Of a stretch of DNA of 64,000 nt, positions 1 through 64,000 are shown piece after piece. The notes below the pieces were generated by a model. It was not told where the DNA came from. It ran no database searches and saw nothing but the letters and a program-made list of their open reading frames with translations. Source of the DNA: Streptomyces sp. HUAS 15-9 (GTDB lineage Bacteria > Actinomycetota > Actinomycetes > Streptomycetales > Streptomycetaceae). Every line of letters begins with the position of its first letter. Positions within the stretch are counted from its first letter, which is position 1. Location: contig NZ_CP106798.1 of NCBI RefSeq assembly GCF_025642155.1, positions 3,968,001 through 4,032,000 on the forward strand, given 5' to 3'. A program made the translations under genes and the position numbers.

Positions 1-344
1 TCAGCCACCGTCCGCCAGAAGCACTCGTACGAGACATCGCCGCCGCGACCGGAGCGCGCCCGGGAGCCGTACTCACCGTCTCGACGGTGACCGGCACGGC
101 CGCCCGCGCCGCCGAACTCCACGCCCGTCACCCGCGTGCTCTCGCCGAGGCCATGGAGGGCTTCGGGGTGGCCGAGGCGGCCGCCGCGCACGGCGTGCCC
201 GTCCTGGAGCTGCGCGCGGTCTCCAACCCCGTCGGCCCGCGCGACCGCGCCGCCTGGCGCATCGGCGACGCCCTGGCGGCCCTCACCGAGGGCTTCGGGA
301 AGCTCGCGCCCGTACTGGAGAGTTGGAACCCCCATGAGCCCTGA
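1..344 (+). CDS. mqnB: Futalosine hydrolase (MqnB), C-terminal part
   Basis: This is the 3' part of a gene cut by the left window edge; the frame is open from base 3. The product resembles the C-terminal third of futalosine hydrolase, a nucleosidase of the purine phosphorylase/MTAN fold that removes hypoxanthine from futalosine in the alternative menaquinone pathway. Visible family features are a stretch ending VTGT near residue 32, the MEGF/AEAAAAHGVP region, and the ELRAVSNPVGPRDRAAW segment that lines the base-binding pocket in this family. It overlaps the following mqnD start by 11 bases, which indicates translational coupling and supports the assignment. The N-terminal two thirds are outside the window. 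Confidence 0.85.
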   Translation, partial: SHRPPEALVRDIAAATGARPGAVLTVSTVTGTAARAAELHARHPRALAEAMEGFGVAEAAAAHGVPVLELRAVSNPVGPRDRAAWRIGDALAALTEGFGKLAPVLESWNPHEP

Positions 345-1188
345 GAGCCGAGCCCTGCAGATCGCCTACTCCCCCTGCCCCAACGACACCTTCGTCTTCG
401 ACGCTCTCGCCCACGGCCGCGTCCCCGGCGCGCCCGCGCTCGACGTGACCTTCGCGGACATCGACATCACGAACGGCATGGCCGAGCGCGGCGAGTTCGA
501 TGTGCTGAAGGTGTCGTACGCGGTGCTGCCGTACGTCCTCGACGAGTACGCGCTGCTGCCCTGCGGGGGCGCGCTGGGCCGGGGCTGCGGGCCGCTGGTG
601 CTCACTCGGGAACCGGGGACCGACCTGACGGGTCGTACGGTCGCCGTACCGAGCGAGAAGTCGACGGCCTATCTGCTGTTCCGGCTGTGGGCGGCGGACA
701 CGCTGCCCGGCGGGGTCGGTGAGATCGTCGTCATGCCGTTCCACGAGATCATGCCGGCCGTGCGGGACGGGAAGGTCGACGCCGGGCTGGTGATCCACGA
801 GGCGCGCTTCACGTACCAGAACTACGGGCTGCACAAGCTCGCGGACATGGGCGAGCACTGGGAGAACACGACCGGGCTGCCGATTCCGCTGGGCGCGATC
901 ATCGCCAAGCGGTCGCTGGGCGCGGACACGCTGCGGCGGCTCGCGGCGTCCATCCACACGTCCGTGCACGCGGCCTGGGACGACCCCGAGGCCTCCCGGC
1001 CGTACGTCATGGAGCACGCCCAGGAGATGGACCCGGCCGTCGCCGACCAGCACATCGGGCTGTACGTCAACGAATTCACGTCGGACCTCGGCGAGGACGG
1101 CTACGCGGCGGTCAGGGGCCTGCTGACACGCGCCGCGGCCGAGGGACTCGTCCCGCCCCTCGGCCCCCGCGCACTCGACTTCCCCTGA
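334..1188 (+). CDS. mqnD: 1,4-dihydroxy-6-naphthoate synthase (MqnD)
   Basis: A 284-aa protein of the periplasmic-binding-protein-like fold that converts cyclic dehypoxanthinyl futalosine to 1,4-dihydroxy-6-naphthoate in the futalosine route to menaquinone. The N-terminus carries the family signature YSPCPNDTFVFDAL, followed by a conserved VSYAVLPYVL segment and GxGCGPL; VDAGLVIHE and FTYQNYGL are further family blocks. The ATG at 334 lies inside the end of mqnB and gives the standard family length; in-frame codons further upstream would add an unrelated extension. It shares an operon with mqnB. It ends 5 bases before the convergent cold-shock gene, with no room for a classical terminator between them. 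Confidence 0.95.
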   Translation: MSPESRALQIAYSPCPNDTFVFDALAHGRVPGAPALDVTFADIDITNGMAERGEFDVLKVSYAVLPYVLDEYALLPCGGALGRGCGPLVLTREPGTDLTGRTVAVPSEKSTAYLLFRLWAADTLPGGVGEIVVMPFHEIMPAVRDGKVDAGLVIHEARFTYQNYGLHKLADMGEHWENTTGLPIPLGAIIAKRSLGADTLRRLAASIHTSVHAAWDDPEASRPYVMEHAQEMDPAVADQHIGLYVNEFTSDLGEDGYAAVRGLLTRAAAEGLVPPLGPRALDFP

Positions 1189-1193
1189 CCGGG

Positions 1194-1577
1194 CTACACG
1201 TCCAGCTGGTCGGCGACCGCCCGCAGCAGGCCGGCGATCTTCTTGCCGGAGGCCTTGTCGGGGTAACGGCCCTTCTCGAGCATCGGAGTGATGTTCTCCA
1301 GGAGGGTCGTCAGGTCCTGCACGATCGAGGCCAGTTCGTCCGGCTTCTTGCGCTGTGCGGCCGCGACCGAGGGCGTCGGGTCGAGGACGGTGACGGAGAG
1401 CGCCTGGTCGCCGCGCTGGCCGGCGACCACGCCGAACTCCACGCGCTGTCCCGGCTTGAGTGAATCGACTCCGGCGGGAAGAACCGAGGAATGGACGAAG
1501 ACGTCACCGCCGTCGTCGCGGGAGAGAAAGCCGAAGCCCTTCTCGCTGTTGAACCACTTGACCTTGCCGGTAGGCAC
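1194..1577 (-). CDS. Cold-shock domain protein with C-terminal extension
   Basis: A 127-aa protein starting at GTG (VPTGKVKWFN). Residues 1 to about 66 form a cold-shock domain with RNP1 (KGFGFLS) and RNP2 (VFVHSSV), which bind single-stranded RNA or DNA. The remaining 60 residues are a helical, Lys-rich extension (LASIVQDLTTLLENITPMLEKGR) absent from ordinary 67-aa Csp proteins. Longer in-frame starts exist up to 1760 but add low-complexity sequence with no family match, so the GTG directly before PTGKVKW was chosen. Expected role: RNA chaperone. The function of the extension is unknown to me. A second, short Csp is at 26220. Confidence 0.9.
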   Translation of the reverse strand: MPTGKVKWFNSEKGFGFLSRDDGGDVFVHSSVLPAGVDSLKPGQRVEFGVVAGQRGDQALSVTVLDPTPSVAAAQRKKPDELASIVQDLTTLLENITPMLEKGRYPDKASGKKIAGLLRAVADQLDV

Positions 1578-1742
1578 GTCTGTCCTCGTCCTCGTTCTCG
1601 TCGGAAAACTGCTTCTGAAAACGGCTCTTGATAGCACTCGGGCGGGTCGTCCATGACCCGCCGGTACCAAGGCTAATGGTCTTCGGGCGGGTGACAAGAC
1701 GTCGCCCGGTTGTTCCTTCGCGCTGGGAACTACCCTGGTCCG

Positions 1743-1994
1743 GTGCGTGACAAAACCCAAACGAATTCCGCCGGGCCCGGTGACGGACTGATCCGTACCG
1801 GTGCCGTCGTCTTCTTCATCGGTGCCGTGGCCACTCTCGTCACCGTGGCACCACTGTTCCTCGGTGCGAAGCCTTTTCCGACGTACATGTTCGGCCTGAG
1901 CATGCTGATGGCCGTCGGCTTCCTCGTCGCGGGCGCGGGAGTGCTCCGATCGATCGCGGCAGACCGCCGCCAGGCACGCGGCGCCTCACGGTAG
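1743..1994 (+). CDS. Small two-helix membrane protein, unknown function
   Basis: An 83-aa protein starting at GTG (VRDKTQTNSAG). Two hydrophobic segments are visible: about residues 16-38 (TGAVVFFIGAVATLVTVAPLF) and 45-68 (PTYMFGLSMLMAVGFLVAGAGV). A basic C-terminal tail follows (DRRQARGASR). It is transcribed divergently from the cold-shock gene. I recognise it as a conserved Streptomyces membrane protein but not its function. The stop lies inside the first copy of a 139-bp tandem repeat, so the last codons may have been affected by that duplication. Confidence 0.65.
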   Translation: MRDKTQTNSAGPGDGLIRTGAVVFFIGAVATLVTVAPLFLGAKPFPTYMFGLSMLMAVGFLVAGAGVLRSIAADRRQARGASR

Positions 1995-2375
1995 CCGGTC
2001 AGCCAACGCGGGAACACGGCCAGGCCGCCGAGCAGACGTCCACCCCAGCCGTGCGCAGCTCACCCGCGCCGCAGGGGCCAGTGGCCACGACAACACACCG
2101 GGCCGGCATCAGGCACCCGGCGCCACGCGGTAGCCCGTCAGCCAACGCGGGAACACGGCCAGGCCGCCGAGCAGACGTCCACCCCAGCCGAGCGCAGCTC
2201 ACCCGCGCCGCAGGGGCCAGTGGCCACGACAACACACCGGGCCGGCATCAGGCACCCGGCGCCACGCGGTAGCCGGTCAGCCAACGCGGGAACACGGCCA
2301 GGTCGTCGAGCACGACGTCCGCCCCCGCCGAGCGCAGCTCACCCGCGCCGCAGGGGCCGGTGGCCACGGCGACGG
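1991..2375. repeat. 139-bp tandem repeat of the HAD gene 3' end
   Basis: Copies start at 1991, 2130 and 2269, an exact 139-base period. Copies 1 and 2 differ by only two substitutions. Copy 3 is the genuine 3' end of the HAD hydrolase gene; it matches the others closely over about the first 105 bases and then diverges into the gene body. The period is not a multiple of three and each copy includes the gene's stop codon, so the two outer copies are non-coding duplicates downstream of the gene. Confidence 0.9.
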
Positions 2376-2898
2376 ACAGGGCTCCGGCCGTGCGGGCGCC
2401 GCGGACGTCGCCGACATGGTCCCCTACGTACACGGCGGCCCCGTGCTCGCGCAGGGCCTCCGCCTTCTGTTCCGCCCACAGGTCGCCGACGACCACGTCG
2501 GGCTCCAGGCCGAGGTGGCTCAGGTGCAGCTTGGCGTTCGGCTCGTACTTCGCGGTGACCACGATCGCCCGTCCGCCGGCCGCCTGGACCGCCGTGATCG
2601 CTTCCCGGGCACCGGGCATCGCGGGCGTGGCGGCCACGGCTATGTCGGGGTACATCTCCCGGTACAGATCGCTCATCGGCCCGACCTGCTCGGCCGGGAA
2701 CCAGTTGATCAGCTCCTCGGCGAGCGGCGGCCCGAGCCGGGTGATCGCCAGGTCGGCGTCGATGAAGGTCCCGGTCCGCTCGGCCAGCGCCAGGTAGCAG
2801 GCGTGGATGCCCGGCCGGGAGTCGATCAGGGTCATGTCGAGGTCGAAGCCGACGGTCGGCGCGGGAGCAGTCGTATGGGCCGCAGTCATATGGGCCAT
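2248..2898 (-). CDS. HAD-superfamily hydrolase (phosphoglycolate phosphatase-like)
   Basis: A 216-aa HAD phosphatase. Motif I is FDLDMTLID (nucleophile Asp and acid/base Asp, near residue 19), motif II is VVTAK, and the C-terminal acidic motif is VGDHVGD. The cap region lies between residues 30 and 95. The family dephosphorylates small phosphorylated metabolites in the cytoplasm; the substrate cannot be read from sequence. The start MAHMTAAH at 2898 is used; the ATG at 2889 is equally possible. The last 35 codons are repeated twice more downstream in the 139-bp tandem repeat, so duplication at this 3' end has happened without destroying the gene. Confidence 0.88.
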   Translation of the reverse strand: MAHMTAAHTTAPAPTVGFDLDMTLIDSRPGIHACYLALAERTGTFIDADLAITRLGPPLAEELINWFPAEQVGPMSDLYREMYPDIAVAATPAMPGAREAITAVQAAGGRAIVVTAKYEPNAKLHLSHLGLEPDVVVGDLWAEQKAEALREHGAAVYVGDHVGDVRGARTAGALSVAVATGPCGAGELRSAGADVVLDDLAVFPRWLTGYRVAPGA

Positions 2899-2969
2899 TG
2901 TGCCCAGACGGTACGCCGGCCAGGCCGCCCGGGACTGTGAGGTGGGCGACGCCCCGGGGCTGGATGCGG

Positions 2970-3975
2970 CTAGCTTCGGCGCTGGGAGCGCCAGACCAGG
3001 TAGAGGGCCGAGGCCACGGCCGCGCCGCGCACCACCCAGGGCCAGGTCTCGGCGACGGCGGTGTTCATATGGCCCTGGGCGATGGGGGCGCCCCAGCGGC
3101 CCTCGTTCCTGCCCCACAGCCAGACCACTCCCGCCGCCAGCGACAGCCCGGGCACGCCCATGACCGCCCACTTGGTCTCCGCCTGGGTCAGCCGGCGTGA
3201 GCCGTACGCGATGAGCCAGCCCAGGATGAGCCCGAACCAGTTGCCGAGGACGGCACCCGCGACGAGCAGCCCGGCGGCGAGCAGGAGGAGCGGATTGGTC
3301 CAGCCGGCGGCCGGCCGGGGCAGGGCGAGCCGACGGCGCGGGGACGGCGCGGGGGCGACGACCCCGGCGTCGGCGTCGGCATTCGCGTCCTGCTCGACCG
3401 GCGCGGCCTCCTCCTTGGTGTCCTTGGTGTCCCGCTCCGGCGGCTTCTCCTTCAGCGGCGGCTTGAGCAGCTCCGGGATCTCCACACCGCCGACGAACCC
3501 CGGCACGCTGTCGCCCTCCCCGAACGGGCTGCTGTCCACCCGCCACCAGTCCGGCTGCAACGCGCTGTCGCCGAGCTCGTGCTCCCCCGCCAGATGCGGC
3601 GGGGACGGCGCGTCCGGGCGCGCGGGCGGCTCCGGTTCGGCGGGGCGCGGCCGCGGTACGACCCGGCGCAGCCGCTTCGGCTCCGGCTCCGGGCGCGCCG
3701 GCTGTACGGGCACGGAGGCGGCCGTAGCAGCGACGGCGCGCCGGCATGGTGTCCCCGGCGGCCGCGACGACCTCGTCCGGGGTGCCCAGGCGGGCGATGA
3801 TGCGGCGGACGGCGGCGGGGCTGTCGACGGTGGCCTTGGCACGGCGCCGGTCGATCTCGTTCCGCAGCTCCGAGACCAGACGCATCCGGACGGCCGACGA
3901 CAGCTGCCGCTGCTGCGCCACATCGCCGACGCGGCTCAGATACTCGTAGACGACCTGGTCGCTTTCGATACCCAC
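2970..3975 (-). pseudogene. HAAS-like membrane protein gene with apparent frameshift
   Basis: Two frames join into one recognisable protein. The GTG at 3975 has a strong ribosome site (GGAGGGG five bases upstream) and encodes GIESDQVVYEYLSRVGDVAQ, with a conserved helical domain that ends LGTPDEVVAAAGDTMPA. The frame must then shift near 3745 to continue VAATAASVPVQ into a Pro-rich linker, a DWWR segment and about four C-terminal hydrophobic helices, stopping at 2970. The N-terminal part resembles the HAAS domain of DUF1700-type membrane proteins. Lengths imply one extra base (or two missing) in the joined gene. This is either a real mutation or a sequencing error. Function unknown; an integral membrane product would be expected if it is intact. 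Confidence 0.7.
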
Positions 3976-4131
3976 GAAGTCCCCTCCGGGGCTGACATGT
4001 TGGTAACCGGCGGGACGAAGGTAGCGCAGGTCGGCATCGACCGTTCCATCCGGCATTCGGGGACAAGGCACCCCCACCGGCCCGCACCTCATCGGCGAAA
4101 CCGCCGGGGGCGACCCGCTAACGTGGGTCAG

Positions 4132-6687
4132 ATGAGCACCGAGGACCGCCCGGCGCCCCGCTCTCTCGCGGAGGCGCTCCGCGCCAGGGACGACACCTCC
4201 CTGGCCGCGCTCCTGCGCAGCCGCCCCGACCTCATCACCCCCGTCCCCACCGACCTCACCCAGCTCGCCACCCGCGCGGGCACCCGTGCCTCCGTGCTGC
4301 GCGCCCTGGAACGACTGGACCGCTTCGCGCTGCAGACCGCGGAGGCGCTGGCGGTGGCGGCGGACCCGGCGACGTACGGCGCGCTGCTCGGCCTGATGGC
4401 CGGGGACGCCGGTGAGAAGGGTGATCCGGCCGTGGCCGCGGCCCTTCCCCGCGCCCTGGCCACCCTCCGCGAGCAGGCCCTGGTCTGGGGCGGCGACGAC
4501 CGGCTGCGGCTGGTGCGCACGGCCCGTGAGGTGCTGGCCCCGTCGCCGCAGCACCCGTCCCCGACGGGCCTGGGCCCGACCGTGCAGGAGGCGACCGCGG
4601 GGATGTCGCCGGGCCGCATCCAGGAGATCGTCGCCGCCCTCGGTCTGCCCTCGACCCATGACGCGGTCTCCGCCGCGGCCTCGCTGACCGGCCTGTTCAC
4701 TCACCGCAAGAAGATGGCCGCCCTGCTGCATGAGGCACCCGAGGAGTCCCTCGAAGTCCTCACCCGGCTGGTCTGGGGCCCGCCGTACGGTCAGGTCACC
4801 CCCGACCCCGCGCCCCGGCTGCGCTGGCTGCTCGACCGCGGCCTGCTGCTGCCGACGGCGCCCGGCACGGTCGTACTCCCCCGTGAGGTCGCCCTGCATC
4901 TGCGCGAGGGCCGCGCCCACCGCGCGGCCGAGGCCCTGCCGCCCGCCGTCGAACCGGCCGCGACGCACGCTCCGCGGATGGTGGACGCGACAGCCGCCGG
5001 CCAGGCGTACGGCGCCCTCGCGACCGTCGAGGAGTTGCTGAAGGACTGGGACGAGGGCGGCCCGGCGGTGCTGCGCGCGGGCGGTCTGAGCGTCCGGGAC
5101 CTGAAGCGGACCGCCGTCGCACTCGACGTGCCCGAGCCCGTCGCCGCCTTCTGGGTCGAACTCGCCTATGCGGCGGGCCTGCTGGCGTCGGACGGCGAGG
5201 CCGACGAGCGTTACGCGGCCACCCCCGCCTACGACGAGTGGCTGGAGCAGCCCCCGGCCGAACGCTGGGCGCGGCTCGCCGAGGCGTGGCTGACCGCGAC
5301 CCGGACGCCGGGCGTGGTCGGCGGGCGGGACGCGAAGGACCGTGCGCTGTCGGCACTGGGGCCGGGGCTCGACCGGTCCGCCGCGCCCGAGGTACGCCAT
5401 CGCGTCCTGTCCCTGCTGGCCGCCCTGCCGGAGGGCGCGGCCCCGGCCCCCGGCTCGGTGCTGGCCCGGCTGCGCTGGGAGCGTCCGCTGCGCGGCCCCC
5501 AGAGGGACGACGACCTGCGCTCCCGCCTCGCGGAGTGGACCTTGTCGGAGGCGGAACTGCTGGGTGTCACCGGACGCGGGGCGCTGTCCGCCCAGGGCCG
5601 GGCGCTGCTGGGAGCGGCACCGGCGCACGGCGGTCCCGCGCATGGCCCGGCGGCCGCCGAGCCGTCCGGGCCCGGCGACAAACTCCCCGTCCACCACCAC
5701 CATCACGCGCCCGCGCCCCACGAACCCCTGTCCGCGCCGGAGCAGGCGGTGGCGTCCGCCGCGGCCGCCCGGCTCCTCGCCCCGCTGCTGCCCGAGCCGC
5801 TGGACCATGTGCTGCTCCAGGCGGACCTGACGGCGGTGGCCCCCGGTCCGCTGGAGCGTCCGCTGGCCGACATGCTGGGTGTGCTCGCGGACGTGGAGTC
5901 GAAGGGCGGCGCGACGGTCTACCGCTTCACCCCCGCCTCCGTACGCCGTGCCCTGGACGCCGGCCGCGCCGCCTCCGACCTGCACGCCTTCCTGGCCGCG
6001 CACTCCCGCACGCCGGTCCCCCAGCCGCTGGCCTACCTGATCGACGACGTGGCCCGCAAGCACGGCCATCTGCGCGTCGGCGCGGCCTCCGCCTATGTCC
6101 GCTGCGACGACGACACCGTCCTGAACGAGATCCTCGCCGACAAGCGGGCGTCCGCGCTGCGTCTGCGCCGCCTGGCCCCGACGGTGCTGGCGGCCCAGGC
6201 CGACCCGGCGACGCTCCTCGACGGCCTGCGCTCGATGGGCTACGCCCCCGCCGCAGAGTCCGCGGAGGGCGACGTCCTGATCACCCGCGCCCACGCCCAC
6301 CGCACCCCTCCCCGCACGGCCCCCGAGCCGGTCCCGGACGGCCCGCCCACGCCCGACGCCACGCTTCTGTCGGCCGCGATCCGCGCCATCCGGGCGGGCG
6401 ACCTCGCCGCCACGACCCCGCGCAAGCCGTCCGGTGCCCCGGCCGCGGGCGGCGACCTGCCCCGGACCGGTTCCGCCGAGACCCTCGCCACCATGCAGGC
6501 CGCCGTCCTGACCGGCGAGGCCCTGTGGATCGGCTATGTCAACGCCGAGGGCGCCGCCAGCCAGCGCGTGATCGCCCCCATCCGGGTCGAGGGCGGCTTC
6601 GTCACGGCGTACGACCACACGGCGGACGAGGTCCGGACGTATCCGCTGCACCGGGTGACGGGGGTCGCGGAGCTCGCCGAGGACTGA
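4132..6687 (+). CDS. Helicase-associated domain protein, partner of XPB helicase
   Basis: An 851-aa protein starting MSTEDRPAPRSLAEAL, with the ATG at 4132 giving the natural N-terminus. It has helical repeats in the first half, a central low-complexity linker with a run of histidines (about residues 522-526), and a region like the XPB/Ssl2 N-terminal domain. At the C-terminus is a WYL-like fold (LWIGYVNAEG, then RVIAPIRVEGGFVTAYDH). In actinobacteria this family sits next to an XPB-type helicase, as here, where the helicase starts 117 bases downstream on the same strand. It probably acts with that helicase on DNA, but the precise role is not established to my knowledge. Confidence 0.85.
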   Translation: MSTEDRPAPRSLAEALRARDDTSLAALLRSRPDLITPVPTDLTQLATRAGTRASVLRALERLDRFALQTAEALAVAADPATYGALLGLMAGDAGEKGDPAVAAALPRALATLREQALVWGGDDRLRLVRTAREVLAPSPQHPSPTGLGPTVQEATAGMSPGRIQEIVAALGLPSTHDAVSAAASLTGLFTHRKKMAALLHEAPEESLEVLTRLVWGPPYGQVTPDPAPRLRWLLDRGLLLPTAPGTVVLPREVALHLREGRAHRAAEALPPAVEPAATHAPRMVDATAAGQAYGALATVEELLKDWDEGGPAVLRAGGLSVRDLKRTAVALDVPEPVAAFWVELAYAAGLLASDGEADERYAATPAYDEWLEQPPAERWARLAEAWLTATRTPGVVGGRDAKDRALSALGPGLDRSAAPEVRHRVLSLLAALPEGAAPAPGSVLARLRWERPLRGPQRDDDLRSRLAEWTLSEAELLGVTGRGALSAQGRALLGAAPAHGGPAHGPAAAEPSGPGDKLPVHHHHHAPAPHEPLSAPEQAVASAAAARLLAPLLPEPLDHVLLQADLTAVAPGPLERPLADMLGVLADVESKGGATVYRFTPASVRRALDAGRAASDLHAFLAAHSRTPVPQPLAYLIDDVARKHGHLRVGAASAYVRCDDDTVLNEILADKRASALRLRRLAPTVLAAQADPATLLDGLRSMGYAPAAESAEGDVLITRAHAHRTPPRTAPEPVPDGPPTPDATLLSAAIRAIRAGDLAATTPRKPSGAPAAGGDLPRTGSAETLATMQAAVLTGEALWIGYVNAEGAASQRVIAPIRVEGGFVTAYDHTADEVRTYPLHRVTGVAELAED

Positions 6688-6804
6688 TCCGGCCCACGGT
6701 GGCGATGATCCGACCGGTCCGTCTGCGGCCTGCCGTGATCGTCGGCCGGTAGGGCACACTGGACGTTTGGGCCATGACGATGGCCGTACGGAAAGGGTGC
6801 CCGC

Positions 6805-8448
6805 GTGAACGGTCCGCTGATCGTCCAGTCCGACAAGACCCTGCTCCTGGAAGTCGACCACGAGCGCGCCGACGACTGCCGTCGGGCCATCGCGCCGTTC
6901 GCCGAACTGGAGCGGGCGCCGGAGCACATCCACACCTACCGGGTGACGCCGCTGGGGCTGTGGAACGCGCGGGCCGCGGGGCACGACGCCGAGCAGGTCG
7001 TCGACGCGCTCGTGCAGTACAGCCGCTACCCCGTGCCGCACGCCCTGCTCGTCGACATCGCCGACACCATGGACCGGTACGGGCGGCTGACCCTCAGCAA
7101 GCACCCGGCCCACGGTCTGGTCCTGACGACCACCGACCGCCCGGTCCTCGAAGAGATCCTCCGCTCCAAGCGGATCGTTCCTCTCGTCGGCGCCCGGATC
7201 GATCCGGACACCGTCGTGGTGCATCCCTCCGAGCGCGGGCAGATCAAGCAGATACTGCTCAAGCTGGGCTGGCCGGCCGAGGACCTCGCCGGGTACGTGG
7301 ACGGCGAGGCGCACCCGATCGAGCTGCACGAGGACGGGTGGGCGCTGCGGGCCTACCAGAAGCAGGCCGTGGAGAACTTCTGGCACGGCGGCAGCGGTGT
7401 GGTCGTGCTGCCCTGCGGCGCCGGCAAGACGCTGGTGGGCGCCGGGTCCATGGCGCAGGCCAAGTCCACCACGCTCATCCTCGTCACCAACACCGTCTCC
7501 GCCCGGCAGTGGAAGCACGAGCTGGTGAAGCGGACGTCGCTGACCGAGGACGAGATCGGCGAGTACAGCGGTACGCGCAAGGAGATCCGGCCGGTCACCA
7601 TCGCGACCTACCAGGTGCTGACCACCAAGCGGAAGGGGATCTATCCCCACCTGGAGCTCTTCGACTCCCGTGACTGGGGGCTCATCGTCTACGACGAGGT
7701 GCATCTGCTGCCCGCTCCTGTCTTCAAGTTCACCGCCGACCTCCAGGCGCGCCGGCGTCTCGGCCTGACCGCGACCCTGGTGCGTGAGGACGGGCGCGAG
7801 TCGGACGTGTTCTCCCTCATCGGGCCCAAGCGGTTCGACGCGCCCTGGAAGGAGATCGAGGCGCAGGGGTACATCGCTCCCGCCGACTGCGTCGAGGTAC
7901 GGGTCAATCTCACCGACTCCGAGCGGCTGGCCTACGCCACCGCCGAGACGGAGGAGAAGTACCGCTTCTGCGCCACCACGGAGACGAAGCGGAAGGTGAC
8001 GGAGGCGATCGTCCAGCGCTTCGCGGGACAGCAGATCCTCGTCATCGGCCAGTACATCGACCAGCTCGACGAACTGGGCGAGCATCTGAACGCCCCCGTC
8101 ATCAAGGGCGAGACGTCCAACGCCCAGCGCGAGAAGCTCTTCGACGCCTTCCGCGAGGGCGAGATCAGCGTGCTCGTCGTCTCCAAGGTCGCCAACTTCT
8201 CCGTCGACCTGCCGGAGGCGACGGTCGCCGTCCAGGTGTCGGGCACGTTCGGCTCCCGCCAGGAGGAGGCCCAGCGCCTGGGCCGGGTGCTCCGTCCCAA
8301 GGCCGACGGCCACCAGGCCCACTTCTACTCCGTGGTCGCCCGCGACACCATCGACCAGGACTTCGCCGCCCACCGCCAGCGCTTCCTGGCCGAACAGGGC
8401 TACGCCTACCGGATCGTCGACGCGGACGAGATCCTGGCCGAGGGCTGA
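6805..8448 (+). CDS. XPB/RAD25-type DNA repair helicase
   Basis: A 547-aa superfamily 2 helicase of the XPB group, starting at GTG. Residues 1-180 hold the XPB damage-recognition-like N-terminal domain. The ATPase core has Walker A (PCGAGKT, near residue 208), a DEVH box, the XPB-typical RED loop (VREDGRE), and motif VI (QRLGRVLR). Bacterial XPB proteins unwind DNA 3'-5' and are linked to repair and recombination. It follows the helicase-associated protein gene, and the pair probably forms one operon. The 3' end overlaps the convergent glycosyltransferase gene by 43 bases. Confidence 0.95.
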   Translation: MNGPLIVQSDKTLLLEVDHERADDCRRAIAPFAELERAPEHIHTYRVTPLGLWNARAAGHDAEQVVDALVQYSRYPVPHALLVDIADTMDRYGRLTLSKHPAHGLVLTTTDRPVLEEILRSKRIVPLVGARIDPDTVVVHPSERGQIKQILLKLGWPAEDLAGYVDGEAHPIELHEDGWALRAYQKQAVENFWHGGSGVVVLPCGAGKTLVGAGSMAQAKSTTLILVTNTVSARQWKHELVKRTSLTEDEIGEYSGTRKEIRPVTIATYQVLTTKRKGIYPHLELFDSRDWGLIVYDEVHLLPAPVFKFTADLQARRRLGLTATLVREDGRESDVFSLIGPKRFDAPWKEIEAQGYIAPADCVEVRVNLTDSERLAYATAETEEKYRFCATTETKRKVTEAIVQRFAGQQILVIGQYIDQLDELGEHLNAPVIKGETSNAQREKLFDAFREGEISVLVVSKVANFSVDLPEATVAVQVSGTFGSRQEEAQRLGRVLRPKADGHQAHFYSVVARDTIDQDFAAHRQRFLAEQGYAYRIVDADEILAEG

Positions 8449-9599
8449 GAGCCGAGGCGGGCCCGGCTGCTCTGCCGGCTCTGCCCGAGGACAGCCGATC
8501 CCATGAGCAGCGCCAGCGCCAGCAGTGGGTAGGGCGCTGCCAGCGGCTCCTGCCACCAGGACAGTCGCAGGTCCAGGTCGCCCTGGTGCGGCAGCAGCCA
8601 CATCGTGCGGGCGGTGAAGACCGTCACGGTCAGCGCCGCCAGGCGGATACGGCCCTCCGCCAGGAGTACGGCGGTCAGCGGGACGCACCACACCCAGTGG
8701 TGGGACCAACTGATCGGCGAGACGAGCAGGGCGGTGAACGCCGTCAGCAGGATCCCGTGCCGTTCCTCCGCGGCCCGTGCCGCCAGCCACAGGCCCAGCG
8801 CCCCGACCACGGCCGCCGGGAGCAGCCAGACGAGACCCGGCGCCGGGTCACCCGACACCCGCGCGACGAGGCCCTGCAGGGACTGGTTGTCGACGATCCA
8901 GCCCTTGCCCACCCGGCCCGTCTCATACAGGCGCCGTGTCCAGAAGTCCACGCCGGCGGCGGGGAGCATCAGCGCGCCCAGCAGGGCCGTGCCGCCGAAC
9001 GCCGCCGTCGCCGTGGCCGCCTCCCGGCGGCGCCCGGTCAGGAAGAGGTAGACGATGAAGACGGCCGGGGTGAGCTTGATCCCGGCCGCCAGCCCCAGGG
9101 CCACGCCCTTGCCCCGGGCGCCCGGAGCACGCGTGAGGTCCCACAGGACCAGGCAGGCGATCAGCAGGTTGATCTGGCCGAACAGGAGTGTCTGGAAGAC
9201 CGGTTCCAACCACAGGGACAGGGCGGTGGCGGTGCAGAGGAGAGATGCCGGGGCCGTTCTTCCCGCGAGGCGGGCGGAGAGGTGGACGAGACCGGCGAGC
9301 AGGAGCGCGTTGCCCGCGAGGAACGCCACTTTCAGGGCCGGGACGGGGATCCAGGTCGTCGGGACGAACAGGACCGCCGCGAAGGGCGGATACGTCGCCG
9401 GCAGCTGCCACTCGGTGACCGTGAAGCCGTAGAGGTCGCCGCCGTGGGCGACGGCCTCGCCCTCGGCCCGGTAGACCAGCACGTCGGCCATCGGGATGCG
9501 CTGCAGGACGCAGAGGGCGGCGAAGGAGCAGAGGGAGAGCGTGAGGAGAAGGGGCGGAAGGAAGGGCGGAAGGGCAGGCTTCACCGTCCGAGGCGTCAC
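8406..9599 (-). CDS. GT87-family membrane glycosyltransferase (polyprenol-sugar dependent)
   Basis: A 397-aa integral membrane protein with about ten hydrophobic helices, starting MTPRTVKPALPPFLPP. The DVLVYRAEGEAVAHGGDLYG segment after the first helix, with the loop ATYPPFAAVLF, is typical of DUF2029/GT87 alpha-mannosyltransferases, which transfer mannose from polyprenyl-phosphate donors on the outer face of the membrane. A basic tail follows the last helix. It converges with the XPB helicase gene and overlaps it by 43 bases. Substrate is unassigned; lipoglycan or glycoprotein mannosylation is usual for the family. Confidence 0.85.
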   Translation of the reverse strand: MTPRTVKPALPPFLPPLLLTLSLCSFAALCVLQRIPMADVLVYRAEGEAVAHGGDLYGFTVTEWQLPATYPPFAAVLFVPTTWIPVPALKVAFLAGNALLLAGLVHLSARLAGRTAPASLLCTATALSLWLEPVFQTLLFGQINLLIACLVLWDLTRAPGARGKGVALGLAAGIKLTPAVFIVYLFLTGRRREAATATAAFGGTALLGALMLPAAGVDFWTRRLYETGRVGKGWIVDNQSLQGLVARVSGDPAPGLVWLLPAAVVGALGLWLAARAAEERHGILLTAFTALLVSPISWSHHWVWCVPLTAVLLAEGRIRLAALTVTVFTARTMWLLPHQGDLDLRLSWWQEPLAAPYPLLALALLMGSAVLGQSRQSSRARLGSQPSARISSASTIR

Positions 9600-9617
9600 G
9601 GAGGTGAACCTATGCCA

Positions 9618-9797
9618 TCACTTACGGCGTATGCCCGCTTCCTCGCCGTACTCCCCGAGGACGACCACGCTGAACGCCGCCTCCGCGAACACCTTGATGG
9701 CGCGGAGGGCGCTGCCCAGGCGGTGATGGTGGATGCCCGCGACGGCCGTGGCACCGGACGGTCGGGCTGGGACTGAATGGACGGTTGCTGCGCTCAT
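9618..9797 (-). CDS. Conserved 59-aa small protein, unknown function
   Basis: A 59-aa reading frame starting MSAATVHSVPARP with GGAGAC just upstream. The middle part (HHHRLGSALRAIKVFAEAAFSVVVLG) is a basic/amphipathic then hydrophobic segment, and the protein ends EYGEEAGIRRK. This ending is familiar to me from short Streptomyces hypothetical proteins, which is the main reason for calling it real. It lies between the glycosyltransferase and helR, divergent from helR. No function is known to me; a short membrane-associated protein is plausible. Confidence 0.6.
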   Translation of the reverse strand: MSAATVHSVPARPSGATAVAGIHHHRLGSALRAIKVFAEAAFSVVVLGEYGEEAGIRRK

Positions 9798-10143
9798 GTC
9801 TCCATGGTGGCTCCGCCGGCCTGTGAACGGCATCGGTCTCCAGAGCCAACCCGCACCGCCTCCCCGTCCACCCACAGACGGACCCCACCCCCTACGCCGG
9901 GTGCCCCCGCCCCCTAGGGGACGGACACCGGGGGACCAACATCCGGGGGACGGACAGCCAGGCGGACAGGCGGGAGACGGAAATCCGGACGACAGAAATC
10001 CATTGGCCCCCACCCGGCCCCGCTCACTAGAATCTCCGCTCTTGCCCGCCTCCCCCTCGGAGTGCCGCCGCCCGGCCGGAAACCGGACGGCACCCCCTCA
10101 GCACACACCAAGCAGCCGCAGCAGGCCCACCGGAGGCACCCCC
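9798..10143 (+). promoter_or_regulatory. Upstream region of helR with direct repeats and a TAGAAT box
   Basis: No convincing gene. From 9917 there are three direct repeats of about 14-15 bases (GGGGACGGACACC, GGGGGACCAACATCC, GGGGGACGGACAGCC). A good sigma-HrdB-like -10 box, TAGAAT, lies at 10028-10033, with a TTGGCC candidate -35 at 10003, 19 bases away (slightly long). I looked for the rifamycin-associated palindrome found upstream of helR genes and did not see a clear copy. GGAGG lies about nine bases before the TTG start. Confidence 0.45.
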
Positions 10144-12192
10144 TTGTCCACATCCGCCGACGACCCCCTCGCGCGTGAGCGCTCCCACCTCGCGTCCTCC
10201 CGCTCCGCCCTGCGCGCCATGCGCAAGGACGTCGAGTCGCTCGACATCAGCGACGTCACCGCGAACTGGGTGAACGCCGAGGTCCTTGCCCGTCAGATCG
10301 ACGAGCGCATCAAGGCGCTGGCCGACCTCAGCGACACCCCGCTGTTCTTCGGCCGCCTCGACTACCTCCACGCTCCGGGCGCCGACCAGGCGGAAGGCGC
10401 GGAGGGCGAGCGTTTCTACATCGGGCGCAGGCATGTGCACGACGGCGGCGGCGACCCGATGGTCATCGACTGGCGCGCGCCGGTCTCGCAGCCGTTCTAC
10501 CGGGCGTCCAAGAACGACCCGATGGACGTCGGGCTGCGCCGCCGCTTCGGTTACACCGGCGGCGACCTGACCGCGTACGAGGACGAGCACCTCTCCGACC
10601 CGGCCGATCCATCGGGGGCCGTGGCCACCAGCAAGCTGCTCCAGCAGGAGATCGAGCGACCCCGCGTCGGTCCGATGCGCGACATCGTGGCCACCATCCA
10701 GCCCGAGCAGGACGAGATCGTACGGTCCGGTCTGTCCGGCACCGTGTGTGTGCAGGGCGGCCCCGGCACCGGCAAGACCGCGGTCGGCCTGCACCGGGTC
10801 GCGTATCTGCTGTATGCGCACCGGGAGCGGCTCGCCCGCACCGGCACCCTCGTCATCGGCCCGAACAGGTCCTTCCTGCACTACATCGAGCAGGTGCTGC
10901 CCGCGCTCGGTGAGTTGACGGTGCGCCAGGCCACCGTCGACGACCTGGTCGCCCATGTGGAGGTGCGCGGCACGGACGACGCGGCCGCCGCGATCGTGAA
11001 GGGCGACGCGCGCATGGCGGACGTCCTGCGGAAGGCCGTGTACGCGCACGTGGCCATGCCCACCGAGCCGGTCGTGGTGGTGCGCGGCTCGCGGCGGTGG
11101 CGTGTGCCCGCGTACGAGCTGGAGGAGATCGTGCGGGAGCTGCTGGCCCGGGACATCCGCTACGGCGCCGCCCGCGAGGCCCTGCCGCAGCGCATCGCGC
11201 ACGCCGTGCTGGTGCAGATGGAGCGGTCGGGAGAGGCCCCGGACGACCGGGTGCAGGACACCGTCGCCCGCAACAGCGCGGTGAAGGCCGCGGTCAAGGA
11301 GATCTGGCCGCCCGTCGACCCGGCGAAGCTGGTGCTGCGGCTGCTGACCGAGGCGGACTTCCTCGCCGAGCACGCCGAGGGGATCCTCGGCGATGACGAG
11401 CAGAAGACGATCCTGTGGGCGAAGCCGGTGCGCAGCGTCAAGTCCGCCAAGTGGTCGCCCGCGGACACGGTGCTGATCGACGAGGCCGCCGACCTCGTGC
11501 AGCGCACGCACTCGCTCGGGCATGTGGTGCTCGACGAGGCGCAGGACCTCTCGCCCATGCAGTACCGTGCCGTCGGCCGCCGCTGCACCACCGGCAGCGC
11601 GACCGTCCTCGGCGATCTGGCGCAGGGCACCACCCCGTGGGCGACCCGGAGTTGGAACGAGGCGCTGACCCACCTGGGGAAGGCGGACGGGGTCGTCGAG
11701 GAGCTGACGGCCGGTTTCCGCGTGCCGACGGACGTCATCACGTACGCCTCCCTGCTGCTGCCGCACATCGCGCCCGGCCTCACCCCGGTCGCGTCGGTCC
11801 GTGAGAACCCGGGCTTCTTCGAGGTCCGTACGATCGCCGGCACCGCCGAAGTGGTCGCGGCCTGCGAGGAGTTGCTGGGCAACGAGGGCTCGATCGGCCT
11901 CATCGCCGCCGACGCCCGCGTCCCGGCGCTCGCGGAGGCGCTCACCGCCGCGGGCATCGGCCATCTCAACCCCGGTGAGGAGACGACCCGGGACACCCGG
12001 CTGACGCTGGTCCCGGCCTCGCTCGCCAAGGGTCTGGAGTACGACTACGTCGTCCTGGACGAGCCCCGGGCCGTGGTCGACGGCGAACCGGACGAACGCA
12101 CCGGCCTGCGCCGCCTGTACGTGGCCCTGACCCGAGCGGTCTCCGGCCTGATCGTGACCCACACGGCTCCGCTGCCGGAGCAGCTGGGCTAG
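10144..12192 (+). CDS. helR: RNA polymerase recycling ATPase, HelD/HelR family
   Basis: A 682-aa UvrD-like superfamily 1 ATPase. The start is TTG (TSADDPLARERSHLASSRSALRAM), placed by GGAGG upstream; the N-terminus is a helical coiled-coil arm as in HelD proteins that insert into RNA polymerase channels. Motifs are Walker A GGPGTGKTAVGLHR (near residue 205), Walker B VLDEAQDLS, and C-terminal GLEYDYVVLDEP and LYVALTRA. The family displaces stalled or rifampicin-bound RNA polymerase from DNA, and HelR members confer rifamycin tolerance in Streptomyces. The stop codon TAG is part of the 6-bp target duplicated by the downstream IS element, so the coding sequence is unaffected. Confidence 0.88.
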   Translation: MSTSADDPLARERSHLASSRSALRAMRKDVESLDISDVTANWVNAEVLARQIDERIKALADLSDTPLFFGRLDYLHAPGADQAEGAEGERFYIGRRHVHDGGGDPMVIDWRAPVSQPFYRASKNDPMDVGLRRRFGYTGGDLTAYEDEHLSDPADPSGAVATSKLLQQEIERPRVGPMRDIVATIQPEQDEIVRSGLSGTVCVQGGPGTGKTAVGLHRVAYLLYAHRERLARTGTLVIGPNRSFLHYIEQVLPALGELTVRQATVDDLVAHVEVRGTDDAAAAIVKGDARMADVLRKAVYAHVAMPTEPVVVVRGSRRWRVPAYELEEIVRELLARDIRYGAAREALPQRIAHAVLVQMERSGEAPDDRVQDTVARNSAVKAAVKEIWPPVDPAKLVLRLLTEADFLAEHAEGILGDDEQKTILWAKPVRSVKSAKWSPADTVLIDEAADLVQRTHSLGHVVLDEAQDLSPMQYRAVGRRCTTGSATVLGDLAQGTTPWATRSWNEALTHLGKADGVVEELTAGFRVPTDVITYASLLLPHIAPGLTPVASVRENPGFFEVRTIAGTAEVVAACEELLGNEGSIGLIAADARVPALAEALTAAGIGHLNPGEETTRDTRLTLVPASLAKGLEYDYVVLDEPRAVVDGEPDERTGLRRLYVALTRAVSGLIVTHTAPLPEQLG

Positions 12193-12193
12193 G

Positions 12194-13276
12194 TGTACTC
12201 GGCCGTCACGTTGGTGACACGCAGCCGTCGGTAGTTGATCAAGGAAGGACCTCCGGGCGTAGTGGAGATAGCCGTCTTCACTCACCTCGGAGGTCCTGGT
12301 GGCCCACGCTAATGCCCGGCTGACTTTTCACGGCAGATGCCTGCTGGTGCGTCGTGTCGTACTGGACCGGCGTCCGGTCGCTCACGTCGCAAAGGAACTC
12401 GGCGTCTCCCGCCAGTGCGCCCATCGCTGGGTGAACCGCTACCGCGCGGAGGGCTGGAGCGGGCTGCAGGACCGCAGCAGCAGTCCGCACCGCCGTCCCA
12501 CCCGCACACCCGCGGCCGTCGAACAGCGCGTGCTCAAAGCCCGCCGCACCCTGCGCACGGGTCCCGACGCCCTGGCCGAGCAGACCGGCGTCCCCGCCCG
12601 CACCATCAGCCGGATCCTCAGCCGCCACCAGGTGCCGGCGCTGTCCGCCTGCGACCCGCTGACCGGCCAGGTCATCCGCGCCACCAGGGCCAGCAGCCGC
12701 CGCTACGAACACTCCCGGCCCGGCGACATGATCCATGTCGACGTCAAGAAGCTCGGCAGGATCCCCGCCGGCGGCGGCCATCGCGCCCACGGCCGCGGTG
12801 AACGACCCGGATCGATGCGGGGACTGGGTTACGACTACGTCCACGCTGCCGTCGACGACCACTCCCGCCTCGCCTACGCCGAGATCCTCCCCGACGAGAA
12901 GGGCACCACCTGCGCGGGCTTTCTCACCCGCGCAGCCGCGTTCTTCCACGCTCACGGCATCACCCGCATCGAGCGGGTCATGACCGACAACGCCAAGAAC
13001 TACCGGCTCTCGCACGACTTCCAGACCGCATGCCAAGCACTCGGAGCACGCCAGAAGTTCACCCGCCCGCACTGCCCGTGGACCAACGGAAAGGTCGAAC
13101 GGTTCAACCGCACCCTGCAGACCGAATGGGCTTACCGGAAGGTCTTCACCAGCAATGCCCAACGCGCGCGAGCACTCGCGCCCTGGCTCGACTTCTACAA
13201 CACTGGCCGCCGACACACCGCGCTCGGCGGCCAGCCACCGATCAGCCGACTGTCACCAACCTCATGACCGAGTACA
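12194..13276 (+). mobile_element. IS481-family insertion sequence, intact
   Basis: A 1083-bp element bounded by inverted repeats of about 26 bases: the left end begins TGTACTCGGCCGTCACGTTG and the right end, read inward, begins TGTACTCGGTCATGAGGTTG. It is flanked by a 6-bp direct repeat GCTAGG at 12188-12193 and 13277-13282, the target-site duplication. It carries one transposase gene. The insertion lies between helR and cutC, which originally shared an overlapping CTAG stop; duplication of that hexamer restored both stops. Confidence 0.93.
12299..13267 (+). CDS. IS481-family DDE transposase
   Basis: A 322-aa transposase starting at GTG with CGGAGG upstream. Residues 1-110 are helix-turn-helix DNA-binding domains (VAKELGVSRQCAHRWVNRYRAEG, then GVPARTISRILSRH). 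The rve-type catalytic core follows with the first Asp in IHVDVKK, the second in MTDNAKNY and the Glu in NGKVERFNRTLQ, so all three metal-binding residues are present. The C-terminus has the usual YNTGRRHTALGGQPPISRL. Length matches full-length family members, so the element is probably still mobile. Confidence 0.95.
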   Translation: MAHANARLTFHGRCLLVRRVVLDRRPVAHVAKELGVSRQCAHRWVNRYRAEGWSGLQDRSSSPHRRPTRTPAAVEQRVLKARRTLRTGPDALAEQTGVPARTISRILSRHQVPALSACDPLTGQVIRATRASSRRYEHSRPGDMIHVDVKKLGRIPAGGGHRAHGRGERPGSMRGLGYDYVHAAVDDHSRLAYAEILPDEKGTTCAGFLTRAAAFFHAHGITRIERVMTDNAKNYRLSHDFQTACQALGARQKFTRPHCPWTNGKVERFNRTLQTEWAYRKVFTSNAQRARALAPWLDFYNTGRRHTALGGQPPISRLSPTS

Positions 13277-13277
13277 G

Positions 13278-14000
13278 CTAGGACGGGGCGGTCCGGGGGA
13301 TCTCCGCGGAGGCGAGATCCAGCGCCCGCCGCCACTCCGCGACCGCCGACGGCGACACCGGTCCCGTCCAGCCCTCCGGCCGGGCCGCCCCGCCGATGTG
13401 GAAGGCGTCGATGCCGGCGTCGAGGAGGGCCGGCACATGGTCGAGGCGCAGGCCGCCGCCGACGAGGAGCGTCTGCTCGTACCCGGGTTCCCCGCGCCGC
13501 GACGCCTCGGCGCACAGCGTGGGGAGTCCGTCGTCCACTCCGGACGCGGAGCCCGCGGTGAGGTAGGTGTCGAGGCCGGGCAGGTCCGCGAGCTGTTTGC
13601 GCAGCGCGTCCCGGTCCGCCGCCCGGTCGATCGCCCGGTGGAAGGTCCACCGGCAGCCCTCCAGCTCGGCGACGACCCGCTCCACCGCGGCCAGGTCGAC
13701 TTCGCCGTCCGCGCCGAGGAAGCCGAGCACGAACTGGTCGGCTCCGGCGCTGCGCAGCTCCCCGGCCGTCCGCACCAGGCCCTCGACGTCCCCGGCGGCG
13801 AATCCGTCCGCCAGCCGCAGCATCACGCGCAGGTCGATGTCGACGGCGGCCCGGATGCCGGCGTAGGTCCGGGGTGGCGGGGTCAGGCCGTCCGCCGCCA
13901 TGTCGGTGACCAGTTCGAGGCGGTCCGCGCCTCCGGCCTGGGCGGCGACCGCGTCCTCAGGGCCGAGGGCGATCACCTCCAGGACTGCACGCGTGCTCAT
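13278..14000 (-). CDS. cutC: Copper homeostasis protein CutC
   Basis: A 240-aa TIM-barrel protein of the CutC family, cytoplasmic and associated with copper homeostasis, though its biochemical activity is unclear. Family blocks seen are LEVIALGPEDAVAAQAGGADRLEL, GLTPPPRTYAGIR, the WTFHRAID segment and DGLPTL. The stop codon overlaps the right target-site duplication of the IS481 element. Before insertion its stop overlapped that of helR in a CTAG. Confidence 0.9.
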   Translation of the reverse strand: MSTRAVLEVIALGPEDAVAAQAGGADRLELVTDMAADGLTPPPRTYAGIRAAVDIDLRVMLRLADGFAAGDVEGLVRTAGELRSAGADQFVLGFLGADGEVDLAAVERVVAELEGCRWTFHRAIDRAADRDALRKQLADLPGLDTYLTAGSASGVDDGLPTLCAEASRRGEPGYEQTLLVGGGLRLDHVPALLDAGIDAFHIGGAARPEGWTGPVSPSAVAEWRRALDLASAEIPRTAPS

Positions 14001-14095
14001 AGGACCCCTTCCGTCGGTGTTCCCTGGAGCGACTACAGGTCTAGTCCAATCTCAGGGTACGTGGGACGGCACCGGCCCGCGAGAAGGCCCCCCTG

Positions 14096-14764
14096 TCAGC
14101 CGAAGATGTTCATCTCCGCGATCTCCGCCCCCACCAGCTCATAAGACGCCCCGTCGACCGTTCGCCCCGAGTACAGCCGCACGAGCGTGGCGGCGCCGCC
14201 GATGAACCGCGCCGGGGTCCGCACACCGCTCGTCGCCCCCAGCCGCACCGGCTCGCCCACGTCGTCGAGGTCGGCGTGCACCGGCAGATGCCCCTTCTCC
14301 CGGGTCACCCGGGCCAGCAGCGTGAGCGCGTACGGCACCCCGGCCCCGGAGTAGGCACCGGGCTCGCCGAAGGTGTCGCGCACATCACCGGCATGCACCC
14401 ACTCCCCGAGGGCAATCAAGTCCAGCACCCCGCCCGCCCTGGCGATCACCGGCCCCGCCTCGGTCATCCCGCGCTCCAGCTCGTCGACGACCAGCGCGTT
14501 GGTCCACTCGGCCCGCTCGGCGATGTCCCGGTCGTTCGACTCGGGCGAGAACACGCCCTCCTCGAAACGGCTCTCCACCACCCTCATCAGTGCGGCGGAA
14601 CAGTGCGCGAGCACATCCCGCACCGTCCACCCCGGACACGCGGCGGTGGGCAGGGCGAAGTCCGCGTCGGGCCGGGCCCGCAGCAGGGGTATCAGGGCAT
14701 CGCGCTCGACGGTCAGCAGCAGTCCGGGCAGTTCGGGGTCGCGTACGTCCTGAACGTCAGTCAT
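14096..14764 (-). CDS. Mycothiol-dependent maleylpyruvate isomerase family protein
   Basis: A 222-aa protein of the DinB/mycothiol-dependent enzyme superfamily. The N-terminal domain has ACPGWTVRDVLAHCSAALMRVVESR, whose His belongs to the metal-binding triad of the family, followed by EWVHAGDVRDTFGEP, which supplies further His/Asp ligands. A C-terminal domain of about 70 residues follows the catalytic bundle. Such proteins act in detoxification or thiol-dependent isomerisation; substrate unknown. It is divergent from the HD-domain gene, with starts 49 bases apart. Confidence 0.82.
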   Translation of the reverse strand: MTDVQDVRDPELPGLLLTVERDALIPLLRARPDADFALPTAACPGWTVRDVLAHCSAALMRVVESRFEEGVFSPESNDRDIAERAEWTNALVVDELERGMTEAGPVIARAGGVLDLIALGEWVHAGDVRDTFGEPGAYSGAGVPYALTLLARVTREKGHLPVHADLDDVGEPVRLGATSGVRTPARFIGGAATLVRLYSGRTVDGASYELVGAEIAEMNIFG

Positions 14765-14812
14765 GGCGACCAAGCTAGGCGCCGCACCGGCCTTACGCGG
14801 AAGAATGACCCC

Positions 14813-15475
14813 ATGGCCGATCTCGACGCCCTCCGCTCCCGCTGGACCCGTGCCCTGGAAGGAGTCCGTGGCCCCGGCGGCGGTCCCGACCCGGTGCCGT
14901 ACGCCGACAATCTCCTCGCCCGCTGGCAGGAGCCCCAGCGTCACTACCACACGCTCGCCCACCTCACTGCGGTCCTCGACCACATCGACGTGCTGGAGCA
15001 GTACGCGGCGGACCCGGACGCCGTACGCCTGGCCGCCTGGTTCCACGACGCCGTCTACCTGCCCGACCGCTCCGAGAACGAGGAGCGGTCGGCCCGTCTC
15101 GCCGAGCGCGCGCTGCCCGAGGCCGGGGTCCCCGAGGAGCGGACCGCCGAGGTGGCCCGCCTGGTCCGGCTCACCGTCACCCACGACCCCGCCGACGACG
15201 ACCGCGACGGCCAGGTCCTGTGCGACGCCGACCTGGCGATCCTCGCCGCGGCCCCGTCCGTGTACGCCGCCTACACCGCAGCCGTCCGCGAGGAGTACCA
15301 CTTCGTCCCGAGCGACGCGTTCCGCGCGGGCCGCTCGGCGGTCCTGCGCCAACTCCTGGAGCTGCCCGGCCTGTTCAGGACGCCGTACGGCGAGGCGAAG
15401 TGGGAGGCCACCGCCCGCTACAACCTCCGCTCCGAGCTGGAAATGCTGTCGACCCCCGCGGGCCCGACCACCTAG
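14813..15475 (+). CDS. HD-domain metal-dependent phosphohydrolase-like protein
   Basis: A 220-aa protein starting MADLDALRSRW. HYHTLAHLTAVL and AAWFHDAVY provide the His and His-Asp of an HD metal site, with a further VTHDP and CDADLAILAA Asp later. It is close to the predicted metal-dependent HD hydrolase family often annotated as N-methyl-D-aspartate receptor NMDAR2C subunit-like. The reaction is unknown; phosphomonoester or nucleotide hydrolysis is the usual HD chemistry. It ends 10 bases before the DinB-GNAT fusion gene. Confidence 0.85.
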   Translation: MADLDALRSRWTRALEGVRGPGGGPDPVPYADNLLARWQEPQRHYHTLAHLTAVLDHIDVLEQYAADPDAVRLAAWFHDAVYLPDRSENEERSARLAERALPEAGVPEERTAEVARLVRLTVTHDPADDDRDGQVLCDADLAILAAAPSVYAAYTAAVREEYHFVPSDAFRAGRSAVLRQLLELPGLFRTPYGEAKWEATARYNLRSELEMLSTPAGPTT

Positions 15476-15485
15476 TCTGCGGCCC

Positions 15486-16559
15486 ATGCGTGCATGGGGC
15501 GGGGAACAGGTGCAAGAGGCCGTCGCGGGCTGTACGGCGACACTGCGGACAGTGGCGGACCGGGACTGGACGGGGGTGAACGCCGGTCGGCTGGAGTGGA
15601 GTTGCCACAGGACGGCGCTGCACATCGCCTCGGACCTGATCGCGTACGCCGGCCAGCTGGCGGGGCGCGCCCAGGACGCCTACGTCCCCTTCGACATCAC
15701 CCTCGACGAGGGCACCGACAACGCGGGCCTGCTGCATGTGATCGAGACGACCGGCGCTCTGCTCGCCGCCACGGTCCGCGTCACCCCGCCCGACGTCCGC
15801 GCCTGGCATCCCTACCCCTTCCGCAGCGCGGACCGCGAGGGCTTCGCCGCGATGGGCATCGCCGAAGTGCTGCTGCACACGCACGACATGGCCGAGGGAA
15901 TCGGCATCCCGTACGAGCCCTCCGAGGACCTGGCCGAGTCCGTCCTGACCTGGCTCTTCCCGCACGTCCAGCCCGGCCCGGCCGCCTGGCCCACCCTGCT
16001 GTGGGCGACCGGCCGCGGTGAGCTGCCCGGCCGCGCCCCGGTCACCGAGTGGCGCTGGTGCAACAACCTCGTCGTTCCGGCCGAGCGCCTCACACTGACC
16101 GGCGTCCGCCCGGCCGCCGCCCGCGACCTGCGCCTCGGCGGCGACGGCGGCTTCGACTGGATCGAGGGCGGCCCGTACGAGGGCACACGGGAGGCCGCCG
16201 GGATGGCGGTCAAGGCGTACGAGACGGGCGTGCACCGGCCGGAGTTCGGGCTGTTCGTCCTCGTACGACGGGAGGACGGCCGCGCGATCGGCGGCATGGG
16301 CTTCCACGGCGCCCCGGACGAGGACGGCCGCGCGGAGATCGGCTACGACCTCGTCGAGGGCGCCCGCGGCCAGGGCTACGCCACCGAGGCCCTGCGCGCG
16401 CTGTCCCGGTGGGCGCTGGCACGGGACGACGTACGCACCCTGTTCGCGACCGTCGACCTGGCCAACACCGCCTCCCAGGGCGTGGTCACCCGGGCCGGGT
16501 TCAAGCAGGTGAGCGAGGGCGAGGAGGAGGAGCTGGCCTACGAACTGCGGCGCGCGTAG
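15486..16559 (+). CDS. Fusion: mycothiol-type DinB domain plus GNAT acetyltransferase
   Basis: A 357-aa protein joining two domains in one frame. Residues 1-190 form a DinB/maleylpyruvate-isomerase-like domain (RLEWSCHRTALHIASDLIAYAGQLAGR and EVLLHTHDMAEGIGIPY, with His residues in metal-ligand positions). Residues about 205-357 form a RimJ/RimL-type GNAT fold with FGLFVLVRREDG, the acetyl-CoA loop EGARGQGYATEAL and the NTASQGVVTRAGF segment. The gene is 10 bases after the HD gene and probably shares its operon. The combination suggests modification of a thiol-related or amine substrate, but this is inference. Confidence 0.88.
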   Translation: MRAWGGEQVQEAVAGCTATLRTVADRDWTGVNAGRLEWSCHRTALHIASDLIAYAGQLAGRAQDAYVPFDITLDEGTDNAGLLHVIETTGALLAATVRVTPPDVRAWHPYPFRSADREGFAAMGIAEVLLHTHDMAEGIGIPYEPSEDLAESVLTWLFPHVQPGPAAWPTLLWATGRGELPGRAPVTEWRWCNNLVVPAERLTLTGVRPAAARDLRLGGDGGFDWIEGGPYEGTREAAGMAVKAYETGVHRPEFGLFVLVRREDGRAIGGMGFHGAPDEDGRAEIGYDLVEGARGQGYATEALRALSRWALARDDVRTLFATVDLANTASQGVVTRAGFKQVSEGEEEELAYELRRA

Positions 16560-16565
16560 GGGCGG

Positions 16566-16859
16566 TCAGCGGGCCCGCCCGATGTCACGGGTCACGGGGG
16601 CCCACCGCTTGCGTCTGCGCAGCCCGGACGCGTGCAGCAGCCGCACCACCTCACGACTGCCCACCTCCACCGCCCCGGCGGCCACCACGTCCGCGTACCG
16701 GTGCGACGGAATGTCGTAGTGGTCGCGCTCGAAGGCCCGCCGGGGCACGCCCAGTTCCGCGGCGAACACATGCAGTTCCTCGTACGATACGTCGCTCACG
16801 AGGTGCGACCACAGGCGCCCGTGTCCCGGCCAGGTCGGCGGGTCGATGTACAGCGTCAC
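16566..16859 (-). CDS. DUF4031 domain protein
   Basis: A 97-aa protein starting VTLYIDPPTWPGHGRLWSHL, a start typical of DUF4031 proteins. Conserved blocks are WSHLVSD, ELHVFA and HYDIPSHRYADVVAAGAV. Its start overlaps the stop of the upstream gene (16856-17239) in a GTGA arrangement, indicating coupled translation. The function is unknown. It is convergent with the DinB-GNAT gene, with a gap of 6 bases. Confidence 0.82.
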   Translation of the reverse strand: MTLYIDPPTWPGHGRLWSHLVSDVSYEELHVFAAELGVPRRAFERDHYDIPSHRYADVVAAGAVEVGSREVVRLLHASGLRRRKRWAPVTRDIGRAR

Positions 16860-17239
16860 GAGGAGGACGCCCCGCCGGTCGCCCGCCCCAGCGAACCGAC
16901 CGCCGCGACCTTCACCCCGGCCTGGTGGCACACCCAGTGCGGATCGGGCCCGAGTTCCGGCTCGACGTCCAGCGCGTGCGGGTCACCGGAGCCGCAGACG
17001 GGGCACAGCGGCCAGCGGCCGTACCGGTCCAGCAGCGCGTCCTGCACGTCCTGCGCCACCAGCCCGGGCAGATAGCCCGCGCCCTCCGGCCACTGTTCGA
17101 CCCACCAGCGGCGCTGTACGACGGAGTCCTCGACCAGGGAGACGACGTCCGCCTCGGCGACCTCGCCCGCGACCAGATCGGCGAGCACCAGGGCGCGGGC
17201 CGCGTGCAACGCCTGTTCCAGGGGGCTTACGGGGTCCAT
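16856..17239 (-). CDS. Conserved 127-aa protein, unknown function
   Basis: A 127-aa reading frame starting MDPVSPLEQALHAARALVLADL. It has a helical N-terminal half (EVAEADVVSLVEDSVVQRRW) and a C-terminal half with a possible zinc ribbon: LCPVCGSGDPHAL then WVCHQAG. It is the first gene of a two-gene unit with the DUF4031 gene and is divergent from the RpiR regulator gene, with starts 56 bases apart. No function is assigned; the ribbon suggests nucleic-acid or protein binding. Confidence 0.75.
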   Translation of the reverse strand: MDPVSPLEQALHAARALVLADLVAGEVAEADVVSLVEDSVVQRRWWVEQWPEGAGYLPGLVAQDVQDALLDRYGRWPLCPVCGSGDPHALDVEPELGPDPHWVCHQAGVKVAAVGSLGRATGGASSS

Positions 17240-17277
17240 GGTCCCATTGTGCGCAGTCTTGACCCCGACACCGAGCC

Positions 17278-17321
17278 GAAAATATCTTTCATATGTGACC
17301 CAGGATGTGAAGGAAATTTTC
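17278..17321 (+). promoter_or_regulatory. Long inverted repeat over the rpiR-family gene start (operator)
   Basis: The left arm GAAAATATCTTTCA (17278-17291) and the right arm TGAAGGAAATTTTC (17308-17321) match as inverted repeats at 12 of 14 positions with a 16-base spacer. The GTG start at 17295 lies in the spacer. RpiR/MurR regulators bind inverted A/T-rich half sites of this type, so this is probably the autoregulatory operator of the downstream regulator. Assignment is inferred from pattern and position. Confidence 0.65.
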
Positions 17322-18227
17322 GGCAGCCCGGGAAAACCCGGCAGCACGCCACCGGCCCCGGCCGCCCTCGCCGCCAAGGTGCGCACGCTCGCCCCCTCCA
17401 TGACCCGCTCCATGCAGCGCGTCGCGGAGGCCGTCGCGAGTGACCCGGCGGGCTGTGCCGCCCTCACGGTCACCGGTCTGGCCGAACTCACCGGCACCAG
17501 CGAGGCGACGGTCGTCCGAACGGCCCGCCTGCTGGGCTATCCGGGCTACCGCGACCTGCGCCTGGCGCTGGCCGGCCTCGCCGCGCAGCAGCAGTCCGGC
17601 CGCGCGCCCGCCATCACGACCGACATCGCGGTCGACGACCCGATCGCCGATGTCGTCGCCAAGCTCGCCTACGACGAGCAGCAGACCCTCGCCGACACGG
17701 CCGCCGGCCTGGACACCGCGCAACTGGGAGCGGCCGTGACCGCGCTGGCCGGGGCACGGCGCACCGATGTGTACGGCATAGGCGCGTCGGGGCTGGTCGC
17801 CCAGGACCTCACCCAGAAGCTGCTGCGGATAGGGCTCATAGCCCACGCGCACAGCGATCCGCATCTCGCCGTGACCAACGCGGTCCAACTGCGGGCCGGG
17901 GACGTGGCGATCGCGATCACGCACTCGGGCTCCACGGGGGACGTCATAGAGCCGCTGCGGGTGGCGTTCGAGCACGGGGCGACTACCGTCGCGATCACGG
18001 GGCGGCCTGATTCTTCCGTGACTCAGTACGCGGACCATGTACTGACGACGTCGACCGCCCGGGAGAGTGAGTTGCGGCCGGCGGCGATGTCCTCGCGGAC
18101 CGGTCAGCTGCTGGTGGTCGACTGTCTGTTCGTGGGTGTTGCGCAACGGACGTACGAGTCGGCTGCGCCGGCGCTGGCCGCTTCGTACGAGGCGTTGGCT
18201 CATCGGCATCGGAGTTCGCCGCGATAG
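17295..18227 (+). CDS. MurR/RpiR-family transcriptional regulator
   Basis: A 310-aa protein starting at GTG (VTQDVKEIFGSPGKPG). Residues about 30-100 hold the RpiR-type helix-turn-helix (VTGLAELTGTSEATVVRTARLLGYPGYRDLRLAL). Residues about 140-280 hold a SIS sugar-phosphate-binding domain (DVYGIGASGLVAQDL, and AITHSGSTGDVIEPL). It probably senses an amino-sugar phosphate and controls the downstream murQ and PTS genes and its own gene through the inverted repeat at its start. GTG at 17307 is an alternative start. Confidence 0.9.
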   Translation: MTQDVKEIFGSPGKPGSTPPAPAALAAKVRTLAPSMTRSMQRVAEAVASDPAGCAALTVTGLAELTGTSEATVVRTARLLGYPGYRDLRLALAGLAAQQQSGRAPAITTDIAVDDPIADVVAKLAYDEQQTLADTAAGLDTAQLGAAVTALAGARRTDVYGIGASGLVAQDLTQKLLRIGLIAHAHSDPHLAVTNAVQLRAGDVAIAITHSGSTGDVIEPLRVAFEHGATTVAITGRPDSSVTQYADHVLTTSTARESELRPAAMSSRTGQLLVVDCLFVGVAQRTYESAAPALAASYEALAHRHRSSPR

Positions 18228-18250
18228 ACAGACCGTAGGACTTGATCGTT

Positions 18251-18330
18251 GTGGGGACGCGCGGGCCGAGTGTGGCTGGTCGCGCCCACGCGGCGGAGCC
18301 GCAGAATGACACAGCCCCGCGCCCCTTGGG
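18251..18330. repeat. Interspersed palindromic Streptomyces repeat
   Basis: The stretch contains the hairpin GCGGCGGAGCCGC and the flanking text TGGCTGGTCGCGCCCACGCG and ACAGCCCCGCGCCCC, which I recognise as a recurrent intergenic unit across Streptomyces genomes. It lies between the rpiR-family gene and murQ. The identification relies on memory of recurring sequence, not a search. Confidence 0.55.
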
Positions 18331-18366
18331 AATTGCACTGACCAGCGCTGAAAAGAGCCGCCCCCG

Positions 18367-19302
18367 ATGACTTCCACGTCCGACCCCCGTGATCTCCGTG
18401 CCGAGCTGGAGGCCCTGACCACCGAAGCCTTTCGGCCGGAACTCGCCGGTATCGACCGGTTGCCCACCCTCGAGATCGCTCGGCTGATGAACGATGAGGA
18501 CTCGGGTGTCCCCGGTGCCGTCGCCGAGTGTCTTCCGCAGATCGCCGGTGCCATCGATGCCATCGCCGCGCGCATGTCCCGGGGCGGCCGGCTGGTCTAT
18601 GCCGGCGCGGGTACCGCCGGACGGCTCGGTGTGCTGGACGCCTCCGAGTGCCCGCCGACCTTCAACACCGAGCCCTCCCAGGTCGTCGGTCTGATCGCGG
18701 GCGGGCCGGAGGCGATGGTGACGTCCGTCGAGGGCGCCGAGGACTCGAAGGAGCTGGCCCGCAAGGATCTCGACGCGCTCGTGCTGACGCCCGACGACAC
18801 GGTGGTCGGTGTCTCCGCCTCCGGCCGGACGCCGTACGCGATCGGCGCCGTCGAACACGCCCGCGCCCTGGGTGCCCTGACCGTGGGTCTGGCCTGCAAC
18901 AGGGACAGCGCGCTGGCGGCGGCCGCCGAGCACGGCATCGAGGTCGTCGTCGGGCCGGAGCTGATCACCGGCTCCACCCGGCTGAAGGCCGGTACGGCCC
19001 AGAAGCTGGTCCTCAACATGCTGTCGACGATCACGATGGTCCGTCTGGGCAAGACGTTCGGGAACCTGATGGTCGACGTACGCGCCTCGAACGACAAGCT
19101 CCGGGCCCGGTCCCGCCGTATCGTCGCCCTGGCCACGGGCGCGCCGGACGAGGAGATCGAGAAGGCGCTGTCGGAGTCGGGCGGCGAGGTGAAGAACGCC
19201 ATCCTGACCGTCCTGGCCGGTGTCGACGGCCCGACGGCCGCCCGCCTTCTGGAGGAGTCCGGTGGCCATCTGCGTGCCGCGCTGGCGGACGCGGGGCGCT
19301 GA
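18367..19302 (+). CDS. murQ: N-acetylmuramic acid 6-phosphate etherase (MurQ)
   Basis: A 311-aa SIS-domain lyase that cleaves the lactyl ether of MurNAc 6-phosphate to give GlcNAc 6-phosphate and D-lactate. Signature blocks are YAGAGTAGRLGVLDASECPPTF (with the catalytic Glu), GGPEAMVTSVEGAEDS and VGVSASGRTPYAIGAVEHA, then STRLKAGTAQKLVLNMLST. Lengths and motifs are those of full MurQ. It lies between a RpiR-type regulator and a PTS EIIBC gene, so this is a MurNAc uptake and recycling unit; the product feeds NagA, which is encoded at 34897. Confidence 0.97.
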   Translation: MTSTSDPRDLRAELEALTTEAFRPELAGIDRLPTLEIARLMNDEDSGVPGAVAECLPQIAGAIDAIAARMSRGGRLVYAGAGTAGRLGVLDASECPPTFNTEPSQVVGLIAGGPEAMVTSVEGAEDSKELARKDLDALVLTPDDTVVGVSASGRTPYAIGAVEHARALGALTVGLACNRDSALAAAAEHGIEVVVGPELITGSTRLKAGTAQKLVLNMLSTITMVRLGKTFGNLMVDVRASNDKLRARSRRIVALATGAPDEEIEKALSESGGEVKNAILTVLAGVDGPTAARLLEESGGHLRAALADAGR

Positions 19303-19318
19303 CGCGCACGCTCGGTGG

Positions 19319-20743
19319 GTGCGCAACGACCCCGCCTCCGCCGCCGCCGCGATCCTGCCCCTGGTGGGCGGCCCCGCGAACGTCACCTCCGTCGCCCACT
19401 GCATGACCCGGCTGCGGCTCGGCCTCGCCGACCCGTCGGCCGTCGACGGGGAAGCCCTGCGGGCGGTGCCCGGGGTGCTCGGGGTGGTCGTGGACGGGGG
19501 CTCGTACCAGGTGGTGCTGGGGCCGGGGGTGGTGGCGGAGGTCACGGCCGAGGTGGAGGCACTGGTGGCGCCGACCACCGCCGCCGGGCTCGCGCTGAAG
19601 GGGGCCGAGTTGCGGGCGGCGCAGCGCCGGCGCAACGCGACCCCGGTCAAGACCGCCCTGCGCCGCATCGCCAATGTGTTCGTCCCGTTGATCCCCGCGC
19701 TGATCGGCTGCGGCATCCTGGCCGGCCTCAACGGGCTGCTGGTCAACGCCGGTTGGCTGCCGGGCCTGACCCCCGCCCTGGCCGCGATCGCCTCCGCCTT
19801 CATGGCGCTGATCGCGGTGTTCGTCGGGTACACCACGGCGAAGGAGTTCGGCGGCACACCGGTGCTGGGCGGGGCGGTTGCTGCGGTGACCGTCTATCCG
19901 GGCGTCGCCAAGGTGACGGTGTTCGGCGTGCATCTGGCACCCGGGCAGGGCGGGGTGCTGGGCGCGCTGGCGGCGGCGCTGCTGGGGACGTATGTGGAGC
20001 GGTGGTGCCGGGGCCGGGTGCCGGGCGCGCTGGACGTCCTGCTGACCCCGACGGTGACGGTCCTGGTGTCGGGTCTGGCGACGCTGTACGGCCTCATGTA
20101 CGCGGCCGGGGTGGTCTCGGCGGCCATCGGCACGGCGGCGGACCGGCTGCTGGCGACGACGGGCGCGTTCGCCGGGCTGGTCCTGGGCGGACTGTTCCTG
20201 CCGCTGGTGATGCTGGGCCTGCACCAGGCCCTGATCCCCATTCACACCACTCTCATCCAGCAGCAGGGCTACACGGTCCTGCTGCCCCTGCTGGCCATGG
20301 CGGGCGCGGGTCAGGTGGGTGCGGCGATGGCGGTGTACGTCCGTCTGCGCCACGACGCCTCCATCCGTACGACGATCAGGTCGGCGCTCCCGGCCGGGCT
20401 GCTGGGCGTGGGCGAACCGCTCATCTACGGGGTGTCCCTGCCGCTCGGCCGGCCGTTTCTGACGGCCTGTGCGGGCGGGGCGGCGGGCGGGGCGTTCGTC
20501 GGGTTCTTCGCGATGCTCGGGGACAAGGTGGGGGCGACGGCGATCGGCCCGTCGGGCTGGGCCCTGTTCCCGTTGCTGGCGGGCAACAGGAGCCCGGCCC
20601 TGACGGCGGCGATCTACGGCGGAGGCCTGCTGACCGGTTACGTCGTCGGCTTCCTGGCGACGTATGCGGTGGTCGGGCCCGGCGGCGGAGATGCGGGCGA
20701 GCCACGTGACGTCCCGGCCGCACATATGACGGATCCCTGCTGA
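19319..20743 (+). CDS. PTS transporter EIIBC, sucrose/MurNAc type
   Basis: A 474-aa phosphotransferase-system permease starting at GTG. The N-terminal EIIB domain has the phosphocysteine motif in VAHCMTRLRLGL and the TYQV-like SYQVVLGPG. The EIIC part has about ten hydrophobic helices, PLIPALIGCGILAGLNG, GLHQALIPIH and the substrate-site motif GEPLIYGVSLPLGRPF. By its position next to murQ, 16 bases away, the substrate is probably MurNAc (MurP-like) or a related wall sugar; the fold alone would also fit sucrose or trehalose. No EIIA domain is visible, so a separate EIIA (Crr-like) would be needed. Confidence 0.88.
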   Translation: MRNDPASAAAAILPLVGGPANVTSVAHCMTRLRLGLADPSAVDGEALRAVPGVLGVVVDGGSYQVVLGPGVVAEVTAEVEALVAPTTAAGLALKGAELRAAQRRRNATPVKTALRRIANVFVPLIPALIGCGILAGLNGLLVNAGWLPGLTPALAAIASAFMALIAVFVGYTTAKEFGGTPVLGGAVAAVTVYPGVAKVTVFGVHLAPGQGGVLGALAAALLGTYVERWCRGRVPGALDVLLTPTVTVLVSGLATLYGLMYAAGVVSAAIGTAADRLLATTGAFAGLVLGGLFLPLVMLGLHQALIPIHTTLIQQQGYTVLLPLLAMAGAGQVGAAMAVYVRLRHDASIRTTIRSALPAGLLGVGEPLIYGVSLPLGRPFLTACAGGAAGGAFVGFFAMLGDKVGATAIGPSGWALFPLLAGNRSPALTAAIYGGGLLTGYVVGFLATYAVVGPGGGDAGEPRDVPAAHMTDPC

Positions 20744-20820
20744 TCCGAGGGCGAATCCCTGCTGATCCATTGGCGGACCCATACTGAGGGCGTACTCAAA
20801 GGCGTACTCGAAGGCGTACC
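20733..20820. repeat. Short direct repeats upstream of the 189-aa gene
   Basis: ATCCCTGCTGATCC occurs twice with a 22-base period (20733-20746, 20755-20768), the first copy overlapping the PTS stop. GGCGTACTC(A/G)AA follows twice plus a partial third copy with a 12-base period (20789-20820). They fill most of the gap before the gene at 20849. Confidence 0.7.
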
Positions 20821-20848
20821 GCCGCGCCGCCGGAAGACGGGAGCGCTC

Positions 20849-21418
20849 ATGAACCACGCCCAACTGACCGCCCTGGGCCGGGCCCTGCGGCTGGTCGGCG
20901 AGCACGGGGAAGCGCTCACCACCGACACCCCGGACGCGCGGCTGCACGAGGTGAAGGCCGATCTGCGCAGGGCCCTGGACCTGCTGGACGAGAGCGTCAC
21001 CACGGGCGCAGTCACCACACGTTGTCCCGAGCATCCGAACGGGCCCGTCGACGAGAGCGCGCCGGACCTGTGTCTGCTGTGCGAGACACGGCGACGGGCC
21101 GCGCGCCGCTCCGAGCTGCACGGCAGCCGCCCGCAGTCCGACCCCGCAGCCCCGGCCCCCTCCCGCTACGGCGTCCGCTCCGACCGCCCCCAGCCCCAGC
21201 AGCGCTGGCTGCCGGAGCTGTGGAACGGGCGGGAGTGGCAGTTGTGCGGTACGCCGCGACGGGACCGGCGCGAGGCCGAGCAGTATCTCGCCGCCCAGCG
21301 GCACGGCTCCCGGCCCGCCATGGCCTACCGGCTCGTCCACGAGTTCACGGACTACGAGGTGCTGCGGATCTGGGGCACACCCGTGCAGGTCGACATCGAG
21401 CCGATGGGCAACCTCTAG
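20849..21418 (+). CDS. Hypothetical 189-aa protein
   Basis: A 189-aa reading frame starting MNHAQLTALGRALRLVGEHG. It has a helical N-terminal half (ARLHEVKADLRRALDLLDESV), a possible metal site (TTRCPEHPNGP then DLCLLCETRRRAARR), a disordered middle, and a compact C-terminal end (WNGREWQLCGTPRRDRREAEQYL then VLRIWGTPVQVDIEPMG). The C-terminal end looks like a small conserved domain. I do not recognise the family. It follows the repeats after the PTS gene and is convergent with the flavin oxidoreductase. Confidence 0.65.
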   Translation: MNHAQLTALGRALRLVGEHGEALTTDTPDARLHEVKADLRRALDLLDESVTTGAVTTRCPEHPNGPVDESAPDLCLLCETRRRAARRSELHGSRPQSDPAAPAPSRYGVRSDRPQPQQRWLPELWNGREWQLCGTPRRDRREAEQYLAAQRHGSRPAMAYRLVHEFTDYEVLRIWGTPVQVDIEPMGNL

Positions 21419-21453
21419 GGCCCGGGGCCAGGGCGTTTCCCCGGCCCCGGGCC
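21419..21453. terminator. GC-rich hairpin terminator between convergent genes
   Basis: GGCCCGGGGCC (21419-21429) and GGCCCCGGGCC (21443-21453) form an 11-bp perfect stem with a 13-base loop between the 189-aa gene and the flavin oxidoreductase gene, which converge here. Confidence 0.8.
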
Positions 21454-21458
21454 TGGGA

Positions 21459-22586
21459 TCAGCTCAGCGTCTTCAGCGCCGCCGCGTCGTACGGCGCCAG
21501 CTCGTCGAAGCGGCCGGAGAGGACCTTCGCAGCCCACTGGGGGTCCTGGAGCAGCGCACGGCCGATGGCGACCAGGTCGAACTCGTCGCGCTCCAGCCGG
21601 TCGAGCAGGTCGTCGATGCCCTTGACCGGGGAGCCCTCGCCCATGAAGGCCTTGATGAAGTCGCCGTCGAGGCCGACCGAGCCGACGCTGATGACCTGCT
21701 TGCCGGTGAGCTTCTTCGTCCAGCCCGCGAGGTTCAGGTCGGAGCCGTCGAACTCGGGCAGCCAGTAGCGGCGGGTGGAGGCATGGAAGACGTCGACGCC
21801 GGCGGCGGCCAGCGGGGTGAGGATCGCCTCCAGTTCCTCGGGGGTCTCGGCGAGGCGGGCGCCGTAGTCCTGCTGCTTCCACTGCGAGAAGCGGAAGAGG
21901 ACCGGGAAGTCGGGGGAGACGGCCTCGCGGACCGCGGCGACGATCTCCGCCGCGAACTTGGTGCGGGCCACCGGGTCGCCGCCGTAGGCGTCGGTACGGC
22001 GGTTGGTGCCCGCCCACAGGAACTGGTCCAGGAGGTAGCCGTGGGCGCCGTGCAGTTCCACGCCGTCGAAGCCGATGCGCTCGGCGGCGGCCGCGGCCTC
22101 GGCGAACGCGCCGATGACGTCATCCAGGTCCTGCTGGGTCATGGCCTTGCCGGTGGGCTCGGCGCCCTCGGTGACGAGGCCGGAGGGGCCCATCGCGGGA
22201 GCGTCCGGGAAGGGGGCGTCGCCGTCGTTGCGGACCATGCCGATGTGCCACAGCTGCGGGACTATGGTGCCGCCCGCCGCGTGCACGTCCTCGGCGACCT
22301 TCGCCCAGCCCGCGAGCTGCTCCTCCCCGTGGAACCGGGGGACGCGGTCGCTCTGGCCCGCCGACTCGTGGCCCACGTACGTGCCCTCGGTGACGATCAG
22401 TCCGACACCGGCGGCGGCTCGGCGCGCGTAGTACGAGCGCACGTCCTCACCCGGGATGCCTCCCGGGGAGAACATCCGGGTCATCGGCGCCATCACGATC
22501 CGGTTGGGAACGGTGAGGCCGTTGAGCGCGATCGGACGGGACAGGATCTGGGCCGCGCGGGAGGCGGGGGGCGTGGTGACGGTCAC
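21459..22586 (-). CDS. NADH:flavin oxidoreductase, old yellow enzyme family
   Basis: A 375-aa FMN TIM-barrel ene-reductase. Start GTG at 22586 with GAGGAG nine bases upstream. Blocks are NRIVMAPMTRMFSPGGIP, IVTEGTYVG, QLWHIGMV, FDGVELHGAHGYLLDQFL (His-Asn/His type active site) and the R-T-D-A-Y-GG segment, then SVGSVGLDGDF and FDLVAIGRALLQDPQW. Such enzymes reduce activated alkenes with NAD(P)H. It is divergent from the zinc-ribbon-type remnant. The physiological substrate is not clear. Confidence 0.94.
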   Translation of the reverse strand: MTVTTPPASRAAQILSRPIALNGLTVPNRIVMAPMTRMFSPGGIPGEDVRSYYARRAAAGVGLIVTEGTYVGHESAGQSDRVPRFHGEEQLAGWAKVAEDVHAAGGTIVPQLWHIGMVRNDGDAPFPDAPAMGPSGLVTEGAEPTGKAMTQQDLDDVIGAFAEAAAAAERIGFDGVELHGAHGYLLDQFLWAGTNRRTDAYGGDPVARTKFAAEIVAAVREAVSPDFPVLFRFSQWKQQDYGARLAETPEELEAILTPLAAAGVDVFHASTRRYWLPEFDGSDLNLAGWTKKLTGKQVISVGSVGLDGDFIKAFMGEGSPVKGIDDLLDRLERDEFDLVAIGRALLQDPQWAAKVLSGRFDELAPYDAAALKTLS

Positions 22587-22709
22587 GTGGGGGGCTCCTC
22601 GTGAGTGGGGTCGGATGCCGACCGGCCGGTACGTGAGCATGCATTGTTGCAGCTCCTTAAGTAACTGCCTATGCGCTGCCCCACATTCCGACCCTGAGGA
22701 AAGCTCTAC

Positions 22710-23039
22710 GTGACGCCGCTCACACCGCCCCGGTTCAGTCGCCGCACCCGCTCCCGTAGCACCTCGTCCGGCGGCCCTGCTCCGCCGCCGGTTGACCGAC
22801 AAACTCCCGCCGGAACCACCACCCGCCCCGCGCCTGCCCCGCCGGGTGCTGGAGTGCGCCGAGTGCGGGGTGCCGGGACGGCCGGAAGCGCTGCCGGGGG
22901 GGGCGTGTGCGGCGGGTGCCGAGGCGAACGCGCTCCCGCGCGTCCCCGTACGCCCCTGCCCGCCCCCTCTGCCCACGCCCGCGCGGGTGAGATCCGGGCT
23001 GCGATGTCCCTGAAGCGACGAGAGAGGACACCCGCATGA
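22710..23039 (+). pseudogene. Zinc-ribbon-type small protein gene, frame disrupted at a poly-G run
   Basis: Two frames together give a plausible zinc-ribbon protein. Frame one, from about 22792, reads RRLTDKLPPEPPPAP then LECAECGVPGRPEALPGG, and the other frame continues VCGGCRGERAPARPR to HARAGEIRAAMSLKRRER. Joining them puts CAEC and CGGC in a CxxC-CxxC arrangement. The switch falls on a run of eight Gs near 22897-22906, a common site for mutation or sequencing slippage. The true start is uncertain (GTG 22710 or TTG 22792). Reading either frame alone splits the Cys pairs. Confidence 0.5.
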
Positions 23040-23098
23040 CCGCTCCTACGGTCCGACGACACCACCCCGGGGCAGGATGGAGGGGAGGAGGCGACGCC

Positions 23099-23404
23099 AT
23101 GACCCCCAGCACCGCCCAGCGCCCGCAGATGTCCGTCGAGGACTTCGAGGAGCTTGCCCGCAGGGCACCGAAGAATGTGCAGCTCGAACTCATCAACGGG
23201 CGGCTGTACGTCAAGGGCGATCGAATCTCGGCCGAGGACTTCGAGGAGCTGGCCCGTAAGGCTCCCGAGGCCGTCAAGCTCGAACTCATCGACGGAAAGC
23301 TAGAGGTCAAGCCGTTACCGGACCTCTGGGGCGCCACCGTCGAGCTCCCACCGCCGGTGAGCATCACCCTGGAGACCGAGGAGCTCAAGGAGTACGCAGA
23401 CTGA
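23099..23404 (+). CDS. Uma2-family endonuclease remnant with duplicated N-terminal motif
   Basis: A 101-aa protein with a strong ribosome site (GGAGGGGAGGAGG). It begins MTPSTAQRPQMSVEDFEELA like Uma2/DUF820 nucleases, but that first motif is repeated: SVEDFEELARRAP...LELINGR at 23135 and SAEDFEELARKAP...LELIDGK at 23231, a 96-base period. It then jumps straight to a C-terminal-like end (ATVELPPPVSITLETEELK). The central nuclease core with PD-(D/E)xK residues is missing; family members are about 190 aa. It is therefore probably inactive as a nuclease. The next gene, a methyltransferase, begins four bases after its stop. Confidence 0.75.
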   Translation: MTPSTAQRPQMSVEDFEELARRAPKNVQLELINGRLYVKGDRISAEDFEELARKAPEAVKLELIDGKLEVKPLPDLWGATVELPPPVSITLETEELKEYAD

Positions 23405-23408
23405 CCGT

Positions 23409-24119
23409 ATGCCGAAACCCCCACTGATCTCCGCGAGCGACGAGCTGGAGCGGTCCTCCGTCGTAGCCAACAACTCCATGAACCGGCAACGCGGGCTCAC
23501 CGGAGTCAACAGCTACGCCCGCGAGTTGGGCTTCGATCCCCTTACCCGGCTGGCCGGTCGTCCCGCTCCCTCCTGGCTGGACCTGTGCAGTGGTGAGGGC
23601 CGGGCCCTGCGGGAAGCGGCCGGTGCCCTGTCGAGCGACGCTGTGCTCACCGCCGTAGACCTCGTGGGGCCGCTCGTGCCCGGGACGCCGACGCCGCCCG
23701 TCCTGGAGGAGATCATTGCCTCCATCTCCTCTTGGGCGCCCTCACGGACGTACGACCTCATCACCTGCGTACACGGTCTCCACTACATCGGCGATCAGCT
23801 GGGGCTTGTCTGCCGGGCCGCCTCCTGGCTCACCCCCGACGGACTGTTCATCGCCCACTTCGACCCCGACTCCATCCGCTGGGCCGACGGCTCACCTGCC
23901 GGGCGGGCCGCCCTCTCCACCCTCCGCGCCGCCGGATTCCGCTACAGCTCCCGGCACCACCGCCTCACCCTCGATGGCGCCCGCGACATCCGACTGCCGT
24001 TCCACTACGCGGGTGCCGATCCCTCCGCCGGGCCGAACTACACGGGTCAGCCCGCGGTGGGTTCCCACTACTCTCAGGCAAGCAGCGGCGTTCCCCTGAC
24101 GGAGACCCGCGTCGGCTGA
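23409..24119 (+). CDS. Class I SAM-dependent methyltransferase
   Basis: A 236-aa protein. PSWLDLCSGEGRALREAA is the SAM-binding motif I with TAVDLV as motif II and YDLITCVHGLHYIGD as the post-I segment. The C-terminal part (STLRAAGFRYSSRHHRLTLDG) is less conserved. It belongs to the small methyltransferases often encoded next to Uma2 genes in Streptomyces, as here. Target unknown. Confidence 0.85.
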   Translation: MPKPPLISASDELERSSVVANNSMNRQRGLTGVNSYARELGFDPLTRLAGRPAPSWLDLCSGEGRALREAAGALSSDAVLTAVDLVGPLVPGTPTPPVLEEIIASISSWAPSRTYDLITCVHGLHYIGDQLGLVCRAASWLTPDGLFIAHFDPDSIRWADGSPAGRAALSTLRAAGFRYSSRHHRLTLDGARDIRLPFHYAGADPSAGPNYTGQPAVGSHYSQASSGVPLTETRVG

Positions 24120-24132
24120 GCCCTGAAAACGC

Positions 24133-24171
24133 CCGAGGGCGGCACCCCCGCACAGGGAGTGCCGCCCTCGG
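24133..24171. terminator. Bidirectional hairpin terminator
   Basis: CCGAGGGCGGCAC (24133-24145) pairs with GTGCCGCCCTCGG (24159-24171), a 13-bp perfect stem with a 13-base loop between the methyltransferase and groEL2 3' ends. Confidence 0.9.
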
Positions 24172-24207
24172 ATCAAGCAGGACGCTCGATCAACCGGAAC
24201 CGGTCGA

Positions 24208-25896
<1,689 letters not shown>

Positions 25897-25955
25897 TCAC
25901 GGGCCGGTGGTTCCTTGCCCCACCCGCTCCGCGGCCTCACCGACCCGGTCCATCT

Positions 25956-26018
25956 TTGTCACTCTCACCTTCAGAGTGCTAACGCCAATGATTAGCACTC
26001 GCCCCGTCCGAGTGCAAG
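25956..26018 (-). promoter_or_regulatory. Two tandem CIRCE (HrcA) operators upstream of groEL2
   Basis: Four 9-base half-sites spaced by 9 bases each: TTGTCACTC (25956-25964), GAGTGCTAA (25974-25982), TTAGCACTC (25992-26000) and GAGTGCAAG (26010-26018). Read in order they form two CIRCE units, TTGTCACTC-N9-GAGTGCTAA and TTAGCACTC-N9-GAGTGCAAG, in tandem with 9 bases between them. HrcA represses chaperone genes through this element. A candidate promoter (TTGCAC, 17 bases, TAATCA) overlaps the boxes on the gene strand. Confidence 0.9.
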
Positions 26019-26146
26019 AAGCGCCCGCGAAGCGGGCTCCTTGAAGGGTGGTGGTCGGGCGACGGGCGGGCGCAAGCGGCTCGGGGGGATACGCAGGTGG
26101 GCGGCGGCGTCACGACGGCTGGGCAACGCGGGCGGTCCGGGCAGAC

Positions 26147-26182
26147 CGAAGGGCCCGTCCCCCGGGAGGTACGGGCCCTTCG
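26147..26182. terminator. Hairpin terminator downstream of the short cold-shock gene
   Basis: CGAAGGGCCCGT pairs with ACGGGCCCTTCG across a 12-base loop, located 38 bases after the cold-shock gene stop. It would end transcription of that gene before groEL2. Confidence 0.85.
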
Positions 26183-26219
26183 AAGATGAACAGAACGTCG
26201 GTGTCAGTCGACGCGTGCT

Positions 26220-26426
26220 TCAGCTGGTCGCCAGCCGGACCATGTCCGCCTGCGGGCCCTTCTGGCCCTGCGAGATCTCGAAGTCGACCCGCTGTCCCTC
26301 TTCCAGGGTGCGGTAGCCGTCCATCTGGATCGCGCTGTAGTGGACGAAAACATCCGCACCACCGTCGACCGCGATGAAGCCGTACCCCTTCTCCGCGTTG
26401 AACCACTTGACGGTGCCCTGAGCCAT
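26220..26426 (-). CDS. Cold-shock protein, short form
   Basis: A 68-aa cold-shock domain protein, starting [22 protein letters not shown], with RNP1 KGYGFIA and RNP2 [15 protein letters not shown] lies upstream of the ATG. RNA chaperone by family. It lies between the MoaD/thrC-type operon and groEL2. The long intergenic stretch upstream may hold a regulated 5' leader, which is usual for cold-shock genes. Confidence 0.93.
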
Positions 26427-26782
26427 GCCTAACTCCCCTATTACTGGCCCTTGCACAGATCCACACCTCGCGGATCCGGGTCAGACCTCACCCCCCATTG
26501 GCTTGGGGGCGTGCGCCGGAACGCGTCGACCGCGGCTGAATGTATCTGTCCAACTGCCGTCTGCAACAGGTCAATCGGACGAGAATTCTGGACGCGACCG
26601 GTCCGGAATGTGGCGAGAATTCGCCTGAATACAGGGCAAGTCGGGCCCCGCAAAAGGTGTAAAAGCCTCAGAAGGCCCGCATACTTTGGCTACTTCTTGT
26701 CGGGCCTACGGCATGAATCCGGGGCTTCCGACCCGGAGATCGGGAGCGAGTTCCCCAACTGTACCGTGCTCAACCACGCTGA
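26427..26782. other. Intergenic stretch upstream of the cold-shock gene
   Basis: About 356 bases without a supported gene. GC content is a little lower than in the neighbouring genes. It would contain the promoter and 5' leader of the cold-shock gene. I see no reading frame with a family match and no further named element. Confidence 0.5.
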
Positions 26783-26817
26783 ATTGCCCCCTCCGCTTCT
26801 CTCACGGAGGGGGCAAT
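26783..26817 (-). terminator. Strong hairpin terminator after the MoaD/ThiS gene
   Basis: ATTGCCCCCTCCG (26783-26795) pairs with CGGAGGGGGCAAT (26805-26817), a 13-bp perfect stem with a 9-base loop, 41 bases downstream of the carrier-protein gene. Confidence 0.9.
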
Positions 26818-26857
26818 CAGATGAACAATCGGTAACTGCAGTTACCCACGGTAATAA

Positions 26858-27133
26858 TCAGCCGCCGGCGACGGCCGGAATGATGGAGACACCCGAGCCG
26901 TCGGGGGTCGCCGTGTCCAGGCCCTGCTCGAAGCGGACGTCGTCGTCGTTGACGTACACATTGACGAAGCGGCGCAGCTTGCCCTGGTCGTCCAGGACGC
27001 GGGCGGCGATCCCGGTGTGGTTCTTCTCCAGGCTCTCGATGACCTCGGCGAGGGTCGCACCCTCGGCCTGGACCTCGGCCTGGCCGCCCGTGTAGGTGCG
27101 CAGGATGGTGGGGATGCGAACGGTCACGCTCAT
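26858..27133 (-). CDS. MoaD/ThiS-family sulfur-carrier protein
   Basis: A 91-aa beta-grasp protein (MSVTVRIPTILRTYTGG at the start, LRRFVNVYVNDDDVRFEQGLDT in the middle, SGVSIIPAVAGG at the end). It ends exactly in Gly-Gly, the site of adenylation and thiocarboxylation in MoaD, ThiS and CysO, so no C-terminal processing would be needed. It lies 175 bases after the threonine-synthase-like gene, under the same SAM-riboswitch-controlled unit. CysO carriers give sulfur for cysteine and HcyS-type carriers give sulfur for homocysteine; which one applies here is open. Confidence 0.92.
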   Translation of the reverse strand: MSVTVRIPTILRTYTGGQAEVQAEGATLAEVIESLEKNHTGIAARVLDDQGKLRRFVNVYVNDDDVRFEQGLDTATPDGSGVSIIPAVAGG

Positions 27134-27308
27134 ACGATTCGACCTCCGGTGACGATATGACTACGTTGCGTGTCGACCGCCGGGCCGGCGGTTTCGGCCT
27201 GTGGAGCTGACGTAAGACCTCGGCTCGGGTTCGTCCCGGGGGCAGTCGGCCGTGAAGCAGGAACCCCAGCGGGCGACCGCTGGACTCCTCGGGACTCCGG
27301 GGAGGAGG

Positions 27309-28592
27309 TCAAGCGAGGCCAGCCTCTCGGAACGACTCAAGGTTGGGACGAATGGTCGCGGTGAGCCCCGTACCGGCCACCGCGTCCAACGTCTTGAGGC
27401 CGTCACCCGTGTTGAGGACGACCGTGGTCTTGGACGGGTCGAGGACGCCGTCCTTGATGAGCTTCTGTGTCACGCCCACCGTCACACCGCCCGCCGTCTC
27501 GGCGAAGATGCCCTCGGTCCGCGCCAGCAGCTTGATGGCGTCCACGACCTGCTCGTCCGTCACATCCTCCACCGCGCCGCCGGTGCGGCGCGCGATGTCG
27601 AGGACGTACGGCCCGTCGGCCGGGTTGCCGATGGCCAGGGACTTGGCGATGGTGTTCGGCTTCTGCGGGCGGACCACGTCGTGCCCGCCCTTGAAGGCCA
27701 CGGACACCGGGGAGCAGCCCTCGGCCTGGGCGCCGAAGATCTTGTAGGGCCGGTCCTCGACCAGCCCGAGCTTGATCAGCTCCTGCAGACCCTTGTCGAC
27801 CTTGGTGAGCTGGGAGCCGGAGGCGATGGGGACCACGATCTGGTCGGGCAGCCGCCAGCCGAGTTGCTCGCAGATCTCGTACGCCAGGGTCTTGGAGCCC
27901 TCCGCGTAGTACGGCCGCAGGTTGACGTTGACGAAGCCCCAGCCCTCGCCGGCCGGGTCGCCGATCAGCTCGGAGCAGAAGCGGTTCACGTCGTCGTAGT
28001 TGCCCTCGATGCCGACAAGGTTGCCACCGTAGATCGCGGCCATGACGACCTTGCCCTGCTCCAGGTCGTGCGGGATGAACACGCAGGAGCGGAGGCCGGC
28101 GCGGGCGGCCGCGGCGCCGACGGCACCGGCGAGGTTGCCCGTGGAGGAGCAGGACAGGGTGGTGAAGCCGAAGGCGCGGGCGGCCTCCAGGGCCTGGGCG
28201 ACAACGCGGTCCTTGAAGGAGTGCGTCGGGTTGCCGGAGTCGTCCTTCACATACAGGCCGCCGGTCACACCGAGCTCGCGCGCCAGGTTGTCGGCCTTGA
28301 CGAGCTTGGTCCAGCCGGGGTTCAGGTTCGGCTTGTCGGCCACGTCCGCGGGGACGGGCAGCAGCGGCGCGTAGCGCCAGATGTTCGCGGGGCCCGCCTC
28401 GATGCGCCTGCGGAGTTCCTCGGTTTCGTACGCCGAGAAGTCGTACGCGATCTCGAGCGGGCCGAAACACTCCTCGCAGGCGAACACCGGTCCGAGCGGT
28501 ACCCGGTGACCGCACTCGCGACAGCTCAGAGCGGCGGCCGGGCCGAGGTCTACGGTGGGATTGCTGGTGCTTGCAACTGTCTGCACAGCCAT
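27309..28592 (-). CDS. thrC: Threonine synthase family PLP enzyme, possibly a homocysteine synthase
   Basis: A 427-aa fold-type II PLP enzyme. Four cysteines near the N-terminus (residues 24, 27, 39 and 42, as CREC and CEEC) form a zinc ribbon. The PLP Lys is in NPTHSFKDR (K127); SCSSTGNLAGAVG is the phosphate-binding loop, and VVLNTGDGLK is near the end. Threonine synthase acts on O-phosphohomoserine. Two contextual facts argue for a sulfur role: a SAM-I riboswitch directly upstream and a Gly-Gly-ending sulfur carrier downstream. Streptomyces have another thrC with hom and thrB elsewhere. The start MAVQTVAST at 28592 is chosen because the ATG at 28625 is inside the riboswitch P1 helix region. 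Confidence 0.92.
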   Translation of the reverse strand: MAVQTVASTSNPTVDLGPAAALSCRECGHRVPLGPVFACEECFGPLEIAYDFSAYETEELRRRIEAGPANIWRYAPLLPVPADVADKPNLNPGWTKLVKADNLARELGVTGGLYVKDDSGNPTHSFKDRVVAQALEAARAFGFTTLSCSSTGNLAGAVGAAAARAGLRSCVFIPHDLEQGKVVMAAIYGGNLVGIEGNYDDVNRFCSELIGDPAGEGWGFVNVNLRPYYAEGSKTLAYEICEQLGWRLPDQIVVPIASGSQLTKVDKGLQELIKLGLVEDRPYKIFGAQAEGCSPVSVAFKGGHDVVRPQKPNTIAKSLAIGNPADGPYVLDIARRTGGAVEDVTDEQVVDAIKLLARTEGIFAETAGGVTVGVTQKLIKDGVLDPSKTTVVLNTGDGLKTLDAVAGTGLTATIRPNLESFREAGLA

Positions 28593-28611
28593 GGAGGCGA
28601 GGCCCTTTCTC

Positions 28612-28759
28612 CTCATCTTCCTCACGACGCATCTCGCCGTGAGACGGATTTGGCACCTTCCCTAGCCGGGAGCCTCGCGAGCGATCAGTGATCTACGAGA
28701 GCCGACTGGAGGGTTGCCGGGGCTTCATCGGGCCGTGTCCCTCTGCCCCTCTGGATGAG
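28612..28759 (-). ncRNA. SAM-I (S-box) riboswitch in the thrC-type leader
   Basis: On the minus strand the leader shows every core element of SAM-I: P1 closes CUCAUC (28754-28759) with GAUGAG (28612-28617); the P2 region AGAGGGGCAGAGGGA; GGCCCGAUGAAGCCCCGGC followed by AACC; the J3/4 and P4 signature AAGGUGCCAAAUCC; then a GUCUC/GAGAU helix. The 3' arm of P1 includes GAGGAG, the only strong ribosome-site-like stretch before the start, about 15-20 bases away. This suggests control of translation. No terminator hairpin follows. Confidence 0.93.
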
Positions 28760-28891
28760 CTGTATGTGGTTGTAAACGCCCACGACCCTCGACATGCGAT
28801 GGTCATCGGCGTTGTTCAAGACTGTAACCGAAGGCCAGGACAGTTGAGATAGTCGTCCGAACCGCGAGACAACAGTGAGGAGCCGCTGACT

Positions 28892-29836
28892 GTGCTGGAA
28901 GAAGTCGAGCGCTGGCTGGCCACCCGCTCCTGGTCCATGACCGATCGCCCCCTCCACAAGATCCTCGCCGCCAAGCAGCGGACGGGTCAGTCGGTGTCCG
29001 TGGTGCTGCCCGCGCTCAACGAGGAGGAGACGGTCGGTGACATCGTCGCCGTGATCCGTCACGACCTCATGCAGCAGGTCCCGCTCGTCGACGAGATCGT
29101 GGTCGTCGACTCGGGATCCACCGACCGTACCTCCGCGGTGGCCGCCGCCGCGGGCGCCAGGGTCGTCCACCGCGACGACATCCTGCCGCGTATTCCGGCC
29201 GTTCCCGGCAAGGGGGAGGTGCTGTGGCGTTCCCTGCTGGTCACGGGCGGGGACATCGTCTGCTTCATCGACGCCGACCTGAGGGAGTTCTCCTCCGACT
29301 TCGTCACCGGGATCGTCGGCCCGCTGCTGACCGACCCGGACGTCGACCTGGTCAAGGCCATGTACGACCGCCCGCTGGGCGGGGCGACGGGCCAGGGCGG
29401 CCGGGTCACCGAGCTGATGGCGCGCCCGCTGCTGAACATGCACTGGCCGCAGCTGGCCGGCTTCGTGCAGCCGCTCGGCGGCGAGTACGCGGCCCGCCGC
29501 TCCCTGCTGGAACAGCTCCCGTTCCCCGTCGGCTACGGCGTGGAGCTGGGCATGCTGGTCGACGCCCTGCACCTGGTGGGCCTGGACGCGCTCGCGCAGG
29601 TCGACGTGGGTGTGCGCAAGCACCGGCACCAGGACGGGCAGGCGCTGGGCCGGATGGCGGCGGCGATCTACCGGACGGCGCAGCTGCGGCTGGCCCGGGG
29701 CCACCTCATCCGTCCTTCCCTCACCCAGTTCGAGCGGGGCGAGGACGGCTTCGAGCCGCGCACCTACTCGGTGGACACGGAGGAGCGGCCACCGATGGCG
29801 GAGATCGCGGAGTATGCCTCGCGCAGAGTGGCCTGA
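28892..29836 (+). CDS. gpgS: Glucosyl-3-phosphoglycerate synthase (GpgS)
   Basis: A 314-aa GT81/GT-A glycosyltransferase, starting at GTG with GAGGAG upstream. VVLPALNEEETVGDIV is the N-terminal nucleotide-sugar loop, IVVVDSGSTDRT a conserved block, and FIDADL the metal-binding DxD. LGGEYAARRSLLEQLPFPVGYGVELGML is typical for GpgS. The enzyme joins glucose from an NDP-glucose to 3-phosphoglycerate, the first step toward glucosylglycerate and methylglucose polysaccharides. Divergent from the riboswitch operon. Confidence 0.93.
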   Translation: MLEEVERWLATRSWSMTDRPLHKILAAKQRTGQSVSVVLPALNEEETVGDIVAVIRHDLMQQVPLVDEIVVVDSGSTDRTSAVAAAAGARVVHRDDILPRIPAVPGKGEVLWRSLLVTGGDIVCFIDADLREFSSDFVTGIVGPLLTDPDVDLVKAMYDRPLGGATGQGGRVTELMARPLLNMHWPQLAGFVQPLGGEYAARRSLLEQLPFPVGYGVELGMLVDALHLVGLDALAQVDVGVRKHRHQDGQALGRMAAAIYRTAQLRLARGHLIRPSLTQFERGEDGFEPRTYSVDTEERPPMAEIAEYASRRVA

Positions 29837-29919
29837 TCGCTGGAGAACGGCTGTATACGGCCCCCTCGCAGGGTGGAACGTACGTTTGAGCGTTTCCGGG
29901 CCGGGCTAGGTTGAGGCGT

Positions 29920-31356
29920 ATGGCTTCCACGCACGGTGCTGCTGAAGTGCTGGTCGCGTCCAATCGCGGCCCGGTTTCGTACGAGGTGCGCGAGGGGGGT
30001 GCGCTGCATGCCAAGCGGGGCGGTGGCGGGCTGGTCTCGGGGCTGTCGGCCATCGGGCCGCACACGGACGCGGTGTGGGTGTGCGCCGCGCTGAGCGACG
30101 CCGACCGGGAGGCGGTGCGCCGCTCGCACGGCGGCCGGCGGCTGTCCGTGGACGCGACCGGCGGCCAGCAGGTGCGCATGCTGGACATCGACGCGACGGT
30201 GTTCTCCGACGCGTACAACGGCGTCGCCAACTCCGTGCTCTGGTTCGTCCACCACATGCTCTACCAGACCCCGCTGGAGCCGGTGTTCGACGCGGAGTTC
30301 CGGCGCCAGTGGGCGTCGTACGAGGCCTACAACCGGGCGTTCGCCGAGGCGCTGGCGGAGGAGGCCGCCGAGGGCGCCGCGGTGCTGATCCAGGACTACC
30401 ACCTCGCCCTGGCCCCCCGGATGCTCCGGCAGCTCCGCCCCGATCTGCGGATCGGCCATTTCTCGCACACCCCGTGGGCCCCGCCGGACTACTTCCGGCT
30501 CCTGCCCGACGACATCGCGGCCGAGCTGCTCGGCGGCATCCTCGGCGCCGACCACGCGGCCTTCCTCACCCGGCGCTGGGCGGACGCGTTCACCGACTGC
30601 TGTCATGCGGTGCTCGGCCCCGGCATCCCGTCCGGCACGCGCATCGGTGTGCACGGGCTCGGCGCGGACGCGGACTTCCTGCGCAAGCGGGCGCACGAGG
30701 CGGACGTGGCCGAACGGATGACGGCGCTGCGGGCGGAGATCGGCGAGGGCCGCAGGACGATCGTCCGGGTGGACCGCACCGAGCTGTCGAAGAACATCGT
30801 GCGCGGGCTGCTGGCGTACCGGCAGCTGCTGGACGACCACCCCGAGTGGCGCGAGCGGGTCGTGCACGTGGCCTTCGCCTACCCCTCCCGGCAGGACCTG
30901 GCCGTGTACCGGGACTACACGGCGGAGGTGCGGCGCCTCGCGGAGGAGATCAACTCCCGGTACGGGACGCCGGGTTGGACCCCGGTCGAGATGCACGTCA
31001 AGGACGACTTCGCGCGCTCCCTGGCGGCGTACCGGCTGGCGGACGTGGCGCTGGTGAACCCCATCCGGGACGGTATGAACCTGGTCGCCAAGGAGATCCC
31101 GGTCGTCTCCGACGCGGGGTGCGTGCTGGTGCTCTCGCGGGAGGCCGGGGCGTACGAGGAGCTGGGCGAGGACGCGATCGCCGTGAACCCGTACGACATC
31201 GTGGGCACGGCCGGCGCCCTGCACCAGGCGCTGACCATGCCCCCGGAGGAACGGGCGGAGCGTACGAAGCGGCTCGCTGCCGCGGCTACCGCGTTGCCCC
31301 CTGCCCAGTGGTTCCTGGACCAGCTGCACGCGCTGGACGCCGGTCAGTCCAGCTGA
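29920..31356 (+). CDS. otsA: Trehalose-6-phosphate synthase-like GT20 glycosyltransferase (OtsA)
   Basis: A 478-aa GT20 protein starting MASTHGAAEVLVASNRGPVSYEV. Blocks seen are GGGGLVSGLSAIG, FVHHMLYQTPLEP, IQDYHLALAPRMLR, IGHFSHTPWAPPDYFRLLP and NPIRDGMNLVAKE. The HTPW segment and the SKNIVRGLLAYRQLL block differ from the HTPFP and RLDYIKG forms of E. coli OtsA, so it is a divergent branch. It makes trehalose 6-phosphate from glucose 6-phosphate and a nucleotide-glucose, if the assignment holds. It overlaps the convergent otsB by 13 bases, supporting a trehalose role. Confidence 0.85.
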   Translation: MASTHGAAEVLVASNRGPVSYEVREGGALHAKRGGGGLVSGLSAIGPHTDAVWVCAALSDADREAVRRSHGGRRLSVDATGGQQVRMLDIDATVFSDAYNGVANSVLWFVHHMLYQTPLEPVFDAEFRRQWASYEAYNRAFAEALAEEAAEGAAVLIQDYHLALAPRMLRQLRPDLRIGHFSHTPWAPPDYFRLLPDDIAAELLGGILGADHAAFLTRRWADAFTDCCHAVLGPGIPSGTRIGVHGLGADADFLRKRAHEADVAERMTALRAEIGEGRRTIVRVDRTELSKNIVRGLLAYRQLLDDHPEWRERVVHVAFAYPSRQDLAVYRDYTAEVRRLAEEINSRYGTPGWTPVEMHVKDDFARSLAAYRLADVALVNPIRDGMNLVAKEIPVVSDAGCVLVLSREAGAYEELGEDAIAVNPYDIVGTAGALHQALTMPPEERAERTKRLAAAATALPPAQWFLDQLHALDAGQSS

Positions 31357-32210
31357 GCGGCGAGCGTCCGCAGCAGTCGTACGACCCCTTGTGGGCCGTC
31401 CACCACCAGGTCCGCCCGTTCGGCCAGCTCCGTCACCTCCGAGCTGCCGCTGCACACCAGCAGGCCGGGGACGCCGTCTGAGCGGAGCTTGTCGACCGCG
31501 GCGTAGGCGGGGAGGTCGCCGAGGTCGTCGCCGGCGTACACCACGGTCTCGGCGCCGATGTCGCGGACGTATTCCAGGAGGGCGACGCCCTTGTCCATGC
31601 CGGGCGGGCGCAGTTCGAGGACCAGCCGGCCGGGCTCGACGATCAGGCCGTGGCGGGTGGCGAGGTCGGAGAGGGGTTCACGGAGGGCGTCGAAGGCGGC
31701 CTGCGGATCGTCGGCTCGGCGGGTGTGGACGGCGACGGCTCGCCCTTTCTCCTCGATCCAGGTTCCGCGCCAGGCGCCGATCCGGTCCAGGAACCCGGGC
31801 AGTTCGGCACGGACGGCGGCGACGCCGGGGTGCGGGGGCGGTGCGCTGACGGTCCCGCTCACGGCCTCCCAGCGTTCGGCGCCGTAGTGGCCGAGGACGA
31901 CGAGGTGTTCCAGGCCGGGTACGCCCGCGAAGCCGCCGTGCCGCACGGCGACCCCGGCCGGGCGGCCGGTGATCACGGCGACGGAGGCCACCTTGGGGGC
32001 GATCTCGGAGAGTGCGGGTACGGCATCGGGGTGGGCCCGGGCCTGTTCGGGGTCGGCGACGATCGGGGCGAGCGTGCCGTCGAAGTCGAGCCCGATGAGC
32101 GCGGTGCGCGGCCGTGCGAGCAGCGCGTCGAGCCCTTCCCGTCCGGCCTGGGTCACGGGGGTCGGCAGCGGGTCCATCGGGTTGGTGGAGTCCGTCGTAT
32201 GGATGCCCAT
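31344..32210 (-). CDS. otsB: Trehalose-6-phosphate phosphatase (OtsB)
   Basis: A 288-aa HAD phosphatase. Motif I LIGLDFDGTLAPIVADPEQA carries the nucleophile; VAVITGRPAGV is motif II; HYGAERWEA is the family block; VYAGDDLGDLPAYAAV is motif IV. It removes the phosphate from trehalose 6-phosphate. It converges on otsA, with 13 bases of overlap at their stop codons. Start MGIHTTDSTNP; the internal Met 12 residues on is a weaker candidate. Confidence 0.93.
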   Translation of the reverse strand: MGIHTTDSTNPMDPLPTPVTQAGREGLDALLARPRTALIGLDFDGTLAPIVADPEQARAHPDAVPALSEIAPKVASVAVITGRPAGVAVRHGGFAGVPGLEHLVVLGHYGAERWEAVSGTVSAPPPHPGVAAVRAELPGFLDRIGAWRGTWIEEKGRAVAVHTRRADDPQAAFDALREPLSDLATRHGLIVEPGRLVLELRPPGMDKGVALLEYVRDIGAETVVYAGDDLGDLPAYAAVDKLRSDGVPGLLVCSGSSEVTELAERADLVVDGPQGVVRLLRTLAAQLD

Positions 32211-32282
32211 ACCGCGACCCTATCCACGGGAGGGCGGGCGCACCCATGGCTCAGGGGGGCGCACAGGGAAGCGCCACGGTGT

Positions 32283-32516
32283 TCACCGCTCGGAGCGCCG
32301 CGCCTCCCGCACGCGCCGCAGCCGGTTCACCGTCACGGGGTCGTGCGCCAGCGCCCGCTCGTCGTCCAGCAGGGCGTTCAGCAGCTGGTAGTAGCGCACG
32401 GGCGCGAGCCCCAGCTCCTCGCGTATCGCCCGCTCCTTGGCCCCGGGCCCCACGAACCCCCGCCGCTCCAACGCGAGGATCCCCCGCTCTCGCACCCCCA
32501 GCTCGTCCGGCTCCAT
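32283..32516 (-). CDS. DUF3263 domain protein
   Basis: A 77-aa protein, MEPDELGVRERGILALERRGF, with conserved GAKERAIREELGLAPVRYYQLLNALLDD and a basic C-terminal tail (RLRRVREARRSER). The middle resembles a helix-turn-helix-like DUF3263 domain seen in actinobacteria. Function unknown; DNA binding is plausible from fold and charge. It is 50 bases beyond the sugar-binding lipoprotein gene in the same direction. Confidence 0.85.
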   Translation of the reverse strand: MEPDELGVRERGILALERRGFVGPGAKERAIREELGLAPVRYYQLLNALLDDERALAHDPVTVNRLRRVREARRSER

Positions 32517-32566
32517 ACGAGGAACGGTAGCCCGGCCCACTGACGGCGGCCCCACCCGCCGAGGCC

Positions 32567-33874
32567 TCACCCCACGTCGCGGCTGTCCGCCGTCGTCGCT
32601 GTCGTCTGGAGGCGGTTCAGGATCGTCACCGGGCTGCCTGCGGGGGTGACGGCCTGGCCGATCGTCTTTTTGATGTCGGCGCTCACTCCCGCCCAGGAGG
32701 TCTTGCCGACCGGGTAGAGCGCCGACGTGGGGAGCTGGTTGAGGAAGGGGTGGAGGTTCGCGTCCTTGGTGGACTGGGACATGGCGTCCGACGCGGCGCC
32801 GGTGACCGGCAGCAGGCCGTACTCGCGGGAGAAGCCGAGGACGTTCTTCTCGCTGTAGACGAAGTCGAGGAAGTCGCCGACCTGCTCGGCGTGGCCGTTC
32901 TGTTTGAAGGCCATCATCCAGTCGGCCACGCCCATCGAGGACCGGGACTGTCCGGTCCGCCCCGGCATCGGCACCGTGCCGAACTTCACGCCCTTGGCGG
33001 CGGCCTGCTTCATCAGCGTGGGATGCCCGTTGAGCATGCCGACCTGACCGTCCGCGAACGCCGCGAAGGCGTCGGCCCGGTTGAGCTTGCCCGGCGCGAC
33101 CGGCCCGGTCAGCCCCTTGCCGACGAGCTGGTCCTTGAGCCAGGTGAAGGTCTCCACGTTCTCGGCGGAGTCGAAGCTGTAGGTGCCGACGTCGTCGGTG
33201 ATGCCGGAGCCGCCGCTCAACAGCCACTGCATGGTCTCGGCCTGCGCCTCCTCGGGCCCGAGGGGCAGCGCGTACGGGTACTTGACCCCCTCGGCCTTCA
33301 GCGCCTTCGCGTCGGCCGCGAGCTCGCTCCAGTCGGTGGGCGCGGAGATGCCGGCCTTGGCGAAGAGGGTCTTGTTGTAGAAGAGCACGCGGGTGGAGGC
33401 GGCGAACGGGATGCCGTACTGGACGTGGCTCCACTGCCCGGCCTCGGAGAGCTGGGGGAGGAAGGACGCCTGGACGGGTATGGAGAGCAGGTCGGAGACC
33501 TGGTACAGCTTGCCCGCGGCCGCGTAGTCGGCGTACGCGCCGATCTGGGCCATGTCGGGCGCCTTTCCGGCGTCGACCATCTCCTTGACCTTGCGGTCGA
33601 CGTCGTTCCAGGAGTAGACGCTGACCTCGACCTTCACCCCGGGGTGTCGGCCCTCGTACTCCTTGACCAGCTTGTCCCAGTACTTCGTGGAGCTGTTGGC
33701 GGCGGAGTCGCCGTAGTCGGCCGCGACCAGTCTGAGGGTCACGTCCGAGGAACCCGTGCTCCCACAGCCACCGAGAACCGCCGTCATGCCCATTGCGGAC
33801 ACCACCGCGATCATTCCTGCCCTACGCCGCCGCACTACTACTGCCCCAACTCTGTCGTCTTGTCGTTTCACCAT
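32567..33874 (-). CDS. Sugar ABC transporter substrate-binding lipoprotein
   Basis: A 435-aa secreted lipoprotein. The start MVKRQDDRVG gives a basic n-region (VRRRRAG), a hydrophobic core and a lipobox LGGC with Cys37. The mature part reads LRLVAADYGDSAANSSTKYWDKLVKEYEGRHPGVKVEVSVYSWND, typical of cluster B solute-binding proteins for oligosaccharides. No permease genes are next to it, so it depends on partners elsewhere. It is divergent from nagK-nagA across dre-like boxes, which makes N-acetylglucosamine or a chito-oligosaccharide the likely ligand. An earlier ATG (33883) is possible. Confidence 0.88.
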   Translation of the reverse strand: MVKRQDDRVGAVVVRRRRAGMIAVVSAMGMTAVLGGCGSTGSSDVTLRLVAADYGDSAANSSTKYWDKLVKEYEGRHPGVKVEVSVYSWNDVDRKVKEMVDAGKAPDMAQIGAYADYAAAGKLYQVSDLLSIPVQASFLPQLSEAGQWSHVQYGIPFAASTRVLFYNKTLFAKAGISAPTDWSELAADAKALKAEGVKYPYALPLGPEEAQAETMQWLLSGGSGITDDVGTYSFDSAENVETFTWLKDQLVGKGLTGPVAPGKLNRADAFAAFADGQVGMLNGHPTLMKQAAAKGVKFGTVPMPGRTGQSRSSMGVADWMMAFKQNGHAEQVGDFLDFVYSEKNVLGFSREYGLLPVTGAASDAMSQSTKDANLHPFLNQLPTSALYPVGKTSWAGVSADIKKTIGQAVTPAGSPVTILNRLQTTATTADSRDVG

Positions 33875-33882
33875 GTGGACCA

Positions 33883-33928
33883 TGAGGTCTAAACCTAGGT
33901 CTACACCACGTGAGTGGACTAGACCTCT
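33883..33928. promoter_or_regulatory. Cluster of DasR-type (dre) sites between the lipoprotein gene and nagK
   Basis: Three matches to the 16-base dre palindrome, AGTGGTCTAGACCACT. The best is 33913-33928 (AGTGGACTAGACCTCT, 14 of 16). Two weaker ones are 33883-33898 (TGAGGTCTAAACCTAG, 10 of 16) and 33895-33910 (CTAGGTCTACACCACG, 11 of 16). They lie directly before the lipoprotein start and before nagK. DasR represses amino-sugar genes unless GlcN-6-P or GlcNAc-6-P is present. The best site is a strong match; the other two are inference. Confidence 0.8.
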
Positions 33929-33955
33929 TGCAGGTCGGAGGTCCACACTGTTCCC

Positions 33956-34897
33956 GTGAGACATGTCATCGCCCTCGACGTGGGCGGCACCGGGATGAAG
34001 GCCGCCCTGGTCGGGGACGGCGGCGACCTGCTCCACCAGGACCGCCGGGCGACCGGACGCGAGCGCGGACCGGACGCGGTGGTCGAGGGCATCCTCGACT
34101 TCGCCGCCGATCTGCACGCGTACGGCGCACGGCACCTCGGCGAGCCCGCGGCCGCCGTCGGCGTGGCTGTCCCCGGCATCGTCGACGAGGAGCGGGGCAT
34201 CGCCGCCTACTCGGCCAACCTGGGCTGGCGCGACGTACCCCTGCGCGACCTGCTCACCGAACGGCTCGGCGTCCCGGTCGCCCTCGGCCACGACGTGCGC
34301 ACCGGCGGGCTCGCCGAGGGCCGGATCGGGGCGGGCAAGGGCGCCGACCGGTTCCTGTTCGTGCCGCTCGGCACCGGGATCGCGGGTGCCATCGGCCTCG
34401 ACGGCCGGGTGGAGGCGGGCGCGCACGGCTTCGCGGGCGAGATCGGGCACATCGTCGTACGGCCCGGGGGTGCCCCCTGTCCGTGCGGGCAGCGGGGCTG
34501 TCTGGAGCGGTACGCGTCCGCGGCCGCCGTGAGCGAGGCCTGGGCGGCCGTCTGCGAGGACCCGGACGCGGACGCCGCGGACTGCGCGAAGGCCGTCGCG
34601 TCCGGGGACCCGAACGCCGTCCGGATATGGCGGGAGGCCGTGGACGCGCTGGCCGACGGTCTGGTCACCGCGCTCACCCTGCTGGACCCGCGCACGCTGA
34701 TCATCGGTGGCGGCCTGGCCGAGGCGGGGGAAACGTTGTTCACACCGCTGCGGGAGGCCGTCGAGCGGCGCGTCACCTTCCAGAAGCTGCCGTCGATCGT
34801 CCCCGCCGCCCTCGGGGACACCGCCGGATGCCTGGGCGCGGGGCTCCTCGCCCGGGATCTCCTCGAAACCACTGACCCTTCGGAGGTAACCGCCTGA
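33956..34897 (+). CDS. nagK: N-acetylglucosamine kinase, ROK family (NagK)
   Basis: A 313-aa ROK sugar kinase with a GTG start. DVGGTGMKAALV is the ATP phosphate motif; GVAVPGIVD, then GHDVRTGGLAEGRIGAG; FVPLGTGIAGAI and the ROK zinc motif CPCGQRGCLERYAS. No N-terminal DNA-binding domain is present, so this is a kinase and not a ROK repressor. The stop overlaps the ATG of nagA by one base, so the two are translated together. The dre boxes upstream put the pair under DasR-type control. Confidence 0.93.
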   Translation: MRHVIALDVGGTGMKAALVGDGGDLLHQDRRATGRERGPDAVVEGILDFAADLHAYGARHLGEPAAAVGVAVPGIVDEERGIAAYSANLGWRDVPLRDLLTERLGVPVALGHDVRTGGLAEGRIGAGKGADRFLFVPLGTGIAGAIGLDGRVEAGAHGFAGEIGHIVVRPGGAPCPCGQRGCLERYASAAAVSEAWAAVCEDPDADAADCAKAVASGDPNAVRIWREAVDALADGLVTALTLLDPRTLIIGGGLAEAGETLFTPLREAVERRVTFQKLPSIVPAALGDTAGCLGAGLLARDLLETTDPSEVTA

Positions 34898-36039
34898 TGG
34901 CTCCCAGCATGGTTCTCGCCGGTGCCCGGGTGGTTCTGCCCACCGGGACCGTGGACGACGGGCGCGTGGTCGTCGAGGGTACGAAGATCGCGGCAGCCGC
35001 GGGACAGGACGCCGAGACGCTCGACGTGTCGGGCCACTGGCTGGTCCCCGGCTTCGTCGACATCCACAACCACGGCGGTGGCGGCGCGTCGTTCTCCGGC
35101 ACGACCGACGACGTCCTGACGGCGATCCGCACCCACCGCCTGCATGGCACCACGACCCTCGTCGCCTCCACCGTCACCGACGACATGGACTTCCTGGTCA
35201 AGCAGGCCGGGCTGCTGAGCGAGCTGACCGAGCAGGGCGATCTCGCGGGCATCCACTTCGAGGGCCCCTTCATCTCGCCGTGCCGCAAGGGCGCCCACTC
35301 CGAGGAGCTGCTGCGCGACCCGGACCCGGCGGACGTCCGCAAGCTGATCGACGCGGCGCGCGGCCGGGCCGCGATGGTCACCCTCGCCACCGAACTGCCG
35401 GGCGGCCTCGACTCCGTACGGCTGCTGGCGGAGCACGGGGTCATCGCGGCGGTCGGCCACACGGACGCGACGTACGAGCAGACGGTCGAGGCGATCGACG
35501 CGGGCGCCACCGTCGCCACCCACCTCTTCAACGCCATGCCCGCCCTCGGGCACCGCTCACCCGGCCCGGTCGCCGCCCTCCTGGAGGACGAGCGGGTCAC
35601 GGTCGAGCTCATCAACGACGGCACCCATCTGCACCCGGCCGCCCTGGAGCTGGCGTTCCGTCACGCGGGCGCCGGGCGGGTCGCGTTCATCACCGACGCG
35701 ATGGACGCGGCCGGGATCGGCGACGGCCGCTACATGCTCGGCCCGCTGGAGGTCGAGGTCAGCGAGGGCGTCGCCCGGCTCGTGAAGGGCGGCTCGATCG
35801 CCGGCTCCACGCTCACCCTGGACCGGGCGTTCAAGCGGGCGGTGACCGTCGACAAGCTCCCCGTTCAGGACGTGGTCACGGCCCTGTCCGTCAACCCGGC
35901 CCGGCTGCTGGGCAGGTACGACACCATCGGCTCCCTGGAGCCCGGCAAGGACGCCGACCTGGTGCTGCTGGACTCCGGCTTCGACCTCAAGGGCGTGCTG
36001 CGCCGGGGTGAGTGGGTGGTCCCTCCCCAACTGCCCTGA
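34897..36039 (+). CDS. nagA: N-acetylglucosamine-6-phosphate deacetylase (NagA)
   Basis: A 380-aa amidohydrolase. VPGFVDIHNHGGGG gives the metal-binding HxH region; HFEGPFIS with the catalytic Glu, VGHTDATYEQ, ATHLFNAMPALGHRSPGP, LINDGTHLHP and VAFITDAMDAAG (catalytic Asp) follow. It turns GlcNAc 6-phosphate into glucosamine 6-phosphate and acetate. The substrate comes from NagK next door and from MurQ at 18367. Full length. Confidence 0.97.
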   Translation: MAPSMVLAGARVVLPTGTVDDGRVVVEGTKIAAAAGQDAETLDVSGHWLVPGFVDIHNHGGGGASFSGTTDDVLTAIRTHRLHGTTTLVASTVTDDMDFLVKQAGLLSELTEQGDLAGIHFEGPFISPCRKGAHSEELLRDPDPADVRKLIDAARGRAAMVTLATELPGGLDSVRLLAEHGVIAAVGHTDATYEQTVEAIDAGATVATHLFNAMPALGHRSPGPVAALLEDERVTVELINDGTHLHPAALELAFRHAGAGRVAFITDAMDAAGIGDGRYMLGPLEVEVSEGVARLVKGGSIAGSTLTLDRAFKRAVTVDKLPVQDVVTALSVNPARLLGRYDTIGSLEPGKDADLVLLDSGFDLKGVLRRGEWVVPPQLP

Positions 36040-36054
36040 TCCGTCCCCGGGCAG

Positions 36055-36096
36055 AGAGACGGTGGCCGACCGCGGACTGGGCCGGTCGCCGTCTCT
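36055..36096 (+). terminator. Hairpin terminator after nagA
   Basis: AGAGACGG (36055-36062) pairs with CCGTCTCT (36089-36096); inside it GGCCGACC and GGTCG give a further helix. A short run of T follows. It ends nagK-nagA before the PfkB gene. Confidence 0.7.
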
Positions 36097-36158
36097 TTGG
36101 CATGATCGGGGCCCGGAACCGATGGCAGGCGCACAGACTTCGAGGGAGGTCGGCCCGG

Positions 36159-37088
36159 GTGATCCTCACGGTCACACTGAACACCGCTCTCGACATCACC
36201 TATCGCATACGGTCCCTGCGCCCGCACGCCTCGCACCGCGTCTCGGCGGTCACCGAACGGCCGGGCGGCAAGGGCCTGAACGTGGCCCGGGTGCTCGCGG
36301 CCCTCGGACACGAGGCGACGGTCACCGGGTTCGCGGGAGGTGGCACCGGACGGGCGGTGCGGGAGGGCCTCTCGGCCATACCCGGCGTGGTGGACGCGCT
36401 GGTCCCCGTCGGCGGGTCGACCCGGCGCACCATCGCCGTCGTAGACGAACTCACCGGCGACACGACCCAGTTGAACGAGCCGGGCCCGCAGATCACCCCG
36501 GTGGAGTGGTCCGCCTTCCTGGACGCGTACGAGGACCTGCTGGGCGAGGCGTCGGCGGTGGCCCTGTGCGGCAGCCTGCCGCCGGGGGTGCCGGTGGGCG
36601 CGTACGCGGGACTGGTACGGACGGCACGCACCGCCGGCGTGCCCGTTCTGCTGGACACCAGCGGCGAGCCGCTGCGGCGCGGTGTGGCGGCCCGCCCCGA
36701 CATCATCAAACCGAACGCCGACGAACTGGCCGAACTCACCGGCTCCCACGAGCCATTGCGCGCCACCCAGGATGCCCGGCGGCGGGGGGCTCACGCGGTG
36801 GTGGCGTCCCTGGGCGCCGACGGACTGCTGGTGCAGGCCCCCGAGGGTCGCTGGCACGCGACCCCGCCCGCCCGCTTCCACGGCAACCCGACGGGCGCCG
36901 GCGACTCGGCAACCGCGGGCCTGCTGTCGGGGCTGGTGGAACGCCTCCCCTGGCCGACCCGCCTGTCCCGCGCGGTCGCTCTGTCCGCGGCGACCGTATT
37001 GGCGCCTGTGGCTGGGGAGTTCGACCGGGGGACGTACGAGGAACTGTTGGGGCGAGTGGCGGTGACGGGGGAAGTCAGCGCGGCCTGA
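36159..37088 (+). CDS. PfkB-family hexose kinase (1-phosphofructokinase type)
   Basis: A 309-aa ribokinase-superfamily kinase. GTG start at 36159 with GGAGG nine bases upstream. N-terminal ILTVTLNTALDITYR and PGGKGLNVARVLAALG are the substrate-binding signature; LPPGVPVGAYAGLV, KPNADELAELTG and the catalytic GNPTGAGDSATAGLLSGL follow. 1-phosphofructokinase and tagatose-6-phosphate kinase share this pattern; the substrate is not decided. It follows nagA but has its own upstream gap and a terminator between them. Confidence 0.87.
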   Translation: MILTVTLNTALDITYRIRSLRPHASHRVSAVTERPGGKGLNVARVLAALGHEATVTGFAGGGTGRAVREGLSAIPGVVDALVPVGGSTRRTIAVVDELTGDTTQLNEPGPQITPVEWSAFLDAYEDLLGEASAVALCGSLPPGVPVGAYAGLVRTARTAGVPVLLDTSGEPLRRGVAARPDIIKPNADELAELTGSHEPLRATQDARRRGAHAVVASLGADGLLVQAPEGRWHATPPARFHGNPTGAGDSATAGLLSGLVERLPWPTRLSRAVALSAATVLAPVAGEFDRGTYEELLGRVAVTGEVSAA

Positions 37089-37109
37089 CTCTGAGCCGGC
37101 TGTGCCCCG

Positions 37110-37376
37110 ATGCGACGACCGGGCAAGGATGCTCCAGGCAGTGGACGGCGCACAGGACAAAGGTTCCAGCCAACCTCTGGGGTCACCCCTTTGGTCAGCA
37201 AGCAGTACAACGGTCACCAGGTCTCTTGGCCTTGGCGGAAGAACCTGGATGGATCAGGTACATCCAAGACTTGGAGTAGCACCGCGTCAGACGATAAGGG
37301 GCTCTTCGAAATCGGTGTGCAGGTCGCCAGATTTGAGGGCGACACTCTTCTCGATTCTTGTACCGACTGGGCCTGA
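37110..37376 (+). pseudogene. Possible gene remnant of lower GC content
   Basis: A reading frame of 88 codons without a convincing start, whose second half (KQYNGHQVSWPWRKNLDGSG, then KGLFEIGVQVARFEGDTLLDSCTDWA) looks like the end of a real protein with polar and aromatic content unlike a random frame. The GC content is visibly lower than in the flanking genes. I do not recognise a family. It may be the 3' remnant of an acquired gene, or a chance frame. Confidence 0.3.
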
Positions 37377-37403
37377 AAGCCAGAGCCTGGCACCGGGAAG
37401 GGA

Positions 37404-37441
37404 GCCCCGTCGTCTCCACATGGGACGACGGGGCCTGTTTT
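37404..37441. terminator. Hairpin terminator with T run
   Basis: GCCCCGTCGTC (37404-37414) pairs with GACGACGGGGC (37424-37434) over a 9-base loop and is followed by CTGTTTT. It separates the preceding region from the convergent membrane protein gene. Confidence 0.9.
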
Positions 37442-37447
37442 GGCTCG

Positions 37448-38377
37448 TCAGTCTTCGGACGTGACCCAGCCCTTCGCCAGCGACAGCTGGTCGAGGTAGG
37501 CGTCGCACTGGTTGCCCTGCTCGCACGAGATCTTGATGGTGTTCGTGCCCTTGGTGAGCTGGACCCAGTTGTAGGTCTTCGTCCAGCCCCTCTCGTAATT
37601 GCCCTCGGGTGCCTTTGCCCAGTTCCTGAACTTGACGGGCTGGTTGGACGGCGTGCCGTTGATCGTCAACGTGGCGGTGCCGTCCTTGCCCGGGACGCTG
37701 TACCCGAGAAACACGGTGTACTTACCGGCGGCCGGGATGCCGTTGACCGTCCAGGTGAGCGAGGCGCCGACGTTGTTGAAGTTCGCGACGTAGACCCCGC
37801 CGTCGGCCTGGGCTCCCTTGACGTCCGAGGCGGTGGTGGCTCCGCCGCCCAGGCGCAGCGTCTTCGCGTCGGTCTTCGGGAGCTTGCCCGTGCTGGAGAC
37901 CGAACTGGTGCTGGAGGGCTCGGTCGAGGCGCTCTGCGACTGGGACTGGGTGGGCTGCGCCGCGTTGCCCTTCTTGTCGTCGTCGTTGCCGTTGATCATG
38001 GCGATGCTGATGCCGATCACGACCGCGGCGACCACCGCGACGGCGCCGATCAGCAGGCCCTTGGTGTTCGGGCCGCTGCCGCGGCCGCGGCCACCGCTGC
38101 CCGGGAGGGGCTGCTGGGTGGTCGGGGCGCCGCCCGGGAGGGTCTCCGGAGCCTGGTAATGCGCGTTCGGCTGGCCGTAGGTGCCCTGCTGGGGGATGGT
38201 CTGGCCCTGCTGCCCGCCATAGGTGCGCTCGCCGACCGGGCGCACCCTGCTGACCGAGTTCGGGTAGCCGTAGCCACCGGACGGCGGCTGGGCCCCTCTG
38301 GCCTGGCCGTCGGCGTACAGATAGCCGAACGGGTCCTCGTCCTCGGGCGTGCTCGCGCCGTTGTCGCCGGGCGTCAT
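37448..38377 (-). CDS. Single-pass membrane protein with C-terminal CBM35-like domain
   Basis: A 309-aa protein starting MTPGDNGASTPEDEDPFGYL. Residues 1-105 are a Gln/Gly/Pro-rich cytoplasmic region with YGYPNS and RTYGGQQ repeats; a single hydrophobic helix follows (GLLIGAVAVVAAVVIGISIAMI), then a Ser/Thr linker and a beta-sandwich of about 130 residues (ATLTINGTPSNQPVKF, WVQLTKGTNTIKI, DAYLDQLSL). This fits a CBM35-type carbohydrate-binding module outside the membrane. It may bind wall or extracellular polysaccharides. It lies next to cdgB. Confidence 0.82.
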   Translation of the reverse strand: MTPGDNGASTPEDEDPFGYLYADGQARGAQPPSGGYGYPNSVSRVRPVGERTYGGQQGQTIPQQGTYGQPNAHYQAPETLPGGAPTTQQPLPGSGGRGRGSGPNTKGLLIGAVAVVAAVVIGISIAMINGNDDDKKGNAAQPTQSQSQSASTEPSSTSSVSSTGKLPKTDAKTLRLGGGATTASDVKGAQADGGVYVANFNNVGASLTWTVNGIPAAGKYTVFLGYSVPGKDGTATLTINGTPSNQPVKFRNWAKAPEGNYERGWTKTYNWVQLTKGTNTIKISCEQGNQCDAYLDQLSLAKGWVTSED

Positions 38378-38495
38378 CCCTTGGTACTCCTCAACAGGTG
38401 CGGGCGGATGCGGTACAGGTATTGAGAGCCGAGCCTACCCGCTCCCAGTGGCCCAAACGGGTGACTCCGACCGCATCAGCCCACTGACCTGCGCA

Positions 38496-40148
38496 TCATC
38501 CGGCGCGCCGATGTTGTTTGGGACGAGATCGTTTCTCGACGTACATCCGTTCGTCAGCGGATTTCAACACTTCGTCCGCGGTCATGCCGCAGTGTGCCCA
38601 CCCGATGCCGAAACTGGCACCCACCCGCACCGCCCGGCCCTCGGCCCGGATCGGCTGGATGATCTCGTTGCGCAGGCGTACGGCCAGGTCCTGCGCGTCG
38701 GCCTTGCCCAGTCCGTCGGCCAGGATCACGAACTCGTCGCCGCCGAGGCGGGCCACCGTGTCCCCGTCCCGCACCCCCCGGGTGAGCCGCCGGGCGACCT
38801 CGATGAGGACCGCGTCACCCGCGTTGTGCCCGAACCGGTCGTTGATCGACTTGAAGCCGTCGAGGTCGCAGAAAAGGACCGCGAGGCCCTTGGTGCCGTC
38901 GTCCCGCTCCCCCTCGGGCGCGATCGTGTGCACATGGTGGTCGAAACCGTCGTACGACTGCGCCACCGCCTCGAAGTCGAAGCCGTGGCCGTTGACGTCG
39001 AAGGCGGGATGGCCGTAGGCGGCGTCCAGGGACTCGATCTCGCCGGCGTGGGCGGCCCGCCGGCAGAGCCGGGACGCCAGGCGCGAGCGCAGCTCGGCCG
39101 AGTTCGGCAGGCCGGTGAGCGAGTCGTGGGAGGCGCGGTGGGCGAGCTGGAGCTCGCGGCGCTTGCGCTCCTCGATGTCCTCGACGTGGGTGAGCAGGAA
39201 GCGGGGCCCGTCGGCCGCGTCGGCGACGACGCTGTTGCGCAGGGACACCCACACATAGCTGCCGTCGCGGCGGCCCAGGCGCAGCTCCGCGCGGCCGCCC
39301 TCGGCGGAGGTGCGCAGCAGCGTGCCTATGTCCTCGGGGTGGACGAGGTCGGAGAAGGAGTAGCGGCGCATCGCGGAGGCGGGGCGGCCGAGCAGCCGGC
39401 ACAGCGCGTCGTTGGTGCGCAGTATCCGTCCGTGCTGGTCACCGCCCATCTCGGCTATGGCCATGCCGGAGGGGGCGTACTCGAACGCCTGCCGGAAGCT
39501 TTCCTCGCTGGCCCGCAGCGCCTGCTGCTCCCGCTCCAGGCGGACCAGGGCGCGCTGCATGTTCGAACGGAGACGCGCGTTGCTGATCGCGATGGCCGCC
39601 TGGAACGCGTACATCTGGAGCGCCTCGCGCCCCCACGCGCCCGGGTGCCGTCCGTTGCGCGGCCGGTCCACGGAGATCACGCCGAGCAGCTCACCGGAGG
39701 AGCCGCCCTGTACGCCGGGCGTGTACATGGGCGCGAAGAGCCGGTCGGAGGGGTGCCACTCGTCCTCGAAGCGGGGCGCGGGGCCGTCGGTGTACCACTG
39801 CGGTACGTCGTCCTCGTCGAGCACCCAGCCCTCGGTGTGCGGTATGAACCGCAGGTCGCCCCATGCCTCGCCCATGGTCAGCCGGCGGTCCCAGGACTCG
39901 CGCGAGCCGACGCGTCCGGTGATGAGGGCCTCGGCTGCGGGGTTGCCGGAGAAGGCGGCGACGACGAGGTCGCCGTCGGGGCGCACGAGGTTGACGCATG
40001 CCATTTCGTACCCGAGGGCGGTGACCGCGCCGTCGGCGACGGTCTGCAGTGTGTCCGCCAGGCTGCGTGCCGTGTTCATGTCGGCCATGACCTGGTGCAG
40101 CTGCCGCAGGGACGCAAGACGGACATACGGCTCCGACTCGGTCTCCAT
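38496..40148 (-). CDS. cdgB: GAF-PAS-GGDEF diguanylate cyclase (CdgB type)
   Basis: A 550-aa signalling protein. A GAF domain covers about residues 20-200, a PAS/PAC domain about 205-330 (FRQAFEYAPSGMAIAEM and HVEDIEERKRREL), then a GGDEF domain with the catalytic motif RLGGDEFVIL. The inhibitory I-site RxxD (RDGD) is five residues before GGDEF, so it is intact. It makes cyclic di-GMP, which controls sporulation through BldD in Streptomyces. The order of domains and its position match the CdgB protein (SCO4281) of S. coelicolor. Confidence 0.93.
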   Translation of the reverse strand: METESEPYVRLASLRQLHQVMADMNTARSLADTLQTVADGAVTALGYEMACVNLVRPDGDLVVAAFSGNPAAEALITGRVGSRESWDRRLTMGEAWGDLRFIPHTEGWVLDEDDVPQWYTDGPAPRFEDEWHPSDRLFAPMYTPGVQGGSSGELLGVISVDRPRNGRHPGAWGREALQMYAFQAAIAISNARLRSNMQRALVRLEREQQALRASEESFRQAFEYAPSGMAIAEMGGDQHGRILRTNDALCRLLGRPASAMRRYSFSDLVHPEDIGTLLRTSAEGGRAELRLGRRDGSYVWVSLRNSVVADAADGPRFLLTHVEDIEERKRRELQLAHRASHDSLTGLPNSAELRSRLASRLCRRAAHAGEIESLDAAYGHPAFDVNGHGFDFEAVAQSYDGFDHHVHTIAPEGERDDGTKGLAVLFCDLDGFKSINDRFGHNAGDAVLIEVARRLTRGVRDGDTVARLGGDEFVILADGLGKADAQDLAVRLRNEIIQPIRAEGRAVRVGASFGIGWAHCGMTADEVLKSADERMYVEKRSRPKQHRRAG

Positions 40149-40289
40149 GCTCGCCCTCCCCCCGAGACCTCGCAGCGAATCAAGGGTTGTCTTTGGCGCT
40201 TCTTATCAGTGGTGCCCTTGCATCTTGCCCCGCCACTGAATCACAGCGCGCTGCCCACTCGGTACACAGGGTCAACAATTAATGGCCCT

Positions 40290-40305
40290 TGTGACTCAAG
40301 TCACA
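40290..40305. promoter_or_regulatory. TGTGAC-N4-GTCACA palindrome between cdgB and the flavin reductase
   Basis: A perfect inverted repeat with 6-base arms and a 4-base spacer lies 142 bases upstream of cdgB. It resembles the BldD box (nTnACnC(A/T)GnGTnAn) but is one base too short in the middle. BldD is known to control cdgB. Treat as a candidate site only; other regulators with TGTGAC-type half sites are possible. Confidence 0.45.
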
Positions 40306-40467
40306 GGAGAAGGTGAGCAATTGAGTGGAGTTTCTGCGTTTTCCCTGTGGGTTTACTGAACGCATGCTTTGCGGGTGTGGGGACATGATGCACGACCCTG
40401 GTCCTAGGACCCACCTCGGACCGGGGCCCGATGCGACGCGCGCGGACCGGAGATTAGCGTTTCCAGA

Positions 40468-41052
40468 GTGCTGAACACTCCCTCCGCCCCGCCTTCCCCC
40501 ACCGCCACGGCCGCCCCCGGGCATGCTGAGGGGGTGAGCAACGACGAGTTCCGGGCCGCCATGTCCCGGCTGGCCGCGGGCGTGGTCCTGGTGACGGCGC
40601 AGGAGCCGCCGCTGGACCCGGACGACCCCCTGGCGCCGGGCGGCGAGGACGTCGGCATGACCGCCACTGCCTTCCTGTCGGTCTCCCTGGACCCGCCGCT
40701 GGTCCTGGTCAGCCTGCGCAACGGCTCCCGGATGGACGACCTGCTCGACGAACAGCCCCTGTGGGCGGTCTCCGTCCTCTCCGAGAGCCAGCGCCACATC
40801 GCGGGCCGGTTCGCCATGAAGGGCCGCATCAGCGACCGGCTCCTGTTCGAGGACCTCGCGTACGTCCGCGGCGAGGTCTCCGGAGCGCCCTTGATGGGCG
40901 GCGCCCTGGCGACCCTGGAGTGCCGGACCGAGCAGCGGGTGACGGCGGGGGACCACACGCTGGTGATCGGCCGCGTACTGACCGCCGGGGTGCGGAGCGC
41001 GGACGGCGGACCACTGCTCTATTTCCGGGGCCGCTACCGGCAGTTGGGGTAA
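40468..41052 (+). CDS. Flavin reductase family protein
   Basis: A 194-aa protein starting at GTG (VLNTPSAPPSPTATA), with the conserved domain from SNDEFRAAMSRLAAGVVLVTA. DVGMTATAFLSVSLDPPLVLVSLRNGS is the flavin-binding block of the flavin reductase-like/HpaC group, followed by WAVSVLSESQRHIAGRFA and TLVIGRVLTAG. It reduces FMN or FAD for partner monooxygenases or binds flavin. A shorter GTG start at 40534 exists, but no good ribosome site is seen before either. Confidence 0.87.
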   Translation: MLNTPSAPPSPTATAAPGHAEGVSNDEFRAAMSRLAAGVVLVTAQEPPLDPDDPLAPGGEDVGMTATAFLSVSLDPPLVLVSLRNGSRMDDLLDEQPLWAVSVLSESQRHIAGRFAMKGRISDRLLFEDLAYVRGEVSGAPLMGGALATLECRTEQRVTAGDHTLVIGRVLTAGVRSADGGPLLYFRGRYRQLG

Positions 41053-41228
41053 TCGGGGGACGGAAGACACGGGCGGTACGGAAGCGCGCGGAAGGGGCCG
41101 TGGAAGAAGCCGCGGAAATTCCGGAACCTTCGCGAACAGCCCGTTCGAGGTGCCCGTCCGACACCCCGCCTCGAAGAAGTCGCGCACCGGAAGTCGCGCC
41201 GGGAATTCGCAAGCCGCCCTCGGCGGGC

Positions 41229-41666
41229 TCACGTCCAGTCGCGGCCGGTCCTCCCCCGCTTCGTTTCCGACCGCTGCTTCTTCTCCCTCAGCCGGCGTTC
41301 GTTGATGCCGCGTGGGATGCGGGTCGGTTTGCGGGGCTTGGGCGGGGGTGCGGTGGCCTCCGCGAGCAGCGCCGCGAGGCGTACCGCGGCGGTTTCGCGG
41401 TTGCGCCACTGGGAGCGGTGCTCGGAGGCGCGGACGGTGACGACACCGTCGACGAGCCGCCCGGACAGCCGCTCCAACGCCCGCCGCTTCCACACCTCGG
41501 GCAGGGCCTCGGTGTTCGCCAGGTCGAAGCGCAGTTCCACCTGGGAGTCACTGGTGTTGACGTGTTGTCCGCCGGGCCCGGACGAGCGCGAGAAACGCCA
41601 CATGAGCTCCGCCTCGGGCAGGAGGACGGAGCCGCGGATGACGTGAGGACCGGACATGCGTCCCAT
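41229..41666 (-). CDS. arfB: Peptidyl-tRNA hydrolase ArfB (ribosome rescue)
   Basis: A 145-aa class I release factor-like protein. The catalytic GGQ is in [25 protein letters not shown]; the C-terminus is a basic tail ([24 protein letters not shown]), which enters the empty mRNA channel. It lacks codon-recognition domains. ArfB releases stalled nascent chains when a stop codon is absent. The start could be either MGRMSGPH (41666) or MSGPH (41657). Confidence 0.95.
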
Positions 41667-41827
41667 GTTCCCGCCTCTGTCCGGTCCACGTCATCCGTAT
41701 TTCGCGGCTCGAATGTCCCCGCTTGGTAAAAAAGGTAAAGGCAACCGGAACCATGGGGACCCCTCCCGGCGTTCTCCGGGGTGACGGTAGCTTCGTGCAC
41801 ACAGAACTAGGGAAGGGACTCCCAACA

Positions 41828-42403
41828 ATGGCTGTAAGCCTGTCCAAGGGTGGCAACGTCTCGCTCACCAAGGAGGCTCCGGGCCTGACCGCCGTCACCG
41901 TGGGCCTCGGCTGGGACGTCCGCACCACCACCGGCACGGACTTCGACCTGGACGCCTCCGCCATCGCGGTCAACACGCAGGGCAAGGTCTTCTCGGACGC
42001 CCACTTCGTCTTCTTCAACAACAAGCAGACCCCGGACAACACGATCGTCCACACGGGCGACAACCGCACGGGTGAGGGCGCCGGCGACGACGAGGCGATC
42101 AACGTCAACCTCGCCGGCCTCCCGGCCGACATCGACAAGATCGTCTTCCCGGTCTCCATCTACGACGCCGAGAACCGCGGCCAGAACTTCGGCCAGGTCC
42201 GCAACGCCTACATCCGCATCGTCAACCAGGCCGGCGGTGCCGAGATCGCCCGCTACGACCTGTCCGAGGACGCCGCCACCGAGACGGCCATGGTCTTCGG
42301 CGAGCTCTACCGCAACGGCGCGGAGTGGAAGTTCCGCGCGGTCGGCCAGGGCTACGCCTCGGGCCTGGTGGGCATCGCCCAGGACTTCGGCGTCAGCGTC
42401 TGA
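41828..42403 (+). CDS. terD: TerD family protein
   Basis: A 191-aa TerD/stress-protein-like calcium-binding protein. The ATG at 41828 gives the usual [20 protein letters not shown]; the in-frame extension upstream is discarded. [21 protein letters not shown] and [32 protein letters not shown] hold the acidic calcium ligands. Tellurite-resistance genes of this type are numerous in Streptomyces and linked to stress and development. Transcribed alone, with a terminator right after. Confidence 0.97.
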
Positions 42404-42420
42404 GCCGGTCCCCTGCCTCA

Positions 42421-42460
42421 CCGGAGCCCCCAGCCCGAAGTAAACCGCTGGGGGCTCCGG
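42421..42460 (+). terminator. Hairpin terminator after terD
   Basis: CCGGAGCCCCCAGC (42421-42434) pairs perfectly with GCTGGGGGCTCCGG (42447-42460), a 14-bp stem with a 12-base loop, 18 bases after the terD stop. Confidence 0.93.
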
Positions 42461-42483
42461 GGTTCCCGCGCTAGGTTCACCCT

Positions 42484-43446
42484 GTGATCATTGAGCCTCT
42501 CCGTCTCACGCCCGACCGGGACATCCCGGGCCCCGTGCTCACCGAACTCACCGCGCTGCACGCCTCCAACCGCGACTTCCAGGCCCTGAGCGGCGACTTC
42601 CCGGACCCGGACGACATCCGGCCGGAGCAGGTGGCGGCGGCGCTCGCCGTGGAGTTGGCGAATCCGGACATCGAGGTGCTGCTGGCGCGCGGCGAGGGGC
42701 TGCTGGTCGGGCTGGTGATCACCCTTGCGCACCACCCCGATCCGGCCGACCCGGATCCCTGGATCGGGCTGCTGATGGTCGACGGGCTCTCGCAGCGCCG
42801 CGGATACGGGCGCCGCCTGGCGACGCTCGTCGAGGACCGTTTCCGTGCCGCGGGCCGTTCGGCCGTACGTCTCGCCGTCCTCGACAACAACCCCAAGGGG
42901 CTGGCCTTCTGGACCGCCCTCGGGTACGAGGTCATCGGCCACCGCGAGGACCTCCAGCTGGGCCGCCCCTGCGCCGTACTGCGCAAGGTGCTGCGCACGC
43001 CCCGCCGCGCGGCCCGGATCGCCGTCGTCGACCCGGACGGCGCCGTCTTCCTGCTCCGGTGCGACAACGTTGAGCTGGGCGCCCACTGGGCGCTGCCCGG
43101 CGGGGGCCTGGAGGCGGACGAGGGTCCGCGGGAGGGCGCCCTGCGGGAGCTGCGGGAGGAGACGGGCTGGACCGACCTGGAGCTGGGCCCGCTGCTGTGC
43201 ACGTGGGAGCACGACTTCATCCGCGCCGGCATCCCCGTCCGTCAGCACGAGCACGTGTACGTCGCCCGCGGCCCGCGCCGGGAACCGACCGGCCCGGACC
43301 TGGCCGCCACGCACGCCGAGGAGTGGATCCTGGGGTGGCGCTGGTGGACACCGGAGGAGCTGGCCCAGCTGTCCGAGCCCGTCTGGCCGCCGGGGCTGGG
43401 GCGGATGCTGGCCGAGTTCGAGCGGGAGTCGGCCACTCGGCCGTGA
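42484..43446 (+). CDS. Fusion: GNAT acetyltransferase plus Nudix hydrolase
   Basis: A 320-aa protein starting at GTG (VIIEPLRLTPDRDIPG). Residues about 1-170 form a GNAT domain (GLLMVDGLSQRRGYGRRLATLVEDRF is the acetyl-CoA loop, with LAVLDNNPKGLAFWTALGYEV). Residues about 175-300 form a Nudix domain with the box GGGLEADEGPREGALRELREETGW. The two are in one frame and no stop separates them. Substrates are unknown; a combined modification and nucleotide-hydrolysis role is possible. It has its own start 24 bases after the terD terminator. Confidence 0.92.
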   Translation: MIIEPLRLTPDRDIPGPVLTELTALHASNRDFQALSGDFPDPDDIRPEQVAAALAVELANPDIEVLLARGEGLLVGLVITLAHHPDPADPDPWIGLLMVDGLSQRRGYGRRLATLVEDRFRAAGRSAVRLAVLDNNPKGLAFWTALGYEVIGHREDLQLGRPCAVLRKVLRTPRRAARIAVVDPDGAVFLLRCDNVELGAHWALPGGGLEADEGPREGALRELREETGWTDLELGPLLCTWEHDFIRAGIPVRQHEHVYVARGPRREPTGPDLAATHAEEWILGWRWWTPEELAQLSEPVWPPGLGRMLAEFERESATRP

Positions 43447-43507
43447 ACGACCGAGCCTGAGGCTGCCCCTCAGGGGTACGGAGCTGCTGCCGCTCGACCG
43501 GACTCAG

Positions 43508-43519
43508 GTGTGCTGTAGC
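43508..43519. other. Small hairpin at the possible left end of the TnpB element
   Basis: GTGCTGTAGCAC is a perfect 5-bp-stem palindrome with a 2-base loop, upstream of the TnpB-like gene. IS200/IS605-type elements have subterminal hairpins at their ends. I could not confirm a matching right-end hairpin, so the element's left boundary is not fixed. Confidence 0.3.
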
Positions 43520-43669
43520 ACGCATGAGTGACTACTGTCTGCCGGCCCGGGTCGCGCGGTCAGGCTTTTCACGGGAGCGAACGGGAGTTTGTGTTCCGAA
43601 TGCGTGACCTTCGCGGGCGGGGCTCGTTGGATGCCGTGACGGGTTCTTTGGCGCTGGTGGGGGTGAGGG

Positions 43670-45304
43670 GTGGGCGGGCTGCGGGAGGTGGCGGAGTCGT
43701 TCGTGGTGCCCGGACCGGCGGGGGTGGCGATCCGGGCCCGGCTGCGGGTGTCGCAGACGGACGCGGCGGTGCTCGGCGAGGTCGGCACGTTCCTCGGTGG
43801 GCTGGCCGCCGGTGATCTCGCGGTGCGTTCCCGTCAGGGGCTGGTCCACGATGGGGCCTCGTGGGCAGTGCGGAAACGGGGGCTGAGCGGAGGCTCGTCG
43901 GCGCGGTGGGCGGGCAGCATCACCAAGGCCACGCACGACCAGTGGGCGCTGGCCCGGCGTGGCCAGGTGGCCGAGATGGGATCGCTGCGGGGGGAGATCG
44001 CGCGCATCGAGGCGCGGCTGGCCCGGCCGCTGGGCGCCAAGGCGGACAAGCGGGCGGGGCTGCCGCGTGGTTTCGGCTCGCGGGCGCAGTGGCATGCCAA
44101 GTCCCGCCGCCTGCATGTGCTGAAGGACCGGCTGGCTGGGCTGGAGGCGGACTGGGCGGCGGGCCGGGTGCACGTGGTGCGCGGCGGCAAGCACCTCGCG
44201 CGGCTGCGCCGCCATCTCGACGAGGCGGGGCTCACCGAGCATGCCTGGCGGGAGCGATGGCGGGCGGCGCGGATGTTCCTGGCCGCTGACGGAGAGTCCG
44301 GCAAGCGCTTCGGCAACGAGACCATCCGCATCACCGACACCGGACAGGCCTCCATCCGGCTCCCGGCTGCCCTCGCCCGTCTGGCCAACGCCCCGCACGG
44401 CCGGTACGTACTGGAGGCGACCGCGGAGTTCAAGCACCGGCGCGAGGAATGGGCGGACCGGATCACCGCCAACCGGGCGGTGGCCTACCGCATCCACCAC
44501 GACACCGTGCGTGGCCGCTGGTATGTCACCGCGTCCTGGCAGCGCGCCCCCATTCCGGTGCGGCCGCTGGATGCGGCTCTCGCGCGCGGTGTGGTGGCGG
44601 TGGACATGAACGACGACCACCTCGCCGCCAGGCAACTGGACCCGCACGGCAACCCGGTCGGCGAGCCCCGGCGCTTCTTCTACGACCTGTCCGGCACCAC
44701 CGCGCACCGGGACGCCCAGATCCGCCACGCACTGACCCGGCTGCTCCACCACACCCGCCGCACCGGCGCCACCGCGATCGCGATCGAGGACCTCGACTTC
44801 ACCGACGGCAGGTCCCGGGAGAAGTACGGGCGCAACAAGCGCTTCCGCCGCCTGATCTCCCGCTTCCCCACCGCCCGCCTCAAGGCCCGGCTGACGGCGA
44901 TGGCCGCGGAACAGGGCATCGCACTCGTCGCGGTCGACCCGGCCTACACCTCCCGGTGGGGCGCCCAGCACTGGCAGCAGCCCCTGACCGCCAAGAACCG
45001 ACAGACCACGCGCCACGACGCGGCAGCCGTGGCCATCGGACGACGCGCCCTCGGGCACCCGATCCGGCGACGGACGACACCGCCCCGTACCCACCAGAGC
45101 GATGGATACGGGCATCGGACCGCCCAGGCCGGACCGGAAACCCGCAGGCGTGAGGAAACCCGCCCCCGCATTCCCGGACCACGCACAAGATGCGCGCCGC
45201 CCGGACGCGGAACGAAAGCGGGCGACCAGCGTGCCCAACACCGCTCGGGACACGCGGCTGAGCAGCAGTCCTGGCACCAGGACTCACTCCCACTCAGTCT
45301 CTAG
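43670..45304 (+). CDS. TnpB-like protein of the IS200/IS605 group, no zinc finger
   Basis: A 544-aa protein. The start is GTG (VGGLREVAESF), though earlier GTGs exist. The RuvC-like catalytic residues are D312 (VVAVDMNDDH), E373 (IAIEDLDF) and D450 (RQTTRHDAAAVAIGRRALG). Canonical TnpB has CxxC pairs between the second and third motifs; here the segment reads VDPAYTSRWGAQHW with no cysteines. After about residue 462 the tail has far less G/C at third codon positions than the rest, suggesting it is not ordinary coding DNA and may be the omega-RNA/right-end region. No TnpA is near. Its TAG overlaps the stop of the M1 peptidase gene in CTAG. Confidence 0.82.
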   Translation: MGGLREVAESFVVPGPAGVAIRARLRVSQTDAAVLGEVGTFLGGLAAGDLAVRSRQGLVHDGASWAVRKRGLSGGSSARWAGSITKATHDQWALARRGQVAEMGSLRGEIARIEARLARPLGAKADKRAGLPRGFGSRAQWHAKSRRLHVLKDRLAGLEADWAAGRVHVVRGGKHLARLRRHLDEAGLTEHAWRERWRAARMFLAADGESGKRFGNETIRITDTGQASIRLPAALARLANAPHGRYVLEATAEFKHRREEWADRITANRAVAYRIHHDTVRGRWYVTASWQRAPIPVRPLDAALARGVVAVDMNDDHLAARQLDPHGNPVGEPRRFFYDLSGTTAHRDAQIRHALTRLLHHTRRTGATAIAIEDLDFTDGRSREKYGRNKRFRRLISRFPTARLKARLTAMAAEQGIALVAVDPAYTSRWGAQHWQQPLTAKNRQTTRHDAAAVAIGRRALGHPIRRRTTPPRTHQSDGYGHRTAQAGPETRRREETRPRIPGPRTRCAPPGRGTKAGDQRAQHRSGHAAEQQSWHQDSLPLSL

Positions 45305-46716
45305 GAACGGTGGTCCGGCTTGCCGTTTCCGTACAGCCAGTCTTCCCAGATGGCGTCGAAGTCCTTGTCCGGGGCCATCTTCTCGACGTAAGCCGTGAAC
45401 TGGGCCGTGTCCGCGTTGCCGTGCCGGTGGGCGGCCGCCCAGCCCTGGATGATGTCGTAGAACGTGTCGTCACCGACCTTCTGCCGGATCTTCTGCAGGA
45501 CCATCGCGCCGCGCTCGTAGACCGGGCTGTCGGAGATGTGCGCGGCACCGGACGGCTTCGCCGGCGGGTAGGCCCAGACGGCCTTGGCCTGGTCGGCGTT
45601 GTCGAAGTGGTCGCCGTCGTAGACCGCGTCGAAGGTCTGCTGCACGGTGTCGCCGCCGTGGTCCTCCTCCCACAGCCACTCCGCGTACGTCGCGAAGCCC
45701 TCGTTGAGCCACATGTCCCGCCAGCTCTTCGGCGTGACGGAGTCGCCGTACCACTGGTGGGCGAGCTCGTGGACGAGGGTCCCGGTGTCGGGGGCGCCGG
45801 GGAAGACCGGGCGGTTCTGGGTCTCCAGGGCGTACTCCACGTCCTCGGGGCGGTCGACGATCGCGCCGGTGGAGGAGAAGGGGTACGGGCCGAAGTTGTA
45901 CTCCTCCCACTCCATGATCTCGGGGATCTTCGCGAGCACCTTGCGGCTCGCCCCGGTCTGCTTCGGGTCGACGGCGACGTAGACGGGCAGTCCGCTCTTG
46001 GTGCTGTAGCGGGTGATGTCGTAGTGGCCGATGGCGACCGTGGCGACATAGGTCGCCATCGGCTGGGCGGTGTGCCAGGTGAAGGTGGTACGCCCGCCGG
46101 TGGTCCGCTCGCTCGTCAACTCCCCGTTGGAGACGGCCTGCAGGCCCTTCGGCACGGTGACGGCTATGTCGTACGTCGCCTTGTCGGAGGGGTGGTCGTT
46201 GCCGGGGAACCATGCCATGGAGCCGGTGGGTTCGCCGAGGGCGAGCGCACCGTCCGCCGTGCGCAGCCAGCCCTCCTCGGAGCCGTCCGGATCGGTGATC
46301 TTCTTCGGGATGCCGGAGTAGCGGACCGTGGTGCTGAAGGTCTCCCCCTTGTCCAGGTCGTCGTGGGGGCGGACGGTCAGCTCCTGGCCGGTGCGGTTGA
46401 CGCGGGCGTCCTTGCCCTCCACGGTGACGTCCTCGACGTCCAGGCCCTTCAGGTCCAGGTCGAAGGCGGACAGGTCCTCCGTGGCGCGGGCGGTGATCAC
46501 GGCCTTGCCAGTGAGGCGGTGGGTGTCGGGGGCGTAGGAGAGGGTGAGGTCGTAGTGGGTGACGTCGTATCCGCCGTTGCCCGCCTTGGGGAAGTACGGG
46601 TCGTGCACGCCGGAGCCGCCAGGGGTGCCGTGCACGCCGCCGTCGCACGCGGTCAGGACGAGCTGGAGGGCGAGGGCACCGGCGGCGACCGGGACAAGGC
46701 GCGCGGATCTGGACAT
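45301..46716 (-). CDS. M1-family zinc metallopeptidase, secreted lipoprotein
   Basis: A 471-aa protein. A signal peptide with lipobox LTAC (Cys24) follows a basic start (MSRSARL), so the mature protein is anchored outside. The N-terminal domain (VTHYDLTLSYAPDTHRLTGKAVITA) is the M1 beta-saddle. The active site is HELAHQWYGDSV with the second Glu in WLNEGFATYAEWLWEE. The usual exopeptidase GAMEN motif is not seen. It is shorter than aminopeptidase N and lacks the C-terminal helical domain. The 3' end abuts the TnpB-like gene, sharing a CTAG stop. Confidence 0.93.
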   Translation of the reverse strand: MSRSARLVPVAAGALALQLVLTACDGGVHGTPGGSGVHDPYFPKAGNGGYDVTHYDLTLSYAPDTHRLTGKAVITARATEDLSAFDLDLKGLDVEDVTVEGKDARVNRTGQELTVRPHDDLDKGETFSTTVRYSGIPKKITDPDGSEEGWLRTADGALALGEPTGSMAWFPGNDHPSDKATYDIAVTVPKGLQAVSNGELTSERTTGGRTTFTWHTAQPMATYVATVAIGHYDITRYSTKSGLPVYVAVDPKQTGASRKVLAKIPEIMEWEEYNFGPYPFSSTGAIVDRPEDVEYALETQNRPVFPGAPDTGTLVHELAHQWYGDSVTPKSWRDMWLNEGFATYAEWLWEEDHGGDTVQQTFDAVYDGDHFDNADQAKAVWAYPPAKPSGAAHISDSPVYERGAMVLQKIRQKVGDDTFYDIIQGWAAAHRHGNADTAQFTAYVEKMAPDKDFDAIWEDWLYGNGKPDHRS

Positions 46717-46792
46717 GTCAGAGATCCTACGGGGCGCAGGTGGCGGTCGGGGCGTGCCGGCGACCGGATGCGGCCGTGACACCATCACGTAC

Positions 46793-47293
46793 GTGCTCGA
46801 CATCGGCTATGCCCTCTCCAACCGTTTCCCCGACCCGCCGCAGACGGACTACCGGCGCGCGGACGTGCATGCACTGCGGCACGATCTGTTCTGCGGGGAC
46901 GTGTATCTGGCCGACACCGAGAAGGACCGGGAGCTGTCCACAGCCTGGGGATGGGTGCCGGTGCTGGACTTCGCGTGGGCGCTGTGCGACATCGTGGAGC
47001 GGATCGACCGGGACCCGGCGGGCTCCCGCGCCGCGCGCCCGCAGCGGGCGGAACTGGACTTCACCGAGTCGACCGACCGGATGCTCTTCGAGCGGCGCTT
47101 CGGGTGGGTGGACATCGAGTCCGACTGGATGCCGGCCGAGGAGGCGCCGCTCACCTTCTCCCACGCGGAACTGCGCCGCGAGGCACGGGACTTCCTCCAC
47201 GACCTGCTCGCCGACCTGACCGACCTGCACGAGGCTCTGGCCGAGAATCCGGCGATCTGGACACTGCAGGCGCGCTTCCCGCGAGTGCCGTGA
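46793..47293 (+). CDS. Hypothetical 166-aa protein
   Basis: A 166-aa frame starting at GTG (VLDIGYALSNRFPD). It has a mixed alpha/beta N-terminus (DIGYALSNRF, FCGDVYLADT), a W-rich stretch (WGWVPVLDFAWALCDIV), and a C-terminal helix (HAELRREARDFLHDLLADLTDLHEALAE). This looks like an immunity-type or DUF7878-like actinobacterial protein, but I am not certain. It is divergent from the M1 peptidase gene, with 76 bases between starts. Confidence 0.75.
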   Translation: MLDIGYALSNRFPDPPQTDYRRADVHALRHDLFCGDVYLADTEKDRELSTAWGWVPVLDFAWALCDIVERIDRDPAGSRAARPQRAELDFTESTDRMLFERRFGWVDIESDWMPAEEAPLTFSHAELRREARDFLHDLLADLTDLHEALAENPAIWTLQARFPRVP

Positions 47294-47308
47294 GCTGTGC
47301 CGACCGCC

Positions 47309-47328
47309 CTGGGGGCTGGCGCCCCCAG
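47309..47328. terminator. Hairpin between convergent genes
   Basis: CTGGGGGC and GCCCCCAG form an 8-bp stem with a 4-base loop just after the 166-aa gene. It lies between that gene and the convergent pentapeptide gene. The rest of the gap is GC-rich text common in Streptomyces spacers. Confidence 0.6.
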
Positions 47329-47404
47329 CCCCCCTCTTCGGCCTGAACGGCCTCGTCCTCAATCTCCCCCAAGCTCTACGAGCAGGGGGTTCCCCCACGG
47401 CCGG

Positions 47405-48079
47405 TCACTCCACCCGGATTCCCAGCTCCGCCGCCAACACCGGCGCCAGATCCACCAGTTGGCCAGGGCTGATCACCGCCCCGGACAATTGTCCCACTCC
47501 TCGGGCGATGTCCAGCGAAGCGACCCCGCGCAGGTCCACGTCCGTCAGTGTCGCCCCGTTGAAGTCCACCCCCTTCAGCGCGCAGTCCACGAACTCGACC
47601 CGCTCCAGCCGTGCGCCCCCGAAGTCCGGTTCGACCAGGACGCAGCCCTCGAAGACGACGTCCTTGAGCTTCGCCTTGCGGAGGTTGAGGTAGTCGATCT
47701 TGCCGCCGCGGATCAGCACACGTTCCAGCACGGCACCGTGCAACTGCGTGCCGCCCAGTCGCGCGTCGACGAGTTCGACGTCACGCAGCGTCGACTCCGC
47801 GAGGTACGTGCCGACCCCTCTTATCCCGGTGAGGACCGTGTCGAGGATGCGCGCGTGGTGCAGTCGCGTCTCGTCGAAGGCGCAGCCCGTCAGCGCGCAG
47901 TCCATGAAGCGGGCGCCCCCGCCGTCCTGCCCGGCGAAGTCCGCCTCCCGGAACTCCACCCCGTCGTAGTCCCCGTCCGGCTCCAGCCCGCCCCCGGTGT
48001 ACGCCTCCAGCAGCGGCAGCCGCACCTCCGGCCGCCGCGCCGACCGCACCCCTGCCCCACCCGTCGCTCTCCTCGCCAT
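47405..48079 (-). CDS. Pentapeptide-repeat protein
   Basis: A 224-aa protein starting MARRATGGAGVRSARRPE. From about residue 35 it shows A(D/N)LXX-like repeats of the pentapeptide type: VEFREADFAGQDGGGARFMDCALTGCAFDETRLHHARILDT, then LRDVELVDARLGGTQLHGAVLERV. These form a right-handed quadrilateral beta-helix. Some members mimic DNA and bind gyrase (Qnr, MfpA), but this one is not assigned. An earlier ATG (48142) is disfavoured because the extension is unlike the family. Confidence 0.9.
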   Translation of the reverse strand: MARRATGGAGVRSARRPEVRLPLLEAYTGGGLEPDGDYDGVEFREADFAGQDGGGARFMDCALTGCAFDETRLHHARILDTVLTGIRGVGTYLAESTLRDVELVDARLGGTQLHGAVLERVLIRGGKIDYLNLRKAKLKDVVFEGCVLVEPDFGGARLERVEFVDCALKGVDFNGATLTDVDLRGVASLDIARGVGQLSGAVISPGQLVDLAPVLAAELGIRVE

Positions 48080-48210
48080 GCCCCTATGCTGCACCCCGCC
48101 ACTGACAATCGCCCCGACCTGCACAAACACCGGCGATGTCACATTTCGGCGGCGCCGGCGGTCATATCTGCGAAGAAGAGGCGACCCCGAGCAGAGGGAG
48201 ACATCCGCCC

Positions 48211-49371
48211 ATGCAACGAATCACCGTCGTCGGCGGCGGCCTCGCCGGACTCACCGCGGCGATCACCGCCGCCGAGGCGGGCGCCAAGGTCACCGTGCAC
48301 GAAGCCCACCACACCCTCGGCGGGCGGGCACGGACCACCGAGGGCCCGTACCGCACGAACGAAGGCCCGCACGCCCTCTACAACGGCGGCCCGCACTGGG
48401 TCTGGCTCAAACAGCGCGACCTCATAGGACCGGTCGCTCCGGTCCCGCCCCTGGAGGCGGCCCGGCTGCGGCTGCGCCATCACGGGGTGCTGCGCCGCAC
48501 CCCGCCCTTCGCGATGCTCAAGCTGCTGCGGCGCAGCGCCCAACAGGCGCCCGTCGACGTGGACTTCATGAGCTGGGCGACACGGCAGGCGGGCGAGGAA
48601 GGGGCGCGTGCCGCCGCCAACTACTCGGCCGTCGCCCTCTTCCACCACGACCCGGGCGCCCTGTCCGCCGCCTTCGTGCAGCAACGTCTGCGCCGCGCCA
48701 CCAAGTTGCCGCCGGAGGCGCACTATCCGCGCGGCGGCTGGGCCAACGTCATCGACCGGATGGCCGCACGGGCCTGGAACCTCGGGGTGCGGATGGAGAC
48801 CCTGTCCCGGGTCGACGCCCTGCCCACCGGCACACCCGTGGTCGTCGCCACCTCCCTGGACGCGGCCCGGCGCCTGCTGAAGGACGACTCGCTGACCTGG
48901 ACCGGTGGCCGCAGTGCCCTCATCGACCTGGCCCTGCGCACCCGGCGCGGTGACGCGTTCGCCGTGTCCGATCTCGACGCGCCCGGGTGGCTGGAGCGGT
49001 TCACCGCGCAGGACCGTTCGCTCGCCCCGGCCGGTGAGCAGCTCGTGCAGGGGCAGATCCCGATCGGTCCCGGCGAGTCCCGGGCCGACGGCATCGCCCG
49101 TGCCGAGCGGCTGCTCGACCTGGCCTTCGAGGGGTGGCGGGAGCGGGTCACCTGGCGGCGCGAGGCGCTCGCCAACGGCCGTACCGGTGCCGTGGACCTG
49201 CCGGGCACCAGCTGGCGCGACCGGCCCGCCATCGACCGCGGCGACGGCGTCTATCTCGCCGGTGACCAGGTCGCCGCCCCCGGCGTGCTGTCGGAGGTGT
49301 CCTTCAACAGCGCCCTCACCGCCGTGTCACTGGCCCTCGGCCGGCACGCCCTTGACCTCAGGCGTGCTTGA
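48211..49371 (+). CDS. FAD-dependent oxidoreductase (phytoene dehydrogenase-like)
   Basis: A 386-aa protein with an N-terminal Rossmann fold, VVGGGLAGLTAAITAAEAGAKVTVHEA, and the GGRARTTEGPY segment of the amine oxidase/phytoene-desaturase group. The C-terminal FAD motif reads GVYLAGDQVAAPGVLSEVSFNSALTAVSLAL. Substrate unknown; NAD(P)-binding or desaturase chemistry is usual. The last codons form one arm of a strong hairpin. Confidence 0.9.
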   Translation: MQRITVVGGGLAGLTAAITAAEAGAKVTVHEAHHTLGGRARTTEGPYRTNEGPHALYNGGPHWVWLKQRDLIGPVAPVPPLEAARLRLRHHGVLRRTPPFAMLKLLRRSAQQAPVDVDFMSWATRQAGEEGARAAANYSAVALFHHDPGALSAAFVQQRLRRATKLPPEAHYPRGGWANVIDRMAARAWNLGVRMETLSRVDALPTGTPVVVATSLDAARRLLKDDSLTWTGGRSALIDLALRTRRGDAFAVSDLDAPGWLERFTAQDRSLAPAGEQLVQGQIPIGPGESRADGIARAERLLDLAFEGWRERVTWRREALANGRTGAVDLPGTSWRDRPAIDRGDGVYLAGDQVAAPGVLSEVSFNSALTAVSLALGRHALDLRRA

Positions 49372-49381
49372 GGTCAAGGGC
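49348..49381 (+). terminator. Strong hairpin across the stop codon of the FAD enzyme gene
   Basis: GCCCTTGACCTCA (49348-49360) pairs perfectly with TGAGGTCAAGGGC (49369-49381), a 13-bp stem with an 8-base loop, with the TGA stop inside. It is probably a terminator formed partly from coding sequence, and it marks the border with the MFS remnant. Confidence 0.8.
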
Positions 49382-49410
49382 GGCCCCCTGCGGGAGGCGG
49401 TCCTGGCTCC

Positions 49411-49869
49411 ATGACCCGGGCGTCTTCGCCGGTCGTCCTGACCGGGCTGGCCGTCGGCTCCTCGTACGACACCGAGATCCTGCCCGCCCTGCTCCTGGTG
49501 GGCCTCGGCATGGGCCTGACCTTCATGCCGATCTTCGCGACGGCCACCGCGGGGGTCGCGCCGCAGGACGCGGGGGTCACCTCGGCGACCGTCAACACCT
49601 CGCAGCAGGTCGGCGGTTCGATCGGTACGGCGCTGCTCAACACGATCGCCACCACCAGCAGTGCCGCCTGCATCGCCGCGCACCTGCACGGCCCCGCCCG
49701 GCGGGCGACCGTGGTCCCCGAGGGCGTCGTGCACGGCTACACGGTCGCCATCTGGTGGGCCGCGGGCCTCATGCTCCTGGCGGGCCTGGTCGCGGGCCTG
49801 ATGGTCACCTCGAAGCCGCCCACGCACGAGGCTCCCGCGCACGCCCCCGTGCCCGAGTCAGCGCTCTGA
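49411..49869 (+). pseudogene. C-terminal remnant of a DHA2-type MFS drug exporter
   Basis: A 152-codon frame that matches only the last third of EmrB/QacA-type 14-helix exporters: LPALLLVGLGMGLTFMPIFATATAGVAPQDAGVTSATVNTSQQVGGSIGTALLNTIA and a last helix IWWAAGLMLLAGLVAGLMV. The first 330 or more residues are missing. Expression as a transporter is not expected. The end overlaps the convergent GNAT gene by 12 bases. Confidence 0.88.
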
Positions 49870-50340
49870 CCCGCCCAGGTCGGCCAGCGGCCCGTCGGTC
49901 AGCCGGTACACCGTCCACTCGTCCTGCGGACGGGCACCGAGGGCCTCGTAGAAGCCGATCGCGGGCCGGTTCCAGTCGAGGACCGACCACTCCAGGCGCT
50001 CGTATCCGCGCTCCACACAGATCCGGGCCAGCTCGGTGAGCAGTGCCCGGCCGTGGCCGCCGCCGCGGGCCGAGGGGCGGACGTAGAGGTCCTCCAGGTA
50101 GATGCCGTGGACCCCGCGCCAGGTGGAGAAGCTCAGGAACCACAGGGCGAACCCGACCGTCGTGCCGGTCGCCTCGTCCACCGCCACGTGCGCGAAGACG
50201 GCGGGACGCTCGCCGAAGAGGGCGGTGCGCAACTGTTCCTCGGTCGCCCTCGCCTCCTGCGGGGCCTTCTCGTACTCGGCGAGCTCGCGGATCAGGGCGT
50301 GGATGACAGGTATGTCCGAGGGGTTCGCGGTGCGGATCAT
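49858..50340 (-). CDS. GNAT family N-acetyltransferase
   Basis: A 160-aa acetyltransferase of the diamine acetyltransferase (SpeG/SSAT2-like) subgroup: IRTANPSDIPVIHALIRELAEYEKAP, EDLYVRPSARGGGHGRALL (acetyl-CoA loop) and WSVLDWNRPAIGFYEALGA. Full length. It is two bases downstream of the FAD oxidoreductase gene, which resembles gamma-glutamylputrescine oxidase, so polyamine metabolism is a reasonable guess for both. Confidence 0.9.
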   Translation of the reverse strand: MIRTANPSDIPVIHALIRELAEYEKAPQEARATEEQLRTALFGERPAVFAHVAVDEATGTTVGFALWFLSFSTWRGVHGIYLEDLYVRPSARGGGHGRALLTELARICVERGYERLEWSVLDWNRPAIGFYEALGARPQDEWTVYRLTDGPLADLGGSER

Positions 50341-50342
50341 GG

Positions 50343-51749
50343 TCAGTTCCGTCCCGCCACCCGGTCGGCGATCCGGGCCAGCCGTGACGACTCCGAGCCC
50401 GGGTGCAGGCGCTCGCGCTCGTCGGCGGCGCGATAGGTGGCGTACATGCCCTGCACGCCGAGCCAGCGGAAGGGCTCGGGCTCCCATTTGCGCACCTTGT
50501 GCCCCACCCACGGCAGGTCCGTCAGCTCGGTGCGGCCGCCCTGGCCGGAGTCCTGCTGGACCAGGTCGCACAGGGTGCGCCCGGCGAGATGGGTGGTCGC
50601 GACGCCCGAGCCGACATATCCGCCCGCCCAGCCGAGGCCGGTCGAGCGGTCCAGGGTGACCGTCGCGCACCAGTCGCGCGGCACCCCGAGCACCCCGGAC
50701 CAGGCGTGTTCGACACGGACACCGGCCAGGGCCGGGAAGAACCGGACGAGGATCTCCCGCAGCGCCTCGATCGTCGTCTCCTGCGTCCGCCCGTCGTTGT
50801 CCGTGCGCGAGCCGAAGCGGTACGGCACCCCGCGCCCGCCGAGCGCGATCCGGCCGTCGGCGGTGCGCTGGGCGTACATATAGGCGTGCGCCATGTCGCC
50901 CAGGGTCTCCCGGCCGTCCCAGCCGACGCTCTGCCACTGCTCGTCGGTGAGCGGCTCGGTGGCGATCATCGAGGAGTTCATCGGCAGCCAGGTGCGCCGG
51001 TGGCCCTTCAGGTTCGCTGTGAAGCCCTCGGTGCAGCGCAGCACGTAGGGGGCGCGGACGGTGCCGTACGGGGTCACGGCGTGCATCGGGCGGATCTCGG
51101 TCACCGGGGTCGACTCGTGGATGGTGACGCCGAGCGCCTCCGCGGCCGCCGCGAGCCCCTTGACCAGCTTCACCGGGTGCAGCCGGGCCCCGTGCGGGGT
51201 CCAGCTGGAGCCCACGGCGTCGGCGACCCGGATCCGCTCGCGCGTCTCGCGGGCGCCGTACAGCTCGCGGTCCTTCTCGCCGTACGACAGCTCGTGCTCG
51301 TGGAACGCCTTCAGCCGCGCCAACTGCGCGGGCGTGGTCGCCACTTCCAGCACGCCGCCCTTGTGCAGGTCGGCGTCGATGCCTTCGGCCACGGTGACCG
51401 CGACGACCTCGTCGACGGTGTCGTTCATCGCCTTCTGCAGCCGCACCGCGGCCTCGTGGCCGTGCAGTTTCGCGTACCGGTCGCGGCCCGCGATGCCGTT
51501 GTAGAGCCAGCCTCCGTTGCGCCCGGAGGCGCCGTAGCCGCAGAACTTCTGCTCCAGCACGGTGATACGGAGGAAGGGGGCGGCCTTCTTGAGGTAGTAC
51601 GCGGTCCACAGTCCCGTGTAGCCACCGCCGACGATCACGACGTCGGCGGTCGCGTCACCGGGCAGCGGCTCCCGGACCTCCGGGAGGCCGTCGTCCGCGA
51701 ACCAGAAGGAGATGCCACCGTTGACGACACTGCTTGCCGTGCTGCTCAT
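50343..51749 (-). CDS. FAD-dependent amine oxidoreductase (DAO/PuuB-like)
   Basis: A 468-aa protein. VVIVGGGYTGLWTAYYL is the FAD Rossmann motif; YGASGRNGGWLYNG and CTEGFTANLKGHRRTWLPMNSSMIATEPL are typical of the gamma-glutamylputrescine oxidase group of DAO enzymes; the end contains GLGWAGGYVGSGVATTHLAGRTL. The start MSSTASSVVNGG gives normal length. Acts on primary or secondary amines. It is followed by the GNAT gene two bases away. Confidence 0.92.
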   Translation of the reverse strand: MSSTASSVVNGGISFWFADDGLPEVREPLPGDATADVVIVGGGYTGLWTAYYLKKAAPFLRITVLEQKFCGYGASGRNGGWLYNGIAGRDRYAKLHGHEAAVRLQKAMNDTVDEVVAVTVAEGIDADLHKGGVLEVATTPAQLARLKAFHEHELSYGEKDRELYGARETRERIRVADAVGSSWTPHGARLHPVKLVKGLAAAAEALGVTIHESTPVTEIRPMHAVTPYGTVRAPYVLRCTEGFTANLKGHRRTWLPMNSSMIATEPLTDEQWQSVGWDGRETLGDMAHAYMYAQRTADGRIALGGRGVPYRFGSRTDNDGRTQETTIEALREILVRFFPALAGVRVEHAWSGVLGVPRDWCATVTLDRSTGLGWAGGYVGSGVATTHLAGRTLCDLVQQDSGQGGRTELTDLPWVGHKVRKWEPEPFRWLGVQGMYATYRAADERERLHPGSESSRLARIADRVAGRN

Positions 51750-51758
51750 GGGCGGACG

Positions 51759-52424
51759 TTAACCCCTGAGGGCGGCCAGTGTCTCCTTCGGATTCCATGC
51801 TTTTCCCCGGCCCCTGACCAGCGGATAGCAGGCGAGACCGATCAGGACGGCGACGAAATGCCCGAAGTCGGTGAAGGTGCGGTCGGTGTAGAGCGGGATT
51901 CCGTAGAAGACGAGGACGCCCAGCAGATACAGCTGCCGCCAGGGAATGGCGAGCCGGTAGGTGAGCAGTCCGATGACGCCGGCCAGCGCGTAACTCACGC
52001 CGATGTCGAGGGTGTTGATTGCAGAGTGCGGGGCGATCCCGTCCCGGACCGCCTTCAGCAGCGCGCCCTCGCTGATCAGCGTCGCGAGCACATGCGCGGC
52101 CACGCACACCGCCAGCCAGCGGGCGGTGCCGATCCAGCGTTCGGCCTGGGCGTGGAAGACCGAGTACAGGATCGCGTACGGCACCCAGTGTCCGCCGTCG
52201 ATCCACATGGCGCTGGTGATCAGCACCCGTACGGGGTTCTGCGACAGCTCGTGGATGTTGGTGGAGCGCTGCCGCAGGAAGTCCTGCTCGAAGGCCGGGG
52301 ACATGTGGTGCAGGGCGACGGTGGAGATGAACAGGATCAGCAGCCAGACATAGGTGCCCGGGGCGCTGCGGACGTAGGCCGTCACCGCCCGGAACCCACG
52401 TCGAAATCCGATGGCCCGGTTCAC
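51759..52424 (-). CDS. Rhomboid-like integral membrane protein
   Basis: A 221-aa protein starting at GTG with six or so hydrophobic helices (TYVWLLILFISTVAL, ERWIGTARWLAVCVAAHVLATLIS, DIGVSYALAGVIGLLTYRL, QLYLLGVLVFYGIPLY). It resembles rhomboid-like proteins, including FGHFVAVLIGL at the end with a His where rhomboids have theirs, but the GxSG nucleophile is replaced by a GVSYA stretch. It may be a protease with shifted geometry or an inactive relative. Confidence 0.8.
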   Translation of the reverse strand: MNRAIGFRRGFRAVTAYVRSAPGTYVWLLILFISTVALHHMSPAFEQDFLRQRSTNIHELSQNPVRVLITSAMWIDGGHWVPYAILYSVFHAQAERWIGTARWLAVCVAAHVLATLISEGALLKAVRDGIAPHSAINTLDIGVSYALAGVIGLLTYRLAIPWRQLYLLGVLVFYGIPLYTDRTFTDFGHFVAVLIGLACYPLVRGRGKAWNPKETLAALRG

Positions 52425-52446
52425 ATCCGTCAGTATCGTCGGGAAA

Positions 52447-53337
52447 GTGATCGAGGTGCCCGGCGAGCTGGCGGCTTCACAGCGGAAATTCAACGGGGAG
52501 GCGGGGCGGGCGTTCGTCGCGAACCTGCCCCGGCGGGCGGAGGAGTTCCTGAGGCGGTGGGACCTGCGGCTCGACGGGCCCGCCATGCACGGGATGTGCG
52601 CGCTGGTCCTTCCGGTGGTCCGGGCCGACGGCAGCCCGGCCGCGCTGAAGCTCCAGCCGCTGGACGCCGAGACCGAGGGCGAGCCGCTCGCGCTGCGGGT
52701 CTGGGGCGGCGACGGGGCCGTACGGCTGCTGGAGCACGACGAACCCAGCTGCACGCTGCTGCTGGAGCGGCTGGACGAGACCCGGGCGCTGACGGACCTG
52801 CCGGACACGCGTGAGGCCGTGCGTGTCATCGGCGAGCTGCTGGCCCGGCTGACCGCCGTGGCGGCCCCGCCGGGGCTGCGGCGGCTCGGGGACATCGCTC
52901 CGGCGATGCTGGAGCGGGTGCCGTGGGCGCTGGAACGGGTGCCCGATCCGGCGGACCGGCGGCTCCTCGCGGACTGTGCGGCGGCGGTGCGGGAGGTCGT
53001 GGGCGAGTCCGGGGACCGGCTGCTGCACTGGGACCTGCACTACGACAACGTCCTGGCGGCCGAACGGGCGGACTGGGTGGCGGACTGGGTGGCCATCGAT
53101 CCCAAGCCACTCGCGGGCGATCCGGGCTTCGAATTGCTGCCGGCGATCTACAACCGCTACGCCCCCGAAGAGACCGTCCTGCGCTTCCACGCTCTGACCG
53201 ACGCGCCGGCGCTGGACCGGGAGCGGGCTCGGGCGTGGACGCTGGGGCGGGTGCTGCAGAACTGCCTGTGGGAGATCGTGGACGGCCGCCCCCTGGAGGC
53301 GGTGCGGCTGGAGATCGGGCGGGCGCTGCGCGGGTGA
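52447..53337 (+). CDS. Aminoglycoside phosphotransferase, APH(6)/streptomycin kinase-like
   Basis: A 296-aa kinase with a GTG start. The catalytic loop LLHWDLHYDNVL has the usual HxDxxxxN form; DWVAIDPKPLAGDPGFELLPAIYNRY is the DFG-like metal motif of the APH(6)/hydroxyurea-kinase group. Upstream MCALVLPVVRADGSPAALKLQP is the nucleotide-binding strand pair. The family inactivates streptomycin, but many members are unassigned housekeeping kinases. It is divergent from the rhomboid-like gene with 22 bases between starts. Confidence 0.9.
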   Translation: MIEVPGELAASQRKFNGEAGRAFVANLPRRAEEFLRRWDLRLDGPAMHGMCALVLPVVRADGSPAALKLQPLDAETEGEPLALRVWGGDGAVRLLEHDEPSCTLLLERLDETRALTDLPDTREAVRVIGELLARLTAVAAPPGLRRLGDIAPAMLERVPWALERVPDPADRRLLADCAAAVREVVGESGDRLLHWDLHYDNVLAAERADWVADWVAIDPKPLAGDPGFELLPAIYNRYAPEETVLRFHALTDAPALDRERARAWTLGRVLQNCLWEIVDGRPLEAVRLEIGRALRG

Positions 53338-53397
53338 CACGCCGCCGGACGGACCATGCGCCACGTTTATCGACTAATCGGCCATAGCGTACCGGAT

Positions 53398-54456
53398 ATG
53401 ACCAAATGCCATATCGCATCACTGGCGTGCGCCGCCGCGCTCATCGGAACGGGACTCGGCGCCACTCCGGCGACCGCCGTCCCCAGGACCTTCCTGGTCC
53501 ACCCAGGCGAATCGATCCAGCAGGCGGTGAACGCCGCACGGTCGGGAGACACCGTCCTGGTGACCCCCGGCACCTACCACGAGAGCGTCACCGTGAGCAC
53601 GTCCCGGCTGACCCTGCGCGGCATGGGCCCGAGCACGGTGATCGAGCCCGCCGCCAAGGCCTCCGGCAGCTGTGCCAAGGGCGGCAACGGCATCTGCGTG
53701 ACGGGCGCAGCGAACCGCGCCGTCGAGGGCGTCACCGTCTCCGACCTGACCGTGACGGGCTTCACCAAGACCGGGGTGCTCGGCCGGGCGACCGACGCAC
53801 TGACCGTGCGCAAGGTGTACGCGGTCGGGAACGGGGTCTGGGGCATCGCCCAGGAGCAGTCGGTGCGCGGTGTGTTCCGGAGCAACTACGTGCGCAACAA
53901 CGGTGACGCGGGCCTGTTCCTGGCCAACACCATCTCGAAGGAGCAGGGCGCCACGGACGCCCGGGGCACGGTCGTCCAGCAGAACCGGATGGAGGGCAAC
54001 CGGATCGGCCTGACCGTCCGGCGCCTGCGGAACCTCTCGGTCACGGGCAACTACGTCACCGGCAACTGCGCGGGCGTGTTCGTCGTCGGCGACGAGAACC
54101 TGCCGCGGGCCGGCGCGCTGACGGTGGCGAACAACGTGGTGGCCACCAACAACAAGTCCTGCCCCAAGACCCCGCGGCTGCCCAAGCTCCAGGGCTCCGG
54201 CATCGTGCTGACCGGCGTCGTGGACACCAGGGTGAACCGGAACCTGGTCACGGGCAACTCCGGCAAGTCCCCGCTGTCGGGCGGGATCGTGCTGTTCAAG
54301 AGCTTCGTGGGCGTCACCAGTGAGCGGAACCGGATCAGCGAGAACACGCTGAAGGGCAACGCCCCGGCCGACCTGGTGAACCAGGAGACCGCCAAGGCCA
54401 ACAACACCTTCCAGGGCAACTCCTGCGCGGCCTCCAAGCCCTCGGGGCTGTGCTGA
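53398..54456 (+). CDS. Secreted right-handed parallel beta-helix protein
   Basis: A 352-aa exported protein. The signal peptide is MTKCHIASLACAAALIGTGLG with a cleavage near ATA-VP (residue 27). The mature part begins FLVHPGESIQQAVNAARSGDTVLVTPGTYHESV, then shows NosD/pectate-lyase-type repeats such as GVTVSDLTVTGF, TGVLGRATDALTVRKVYAVGN and NLSVTGNYVTGN. No catalytic set is evident. It lies directly upstream of the O-methyltransferase by 42 bases, so it could be co-transcribed with the whiE-linked genes. Confidence 0.88.
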   Translation: MTKCHIASLACAAALIGTGLGATPATAVPRTFLVHPGESIQQAVNAARSGDTVLVTPGTYHESVTVSTSRLTLRGMGPSTVIEPAAKASGSCAKGGNGICVTGAANRAVEGVTVSDLTVTGFTKTGVLGRATDALTVRKVYAVGNGVWGIAQEQSVRGVFRSNYVRNNGDAGLFLANTISKEQGATDARGTVVQQNRMEGNRIGLTVRRLRNLSVTGNYVTGNCAGVFVVGDENLPRAGALTVANNVVATNNKSCPKTPRLPKLQGSGIVLTGVVDTRVNRNLVTGNSGKSPLSGGIVLFKSFVGVTSERNRISENTLKGNAPADLVNQETAKANNTFQGNSCAASKPSGLC

Positions 54457-54498
54457 ACGGCCGTACCCCCGCGTACCACCAAGGAAGGAAGGCGGCAC

Positions 54499-55527
54499 AT
54501 GACGACCGCTGAAACCGCCCCACCGCCGTCCATGCGGCTCAGAGAGCTCGTGTTCGGCGCGGCCTGTGCCGCCGCCGTCCGCGCGGCCGCCCGCCTCGGG
54601 GTCGCCGACGCCCTGGGGCAGGCCCCGATGGCCGTGGAGGACCTCGCGGCCGCGGTGAAGACCGAGCCGAAGCCGCTGCGCCGACTGCTGCGAGCCCTGT
54701 CCTGCTACGGCGTCTTCGCCGAGCGGCCGGACGGCACGTTCGCGCACACCGAGATGTCCCGGCTGCTGCGCGAGGACGACCCGAACAGCCTGCGCTACAT
54801 CTCGCTGTGGTGCACCGAGCCGTGGACCTGGGACGCCTGGCCCAAGCTGGACGAGGCGGTACGCACCGGCGGCAACGTCGTCGAGGACCTGTACGGCAAG
54901 GAGTTCTTCCAGTACCTCAACGAGGACGCCCCGGAGTCGGCCGACGTCTTCAACCGGGCGATGACCACGTCCAGCGAGCAGTCGGCGCGCGATGTGGCGG
55001 CCCTGCTGGACCTGTCGGGCAGTGACTCGGTCGCGGACATCGGCGGCGGCCAGGGGCACGTGGTGGCCTGTCTGCTGGACAAGTACCCCTCGATGCACGG
55101 CAGTCTGCTCGACCTGCCGCGCGTGGTGGAGAACGCCGTGCCGCGGCTGCGCAAGGGCGGTGACCTCGCCGGGCGCGCCCGGATCGTGCCCGGCGACGTC
55201 CGCGCGGCGATCCCGGTCAAGGCCGACGTCTACATCATCAAGAACATCCTGGAGTGGGACGACGAGAGCACGGCGCGGACGCTGCGCAACGTCATCGGGG
55301 CCGGCGGCCCCGGAACGCGGGTCGTGGTGATCGAGAACCTGGTCGACGACACCCCGTCGATGCGGTTCAGCACCGCGATGGACCTGCTGCTGCTCCTGAA
55401 CGTAGGCGGGGCGAAGCACACCACCGACAGCATGGTGGGCCGGCTGACCGCGGCCGGCCTGGTCGTCGACGACATGCGTCCGGTCAACCCGTATCTGCAC
55501 GCGTTCGACTGCCACGTACCGGGGTGA
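54499..55527 (+). CDS. O-methyltransferase (whiE-linked)
   Basis: A 342-aa class I O-methyltransferase of the acetylserotonin/TcmN type. A helical N-terminal dimerisation domain (FGAACAAAVRAAARLGVADAL) is followed by the SAM-binding region VADIGGGQGHVVACLLDKYPSMHG and LLDLPRVVENA; the catalytic His region is IIKNILEWDDESTARTL. Position at the whiE cluster suggests it methylates the spore pigment polyketide. The start is preceded by AAGGAAGGAA. Confidence 0.9.
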   Translation: MTTAETAPPPSMRLRELVFGAACAAAVRAAARLGVADALGQAPMAVEDLAAAVKTEPKPLRRLLRALSCYGVFAERPDGTFAHTEMSRLLREDDPNSLRYISLWCTEPWTWDAWPKLDEAVRTGGNVVEDLYGKEFFQYLNEDAPESADVFNRAMTTSSEQSARDVAALLDLSGSDSVADIGGGQGHVVACLLDKYPSMHGSLLDLPRVVENAVPRLRKGGDLAGRARIVPGDVRAAIPVKADVYIIKNILEWDDESTARTLRNVIGAGGPGTRVVVIENLVDDTPSMRFSTAMDLLLLLNVGGAKHTTDSMVGRLTAAGLVVDDMRPVNPYLHAFDCHVPG

Positions 55528-55546
55528 GGGCGCCACACTCCGCAGA

Positions 55547-55592
55547 CCACCGGTCGCCGGGCCCGCGACGCTGCGGGCCCGGCGACCGGTGG
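55547..55592. terminator. Perfect 20-bp hairpin terminator
   Basis: Bases 55547-55566 pair without a mismatch with 55573-55592 over a 6-base loop (GACGCT). It separates the methyltransferase from the convergent whiE operon end. Confidence 0.95.
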
Positions 55593-55612
55593 CCGTTCGG
55601 GGGGCGGACGGC

Positions 55613-55936
55613 TCAGGGGCGCTCCCAGACGTAGAAGCGGCGGGCCATGGCGTCCTTCGGCGAGCGCCAGGTCTGCGGGTCGTACGCGCTGACGTACGCC
55701 GACAGCCGCTCGCTGATGTCCCGGAACTCGGGGTGCTCGGTCACCTTGGCGATGGCCGGGCCGGGCTCGCGCTCGGACTCGACCAGGTGCATGTACACGT
55801 CGCCGAACTGGAAGAGGCTGCGCCGTACGACGCCGACGAGGTGCGGCAGTTCTCCCCGGTCGGACTCCTCGAACACCTTGGCGATGTCGGGGGCCGAACC
55901 GGGGGCCATGCGGGCGACGATGAGGGCCTGGTGCAT
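55613..55936 (-). CDS. Polyketide cyclase, TcmI type (WhiE ORFVII)
   Basis: A 107-aa protein starting MHQALIVARMAPGSAPDIAKVFEESDRGELPHLVGV. The family is the TcmI/ORFVII cyclase of type II polyketide pathways, dimeric ferredoxin-like fold, which directs late-ring closure. Key segments: GVVRRSLFQFGDVYMHLVESE and HPEFRDISERLSAYVSAYDP. Last gene of the whiE operon here. Confidence 0.93.
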   Translation of the reverse strand: MHQALIVARMAPGSAPDIAKVFEESDRGELPHLVGVVRRSLFQFGDVYMHLVESEREPGPAIAKVTEHPEFRDISERLSAYVSAYDPQTWRSPKDAMARRFYVWERP

Positions 55937-55958
55937 CGGACCGTGTCCTCCGTCCGGC

Positions 55959-56697
<739 letters not shown>

Positions 56698-56757
56698 GCG
56701 GTTCCTCTCCTTTACTGCGAGGCAGTGCTGCGGCGCTCCCCGCGACGAGGCGCCCCG

Positions 56758-58008
56758 CTACGAGGCGTCGGCGGCGCCGTGCCGGAGCACCAGCGCCGAG
56801 TTGGACCCCATGAGTCCCCGGCTGAGGACCAGCGCCGTGCGCAGTTCGGCGGCGCGGGCACGGCCGGTCACGAGGTCGAGGTCGTGACAGACGTCGAAGA
56901 CGTTGGGGGTGGGTGGGATCAGTCCGTGCTCCATCGCGAGCACGGCCGCAGCGGTGTCCAGCACGGGCGCGGCGCAGTAGCCCCGGCCGATGCCGGTCTT
57001 CGGCGCGGTGACCGGCACCCGCCTGCCGTGCCCGCCCAGGACGTCGGCGATGGCCAGCGCCTCGGCGCGGTCCGCCGCCGGCACCCCGAGAGCGTCGGCG
57101 AACACGACGTCGATCTCCTCGGGGGCGCAGCCGGCCTCGTCCAGGGCTCCCCGCACGGCCTGGGCGAGCCCCTGCCGGGACTCGTCCCAGCGGGAGGCCC
57201 CGGTGAACGTCGCCGCGTGCCCCGCGACGAGCGCCCGCACTCGCGCGCCCCGCTCACGCGCCACGTCCGCCGCCTCCACGACGAGCATCGCGCCGCCCTC
57301 GGCGGGCACGAATCCGCAGGCCGCGGTGGTGAACGGACGGTAGGCACGGGTCGGGTCGTCGACGGTGCTCAGCTCCTCGTAGCCGAGCTGGCAGACCATC
57401 GAGTACGGGGCCAGCGGCGCCTCGGTCGAGCCGGCCACGATCACATCGGTGCCGCGCCGCACGGCCCGCGCCGCATGGGCGACCGCGTCCAGACCGCCCG
57501 CCTCGTCGGCGGCCACGACCGAGCACGGGCCTTTGAAACCGCGGCGGATGGAGATCTGGCCGGTGCTGGCGGCGTAGAACCAGGCGATGGACTGGTACGG
57601 GCCGACGAACCGGCTTCCCCTTCCCCACAGTCGCTGCAGCTCCCGCTGGCCGAACTCGCCGCCGCCGGAGCCGGCCGCGGTGACCACGCCGATGGAGAAC
57701 GGCGCGTCGGCGGTGTCGGCCGACCCGAGACGGGCGTCGTCCAGCGCCAGGTCGGCCGCGGTCATTGCGTAGTGCGTGAACCGGTCCGTCTGGACGAGGT
57801 AGCGCTCCTCGACCGCCGCCGCCGGGTCGAAGGCGCGGACCTCGCCGGCCACCTTCAGCGGCAGCTGCCCACAGCCCTCGCGGGTGATCCGGTCGAGGAC
57901 GCTGAGCCCTTCCTGGGTGGACTTCCAGAAGGTGTCGGTGCTGGTTCCGTTGGGCGCGACCACACCGATGCCGGTAATGGCCGCGCGCCGTTCATGGGGT
58001 GCGCTCAT
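56758..58008 (-). CDS. Ketosynthase beta / chain-length factor (WhiE ORFIV)
   Basis: A 416-aa KS-beta. The fold is KS-like ([22 protein letters not shown]), but the active-site Cys is replaced: [14 protein letters not shown] aligns with [10 protein letters not shown] of KS-alpha and puts Glu169 at the Cys position. Most chain-length factors have Gln there. It forms the heterodimer with KS-alpha that sets chain length. The ATG overlaps the KS-alpha stop (ATGA), so the two are coupled. Confidence 0.95.
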
Positions 58009-59273
58009 CGTGCCTTCTCCCTGGGACGGGTCAGGATCACCGCGGACTGGAACCCGCCGAACCCGCTGCCCACGGAGAGCACGCTGTCCAGCTTCCGTTC
58101 GCGGGCGACGCGCGGGACGTAGTCCAGGTCGCACTCGGGGTCGGGGGTCTCGTAGTTCGCGGTCGGCGGCACGACCTGCTTGGCCAGCGCCAGCACACAG
58201 GCCACGACCTCGATCGCGCCGATCGCCCCGAGGGAGTGCCCCACCATGGACTTGATGGAGCTCATGGGCGTGTCGTAGGCGTGCTCACCGAGCGCCCGCT
58301 TCACGGCCGCCGTCTCGTGGCGGTCGTTCTGCCGGGTTCCCGAGCCGTGCGCGTTGACGTAGTCGATCGCGGAGCCGTCGAGCCGGGAGTGGTCCAGGGC
58401 GACCGATATCGCCCGGGCCATCTCCAGGCCCTCACTGGTCAGGCCGGTCATGTGGTAGGCGTTGCCGTAGGTGGCGTAGCCGCTGAGCTCGCAGTACACG
58501 TGCGCGCCTCGGGCCCGCGCGTGTTCCAGCTCCTCCAGGACGAGCACCGCGCCGCCCTCGCCCATGACGAACCCGTCACGGTTGTTGTCGAAGGGCCGGG
58601 AGGCGTGTGCCGGGTCGTCGTTGTTCGGCGACGTGGCCTTGATCGCGTCGAAGCACGCCATGGTGATCGGTGAGATCGGCGAGTCCGACGCGCCCGTTAT
58701 GCAGATGTCGGCACGGCCTTCCTCGACGGTATGGAAGGCGTATCCGACCGCGTCCAGGCCCGAGGTGCAGCCCGTGGAGACGGTCTGCACCGGCCCCTGC
58801 GCTCCGAAGCGTTCCGCCACGGCGGAGGCCAGGGTGCTGGGCGAGAACGCCCGGTGCAGCTGGGGTTCCGCCTCGCGGTGGTCCACGTCCCAGCGCTGCC
58901 CTCGGTGGCTGACCAGGACGTAGTCGTGCTCCAGGCGGGTGGTGCCGCCGACCGCGGTCCCCAGGGAGACCCCGACCCGCCAGGGGTTCTCCCCGGCGAG
59001 GTCGAGTCCGGAGTCCCGGACTGCCTCGTCCCCGGCCACCAGGGCGAACTGGATGTACCGGTCCGCCCGCTCGATCTGCTCGGCGTCCAGGCCGTGCGCC
59101 ACGGGGTCGAAGTCGCACTCCGCGGCTATCTGCGAGCGCAGGCCTGTCGGGTCGAAGAAGGTGATGCCCCGCGTCGCGGTCCGGCCGTCGGCGAGCAAAT
59201 CCCAGAACGCCGGTACGCCGATCCCGCCCGGAGCCACGATGCCTATGCCGGTGACCGCCACGCGCCGGGTCAT
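58005..59273 (-). CDS. Ketosynthase alpha (WhiE ORFIII)
   Basis: A 422-aa type II PKS ketosynthase with Cys169 in [27 protein letters not shown] with the first His and [15 protein letters not shown] with the second His. It condenses malonyl units on the ACP for the spore pigment. Start codon overlaps the stop of the cupin gene in ATGA form. Confidence 0.97.
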
Positions 59274-59740
59274 GACCGGACCCGGCCTCGGTCGGCCGTG
59301 CGGTCGGCGCCCGCCCCGGCTCCCTCCGTGACGACCGCGGCGGCACCGATGACCTCGGTCTCCTCGGTGTCGACATGACCCAGCTGCGGACGCGGCGCCA
59401 GCGGACCCAGGTGGAAGACGATGCGCGCCTCCACCTTGCCGACGTTGCGGAAGCGGTGCCGCATGTGGGCGGGGATCATCAGGCCCTGCTCCGGTCGCAG
59501 CGGCTGCGGCTCGCCGTCCAGGTCCACCTCCAGCTGCCCGCAGACGACGTACACGAACTCCTCGGAGTAGGGGTGGTAGTGCTCAGCGATGCGGTCGCCG
59601 GGCTGCACGATGGCCACTCCCATGAAACCGCTGGTCGATCCCACCGTGGTCGGGGTGAGCATGGCGCGCAGATCACCGCCGCGCCGGACATTGGGCTCGA
59701 CCTCGCTGAGGTCCACGATTCTCGGACGGGATTTGATCAC
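59270..59740 (-). CDS. Cupin protein (WhiE ORFII)
   Basis: A 156-aa cupin. The chosen start is GTG ([22 protein letters not shown]) because GGAGGAACGTC directly precedes it; the ATG 33 bases upstream has no ribosome site. Metal-binding segments are [16 protein letters not shown] and [14 protein letters not shown]. This matches the WhiE ORFII type of cupin that helps cyclise or oxidise the polyketide. ATGA overlap with KS-alpha. Confidence 0.92.
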
Positions 59741-59791
59741 GACGTTCCTCCGATGGGTGTGCTGCGTCGGCATTGGGGAGTGGCCACCGGG

Positions 59792-60871
59792 TCAGGCGTC
59801 CGGCGAGCGGCGGTCGGTGACGAGGTCCATGCGGACCGCGGCGCCGTACAGGAGCTTCTTGAGCTCGGCGGCCTGTGCGAACCCCGGCAGGGCGGGGTCG
59901 GCACCGCCGGCGCCACGCACATCGACCAGCCGCACCACGACGTCGTCGCGCTGGAAGATCGTGCTGCGCAGGACCGGGCTCGCCGGGTCCTCCGCCGCCG
60001 CCTCGTCGTGCTGGGCGAGCAGTTCGGCCAGCCGCATGCCGTTGCCGGGCTTCGCCGGGTAGTACAGCGCGTGCCGCTGGCCGTCGTGCGGCTCGTCCGC
60101 GGTCACATGGTGTACGGCGGGCAGCGCCGCCCGGGTGAAGAAGACCCGCGCCGACTCCTGGTCGTTGAGGTCCCGCTCCTGCTCCAGATACGGGTTGATG
60201 GCCTCCTCCACGGCACGGATCTCGGGCTGCCGGGCCACGTGGCGCAGCGCCGCGAGCAGATCGCCGCGCACCTCGATGGCCCGTACGACCCGGTTGCCGT
60301 GCATGAACAGGGAGGTGCGGCACAGTCGCGTGCCGGCATCGACCCGGGCCTCGGGCGAGGCGTAGTTCGCGAGGATCTTCGCGACCTCCGGCTCGCTGCC
60401 CGGCTTGACCGTGAAGGTCAGGGCGTGGCGGATCACGCCGTCACCGATCCGCGGCTGGGCCTGCAGCCGGCGCTGCGACGCCCTGCCCGCCGCCTCGCCG
60501 CCGGTCTCACGGACGATGTGGAAGCGCAGTGACCGGGTGTCCCGCACGCAGCTGTGCAGCGGCTGCACCATCCGCACGTGCTCCTCGCTGTTCACCCAGG
60601 CGAGGAACGGCGGGGCACTTTCCCACTCACTCGTGATGAGCCATTGGGATGGATTCTCGATCGACTGGCAGAGTTGGTCACTGACATGGCCGGGCACGGA
60701 CGCAACCTGGTTGCACAGCTGCTCGTAGGCCTCCAGGAACTGCTGCTGTGCTCCGTCGTACACGTCGACCAGCAGGACGACCCGCAGCCGGGAGCCGTCG
60801 AACACGGACTGGGAGACTTTCGACACCTGTCGCGACAGCGTTTCTGAAACACGCTCAGACGTTGTGGTCAT
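59792..60871 (-). CDS. SchA/CurD-like protein (WhiE ORFI)
   Basis: A 359-aa protein with two or more ferredoxin-like (ABM-type) segments: VVLLVDVYDGAQQQFLEAYEQLCNQVASVPGHVSDQL, RHALTFTVKPGSEPEVAKILANY, and RHALYYPAKPGNGMRLAELLAQHDEAAA. The SchA/CurD family is always at the start of spore-pigment operons; its exact reaction is not established. The start is ATG 60871 with AAGGAG 11 bases upstream; GTG 60880 is possible. It is the first gene of the whiE operon. Confidence 0.9.
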   Translation of the reverse strand: MTTTSERVSETLSRQVSKVSQSVFDGSRLRVVLLVDVYDGAQQQFLEAYEQLCNQVASVPGHVSDQLCQSIENPSQWLITSEWESAPPFLAWVNSEEHVRMVQPLHSCVRDTRSLRFHIVRETGGEAAGRASQRRLQAQPRIGDGVIRHALTFTVKPGSEPEVAKILANYASPEARVDAGTRLCRTSLFMHGNRVVRAIEVRGDLLAALRHVARQPEIRAVEEAINPYLEQERDLNDQESARVFFTRAALPAVHHVTADEPHDGQRHALYYPAKPGNGMRLAELLAQHDEAAAEDPASPVLRSTIFQRDDVVVRLVDVRGAGGADPALPGFAQAAELKKLLYGAAVRMDLVTDRRSPDA

Positions 60872-61082
60872 CCTGCGCACATCTCCTTCACGGGGCAGGG
60901 GCGGACGTCGGCCGCGGGTGACGCGACGTCAGCGTTCCTTGATCCTGTGCCGGTCCCCAGCAGTGCGCGACTCGTATGAACCACGTGGGTGATTGGGCGC
61001 GCCGAGGCGCTCCCACAAGGCCTAAGAGGGCATGGAACCTCACAGGCGCCTCATGCGCGCACCCCTGCCTCTGGAGGCTTCG
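60872..61082. promoter_or_regulatory. Divergent whiE promoter region
   Basis: A 211-base gap between the whiE operon and the divergent hydroxylase. In S. coelicolor this gap holds two sporulation promoters, the hydroxylase one dependent on sigma-F. I could not place the -10 or -35 boxes confidently by eye. The hydroxylase has TGGAGGCTTCG right before its ATG. Confidence 0.7.
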
Positions 61083-62720
61083 ATGCTTCGAAAAGCCGAC
61101 CACCGGGTCCCCGTCCTCATCGTGGGCGGGTCTCTGGTGGGCCTGTCCATGTCCGTTTTCCTGGGCCGTCTCGGTGTGCGGCACATGCTGGTCGAGCGGC
61201 ACTCAGGGACTTCGCATCACCCACGCGGACGCGGCAACAACGTCCGGACGATGGAACTGTTCCGGGTGGCCGGCATCGAACCGGACATCCATACGGCGGC
61301 CTCGCTGCTCTCGGTCAACCACGGCATCCTGCAGGCCCCGACGCTGGTCGGCGACGCCGGGGAATGGCTGTTCAGGCACATCGACCCCAGCGGCGGACTG
61401 GCGAGGTTCAGCCCCACGGGGTGGTGCCTGTGCAGCCAGAACGACCTGGAGCCGGTGCTGGTGGACAGCGCCCGCAGACTCGGTGGCGATCTGCGCTACT
61501 CCCATGAGATGGAGGCCTTCGAGCACGACGCCGAAGGGGTGACGGCGATCGTCCGGGACCGAGGGACCGAGGAGCGCTACACCGTCCACGCGGACTACCT
61601 CGTCGCCGCCGACGGCCCGCGCAGCCCCGTCCGCGAGCGGCTCGGCATCCACCAGACCGGGCCGGGCGAGCTGTTCGCGAACGTCAGCGTCACCTTCCGG
61701 TCCAAGCTCCTCGCCGACGTGGTCGGCGACCGGCGTTTCATCTGCTGCTATCTCACCGACCCCGAGGCCGACGGCGCCCTGCTGCCCGTCGACAACAAGG
61801 AGCGCTGGGTCTTCCACGCGCCCTGGCACCCCGAGCGGGGCGAGACGCTCGACGAGTTCACCGAGGACCGGCTCGCCCGGCACATCCGCCGTGCGGTCGG
61901 CGTCCCCGACCTCGACGTGGAGCTCACCGGCAAGGCGTCCTGGCGGGCCGCCGAACGCGTCGCCGACCGCTACCGCGAGGGCCGGGTGTTCCTCGCCGGG
62001 GACTCCGCCCACGAGATGTCCCCGACCGGCGCGTTCGGCTCCAACACCGGCATCCAGGACGCGCACAACCTCGCCTGGAAACTCGCCGCCGTGCTCGAGG
62101 GCTGGGCGGGTCCGCACCTGCTGGAGACCTACGACACCGAGCGCCGCCCGGTGGCCGCCGCCACCAGCGCCCGCGCCTCGGCACGCTCCGTGGAGCACAG
62201 CCACCCCGGCTTCTCGCCCAGCCCCGGCGTGGGCGACAAGAAGGGCGGCATCCTGCCCGTCGTCCTCGGCTACCGCTACCCGAAGGGCGCCGTCATCGAC
62301 GCCGACCCGGCGCAGCCCGTGGTGCCCGAGGTCATGGACCTCACCGGGCAGCCCGGCAGCCGGGCGCCCCACATGTGGCTGCACCGCGGCGGCGAGCGGA
62401 TCTCCACGATCGACCTCTACGAACGCTCACTGGTCCTGCTCACCGACGCGCCGGACGACGCGGGCTGGCACGCCGCCGCCCGCCGCGTCGCCGACCGGGA
62501 CGGCGTACGGCTCGACGCGTACCGGATCGGACCGGGCCCCGACGCCGACCTGACCTACGACTCCGACACCGACGACTGGGCACAGGTCCACGGCACCACG
62601 GCCGACGGCGCGGTCCTGGTACGCCCGGACGGATTCGTGGCCTGGCGGGCACCGGGCGCCGTACCGGACCCGGAGGCGGCCCTGCGCAAGATCCTCGCGA
62701 CCCTCCTGCGCACGGGCTGA
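61083..62720 (+). CDS. FAD-dependent polyketide hydroxylase (WhiE ORFVIII)
   Basis: A 545-aa group A flavin monooxygenase of the PheA/TfdB type. VLIVGGSLVGLSMSVFLGRLG is the FAD motif, YLVAADGPRSPVRE the DG motif, and VFLAGDSAHEMSPTGAFGSNTGIQDAHNLAWKL the GD motif. The C-terminal thioredoxin-like part is present. ATG at 61083 has GGAGG five bases upstream, overriding an earlier in-frame start. It hydroxylates the spore pigment and is divergent, as in S. coelicolor. Confidence 0.95.
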   Translation: MLRKADHRVPVLIVGGSLVGLSMSVFLGRLGVRHMLVERHSGTSHHPRGRGNNVRTMELFRVAGIEPDIHTAASLLSVNHGILQAPTLVGDAGEWLFRHIDPSGGLARFSPTGWCLCSQNDLEPVLVDSARRLGGDLRYSHEMEAFEHDAEGVTAIVRDRGTEERYTVHADYLVAADGPRSPVRERLGIHQTGPGELFANVSVTFRSKLLADVVGDRRFICCYLTDPEADGALLPVDNKERWVFHAPWHPERGETLDEFTEDRLARHIRRAVGVPDLDVELTGKASWRAAERVADRYREGRVFLAGDSAHEMSPTGAFGSNTGIQDAHNLAWKLAAVLEGWAGPHLLETYDTERRPVAAATSARASARSVEHSHPGFSPSPGVGDKKGGILPVVLGYRYPKGAVIDADPAQPVVPEVMDLTGQPGSRAPHMWLHRGGERISTIDLYERSLVLLTDAPDDAGWHAAARRVADRDGVRLDAYRIGPGPDADLTYDSDTDDWAQVHGTTADGAVLVRPDGFVAWRAPGAVPDPEAALRKILATLLRTG

Positions 62721-62738
62721 CCCCACCCCACACACACC

Positions 62739-62774
62739 GAAGGCCACCCGCACGGAAATCCGCGGGTGGCCTTC
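62739..62774. terminator. Hairpin terminator between hydroxylase and tRNA gene
   Basis: GAAGGCCACCCGC (62739-62751) pairs perfectly with GCGGGTGGCCTTC (62762-62774) over a 10-base loop. It serves the hydroxylase and, in the other direction, tRNA-Thr. Confidence 0.93.
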
Positions 62775-62783
62775 GCCGTAGGG

Positions 62784-62857
62784 AGCCCCCTGTCGGATTC
62801 GAACCGACGACCTTCGCTTTACAAGAGCGGCGCTCTGACCAGCTGAGCTAAGGAGGC
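62784..62857 (-). tRNA. tRNA-Thr (anticodon TGT)
   Basis: The minus strand folds as a 74-base tRNA: acceptor GCCTCCT pairs with AGGGGGC, the D arm is GCTC-AGCTGGTCA-GAGC, the anticodon loop CTTGTAA has TGT at the centre, and the T loop is GGTTCGAATCC. The CCA is not encoded. One weak pair (C-A) lies at the top of the anticodon stem. Confidence 0.93.
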
Positions 62858-63001
62858 CTGCACGTGTGCGTGGTGCGTGCGTGCCCGTGCAGTGTACCCA
62901 GGTCCCCGGGGCGGCTCGTCGAAAATTTCGGCGAAGTTCACAGTCCTCCGGCTACTGACAGACCGGTGAACGCCAGGTACCGTCCTGACCCAGTGCACTC
63001 T

Positions 63002-63017
63002 TGTGGACTACACCAAC
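63002..63017. promoter_or_regulatory. Dre-like palindrome upstream of msiK
   Basis: TGTGGACTACACCAAC matches the DasR dre consensus at 11 of 16 positions and contains the conserved GG-CTA-ACC core, 58 bases before the msiK ATG. DasR control of msiK would fit because MsiK energises the chitobiose importer. The match is moderate, so this is inference. Confidence 0.5.
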
Positions 63018-63074
63018 CACCTTCCTACTCGGATCGTCCGGCACGTTCCTGCCGGTAGAAGGGGTCCATTCACC

Positions 63075-64000
<926 letters not shown>

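Follow-up and report, generated by a model that had tools for sequence, protein, structure and literature searches.

A SAM-I riboswitch, a threonine-synthase-like gene and a sulfur carrier gene in Streptomyces sp. HUAS 15-9 very probably form the known MetM/MetO homocysteine unit

A threonine-synthase-like gene lies between a SAM-I riboswitch and a sulfur carrier gene in Streptomyces sp. HUAS 15-9. We analysed a stretch of 64,000 nucleotides (hereafter the window), in which all three are encoded on the minus strand. From the riboswitch towards the carrier gene, the features are the following.

28610..28761, minus strand: SAM-I riboswitch aptamer (RF00162), 78 bits, E 1.3e-16, full model 1-108
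28754..28759, minus strand: 5' strand of helix P1, CUCAUC, read from the sequence
28672..28678, minus strand: GCGAGGC within the extension of P3, the complement of the leader box GCCUCGC
28612..28617, minus strand: 3' strand of helix P1, GAUGAG, immediately before the ribosome-binding region
28604..28610, minus strand: AGAAAGG, likely Shine-Dalgarno sequence, read from the sequence and retained with variations in the leaders of relatives
28597..28603, minus strand: GCCUCGC box between the Shine-Dalgarno sequence and the start, which may pair with the P1 3' strand or with P3
27309..28592, minus strand: metM-like gene for a PLP enzyme of 427 amino acids in the threonine synthase family (PF00291, TIGR00260)
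26858..27133, minus strand: metO-like gene, ThiS/MoaD-type sulfur carrier, 91 amino acids (PF02597, 65.5 bits)

Downstream of metO, the minus strand carries genes for a cold-shock-domain protein (26220-26423) and GroEL (24208-25830). Divergent from metM, on the plus strand, are a glucosyl-3-phosphoglycerate synthase gene and a trehalose-phosphate-synthase-like gene (28892-31356). The window also holds an msiK RNA motif (63012-63070, plus strand, 53.9 bits).

The SAM-I aptamer is complete. Its match spans the full model at 78 bits, over the RF00162 gathering score of 44.4 bits, and is the sole RF00162 match that we found across the 9.6-Mb genome. The original prediction had placed a SAM-I core at 28612-28759, which is right to two bases at each end (the match runs from 28761 to 28610). 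We aligned 80 leaders from 81 related loci; the remaining locus, L131, is cut by a contig end. The P1 pairs are identical in 80 of 80 leaders, which were chosen by a letter pattern that itself contains the P1 letters. Changes on both sides were seen in nine of the 34 predicted pairs, one in P2, seven in P4 and the ninth in a short hairpin of the leader that is not part of the aptamer. When the leader was folded as a single strand, the result was not unusual compared with shuffled sequences (z -1.25).

The MetM-like enzyme is distinct from streptomycete threonine synthase (ThrC). We confirmed that the gene behind the riboswitch, with ATG 28592 as its likely start, belongs to the threonine synthase family as had been claimed. 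Computed on the open reading frame read from GTG 28625, it scores 225.7 bits against PF00291 and 272 bits against TIGR00260 (thrC, NCBIfam), for which the cut-off is 167.1. The protein has an N-terminal four-cysteine segment and the SFKDR motif. We found that 16 MetM-like proteins are 52-87% identical to one another and 31 streptomycete ThrC proteins 85-99%, while identity between the groups is 33-43%. The PLP fold family and the SFKDR motif are common to both; the four-cysteine segment is present in the MetM group and absent from streptomycete ThrC. Furthermore, residues fixed in the 31 ThrC proteins are replaced in the 16 MetM-like ones: ASG takes the place of GNA in GNAGN, and ETAGG that of EPASA. 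Tyr229 of the MetM group stands for arginine 161 of ThrC, with Arg226 nearby. In ThrC, this arginine holds the substrate phosphate. An AlphaFold2 model of MetM built from 15 close sequences has a mean pLDDT of 54.3, which is too low to draw on.

The genome has another, canonical thrC. Two TIGR00260 matches exceed the cut-off, and the second (352 amino acids, 324 bits) sits immediately behind a homoserine dehydrogenase gene, with a homoserine kinase gene after it. This hom-thrC-thrB cluster, with its own thrC, lies at about 5.958-5.962 Mb of C1, and hom and thrB thus adjoin this gene and not the metM of the window. The original prediction took a sole threonine synthase as a sign against itself and proposed a search for a second thrC next to hom and thrB; the search found it, and the window gene is not the only family member. 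Since the cluster is separate, O-phosphohomoserine and threonine are obtainable without the window gene.

These results make it highly improbable that the window gene is a second true threonine synthase, SAM-controlled by chance and adjoined by an unrelated carrier. Such a reading would agree with the TIGR00260 score and with the source names of homologues, which say threonine synthase wherever a name appears among 120 listed of the 8000 scored. However, a canonical ThrC already exists in hom-thrC-thrB, residues fixed in ThrC are replaced, and the gene is partnered with both a sulfur carrier and a SAM-I riboswitch, all of which speak against it. It is less far-fetched, yet still unlikely, that MetM is bifunctional, making homocysteine and also acting as threonine synthase or threonine deaminase, which would be compatible with a homocysteine role. 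According to passages of PMC12172450, a Microcystis relative that is 51.6% identical to MetM had threonine synthase and deaminase activity, and its authors judged it not to be fully a MetM in the cell. The ThrC already present argues against a second activity here, as does the fact that SAM feedback would cut threonine as well.

No enzyme for the first step of the acyl-homoserine route was found in the genome. Searches of the genome returned no MetX (best score 26.6 bits) and no MetA. Three genes match Cys_Met_Meta_PP strongly. One is of the cystathionine gamma-synthase type (680 bits, cut-off 513) and one of the cystathionine gamma-lyase type (569, cut-off 440); the third scores below every cut-off among the 25 families shown, with methionine gamma-lyase as its best. 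A cystathionine gamma-synthase-type gene and two others of the same PLP family mean that other homocysteine routes may exist.

The carrier gene encodes a ThiS/MoaD-type protein with a plain Gly-Gly end. The predicted downstream protein ending in Gly-Gly was borne out by the PF02597 match, and its 91 residues end in IIPAVAGG (26858-26866). The best solved relatives of MetO are 4n6e chain B and 3dwg chain C, which we take to be CysO. The genome encodes four ThiS-family carriers: MetO, ThiS, a CysO-like protein ending in GGMA, and one ending in FAGG that by eye resembles MoaD. The CysO-like gene has its own locus (G000 C1:3385572-3387530, L188), where it is accompanied by a gene for a JAMM-type protease and by an ORF that looks cysM-like by eye. 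The JAMM-type gene, which precedes the carrier and is presumably Mec, scores 105.5 bits against PF14464 and 70.9 against the NCBIfam desampylase family, below the cut-off of 130. The MetO of the window is without a link to these cysM and mec genes. The GGMA carrier of this genome seems to need trimming, and MetO of the same strain does not. One protein combines ThiF and rhodanese domains and matches MoeZ (756.6 bits, cut-off 647), and another ThiF-family protein without a rhodanese domain is present.

The arrangement of riboswitch, metM and carrier is conserved among streptomycetes. We collected 81 streptomycete-type loci, namely the best 80 of 590 plus the window; nearly all are from Streptomyces and its close kin. 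The carrier lies downstream of metM in 79 of them, and in the two others a contig end follows after 76 or 458 bases. The SAM-I letter pattern precedes metM in 80 of the 81, the miss being the truncated L131. At least two TIGR00260 matches (E <= 1e-40) occur in 98 of 101 genus genomes, a count of matches to the family as a whole. Of the three genomes with a single match (G296, G311 and G344), two are under 85% complete and one is in 1140 contigs.

The unit also extends across the phylum. In an evenly sampled set of 296 genomes, we detected 109 matches in 108 genomes that share at least 49% identity with the enzyme of the window; four further listed matches at E <= 1e-60 have 34-36% identity. 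All nine genus genomes of this sample have an Rfam-scored SAM-I just upstream of the MetM match. Among the 150 SAM-I places listed, at least 58 of the 109 MetM matches have one on their own strand, no more than 600 bases upstream, and at most 51 of 109 have none nearby among the matches listed. The window's own locus aside, a carrier stands beside metM in 28 of 29 phylum-sample loci (L027-L055). The locus without one, L038, has a MetM-like protein of 59% identity and an upstream SAM-I, and no MetO was found by pattern within 1500 bases.

We rejected the idea that MetM replaces MetX everywhere. Among the 296 genomes, both occur in 22, MetM alone in 86, MetX alone in 81 and neither in 107 (Fisher p 8e-5, kinship ignored). 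MetX thus accompanies MetM in 22 of 108 genomes, three of them among the nine that belong to the genus.

The constancy of the neighbouring carrier bears on the source of sulfur. MetM might use free sulfide in the cell, with MetO serving another sulfur transfer or protein conjugation. MetO does come close to the NCBIfam SAMP1 cut-off (59.7 bits, cut-off 60), and passages of PMC12172450 describe Microcystis assays that mimicked MetM activity with sodium sulfide. We nevertheless consider this very unlikely, given that the carrier adjoins metM in 79 of 81 streptomycete-type loci and that three further ThiS-family carriers are available in the genome for other tasks.

The SAM-I switch of the window most likely acts on translation. 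The P1 3' strand GAUGAG is followed directly by GAGAAAGG, and 17 nt separate the aptamer end from the metM ATG (28592) in the window. AGAAAGG is presumably the Shine-Dalgarno sequence, which we take to be complementary to the 16S 3' end. Longer in-frame starts exist at GTG 28625 and ATG 28616, both within the aptamer. Among relatives, the number of nucleotides separating P1 from the ATG varies by single bases, so that these earlier codons do not stay in frame; metM therefore likely begins at ATG 28592. The 17 bases leave no room for a terminator. Together with the position of P1 beside the ribosome-binding region, this suggests that control is most likely translational and of the OFF type, in which SAM-bound P1 would hinder the ribosome. 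A tendency of Actinomycetota towards translational riboswitches is described in passages of a paper on contiguous riboswitches (PMC12452182).

Leaders elsewhere in the phylum differ from this pattern. Across 58 placed actinobacterial metM leaders, the spacing between aptamer and start is at most 30 in 14 and 43-236 bases in 44; these distances run to the residue where the alignment begins, and the true ones can be shorter. We examined 20 of these leaders (L166-L185) and found a T run of at least five in three (L171, L178 and L184), where it comes after an inverted repeat as judged by eye; the other 17 are without such a run. Thus, transcriptional-type (terminator) and translational modes may both be present at metM across actinobacteria.

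We retain pairing between the P3 extension and the leader box (GCGAGGC with GCCUCGC) as a lead and do not claim it, as no pair changed on both sides. In the 80 leaders, 94.9% of cells pair, and sliding the partner by 1 to 3 columns lowers this to 25-59%; shuffled columns pair as often as the real ones (95.0%). By longest stretch, 71% of the 80 leaders do better than dinucleotide shuffles (p <= 0.05), and by energy just 30% do better than shuffles. Among 11 dissimilar representatives, 0.05 is reached by four for the longest stretch and by three for energy, with p 0.99 for L108. Likewise, a hairpin between the P1 3' strand and the CCUC of this box, which are also complementary, is 99.0% paired, with shuffles equal, and is without covariation.

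The C-terminal end of MetO varies among close relatives. Requiring AGG within the last 12 residues, we read the ends of MetO in 79 streptomycete-type loci (from L056-L135 and the window): 53 end in GG, 22 in GG-Cys and four in other short extensions. On a quick tree of the 79 MetM rows, the four with other ends left out of the count, we found at least 12 changes between GG and GG-Cys, a number that is rough because 34 of the 76 inner branches are weakly supported. The added Cys codon is TGC before TGA in 22 of 22 cases. We do not claim selection for the Cys end, since Cys can arise by a three-base tandem duplication at GGCTGA. In other actinobacteria the ends vary too (GG, GGC, GGA, GGR and GGAG). 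This variation suggests that the carrier tolerates or trims an extension, and a Mec-like protease would be a candidate for the trimming. The CysO-cysteine adduct that is cut by Mec ends in Gly-Gly-Cys.

We put forward, with considerable reserve, two points that taken together are possibly new. The first is a recurrent gain and loss of Cys after the MetO Gly-Gly, which would copy the CysO-cysteine end. The second is a SAM-I leader that would control translation without a terminator: around the ribosome-binding site, a conserved CCUC box would compete with the P1 3' strand, and the P3 extension may take part as well. In the open-licence literature, which leaves Hasebe et al. 2024 outside the search, we found no published account of the leader mechanism or of the variation in MetO ends. 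If the proposal is true, GG-Cys forms of MetO would depend on Mec for maturation, and methionine synthesis would in this way be linked to the cysteine system. Both the leader without a terminator and the variation in carrier ends would be small additions to a known unit.

The best explanation, to which we give a probability of about 0.93, is that the window holds the streptomycete MetM/MetO homocysteine unit under SAM-I control. The original prediction of a homocysteine-synthesis unit is supported by what our analysis itself supplies: the anatomy of the locus, its gene order and conservation, the separate thrC in hom-thrC-thrB, and the failure to find MetX and MetA in the genome. ThrB, encoded elsewhere, would make O-phosphohomoserine. 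MoeZ, an E1-like/rhodanese protein whose role as activator we infer, would load sulfur onto MetO at its Gly-Gly end. MetM, a PLP-dependent threonine-synthase paralogue whose activity and sulfur donor we take from the literature, would then swap the phosphate of O-phosphohomoserine for the carrier sulfur to give homocysteine. When SAM is plentiful, the riboswitch would lower MetM synthesis, by the OFF control of translation that we infer from the leader. A gene auto-annotated as threonine synthase is therefore most likely a methionine-pathway enzyme, and TIGR00260 passes MetM well over its cut-off. Re-annotating metM would correct models of the methionine and threonine pathways in antibiotic producers.

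We regard the unit of the window as the already known MetM/MetO pathway, published in 2024 (Hasebe et al., Appl Environ Microbiol 90:e01247-24). We found here every sequence feature of MetM/MetO that we tested (an enzyme other than ThrC, a Gly-Gly carrier, a SAM-I riboswitch, and no MetX or MetA found). The pathway is thus already known, and the find is correct and in substance not new. We take a Gly-Gly carrier gene downstream of metM to be the defining feature of the published system. In S. albulus, metO reportedly lies downstream of metM, and MetO thiocarboxylate and O-phosphohomoserine are said to give homocysteine; the pair is also said to be widely conserved in Streptomyces. Compared by described features, rather than by sequence identity, the S. 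albulus system and the window unit have the same threonine-synthase-like enzyme, upstream SAM riboswitch, sulfur carrier partner and genus, and we found no differing feature. According to passages of PMC12172450, Hasebe et al. 2024 identified the homocysteine synthase MetM in Streptomyces, which bears out the tentative mention of such an enzyme in the original prediction. The same passages place a SAM riboswitch upstream of S. albulus metM, state that MetM prevents methionine auxotrophy in S. albulus, and describe a Microcystis sulfur carrier gene as a relative of S. albulus metO.

The CysM/CysO/Mec system of actinobacteria likewise combines a PLP enzyme with a ThiS/MoaD-type carrier, and in this genome a candidate locus for it lies elsewhere, apart from metM-metO. 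It makes cysteine, starting from O-phosphoserine. In HcyS-type systems, for which our literature search returned side mentions alone, a sulfur carrier likewise feeds homocysteine synthesis. These systems use O-acetylhomoserine and a MetY-type enzyme, whereas the enzyme of the window belongs to the threonine synthase family.
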